Shown: piece by piece, positions 1 through 9,191 of the stretch
Layout: every line of letters starts with the position of its first letter
Numbering within the stretch: position 1 is the first letter of the stretch
From: Candidatus Helarchaeota archaeon
Lineage (GTDB): Archaea > Asgardarchaeota > Lokiarchaeia > Helarchaeales > HEL-GB-A
DNA: 9,191 nt
Assembly: GCA_013375405.1 (NCBI GenBank)
Contig: JABXJU010000182.1
Coordinates: 1-9,191 of the forward strand
Reading direction: 5' to 3'
The notes under the pieces: generated by a model
Database searches by the model: none
What the model saw: the letters and a program-made list of their open reading frames with translations, nothing else
Told to the model about the DNA's origin: nothing
Position numbers and translations under genes: made by a program

Positions 1-77
1 CAGCAGAATTAATTTGGGTTGTGCCATTACACACATTTTGGAAAAACGATAGAATTTACTTGACATTAAAGGAAACT
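1..77. repeat. Terminal direct repeat, left copy (circularity overlap)
   Basis: Identical base for base to 9115-9191. A perfect 77-bp overlap at the two contig ends is the usual sign of a circular molecule opened at an arbitrary point, and 77 is a common assembler k-mer size. The true circle is then about 9,114 bp. The cut lies inside a gene that reads straight through the join, which supports circularity over a real terminal repeat. Confidence 0.95.
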
Positions 78-143
78 CTTGATAAAAACTTTATTAATTG
101 GAAAATCGACATTACTTTGCTTATAAAAGAAAAAGGAGATTAA
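1..143 (+). CDS. 3' part of junction-spanning 95-residue protein of unknown function
   Basis: This is the C-terminal part of the gene that starts at 8970 and crosses the circle junction. The reading frame enters at base 3 (codons from GCA at 3-5) and ends at TAA 141-143. Joined to the right-hand part it gives 288 nt, 95 residues. The visible part begins AAELIWVVPLHTFWKNDRI and ends LLIKEKGD. It has a hydrophobic, aromatic-rich centre (FGFFAAELIWVVPLHTFW) followed by a charged tail, but no family I recognise. The AAAGGAG at its 3' end (132-138) serves as ribosome binding site for the next gene, which starts 4 nt after the stop, so the two are probably translated together. Confidence 0.8.
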   Translation, partial: AELIWVVPLHTFWKNDRIYLTLKETLDKNFINWKIDITLLIKEKGD

Positions 144-147
144 ACAA

Positions 148-309
148 ATGCCTGATGCAACCTTTATTATTCGAGGAAGTATAGAAGATTTTACAAGACT
201 CGATAATCTTTACAAAAGTCTAAAACGTGAAGGCGACAAATTACTATCTGCATGGTCTATCGATGTAGAAGTAAAGTATACCGAAAAGAAAGGAGAGAAA
301 CCCGATTAA
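148..309 (+). CDS. Small hypothetical protein, 53 residues
   Basis: ATG at 148 is preceded by AAAGGAGA (132-139) at normal spacing and ends with TAA at 307-309. The protein starts MPDATFIIRGSIEDF, is mixed alpha/beta in composition with a lysine- and glutamate-rich C-terminus (EKKGEKPD), and has no signal peptide or membrane span. It lies 4 nt after the preceding gene and 2 nt before the nuclease gene, so it belongs to the same operon. I do not recognise the family. Its place next to the nuclease suggests a partner or regulator, but nothing in the sequence proves that. Confidence 0.8.
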   Translation: MPDATFIIRGSIEDFTRLDNLYKSLKREGDKLLSAWSIDVEVKYTEKKGEKPD

Positions 310-311
310 TT

Positions 312-737
312 ATGCCAGGCAAATTTAATTATAAGGTTCTCAGAAAATACCCCCATTTAATAGGTGAAGATACCGAAGTCTGGACCCGATTTATCAAAAA
401 ATTCCCTCAAAGATTTGACACTGTTGATTATGATGTTTTGGTCGGAAAAGGTGTCGATACCTCCACCATTTCTGATATAAAATTTCAGCAGTATTGGTCA
501 AATCTTACAAAAAAACGAATTGATGTAATTGGTTGGAAAAATGAAATTTGTACTATTATTGAAGTCAAAAAAAGAGTCTCTCTCATGACACTAGGACAGA
601 TTTTAGGATACCGATTCCTATTTGGTAGAGAACATCCTGAAATAACACTTGTCAGGGCTTTAATAGTTTGTTCTACAATTGACCAAGACGATAGCGATGT
701 TCTCGATCATTATGGCATAGAATTTGTAATCGTCTGA
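312..737 (+). CDS. Putative PD-(D/E)XK nuclease (resolvase- or RecB-like), 141 residues
   Basis: The protein shows the core pattern of the PD-(D/E)XK nuclease superfamily: an upstream acidic residue (E22), KRID with D71 on one beta strand, then IIEVK with E84 and K86 on the next (D-x12-E-x-K), and Q96-x3-Y100 in the following helix, like the QxxxY motif of RecB-type nucleases. A hydrophobic strand, ALIVC (116-120), follows, and the chain ends in EFVIV. Such enzymes cut DNA using divalent metal ions; small ones act as junction resolvases, restriction enzymes or repair nucleases. The ATG at 312 gives 141 residues. A GTG at 252 would extend it by 20, but that stretch lies wholly inside the preceding gene and is basic and unlike the rest. 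The nearest AGGAG (291-295) is far from the ATG, so translation may depend on coupling. Substrate unknown; a role in resolving replication products fits the adjacent origin-like region. Confidence 0.65.
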   Translation: MPGKFNYKVLRKYPHLIGEDTEVWTRFIKKFPQRFDTVDYDVLVGKGVDTSTISDIKFQQYWSNLTKKRIDVIGWKNEICTIIEVKKRVSLMTLGQILGYRFLFGREHPEITLVRALIVCSTIDQDDSDVLDHYGIEFVIV

Positions 738-893
738 TCACTAACATTAACCTACTCGGCTGAACCGCTTCTTCCTCGTTCCCTTCCTCCTGATGTCCAA
801 GACGTTTTTACCCATCCACCACCACTTCACTCGGCGGCGGTTCACGCCTCGCATTTCTCTACTAATTCACGCTATAATAAATATTAGTTGTAA

Positions 894-941
894 CCGACTA
901 AAAAAATACCAGTGTGAAACACACTCGTATTTTTTTGTCGG
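894..941. terminator. Long near-perfect hairpin, probable bidirectional terminator
   Basis: CCGAC at 894-898 pairs with GTCGG at 937-941. With one bulged T (899), AAAAAAATAC then pairs with GTATTTTTTT, followed by a C-C mismatch and AGTGTG-AAA-CACACT. The stem is about 21 paired bases with a 3-nt loop at 917-919. A-rich and T-rich arms on either side of a GC-richer tip are typical of terminators working in both directions. A TATAAT box at 873-878 without a good -35 lies just upstream. A single-strand replication signal is an alternative. Confidence 0.65.
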
Positions 942-1011
942 CATTTATAACAAAGAAATATATTTTCTAATGACAAAAAACATTACCCCACCCAGCTACA
1001 CTCGTGTCCTC

Positions 1012-1031
1012 GGCGGCAGGCAGTAGAAGAC
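1012..1031 (+). repeat. 20-bp perfect inverted repeat, left arm
   Basis: GGCGGCAGGCAGTAGAAGAC here is the exact reverse complement of 1218-1237. The arms are 186 nt apart and enclose a second inverted pair (1073-1083/1111-1121), a palindrome (1145-1154) and a small hairpin (1162-1174). A transcript or single DNA strand could fold this into one branched structure. Confidence 0.85.
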
Positions 1032-1072
1032 AGCTCCGCAAGGTTTTGTGAATATATGCCAGGCAAGACGAA

Positions 1073-1121
1073 CAGTTCAGCATAATAATCATAAAAAAAA
1101 TAGGATAGACATGCTGAACTG
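1073..1121. repeat. 11-bp inverted repeat nested in the larger one
   Basis: CAGTTCAGCAT (1073-1083) and ATGCTGAACTG (1111-1121) are perfect complements with a 27-nt A-rich loop. The heptamer GACGAAC occurs in direct orientation at the outer edge of the left arm (1067-1073) and directly after the right arm (1121-1127). The direct-plus-inverted arrangement suggests a protein binding site. Confidence 0.75.
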
Positions 1122-1217
1122 ACGAACGTGCAAAAATAGCTAAGGCAAATTTGCATTGGAACTCACTTCGTGAGCATTTATTCTTTTTTCTTTTTCCGCT
1201 TTTTTGCCCGTTCTTTC

Positions 1218-1237
1218 GTCTTCTACTGCCTGCCGCC
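1218..1237 (-). repeat. 20-bp perfect inverted repeat, right arm
   Basis: GTCTTCTACTGCCTGCCGCC is the reverse complement of 1012-1031. It sits inside a tract (1181-1264) in which about 85 percent of bases are pyrimidines. Confidence 0.85.
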
Positions 1238-1291
1238 TCGTCCCCTCGTTCCGCGCCCCACCCCAAGAAAATATATTTCCTGATTATTCAG

Positions 1292-1307
1292 TGTTTACAC
1301 AGTAAAA
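1292..1307 (+). promoter_or_regulatory. Operator-like 16-bp repeat, copy 1
   Basis: TGTTTACACAGTAAAA occurs here and at 8950-8965. It contains the inverted repeat TTTAC-ACA-GTAAA, as expected of a site for a dimeric regulator. This copy overlaps the -35 box (TTTACA) of the promoter at 1294-1323, so binding here would block that promoter. Confidence 0.6.
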
Positions 1308-1323
1308 ACTTTTTTTTTATAAT
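1294..1323 (+). promoter_or_regulatory. Sigma-70-type promoter, upstream of a tandem pair
   Basis: TTTACA (1294-1299), an 18-bp T-rich spacer and a perfect TATAAT (1318-1323) predict a start near 1330. It reads toward the gene at 1496 and overlaps the operator-like repeat. Confidence 0.55.
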
Positions 1324-1337
1324 TTTTCATTTTTTAC

Positions 1338-1366
1338 TTGACTTTTATATTTATTTTTCTTATATT
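1338..1366 (+). promoter_or_regulatory. Sigma-70-type promoter, downstream of a tandem pair
   Basis: TTGACT (1338-1343), 17 bp, then TATATT (1361-1366) predicts transcription from about 1373 and a leader of roughly 120 nt before the gene at 1496. The 17 bases around the -35 (1332-1348) recur exactly at the promoter at 2037-2053, so the two may be controlled together. Confidence 0.7.
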
Positions 1367-1410
1367 TAACTAAAAGCGAGAAATCAAAAATGTATTTTTA
1401 AATTTTGGAG

Positions 1411-1469
1411 GGCATTAGTCGGGTTAGCGCAGTTTCTTAACATTCTGCGCCTCGCTCCCGGCTTATGCC
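1411..1469 (+). promoter_or_regulatory. Leader stem-loop with T-rich tail; possible attenuator
   Basis: The outer stem pairs 1411-1423 with 1457-1469 (12 of 13 pairs, one of them G-U). An inner stem GCGCAG (1427-1432) with CTGCGC (1445-1450) closes a 12-nt loop. The asymmetric internal loop is TTA against CTCGCT. The tail TTTTCTATTTTT leads to the ribosome binding site at 1484. A GC-rich stem plus T-tract between promoter and gene fits a terminator or attenuator. GGGTTAGCGCAG within it resembles a tRNA D-arm, but no full tRNA folds. Confidence 0.6.
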
Positions 1470-1495
1470 TTTTCTATTTTTATGAGGTGGAAAAA

Positions 1496-1846
1496 ATGAG
1501 TGAACTAAAAGAAGAAAGACGTTTTTATAATTCTGTGTTATTAGCAGGATACGTTCAAAATTATCTTGCTAATATTGAGAATCTAAAGGAGTACAAAGAA
1601 TCTCAAGTTAGAGTTTTCTTTTTCGTTCAACGTAAAGAAGGAGCATACTTCTTCAACTTGAGTTCCTGTAAGTTATACTGGGATGATGATCTAACCGACG
1701 GTCATTTTTCAAACGCTGATCAAGACGAACTTTGGCAAAACAGGGAAGTCCTTGGAGAAGTCATTATCAAAATTGCCACCAGAAAAAAACGATTGTTCTT
1801 CAAAACATTCGATGAATTCCTCACAGCCATAACAAAAGACTTTTGA
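1496..1846 (+). CDS. Hypothetical protein, 116 residues, first gene after the control region
   Basis: ATG at 1496 lies 5 nt after GAGGTGG (1484-1490), a good ribosome binding site, and the gene ends with TGA at 1844-1846. A GTG at 1487 would add three residues but is part of that binding site. The protein is soluble and charged, begins MSELKEERRFYNSVLLAGY, has beta-strand-like stretches (VRVFFFVQ, AYFFNLSS), an acidic WDDDLTDGHF segment, and a basic patch, TRKKRLFF, before a C-terminal helix. No catalytic motif or DNA-binding domain is evident and I do not recognise the family. It has its own pair of promoters, a structured leader and a terminator-like hairpin 18 nt downstream, so it is probably a separately regulated early gene. 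Confidence 0.8.
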   Translation: MSELKEERRFYNSVLLAGYVQNYLANIENLKEYKESQVRVFFFVQRKEGAYFFNLSSCKLYWDDDLTDGHFSNADQDELWQNREVLGEVIIKIATRKKRLFFKTFDEFLTAITKDF

Positions 1847-1862
1847 TAATTTTAACAATTAA

Positions 1863-1898
1863 CGGGCGGGGGTTCGATTCCCCCGCCTTTCTCTTCTT
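1863..1898 (+). terminator. GC-rich hairpin identical in form to a tRNA T-arm; terminator or attachment site
   Basis: GGCGGGGG (1865-1872), loop TTCGATT and CCCCCGCC (1880-1887) form a perfect 8-bp GC stem followed by TTTCTCTTCTT, which fits an intrinsic terminator for the gene ending at 1846. The core GGTTCGATTCC also matches the tRNA T-loop consensus exactly, and GCCTTTC would fall at the 3' acceptor strand. Phage and plasmid attP sites often copy a tRNA 3' end, so this could be an attachment site for the recombinase encoded at 2809. No complete tRNA is present. Confidence 0.6.
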
Positions 1899-1942
1899 AC
1901 TGCAAAATAAGGATTAATACATTTTTCAAAATCGCGTCCTAT

Positions 1943-1970
1943 GTGTCGCATATTGAACATTATACGACAT
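1943..1970. other. dif-like 28-bp tyrosine-recombinase core site
   Basis: Two 11-bp arms, GTGTCGCATAT (1943-1953) and TTATACGACAT (1960-1970), are imperfect inverted repeats around a 6-bp centre, TGAACA. This is the 11-6-11 layout of Xer (dif) sites. By my alignment 19 of 28 positions match E. coli dif, and the left arm shares TCGCATA with XerC arms of plasmid dif sites. It could serve dimer resolution or integration, using the encoded recombinase or host Xer proteins. Confidence 0.5.
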
Positions 1971-2031
1971 ACTTCTCAAGTGATCATAAATTGTTAATTT
2001 TTTATAGCGACATTATAAATATATTAATTTG

Positions 2032-2071
2032 CGAAATTTTACTTGACTTTTATTTCGTTATTTATTACCTT
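2032..2071 (+). promoter_or_regulatory. Promoter with overlapping inverted repeat, before the small-gene cluster
   Basis: TTGACT (2043-2048) is followed after 17 bp by the weak -10 TACCTT (2066-2071), upstream of the gene at 2104. CGAAAT (2032-2037) and ATTTCG (2052-2057) form an inverted repeat that straddles the -35, like an operator. Bases 2037-2053 are identical to 1332-1348 at the other promoter. Confidence 0.55.
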
Positions 2072-2103
2072 ATTTATATCACAATTACGCAAAAGGATCA
2101 ATA

Positions 2104-2250
2104 ATGCCAAAATACAATGTTTACGATAAGGAAACTAAACTTTCAAGAATTATAACTGCACCCAACAAAGAAGTAGCCCTGCATTTAGCCCTTAAAGCTA
2201 AAGGCAAGTTCGGAGTATTTCATATAACAAAAATTAAAGATCATAAATAA
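2104..2250 (+). CDS. Small basic hypothetical protein, 48 residues
   Basis: ATG at 2104 follows AAAAGGAT (2090-2097) at normal spacing; TAA at 2248-2250. The protein starts MPKYNVYDKETKLSR and is lysine-rich, with an alanine/leucine helix in the middle (EVALHLALKAKG) between two short strands, a beta-alpha-beta pattern. No known motif. It is the first gene after the promoter at 2043 and opens a run of five small genes that leads into the recombinase, so it may be a regulatory or DNA-binding microprotein; that is only a guess from size, charge and place. Confidence 0.75.
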   Translation: MPKYNVYDKETKLSRIITAPNKEVALHLALKAKGKFGVFHITKIKDHK

Positions 2251-2270
2251 TTTTTACTTATTCCAAATTT

Positions 2271-2405
2271 ATGAATGACGATATACCTGTTCTTTGCCCT
2301 AATTGTCATGGGTATTTATGTGTTAATTGGACCAAAATGCGTGCATATTGCTACGTCTGTAAATTATGGTTTACATTAACTTGGGGAGATAAAAATGACA
2401 AATAA
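2271..2405 (+). CDS. Zinc-ribbon microprotein, 44 residues
   Basis: This reading frame runs from ATG 2271 to TAA 2403-2405 and carries CPNC (C9, C12) and CYVC (C27, C30), two CxxC knuckles 14 residues apart, the pattern of a zinc ribbon. Nearly the whole protein is the ribbon, with W20 and W33 flanking the second knuckle. Its last 11 nt overlap the start of the next gene, so the two are probably translationally coupled. There is no clear ribosome binding site before the ATG, the main doubt about the start. Zinc ribbons of this size usually bind nucleic acid or protein partners; the target is unknown. Confidence 0.7.
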   Translation: MNDDIPVLCPNCHGYLCVNWTKMRAYCYVCKLWFTLTWGDKNDK

Positions 2406-2595
2406 CAATAAAATTGATTTATCTAAAATTTTAACATCAATAGATATAATTAATTTTTTTAAACATCTACAACCTGAAACAAAAGTTCTTATTCGTCATA
2501 ATTACAAAGATTATAAAATATCACGTTTTACTACTGAAGTTATAAAAGGTGAAACTATGGTAATTATTAATCATTTCCCACATCCTATTAAATAA
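2395..2595 (+). CDS. Hypothetical protein, 66 residues
   Basis: ATG at 2395 follows TTGGGGAG (2381-2388) at good spacing and overlaps the preceding gene by 11 nt; TAA at 2593-2595. The protein starts MTNNNKIDLSKILTSIDIINF and continues with a basic segment, LIRHNYKDYKISRFTTEVIKG, and a short hydrophobic strand (MVIINHF). It is soluble and rich in lysine, asparagine and isoleucine. No family recognised. The overlap and shared operon link it to the zinc-ribbon genes on both sides. Confidence 0.75.
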   Translation: MTNNNKIDLSKILTSIDIINFFKHLQPETKVLIRHNYKDYKISRFTTEVIKGETMVIINHFPHPIK

Positions 2596-2604
2596 TTATT
2601 TTTT

Positions 2605-2805
2605 ATGAAAAAAACAACTAGCTATTTACAGCTTAACATATTTAGTACCTACACGGATTGTTTGACTAGGATTAAATCTTGTTCTTTTTGTTTTTCCAGT
2701 GAAAACGTTATAAGTATTCTTTGCCGTTTGCCTGGTGAAAAGTATTCAGGTTTTACAATGCTCTGTGAAAAATGCAGAGATAATCCAAATATAAATCAGA
2801 GGTAA
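2605..2805 (+). CDS. Small protein with paired CxxC motifs, 66 residues
   Basis: ATG 2605 to TAA 2803-2805. CSFC (C26, C29) and CEKC (C54, C57) form two CxxC knuckles about 24 residues apart, consistent with a small zinc-binding fold; C19 and C41 are extra cysteines. Between the knuckles there is a strand-rich stretch, as in treble-clef or ribbon proteins. No ribosome binding site is visible before the ATG, so translation may rely on reinitiation from the preceding gene, whose stop is 9 nt away. AGAGG at its 3' end serves the recombinase gene, which starts 3 nt after the stop. Function unknown; perhaps a recombinase accessory factor or transcription regulator. Confidence 0.65.
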   Translation: MKKTTSYLQLNIFSTYTDCLTRIKSCSFCFSSENVISILCRLPGEKYSGFTMLCEKCRDNPNINQR

Positions 2806-2808
2806 CCA

Positions 2809-3393
2809 ATGATTATCACAATCAACGACAATGAAATTAAAATCTTACTAAACGCAGCACGTAAGAAAGATATCCGAGACTACACTATGATATTCCTTGC
2901 TCTTTCGGCTGGTCTCCGATGTAGTGAGGTTATAGGCTTGTTTAAAGAAGATATTGCCCCATGGGGAGAAGTTTCTCCAATTCTTACTGTCCCATGCCGA
3001 ATCGGTAAGGGACATAAAAAAAGAGAGATTCCTATAAACCAAGAAACTAGAGATATACTAACCAGATTTATTTATCATAAAAATAAGATAGGAGAATCTA
3101 CAGTCTCAGATAGCTATCTTTTTGTTTCTCATTACACACACAAACAATTATCTCCACGTGACTTTCAACGCATTGTTAAGGAACTTTCCACCACTTCTAT
3201 TAATAGGTCCATTTCACCTCACACACTCCGACATACTTTTGCAACCCGCCTTCTCAGACATACCAACCTCCGAGTTATTCAAGAACTTCTTGGACATTCA
3301 AATATTCAGACTACTCAGATTTACACACATGTTAACACAAACGATATTCAAAAAGCTATAGATGACTCAAAAATAGGATCACTAGTTACATGA
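2809..3393 (+). CDS. Tyrosine recombinase, catalytic domain only, 194 residues
   Basis: All catalytic residues of the phage integrase/Xer family are present: R37 in SAGLRCSEVIGL, a lysine in GKGHKKREIPI (K67-K71), H138 and R141 in PHTLRHTFATRL, H163 in LLGHSNIQTT, and the nucleophile Y172 in IYTHV. The enzyme should cut and rejoin DNA through a 3'-phosphotyrosine link. At 194 residues it starts almost directly at the catalytic domain and lacks the N-terminal core-binding domain of the usual 300-residue XerC/XerD; only FimB/FimE-type recombinases are normally this short. ATG 2809 has AGAGG (2797-2801) in front, and no longer in-frame start is likely because the preceding gene ends at 2805. Possible roles are dimer resolution, integration at a host site, or inversion; candidate sites lie at 1943-1970 and 1863-1898. 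Confidence 0.93.
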   Translation: MIITINDNEIKILLNAARKKDIRDYTMIFLALSAGLRCSEVIGLFKEDIAPWGEVSPILTVPCRIGKGHKKREIPINQETRDILTRFIYHKNKIGESTVSDSYLFVSHYTHKQLSPRDFQRIVKELSTTSINRSISPHTLRHTFATRLLRHTNLRVIQELLGHSNIQTTQIYTHVNTNDIQKAIDDSKIGSLVT

Positions 3394-3584
3394 ATTCAAA
3401 CAATTCCATCAAACATACAAAACAATGTAACCATAGAATTCTTACTTATCTTGGTATTCAGCAGACAACTTTTATGACCAAATTTATTTATCTTTGCAAT
3501 TGCCAAATTTGTAATTCCACAATAGCCATTGAGGAAGAATTTATCACAGACAAAACAGGAGCTCCATTTATTAATTCAAAATAA
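3390..3584 (+). CDS. Small cysteine-containing protein, 64 residues
   Basis: The ATG at 3390 overlaps the recombinase stop TGA (3391-3393) in an ATGA junction, a classic sign of translational coupling. The protein contains C13NH near the start and CNCQIC (C36, C38, C41) in the middle, a possible incomplete metal-binding cluster. The C-terminus is acidic (EEEFITDK). No membrane span is clear; FIYLCNC is short. I do not recognise a family. Coupling suggests that it is made in step with the recombinase and may act with it, in the manner of a recombination directionality or accessory factor, but this is inference. Confidence 0.7.
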   Translation: MNSNNSIKHTKQCNHRILTYLGIQQTTFMTKFIYLCNCQICNSTIAIEEEFITDKTGAPFINSK

Positions 3585-3600
3585 TTAAAATTAGGTTTAT

Positions 3601-4308
3601 ATGTCTATTATTAGAGTAGTTAAAAACAAATATAATCCTTACTTAATAATGAACAAAACAGGACTCAATGATAAAAGATTAAGTCTTAAAGCAAAAGGAT
3701 TACTTTGTTACCTTCTTAGTAAGCCTGACAACTGGTATGTCAACATAAATGAAATTGTTTCTAACAGTAATAATGGTATAAAATCTATTCATTCAGCTAT
3801 CAATGAATTAATTAAATTTGGATACATTTTTAAACACCAATTTAGAAATAATGACGGTAAATTTTATAACTATAACTACCTAATCTATGAAAAGCCTGAA
3901 AAATTAAAACCAATAAAAACAACTACTCAACCGAAACGCCCTTTTCGGCAAACGGATAAACGGATTCCCGATAACAGCACACTACTAATTAATAATAATA
4001 ACAAAGTAATTAAAGACTCTTTAACAACAATTATTAGACGACAAAATAATTTTTGTGATGTTCATGAAGATTTAAATCTTCAAAAACTAAAAAAAGAAAC
4101 AATTTTACTACTTCATGAACTTCATATCAAAAATTTCAAAAAACTATTTGATTCTTATTCTGTTTATGATATATTCGATTATGCTGATTGGATGCTTTCA
4201 TTCAAGTCAAGAATAAAAAATCCTACTGGTTTTCTTATTTCTGCTCTTAAAGAGAATTGGCTTGATTTAAATGAATTACATAAATCACAATTATCTAGAA
4301 ACACTTAA
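3601..4308 (+). CDS. Winged-helix replication initiator-like protein, 235 residues
   Basis: Residues 25-100 form a winged helix-turn-helix of the type found in plasmid and phage replication initiators: LSLKAKGLLCYLLS, DNWYVNINEI, then a recognition-helix segment with SIHSAINELIKFGYI and a wing ending FYNYNYLIYEKP. A polar, lysine- and asparagine-rich linker follows (about 98-150). The C-terminus has helical segments and KNPTGFLISALKENW (206-220), a motif common at the end of RepA- and DnaD-like proteins. It should bind origin DNA and recruit the host helicase or loader. No HUH rolling-circle motif is present. The ATG at 3601 has only a weak AGG upstream. The ParB-like gene follows after 8 nt. 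No iterons lie beside the gene; the nearest plausible origin is 738-1291. Confidence 0.75.
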   Translation: MSIIRVVKNKYNPYLIMNKTGLNDKRLSLKAKGLLCYLLSKPDNWYVNINEIVSNSNNGIKSIHSAINELIKFGYIFKHQFRNNDGKFYNYNYLIYEKPEKLKPIKTTTQPKRPFRQTDKRIPDNSTLLINNNNKVIKDSLTTIIRRQNNFCDVHEDLNLQKLKKETILLLHELHIKNFKKLFDSYSVYDIFDYADWMLSFKSRIKNPTGFLISALKENWLDLNELHKSQLSRNT

Positions 4309-4316
4309 GGAATACT

Positions 4317-5108
4317 ATGTCAAAACTTACATATGTTAATCTTGCTGACCTTGAATTACCTGAATTTCAAGCTCATAGACAGATTTCCGATGATTATATT
4401 CATGAAATTTCAGACAGTATAAGAGTAATCGGAGTTATTGAACCTTTAATTATTCGAGATACAGACCATGGTAAAGAAATTGTCTGCGGTTGTGTCAGGT
4501 ATCATGCTGCACGTTTAGCAGGTCTTAAAGCCGTCCCTTGTATCAATATGAGTTTGGATCCTAAAGCAGCGGAAGTGATAAAACTTCACGAAAATATAAA
4601 GAGGATTCCATTAGATCACATTGACCAGGGTGCAACTTTCATAATGATGATGGAAAAATTCCATATGACAGAGAAGTCCATCTCCGAGGTTGTCGGAAAA
4701 TCCATTGCTTACATATCACAACATATAAGTCTGGTCCGATTAGATAATGAACTTACCAAGGCAGTTAAAGACAAAAAAATTTCTTTTTCACAGGCAAGGG
4801 AACTCATGAGAGTCGATGATGAATCTGAAAGACTCAGACTTCTTAGTTATTGTCAGGAAGAAGGCGCCACAGTTTCTGTTCTTCAGAGATGGATTCAGGA
4901 TTATTTTAGAAATAAATCTGTATCATCACCGCAGGACTCTTCTGCACCCGAGCAAACTTATCATTATTCTGACCAACATAATCATCGTCTCTGCGAGGCT
5001 TGCGACAAGTCCGTAGAAATAGGTAAGATAAGACAGGTTTTTTATTGTCCAGCTTGTCATAAAGCTATAAAAGATGCAATTTCTGATGAAAAACGCAAGA
5101 TTAACTAA
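4317..5108 (+). CDS. ParB/Spo0J-family protein with C-terminal zinc ribbon, 263 residues
   Basis: The N-terminal domain has the ParB order: GVIEPLIIRD (39-48), the CTP-binding GxxRxxA-type box GCVRYHAARLAG (58-69; histidine replaces the usual second arginine), then HENIKRIPLDHID (91-103), matching ENxxR. A central helix-turn-helix follows (about 117-141, KSISEVVGKSIAYISQHISL). After a serine/proline linker, C226xxC229 and C244xxC247 form a zinc ribbon in place of the usual dimerisation domain. ParB proteins load on a centromere-like parS and act with a ParA ATPase; no ParA is encoded here, so it may use a host ParA or act as a transcription or replication regulator. TAAGGA at the stop of the preceding gene gives a good ribosome binding site. 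Confidence 0.88.
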   Translation: MSKLTYVNLADLELPEFQAHRQISDDYIHEISDSIRVIGVIEPLIIRDTDHGKEIVCGCVRYHAARLAGLKAVPCINMSLDPKAAEVIKLHENIKRIPLDHIDQGATFIMMMEKFHMTEKSISEVVGKSIAYISQHISLVRLDNELTKAVKDKKISFSQARELMRVDDESERLRLLSYCQEEGATVSVLQRWIQDYFRNKSVSSPQDSSAPEQTYHYSDQHNHRLCEACDKSVEIGKIRQVFYCPACHKAIKDAISDEKRKIN

Positions 5109-5280
5109 ATTACCCCTTAAAAAACTCTTTGGGAAGCCCATGGTTAACTTATTTTACCATTAGCCTATACTTTATACCTCTCTTTTTTGCCCCTATCTCC
5201 GTATTACCACCTCCTATTTACATATTTTTATCTAATTTTTTTCTTGACATGCTCATTTTTTGTTATTATTTTCCATTACC
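5109..5280 (+). promoter_or_regulatory. Gap between modules, with promoter TTGACA-17-TATTTT for the virion genes
   Basis: This 172-nt gap holds a consensus -35 TTGACA (5244-5249) and TATTTT (5267-5272) 17 bp later. Transcription should begin near 5279, only one or two bases before the ATG at 5281. No strong terminator is visible after the ParB-like gene; ATGGTTAA/TTACCAT (5150-5161 area) is a weak inverted repeat. The promoter would give the virion-like genes separate, probably late, expression. Confidence 0.65.
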
Positions 5281-5367
5281 ATGATCGAGACAATACTTAT
5301 GTTCGCCATTTTTATAGCAGCCGTTATCGCTGGAAAAGTTCTATATGATGATAGGATACAAAACTAA
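5281..5367 (+). CDS. Single-span membrane microprotein, 28 residues
   Basis: The frame reads MIETILMFAIFIAAVIAGKV and then a charged tail, YDDRIQN, ending at TAA 5365-5367. Residues 5-18 form a hydrophobic helix that would span or anchor in the inner membrane. The next gene starts two bases after the stop. There is no ribosome binding site (CCATTACC precedes the ATG), and the predicted transcription start is almost at the ATG, so it may be translated from a leaderless mRNA. Very short frames can arise by chance; position right behind a strong promoter and tight packing with another membrane microprotein argue that it is real. Small membrane proteins just before capsid genes are typical of internal-membrane phages such as PM2 and FLiP. 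Confidence 0.6.
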   Translation: MIETILMFAIFIAAVIAGKVLYDDRIQN

Positions 5368-5369
5368 CC

Positions 5370-5483
5370 ATGTCTAAATTTATTCTCACAATCTTAATTT
5401 TTCTAATCCTCGTGTTAATCATAGTAGTATTTCTTTTTATTTCATTTTTAACTGATTTACACCATAAATATAGGAGGTTTTAA
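5370..5483 (+). CDS. Single-span membrane microprotein, 37 residues
   Basis: The protein begins MSKF and is then almost entirely hydrophobic through residue 27 (ILTILIFLILVLIIVVFLFI and on), ending in a basic, histidine-containing tail DLHHKYRRF. It is a clear transmembrane helix with a positive C-terminus. The start lies two bases after the preceding stop, and the codons for the last residues (TATAGGAGG) provide the AGGAGG ribosome binding site of the next gene, so the three genes form one tight unit. A role as a virion membrane protein or a small holin is possible; the sequence does not decide between them. Confidence 0.7.
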   Translation: MSKFILTILIFLILVLIIVVFLFISFLTDLHHKYRRF

Positions 5484-5485
5484 TT

Positions 5486-5902
5486 ATGATAGTTCCTAGT
5501 GCTTCCAAGATTGCTGCCAAATGGGCAAGAGTTACACCTGAAAGATCCGTTGACTATGAAGATGGAGTTAGGAACCCTTTACGTGATTGGGCAGAAGAAA
5601 CAGCAGATTCCGAATCTCGTTACGAGGCTGGCATAAAATCTGCAATGGCTAGGAAGGCTTTTGGTAAGGGTGTAAAACGAGTCGGCACAGCCAAGCAGAA
5701 ATCTAAAACCATTTTAAAAGGAATACCTCGCTGGCCTGAAGGAGTCCGAGTTGCTGAAGCTGACATGCGGACCGGAATGGAAAAAGTAGTCTCCACTTTG
5801 GAAGGGATTACATTACCTCCACGATTTGAAACTGGAGACCCACGTAATATTGAACGTGTTAAGGTCATTCAGCAAGCTCTTCACAAGATGAAAACAGGTT
5901 AA
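5486..5902 (+). CDS. Basic 138-residue putative virion-associated protein with periodic aromatic-x2-Gly motif
   Basis: ATG 5486 follows a strong AGGAGG (5472-5477). The protein is basic, rich in Lys, Arg, Ala and Gly, and repeats a short pattern of an aromatic residue, two residues, then G-[VI]-[KR]: Y24..GVR, Y46..GIK, F59..GVK and W83..GVR, with W13 and W35 as extra aromatics. It ends with a LPPRF-x3-GDP segment (110-119) and a helix. It has no membrane span or enzyme motif. The arrangement reminds me of small proteins encoded beside capsid genes in uncultured phages, but I cannot name the family. Position between membrane microproteins and the proposed capsid gene, and its charge, would fit a scaffold, internal or DNA-binding virion protein. 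Codon use looks more GC-rich than in the replication genes. Confidence 0.8.
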   Translation: MIVPSASKIAAKWARVTPERSVDYEDGVRNPLRDWAEETADSESRYEAGIKSAMARKAFGKGVKRVGTAKQKSKTILKGIPRWPEGVRVAEADMRTGMEKVVSTLEGITLPPRFETGDPRNIERVKVIQQALHKMKTG

Positions 5903-5948
5903 TCACCTTTTCTTATACTCTTTTTTATTTACTCAGGAGTACTCAATT

Positions 5949-6890
5949 ATGCTCATTTCAAAACGTAACTTCTGCACTGTCATAGGCAATACAAATTTAG
6001 AACTCGAGGCAAAAACAGGTCAGGGTCTTGTCATAAAAAATATTATGATCTTCGATCCAACCTTAAATTATATCACAGTTTCCACAGCTAAAACTACTGT
6101 CGGTTATTTTCGTGTTGGTGGAGGTCTTGGAAATCATTTATCTTTTCATGTAGGTTCTTTTCAAGCAGCTTATCCGATGGTTTATGTTGGTAAAGTTGGC
6201 CAAGATACTCTTCTATCACATCTAAGTAAACTTGGATTGTTTGTTGGTTATCCTGTAGCCAGTGGCGAGAAGTTTTTAATAACCGGAGCTAAAAAATCCA
6301 CTTCTATTCAATGTGTTGAATACGAAATTTGGGATGCAGCTGACATTACACCTGAAATGGAAAATGGCTCTAAATCATCATCTTATTTATATGTTAATTA
6401 TGGTCAAACCGGTGCCAGTATAACTGTCGCTACTGATGTTGTTCTCAATACAGCCAACAATCCAGCAGAATTTCCTGACTTTCCTTATGGAAATATTGTC
6501 CCTGCCAATCGCAATATAGAACTTCATGGTATTCTTGCCTCTTCTGTTCATTATGCAGTCGATTCTAGTAATTATACTTCTACTGAATTTCTTAAATTTA
6601 TGCAGGGTAAAACTTTCCTCTTTGATGATGATAGACAGGGTCTTTTATATCATTCTCGTCCCACTATTGGTTCTTATGGTACACATCATGTTGCTTTAGG
6701 TAATACTCTTGCTGGTAACTATACACCCATAGACGTTAAATATCCTTTTATGTTTGACCCTCCTATTATTTTTCCACAGGGTCAGGAACTTACTGTATCT
6801 TGGAAATGCGGTGTATTAGGTACAACTGCATCTATAACTTCAGAATTCCAGGAAGTCGGTTTAATCCTGAAAATGACACCTGTTTCTTAA
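5949..6890 (+). CDS. Putative major capsid protein (jelly-roll type), 313 residues
   Basis: This is the largest protein of the element. AGGAG (5935-5939) precedes the ATG by 9 nt. It is beta-strand-rich and low in charge, with no enzyme motif, signal peptide or membrane span. The chain seems to fall into two halves of about 150 residues: the first ends with GEKFLITG (106-113), VEYEIWDAADI and YLYVNYG (146-152); the second contains FPDFPYGNIVP (175-185), FLKFMQGKTFLFDDDRQGLL and GQELTVSWK (278-286). The G-[EQ]-x-[FL]-x-[IV] strand repeated in both halves fits two stacked jelly rolls, as in capsid proteins of PM2 and FLiP (about 270-300 residues). Followed by minor structural-type genes. A single-jelly-roll or other beta structural protein is the alternative; fold prediction would settle it. 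Confidence 0.6.
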   Translation: MLISKRNFCTVIGNTNLELEAKTGQGLVIKNIMIFDPTLNYITVSTAKTTVGYFRVGGGLGNHLSFHVGSFQAAYPMVYVGKVGQDTLLSHLSKLGLFVGYPVASGEKFLITGAKKSTSIQCVEYEIWDAADITPEMENGSKSSSYLYVNYGQTGASITVATDVVLNTANNPAEFPDFPYGNIVPANRNIELHGILASSVHYAVDSSNYTSTEFLKFMQGKTFLFDDDRQGLLYHSRPTIGSYGTHHVALGNTLAGNYTPIDVKYPFMFDPPIIFPQGQELTVSWKCGVLGTTASITSEFQEVGLILKMTPVS

Positions 6891-6910
6891 TATTCATTTA
6901 TTTAAGTAGA

Positions 6911-6922
6911 GGTATATATACC
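6911..6922. promoter_or_regulatory. 12-bp palindrome touching a start codon
   Basis: GGTATATATACC is a perfect palindrome immediately before the ATG at 6923. Its left end overlaps the AGAGG ribosome binding site (6908-6912). As a small hairpin, or as a protein site in DNA, it could limit translation or transcription of the downstream genes. Confidence 0.45.
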
Positions 6923-7084
6923 ATGATTATTATTAAACAAATTTTAGAACTTTGTTCCGATCCAATAAGGCAAATGATTTTAGAATTTCTTAATTCTCTT
7001 AGAGATACAGCAGCTAAAACAGATAATCCTTTTGATGACCTTGCAGTTCATTTATTATTTATCATCCTTGGATTCCCCTATTAG
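6923..7084 (+). CDS. Small protein, 53 residues, first of a paralogous tandem pair
   Basis: ATG 6923 to TAG 7082-7084, with AGAGG ten bases upstream. It is amphipathic and helical: ILELCSDPIRQMILEFLNSL, then T33-D-N-P-F-D-D-L-A-V and a hydrophobic C-terminal helix, LLFIILGF. The next gene encodes a protein of exactly the same length that aligns without gaps with 16 identical residues of 53, so the two arose by duplication. The T/P-x-N-x-[FW]-D-[DE]-x-A-V-x-L-L motif is the best conserved part. The hydrophobic end could enter a membrane. It lies directly after the proposed capsid gene; a minor virion or membrane-associated role is likely but not shown. A longer in-frame extension back to 6800 lies inside the capsid gene and is rejected. 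Confidence 0.75.
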   Translation: MIIIKQILELCSDPIRQMILEFLNSLRDTAAKTDNPFDDLAVHLLFIILGFPY

Positions 7085-7120
7085 TTTAAACAAGTTTATT
7101 ATTCAGGATAATTTTTCAAC

Positions 7121-7282
7121 ATGGTTCTTTTGAGAATTATTTTAAATGAAGTATCTCCACAGCTCAGGAATGATATTTTAGCTTTTATTAGGTCCTTAAA
7201 ACAGGATCTTCCAACACCACCTAATGAGTGGGATGAATTCGCTGTTAAACTATTATACACTCTTTTTGAAATTGAGGATTAA
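7121..7282 (+). CDS. Small protein, 53 residues, second of a paralogous tandem pair
   Basis: ATG 7121 to TAA 7280-7282. CAGGA (7104-7108) is a distant, weak ribosome binding site. The protein starts MVLLRIILNEVSPQLR, has a helix ILAFIRSLKQDL, a proline-rich turn (PTPP), and N35-E-W-D-E-F-A-V-K-L-L before an acidic tail, EIED. Ungapped alignment with the gene at 6923 gives shared M1, I7, L8, S12, R16, I19, L20, F22, S25, L26, N35, D38, A41, V42, L44 and L45. The first copy ends hydrophobic and this one acidic, so the two may form a heteromer or have divided the role. The frame is short but the paralogy makes it convincing. Confidence 0.8.
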   Translation: MVLLRIILNEVSPQLRNDILAFIRSLKQDLPTPPNEWDEFAVKLLYTLFEIED

Positions 7283-7285
7283 AAT

Positions 7286-7645
7286 ATGTTTTATAAACTT
7301 TTTAGAGTTACTGGAGAAGCAAACAAAACAGTTTTTGATGATGGTCTTGTATCTACTATTGAGGAGCCTAGACGTATCAGGGCTATTATTATTAACGTTA
7401 ACACTTACAACAATAATACCATTGAAGGTTGGATTGAAACAACGAGAATTTTAGAGATTCCTGATGATTGTTGTTCCACACATGATTTTACTAATACAGC
7501 TACTTATTACCGCCCCACTACTAAATTAATCCGAATTCCTATTGAAGAAGACATTAAACCTGGGATGATTTTTAAAATTGCTATTAATTGTGGATCTGCA
7601 GCAACTAGTATTGATGGTGCTTATGAATATGATAAAGTTTCTTAA
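7286..7645 (+). CDS. Beta-rich putative minor structural protein, 119 residues
   Basis: ATG 7286 lies 3 nt after the preceding stop; TGAGGA (7273-7278) inside the preceding gene is its ribosome binding site. The protein alternates short hydrophobic strands with polar loops (RRIRAIIINVNTY, TIEGWIETTRIL, TKLIRIPIEEDI, MIFKIAINCG) and ends with AYEYDKVS. This would suit a single beta-barrel of about 120 residues, such as a penton or minor capsid protein. It has two adjacent cysteines (DDCCSTHD) and a third in NCG. It lies between the 53-residue pair and a second beta-rich protein, inside the proposed virion operon. I recognise no named family. Confidence 0.7.
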   Translation: MFYKLFRVTGEANKTVFDDGLVSTIEEPRRIRAIIINVNTYNNNTIEGWIETTRILEIPDDCCSTHDFTNTATYYRPTTKLIRIPIEEDIKPGMIFKIAINCGSAATSIDGAYEYDKVS

Positions 7646-7659
7646 TTGGAGGACCCCAC

Positions 7660-8133
7660 TTGCCCGGACCAGATCAGAAAATTAGAACTCCACTCATTCC
7701 CGAGCACGGTCTTGTTCTATCACCCGAGTTCATCGAACAATCTATTGTTACCCCTGATTTTATTCGTGCTTTTTGTCACCTTGTTGGTAAAGCCGATGAT
7801 CGTGGCATACTCATTAAGGCTACATCAGACGGCAGTCTACGTGTTGTTTCAGCAGGTGTTCCTTTCGAGTCTTATCTTGTATATTCCGGAACTGGTAACG
7901 ATGATTATATAGCAGCAAACATTAAAGAATTCACAGTAGCTTATAACGTTACCGATTTTCTTATTGAAACACACCCAGCACTTATTTCATTTCGAAATTT
8001 ACAGGGAGTTTGGCTGCAAGATAAATATTTGCCAGTCGGATTCCACTCAATTGATTTTGTTCATTATGGTTTCAGAATAAAAAATAAAACTGGTAGCAGT
8101 AATACAATTTGGGAAATAACCATTTACCGATAA
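7660..8133 (+). CDS. Beta-rich putative minor structural protein with TTG start, 157 residues
   Basis: The start is TTG at 7660: GGAGGA (7648-7653) stands 6 nt before it, the frame contains no ATG at all, and the codons read PGPDQKIRTPLIPEHG. The first 50 residues are proline-rich and partly helical. From about residue 50 there are beta strands: GILIKATSDGSLRVVSAG, IKEFTVAYNVTDFLIET, ALISFRNLQGVWL, SIDFVHYGFRIKNKT and a final IWEITIYR. This beta-sandwich layout with an IKNKTGSS-like loop near the end is common in phage spike and receptor-binding accessory proteins. It lies between a beta-barrel-type gene and the coiled-coil spike gene. The rare TTG start may keep its level low relative to the capsid gene. 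Exact role unknown. Confidence 0.72.
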   Translation: MPGPDQKIRTPLIPEHGLVLSPEFIEQSIVTPDFIRAFCHLVGKADDRGILIKATSDGSLRVVSAGVPFESYLVYSGTGNDDYIAANIKEFTVAYNVTDFLIETHPALISFRNLQGVWLQDKYLPVGFHSIDFVHYGFRIKNKTGSSNTIWEITIYR

Positions 8134-8139
8134 TTATTT

Positions 8140-8820
8140 ATGCCAAATACCTTTAACATATCCGTCAAACCTGAAATAGCTGCAGTTTCCGCACTTGTCA
8201 CCATTGTTGACACTGTTGTCGACGCAATCCGTGCAACCGATGTTCCCGGTATCAATTCCAATATTGATGCTAACGAGACTAAACTTATTATTATAGATAC
8301 CGTTTGTGATCAAATTCGTGATATAGATGTTCCAAATATTCAAGCTAATATAGATTCAAACGAAACCAAAATTGATACTGTCGACACTGTTGTTGATGCA
8401 ATACAAGTCAAAACTGATGGATTGCCTTATAAAATTCGAGGCGTTTTTTCAGTTGCTTATGAAATCTCAGATTCAGGTACTCTTTTAGATGTTATAAATA
8501 TCTCTGGACAGGGAAAACTTTTTTATATAGTTATTAGATGTGATAATGCTGGAGACACAGTCGAGGTAGTTCTTACAGTTGACAACGCCACTTCCAGAGC
8601 TTACGCATTTACAGGATCATCAGTATTTCAAGTTGTTTACTTAAGTGACGCATACTCATTAGTTAACGGTTTTGACTTAAATTCACAAGATGTTACAACC
8701 TCAGATATTAATTCCTTCAATCTTGAATTTGCAACCGCTTTACGTGTTCAATTTCGCCGTTCTGCAGGCACAAACGATAATGTCCGCTGTAAAGTCGGAT
8801 ATTCTTTGGACGATCTCTAG
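8140..8820 (+). CDS. Putative fibre or vertex-spike protein with 29-residue repeats, 226 residues
   Basis: Residues 23-96 contain about 2.5 copies of a 29-residue repeat: units begin at V23 (VDTVVDAI), I52 (IDTVCDQI) and V81 (VDTVVDAI), and each full unit has a V-P turn and a N-x-D-x-N-E-T-K segment. Regular hydrophobic spacing suggests a trimeric coiled-coil stalk, ending in QVKTDGLP, a phrase I associate with phage fibres. Residues 97-226 form a beta-rich head (GVFSVAYEISDSG, GQGKLFYIVI, VEVVLTVDNA, ALRVQFRRSAG, VRCKVGYSLDDL). A stalk plus globular head fits a host-binding spike. It is the last gene of the virion operon, ends at TAG 8818-8820, and has no ribosome binding site; the ATG is 6 nt after the preceding stop, so coupling is likely. 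Confidence 0.72.
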   Translation: MPNTFNISVKPEIAAVSALVTIVDTVVDAIRATDVPGINSNIDANETKLIIIDTVCDQIRDIDVPNIQANIDSNETKIDTVDTVVDAIQVKTDGLPYKIRGVFSVAYEISDSGTLLDVINISGQGKLFYIVIRCDNAGDTVEVVLTVDNATSRAYAFTGSSVFQVVYLSDAYSLVNGFDLNSQDVTTSDINSFNLEFATALRVQFRRSAGTNDNVRCKVGYSLDDL

Positions 8821-8969
8821 TTCCAACATTCTTTACTCTGTATACCTTAATTTTTCAAAGTATCATTTACCATACATATCATTTGACTTTAATATATCAA
8901 TTTATTAACTTCTAATATATTCCTATATAATATAATCAATAACTTACTATGTTTACACAGTAAAACTCA
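8821..8969 (+). promoter_or_regulatory. AT-rich gap with overlapping TATAAT boxes, before the junction-spanning operon
   Basis: This 149-nt gap contains TATAAT at 8926-8931 and again at 8931-8936, without a good -35 at 17 bp; TTGACT at 8883-8888 is too far upstream. Transcription would begin near 8943. No GC-rich terminator for the virion operon is visible, so readthrough is possible. A promoter lacking a -35 often needs an activator. Confidence 0.4.
8950..8965 (+). promoter_or_regulatory. Operator-like 16-bp repeat, copy 2
   Basis: TGTTTACACAGTAAAA, identical to 1292-1307, with internal inverted repeat TTTAC-ACA-GTAAA (8952-8964). It sits just downstream of the TATAAT boxes and 4 nt before the ATG at 8970, where a bound repressor or RNA-binding protein would block expression. 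Confidence 0.6.
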
Positions 8970-9191
8970 ATGAGAATTGGTACTCTAATTATTGAAGTTT
9001 ACGGAGAACTTTTAACAAAGCAAAGTATTGAAATTTTGCAAACTTCTATGTACCAGCCTTTAATTTCTGTTAGTGATAAATTTGATTTCGATTATAAACG
9101 ATTTGGCTTTTTTGCAGCAGAATTAATTTGGGTTGTGCCATTACACACATTTTGGAAAAACGATAGAATTTACTTGACATTAAAGGAAACT
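8970..9191 (+). CDS. 5' part of junction-spanning 95-residue protein of unknown function
   Basis: ATG 8970 opens a frame that runs off the window end and continues at base 78 (9115-9191 equals 1-77), stopping at 143. The whole protein has 95 residues, beginning MRIGTLIIEVYGELL. The N-terminal half is beta-like (TLIIEVYGELL, YQPLISVSDKFDF); the middle has the aromatic hydrophobic stretch FGFFAAELIWVV. No ribosome binding site is visible before the ATG; instead the operator-like 16-bp repeat ends 4 nt upstream. It is the first gene of an operon with the 53-residue protein and the nuclease. No family recognised. Confidence 0.75.
   Translation, partial: MRIGTLIIEVYGELLTKQSIEILQTSMYQPLISVSDKFDFDYKRFGFFAAELIWVVPLHTFWKNDRIYLTLKET
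9115..9191. repeat. Terminal direct repeat, right copy (circularity overlap)
   Basis: Exact copy of 1-77. Removing one copy leaves a 9,114-bp circle and restores an intact 95-residue reading frame across the join. Confidence 0.95.

Follow-up and report, generated by a model that had tools for sequence, protein, structure and literature searches.

Does the run of small genes at positions 5281–8820 of this DNA (9,191 nucleotides, here called the window) encode a virion, and if so, to which kind of virus and which host does it belong? An earlier note on the sequence had raised the possibility of an undescribed tailless phage, with a jelly-roll capsid among a cassette of virion-like genes and a 9.1-kb circle that replicates in the manner of plasmids.

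Genome layout and gene content

The window was found to be a complete circle of 9,114 bp with 77 identical bases at its first and last ends, as that note had supposed, and all gene-like ORFs of the circle run in one direction. The tightly packed plus-strand cassette was likewise confirmed when its ORF positions were checked: nine ORFs, encoding proteins of 28, 37, 138, 313, 53, 53, 119, 157 and 226 aa in this order, occupy 5281–8820. The features are given below, where L001–L013 denote loci of relatives, 12 loci having come from genome contigs.

1–9191, no strand: circular genome, exact 77-bp terminal repeat (bases 9115–9191 repeat 1–77)
312–737, plus strand: PD-(D/E)XK-like nuclease of 141 aa (resembles NucS at E 2e-4, well short of the curated cut-off; homologues in L003–L005, L007, L008, L012, L013)
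740–1480, no strand: nested inverted repeats in which no conserved gene was found, candidate replication or control region (I5, 20 nt, 100%; I7; I21)
2809–3393, plus strand: Xer-like tyrosine recombinase, 194 aa, catalytic domain only (Pfam Phage_integrase 5e-38; TIGR02225 1.5e-41, below the equivalog cut-off)
3601–4308, plus strand: winged-helix plasmid-type replication initiator (HTH_36 E 2e-7; PHROG replication families)
4317–5108, plus strand: ParB-like protein with C-terminal Cys motifs (ParB_N 4e-15, HTH_ParB 1e-17)
5244–5272, plus strand: sigma-70-like promoter TTGACA-17-TATTTT before the virion operon (sequence pattern, not significant alone)
5281–5367, plus strand: 28-aa hydrophobic microprotein (KD 2.23)
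5370–5483, plus strand: 37-aa hydrophobic microprotein (KD 3.69; hydrophobic small ORFs at the same place in 6 of 11 relatives, by position only)
5486–5902, plus strand: 138-aa basic protein, pI 10.0 (agrees with the conserved protein that precedes the MCP in the Odin group; profile and tblastn matches)
5949–6890, plus strand: predicted major capsid protein (MCP), double jelly roll (DJR), 313 aa (homologues, AlphaFold2 model, structure matches)
6923–7084, plus strand: 53-aa acidic protein 1 (tblastn matches in L002, L005)
7121–7282, plus strand: 53-aa acidic protein 2 (tblastn matches in L004, L005)
7286–7645, plus strand: predicted single jelly-roll protein, 119 aa, likely minor capsid or penton
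7660–8133, plus strand: 157-aa conserved virion-cassette protein, TTG start (matches in related loci)
8140–8820, plus strand: 226-aa protein, candidate spike or vertex fibre (31–32% identity in L003–L005; internal 24-nt repeat)

Neither a tRNA nor an Rfam match at gathering score was found in the window.

The capsid proteins

A protein database search with the 313-aa protein gave, among 1,178 candidates, at least 164 homologues at E ≤ 1e-3, and a wider MCP profile gave 470 matches, the best 120 of which were listed. Among the 120 matches listed for the homologues, 32 (hand count, window included) have a longest contig of 8–10 kb and the maximum contig is 18,134 bp; several of the names are marine sediment or subsurface metagenomes and others are bacterial bins. 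Nothing significant was found in Pfam, PHROGs or NCBIfam (best PHROG E 0.009), no Pfam or NCBIfam enzyme family reached its cut-off, and the MCP profile had no match at E ≤ 10 among PDB chain sequences. AlphaFold2 gave a confident model (pLDDT 91), and a structure search with it placed capsid proteins on top, the DJR ones of STIV, PR772/PRD1 and PBCV-1 being matched over the whole length; DJR-type enzymes followed closely. The structure matches listed do not include FLiP and PM2, an absence that excludes nothing. The jelly-roll capsid that the earlier note had read from a beta-rich appearance is thus borne out by the predicted fold, and the protein is modelled as a DJR MCP structurally like that of STIV.

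The protein encoded at 7286, previously described as small and beta-barrel-like, is modelled as a single jelly roll (pLDDT 92.5) with which the fold matches agree; the profile of its family has 610 matches, and the model makes it a likely minor capsid or penton protein. In related loci, too, the small protein is followed by the 313-aa family and then by the 119-aa family. The cassette is more than a chance assembly, since it combines 164 MCP homologues and 610 profile matches of the 119-aa family with a recurring gene order.

In each of the 14 genomes compared by profile or tblastn, the family of the 138-aa protein is found immediately upstream of the MCP, the copies of L003 and L005 being truncated and the matches in L006 and L001 weak; the protein is proposed to be a DNA-condensing or packaging factor. 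Both 53-aa queries match one and the same place in L005. The membrane microproteins and small basic protein of the earlier description are there, as hydrophobic proteins of 28 and 37 aa and the 138-aa protein. Six of the 11 relatives assessed (L001, L002, L004, L010, L011 and L013) have small hydrophobic ORFs in the 450 nt upstream of the gene for the basic protein, and none was found at that distance in L006–L009 and L012; the likeness is one of position, and AT-rich DNA yields such ORFs by chance. A membrane-containing virion, as the earlier note had it, is one possible reading. The ORFs of L001 (65–247, 60 aa) and L010 (367–468, 33 aa) adjoin the basic-protein gene on its upstream side, like those of the window, and are possible membrane or lysis proteins.

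Replication, maintenance and control genes

Pfam agrees with the earlier assignment of a winged-helix initiator, a ParB and a tyrosine recombinase (HTH_36, ParB_N/HTH_ParB and Phage_integrase). An initiator-like protein occurs in 127 of 72,556 plasmid records (PLSDB) at E ≤ 1e-3, none covering 80% of the initiator. No rolling-circle Rep family was found in the 14 window proteins scanned with Pfam, a set that leaves out a 95-aa ORF across the circle joint and others of at most 66 aa. The PD-(D/E)XK label of the nuclease is partly our own reading of its motif. The Walker A pattern [AG]xxxxGK[ST] is absent from window ORFs of 60 or more codons, and a scan of eight relatives gave one apparently incidental match each in L008 and L012. 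No P-loop family was found among the window proteins scanned with Pfam, PHROGs and NCBIfam, and neither a packaging ATPase nor a lysis gene was recognised in the window.

Several non-coding elements accompany these genes. Nested inverted repeats at 947–1287 (20 nt at 100%, 22 nt at 86%) form a candidate origin. An exact 16-bp repeat, TGTTTACACAGTAAAA, at 1292–1307 and 8950–8965 flanks the nuclease cassette and contains the palindrome TTTAC-ACA-GTAAA; similar pairs in L004 (522, 2053) and L005 (3053, 4584) are each 1,531 bp apart, and the repeat is a candidate operator-promoter or recombination site. A GC-rich, tRNA T-arm-like hairpin at 1861–1890 is followed by T-rich sequence and may be a terminator; it was also considered as a tRNA attachment site and rejected as such, its 25-nt pattern being absent from 245 of 245 genomes of the Neomarinimicrobiota-bin phylum.

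Comparison with known viruses and rival explanations

The Odin group, as described by Yutin et al. (2018, PMC5894146), consists of marine sediment contigs of 7–11 kb with direct or inverted repeats, which encode a DJR MCP resembling those of STIV and PM2 and preceded by a conserved small protein, together with a single jelly roll, ParB and PD-(D/E)XK nucleases; HTH and integrase genes are sporadic, a packaging ATPase is absent in that description, and one member is a provirus with bacterial genes around it. The window resembles this group in genome size (a 9,114-bp circle, against 7–11 kb) with a terminal repeat, in the predicted STIV-like fold of the MCP, in the conserved small protein directly before it, in the single jelly-roll protein, in ParB together with a PD-(D/E)XK-like nuclease (a match far below cut-off), in that no packaging ATPase was found, and in the sediment or subsurface names of several relatives. 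It departs from the group in its short Xer recombinase and in a Rep of the winged-helix type, integrase and HTH genes being only sporadic in the Odin group. The window most likely belongs to the Odin group, a membership that rests on architecture, the published group being compared by description. The idea of an undescribed kind has to be given up, since gene content and architecture, including ParB, HTH and the sporadic integrase, match that group; what is new is this genome, of a kind already named and little known.

The ssDNA phages FLiP and PhiCjT23 have DJR capsids and genomes of about 9 kb. The resemblance to FLiP seen by the earlier note holds for the DJR capsid and the small circle, but not for replication: the FLiP group (Finnlakeviridae) has an M13-like rolling-circle Rep, whereas the initiator of the window is an HTH_36 winged helix and no rolling-circle Rep was found. 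A packaging ATPase is missing from FLiP too, by the account of Yutin et al. (PMC5894146). PM2 (Corticoviridae) and NO16 ('Asemoviridae') are small DJR phages as well, but possess a packaging ATPase (FtsK-like in the PM2 group), of which none was found in the window. Charybdis elements are likewise small, circular and virus-like and lack recognised hallmark genes; as they are described (PMC12324425), they are about 4.6 kb in size and exclusively marine, with two opposed gene clusters and a double-Greek-key protein, whereas the window has 9,114 bp and its gene-like ORFs on one strand.

Judged from its genes, the circle is read, with a probability of roughly 0.87, as an Odin-group virus of the DJR lineage, small, icosahedral and tailless, which most likely infects bacteria and is able to persist as a plasmid; folds and homology support the tailless virus of the initial proposal. 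The folds of the MCP and the minor protein, homology, synteny, circularity and the absence of Walker A were computed, and the other steps of the following scheme are what we infer. The winged-helix initiator would replicate the dsDNA circle, and ParB and the Xer-like recombinase, judging from their families, would keep it monomeric and inherited. The sigma-70-type promoter at 5244 would fire the virion operon. The 313-aa DJR proteins would then assemble into pseudo-hexameric trimers. Vertices or spikes would be built from the 119-aa single jelly roll and the 226-aa protein, and the DNA, condensed by the basic 138-aa protein, would be what the shell forms around with no ATPase motor.

It is very unlikely that the circle is a plasmid and that its supposed capsid genes make a beta-rich product unrelated to virions, such as an enzyme resembling GH172/DUF2961 or a surface structure. 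Against it stand the lack of any enzyme family at cut-off for the 313-aa protein, the additional single jelly roll, the synteny of the cassette with a spacer-defined putative virus, Altivir_6, and the absence of the MCP from all 72,556 PLSDB records. That the window is a virus satellite with its own shell, needing a helper for entry or packaging, would agree with the failure to recognise a packaging ATPase or lysis gene; the Odin and FLiP groups as described (PMC5894146) are similarly devoid of the ATPase, replication and capsid genes are both there, and no helper is known, and a satellite is very improbable.

A related provirus in a dif-like site

L007 stands apart from the rest of the 12 loci, which are on contigs of 3.7–11.7 kb: its contig has 73 kb and comes from a MAG that was deposited as Deltaproteobacteria. 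The locus is a provirus of 11,189 bp bounded by an exact 28-bp repeat at 45084 and 56273 (contig 45084–56300; L017 1085–12301) and carries capsid genes, a nuclease and ParB, two HTH proteins that pass Pfam cut-offs, and a protein with a weak peptidase M15 match below cut-off, possibly a lysis gene. The left copy of the repeat overlaps the end of dnaJ and a MobA-like gene stands after the right copy. The empty site, in which dnaJ and mobA are 43–72 nt apart with variants of the repeat between them, was found in 7 of 20 mobA-match loci of the same class; the other 13 comprise the host itself, seven with mobA and no dnaJ match in the stretch, and five with no match. The 24-nt core, AGTTWACATAATATATCTTATCAG, has a single occurrence in each of 14 of the 23 genomes of the provirus-host class and is absent from the other nine (reversed control 0). 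The site contains CATAA-N6-TTAT, which we take to be the dif consensus. Since it is single-copy, conserved and of this pattern, it appears to be a dif-like site.

A tblastn search of L007 (E ≤ 0.01) showed no relative of the window's recombinase, and Pfam identified no integrase among 11 other proteins of the element, a few short ORFs falling outside the scan. As no integrase or recombinase was found in the element, host XerCD is the likely agent of its integration. A single misassembly is argued against, because the 119-aa-family protein of L007 is identical to P0191, which stands on seven contigs (longest 73,417 bp). Relatives were found in 1 of 23 genomes of the provirus-host class, namely the host itself. 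In the window and 12 other loci scanned the dif-like host site is absent (best 9–10 mismatches of 28, or none within 10); the dif provirus is the habit of a relative, and the window instead has its own Xer. Published texts propose dif-like integration for NO16 prophages, which are DJR phages (PMC9966536), and also for PhiCjT23-like DJR phages (PMC9719478).

Promoter and host

The promoter before the virion operon lies in a 57-nt stretch in which the window and its sister L002 are 81% identical. Nine of 12 members (the window, L002, L004, L006, L007, L008, L011, L012 and L013) have TTGAC(A/T) no more than 260 nt upstream of the basic-protein gene; it is absent from that distance in L001, L009 and L010, the count leaving out L003 and L005, whose contigs begin inside the gene. 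Most single cases are not significant because shuffles often reach the score (window 12%, L004 0.6%, L006 1.5%, the other six 7.6–37%). In the MCP tree the window groups with P0002 (99/85) and L002 (100/99), and the deep branches are weak (31/48). Promoter type was tried as a means of dating host switches and discarded, as it does not cluster on this tree (500 of 500 label shuffles as low).

The hexamers before the capsid operon hint, as sequence patterns, at bacterial hosts, and the host of the window is probably a bacterium. An archaeal host is favoured by the assignment of Altivir_6 to archaea by spacers, by Huginn, an Odin-group virus that Tamarit et al. (2022, PMC9246712) describe as assigned to Odinarchaeum by CRISPR spacers, and by the binning of the close sister L002 with Lokiarchaeota; it is nevertheless unlikely, given TTGACA-17-TATTTT before the operon in both the window and L002, a relative inserted in a bacterial chromosome, and the binning of sisters L003–L005 with Neomarinimicrobiota, although bins of such short contigs are unreliable. 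In the Asgard phylum relatives were found in 1 of 148 genomes, that of the L006 bin; L006, an 8.9-kb circle binned with Baldrarchaeota, carries TTGACA-17-TAGAAT and may be a mis-binned phage.

Some bins hold more than one family member. The MAG of Methanoxibalbensis ujae (ANME-1c; G004) has different MCP variants on contigs C52 and C53, the latter resembling L009, which has a 972-aa protein after its cassette and no TTGAC(A/T) before it. Three distinct members lie on contigs C59, C72 and C231 of a Neomarinimicrobiota bin (G009), for which a shared host and binning by composition are candidate explanations.

A link to Altivir viruses

In a phage collection of 50,697 records the sole MCP match was Altiarchaeum virus Altivir_6_ACLF (BK059159.1; protein DAZ85544.1), with 33% identity over the whole protein (E 3e-43), and it was matched again with two distant relatives as queries. 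Like the window, Altivir_6 has small basic proteins before the MCP (two weak copies) and a weak single jelly-roll match after it, on the same strand; it differs in its predicted archaeal host, in an operon with no TTGAC(A/T) hexamer before it, and in a record of 4.6 kb. Rahlff et al. (2021, PMC8324899) classed Altivir_6 from its sequence as a putative virus, reported five protein clusters common to it and Altivir_1_MSI, a lytic virus of underground archaea imaged by FISH, and saw intracellular particles of about 50 nm in Altivir host cells, tied to no single virus. By 2023 the virion structure of Altivir_1_MSI had yet to be identified (Turzynski et al. 2023, PMC10143303), and our literature search found no paper joining 'Altivir' with 'jelly-roll'. 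We infer that Altivir_1 may also carry an MCP homologue.

In IMG/VR no MCP relative was found at the sensitivity used, pattern scans matching 7, 3, 6, 22 and 5 stretches, whereas one scan of genome bins gave 12 MCP-family loci, which suggests that virus-finding pipelines miss the MCP family. That a single small DJR virus lineage, with no IMG/VR relative found, infects both bacteria and archaea is about an even bet. The analysis supplies a capsid model of high confidence and, for an Odin-like virus integrated in a bacterial chromosome, the exact ends of the provirus, and the MCP homology names a testable coat protein in Altivir_6, a relative of the lytic Altivir_1_MSI, and a candidate one for Altivir_1.
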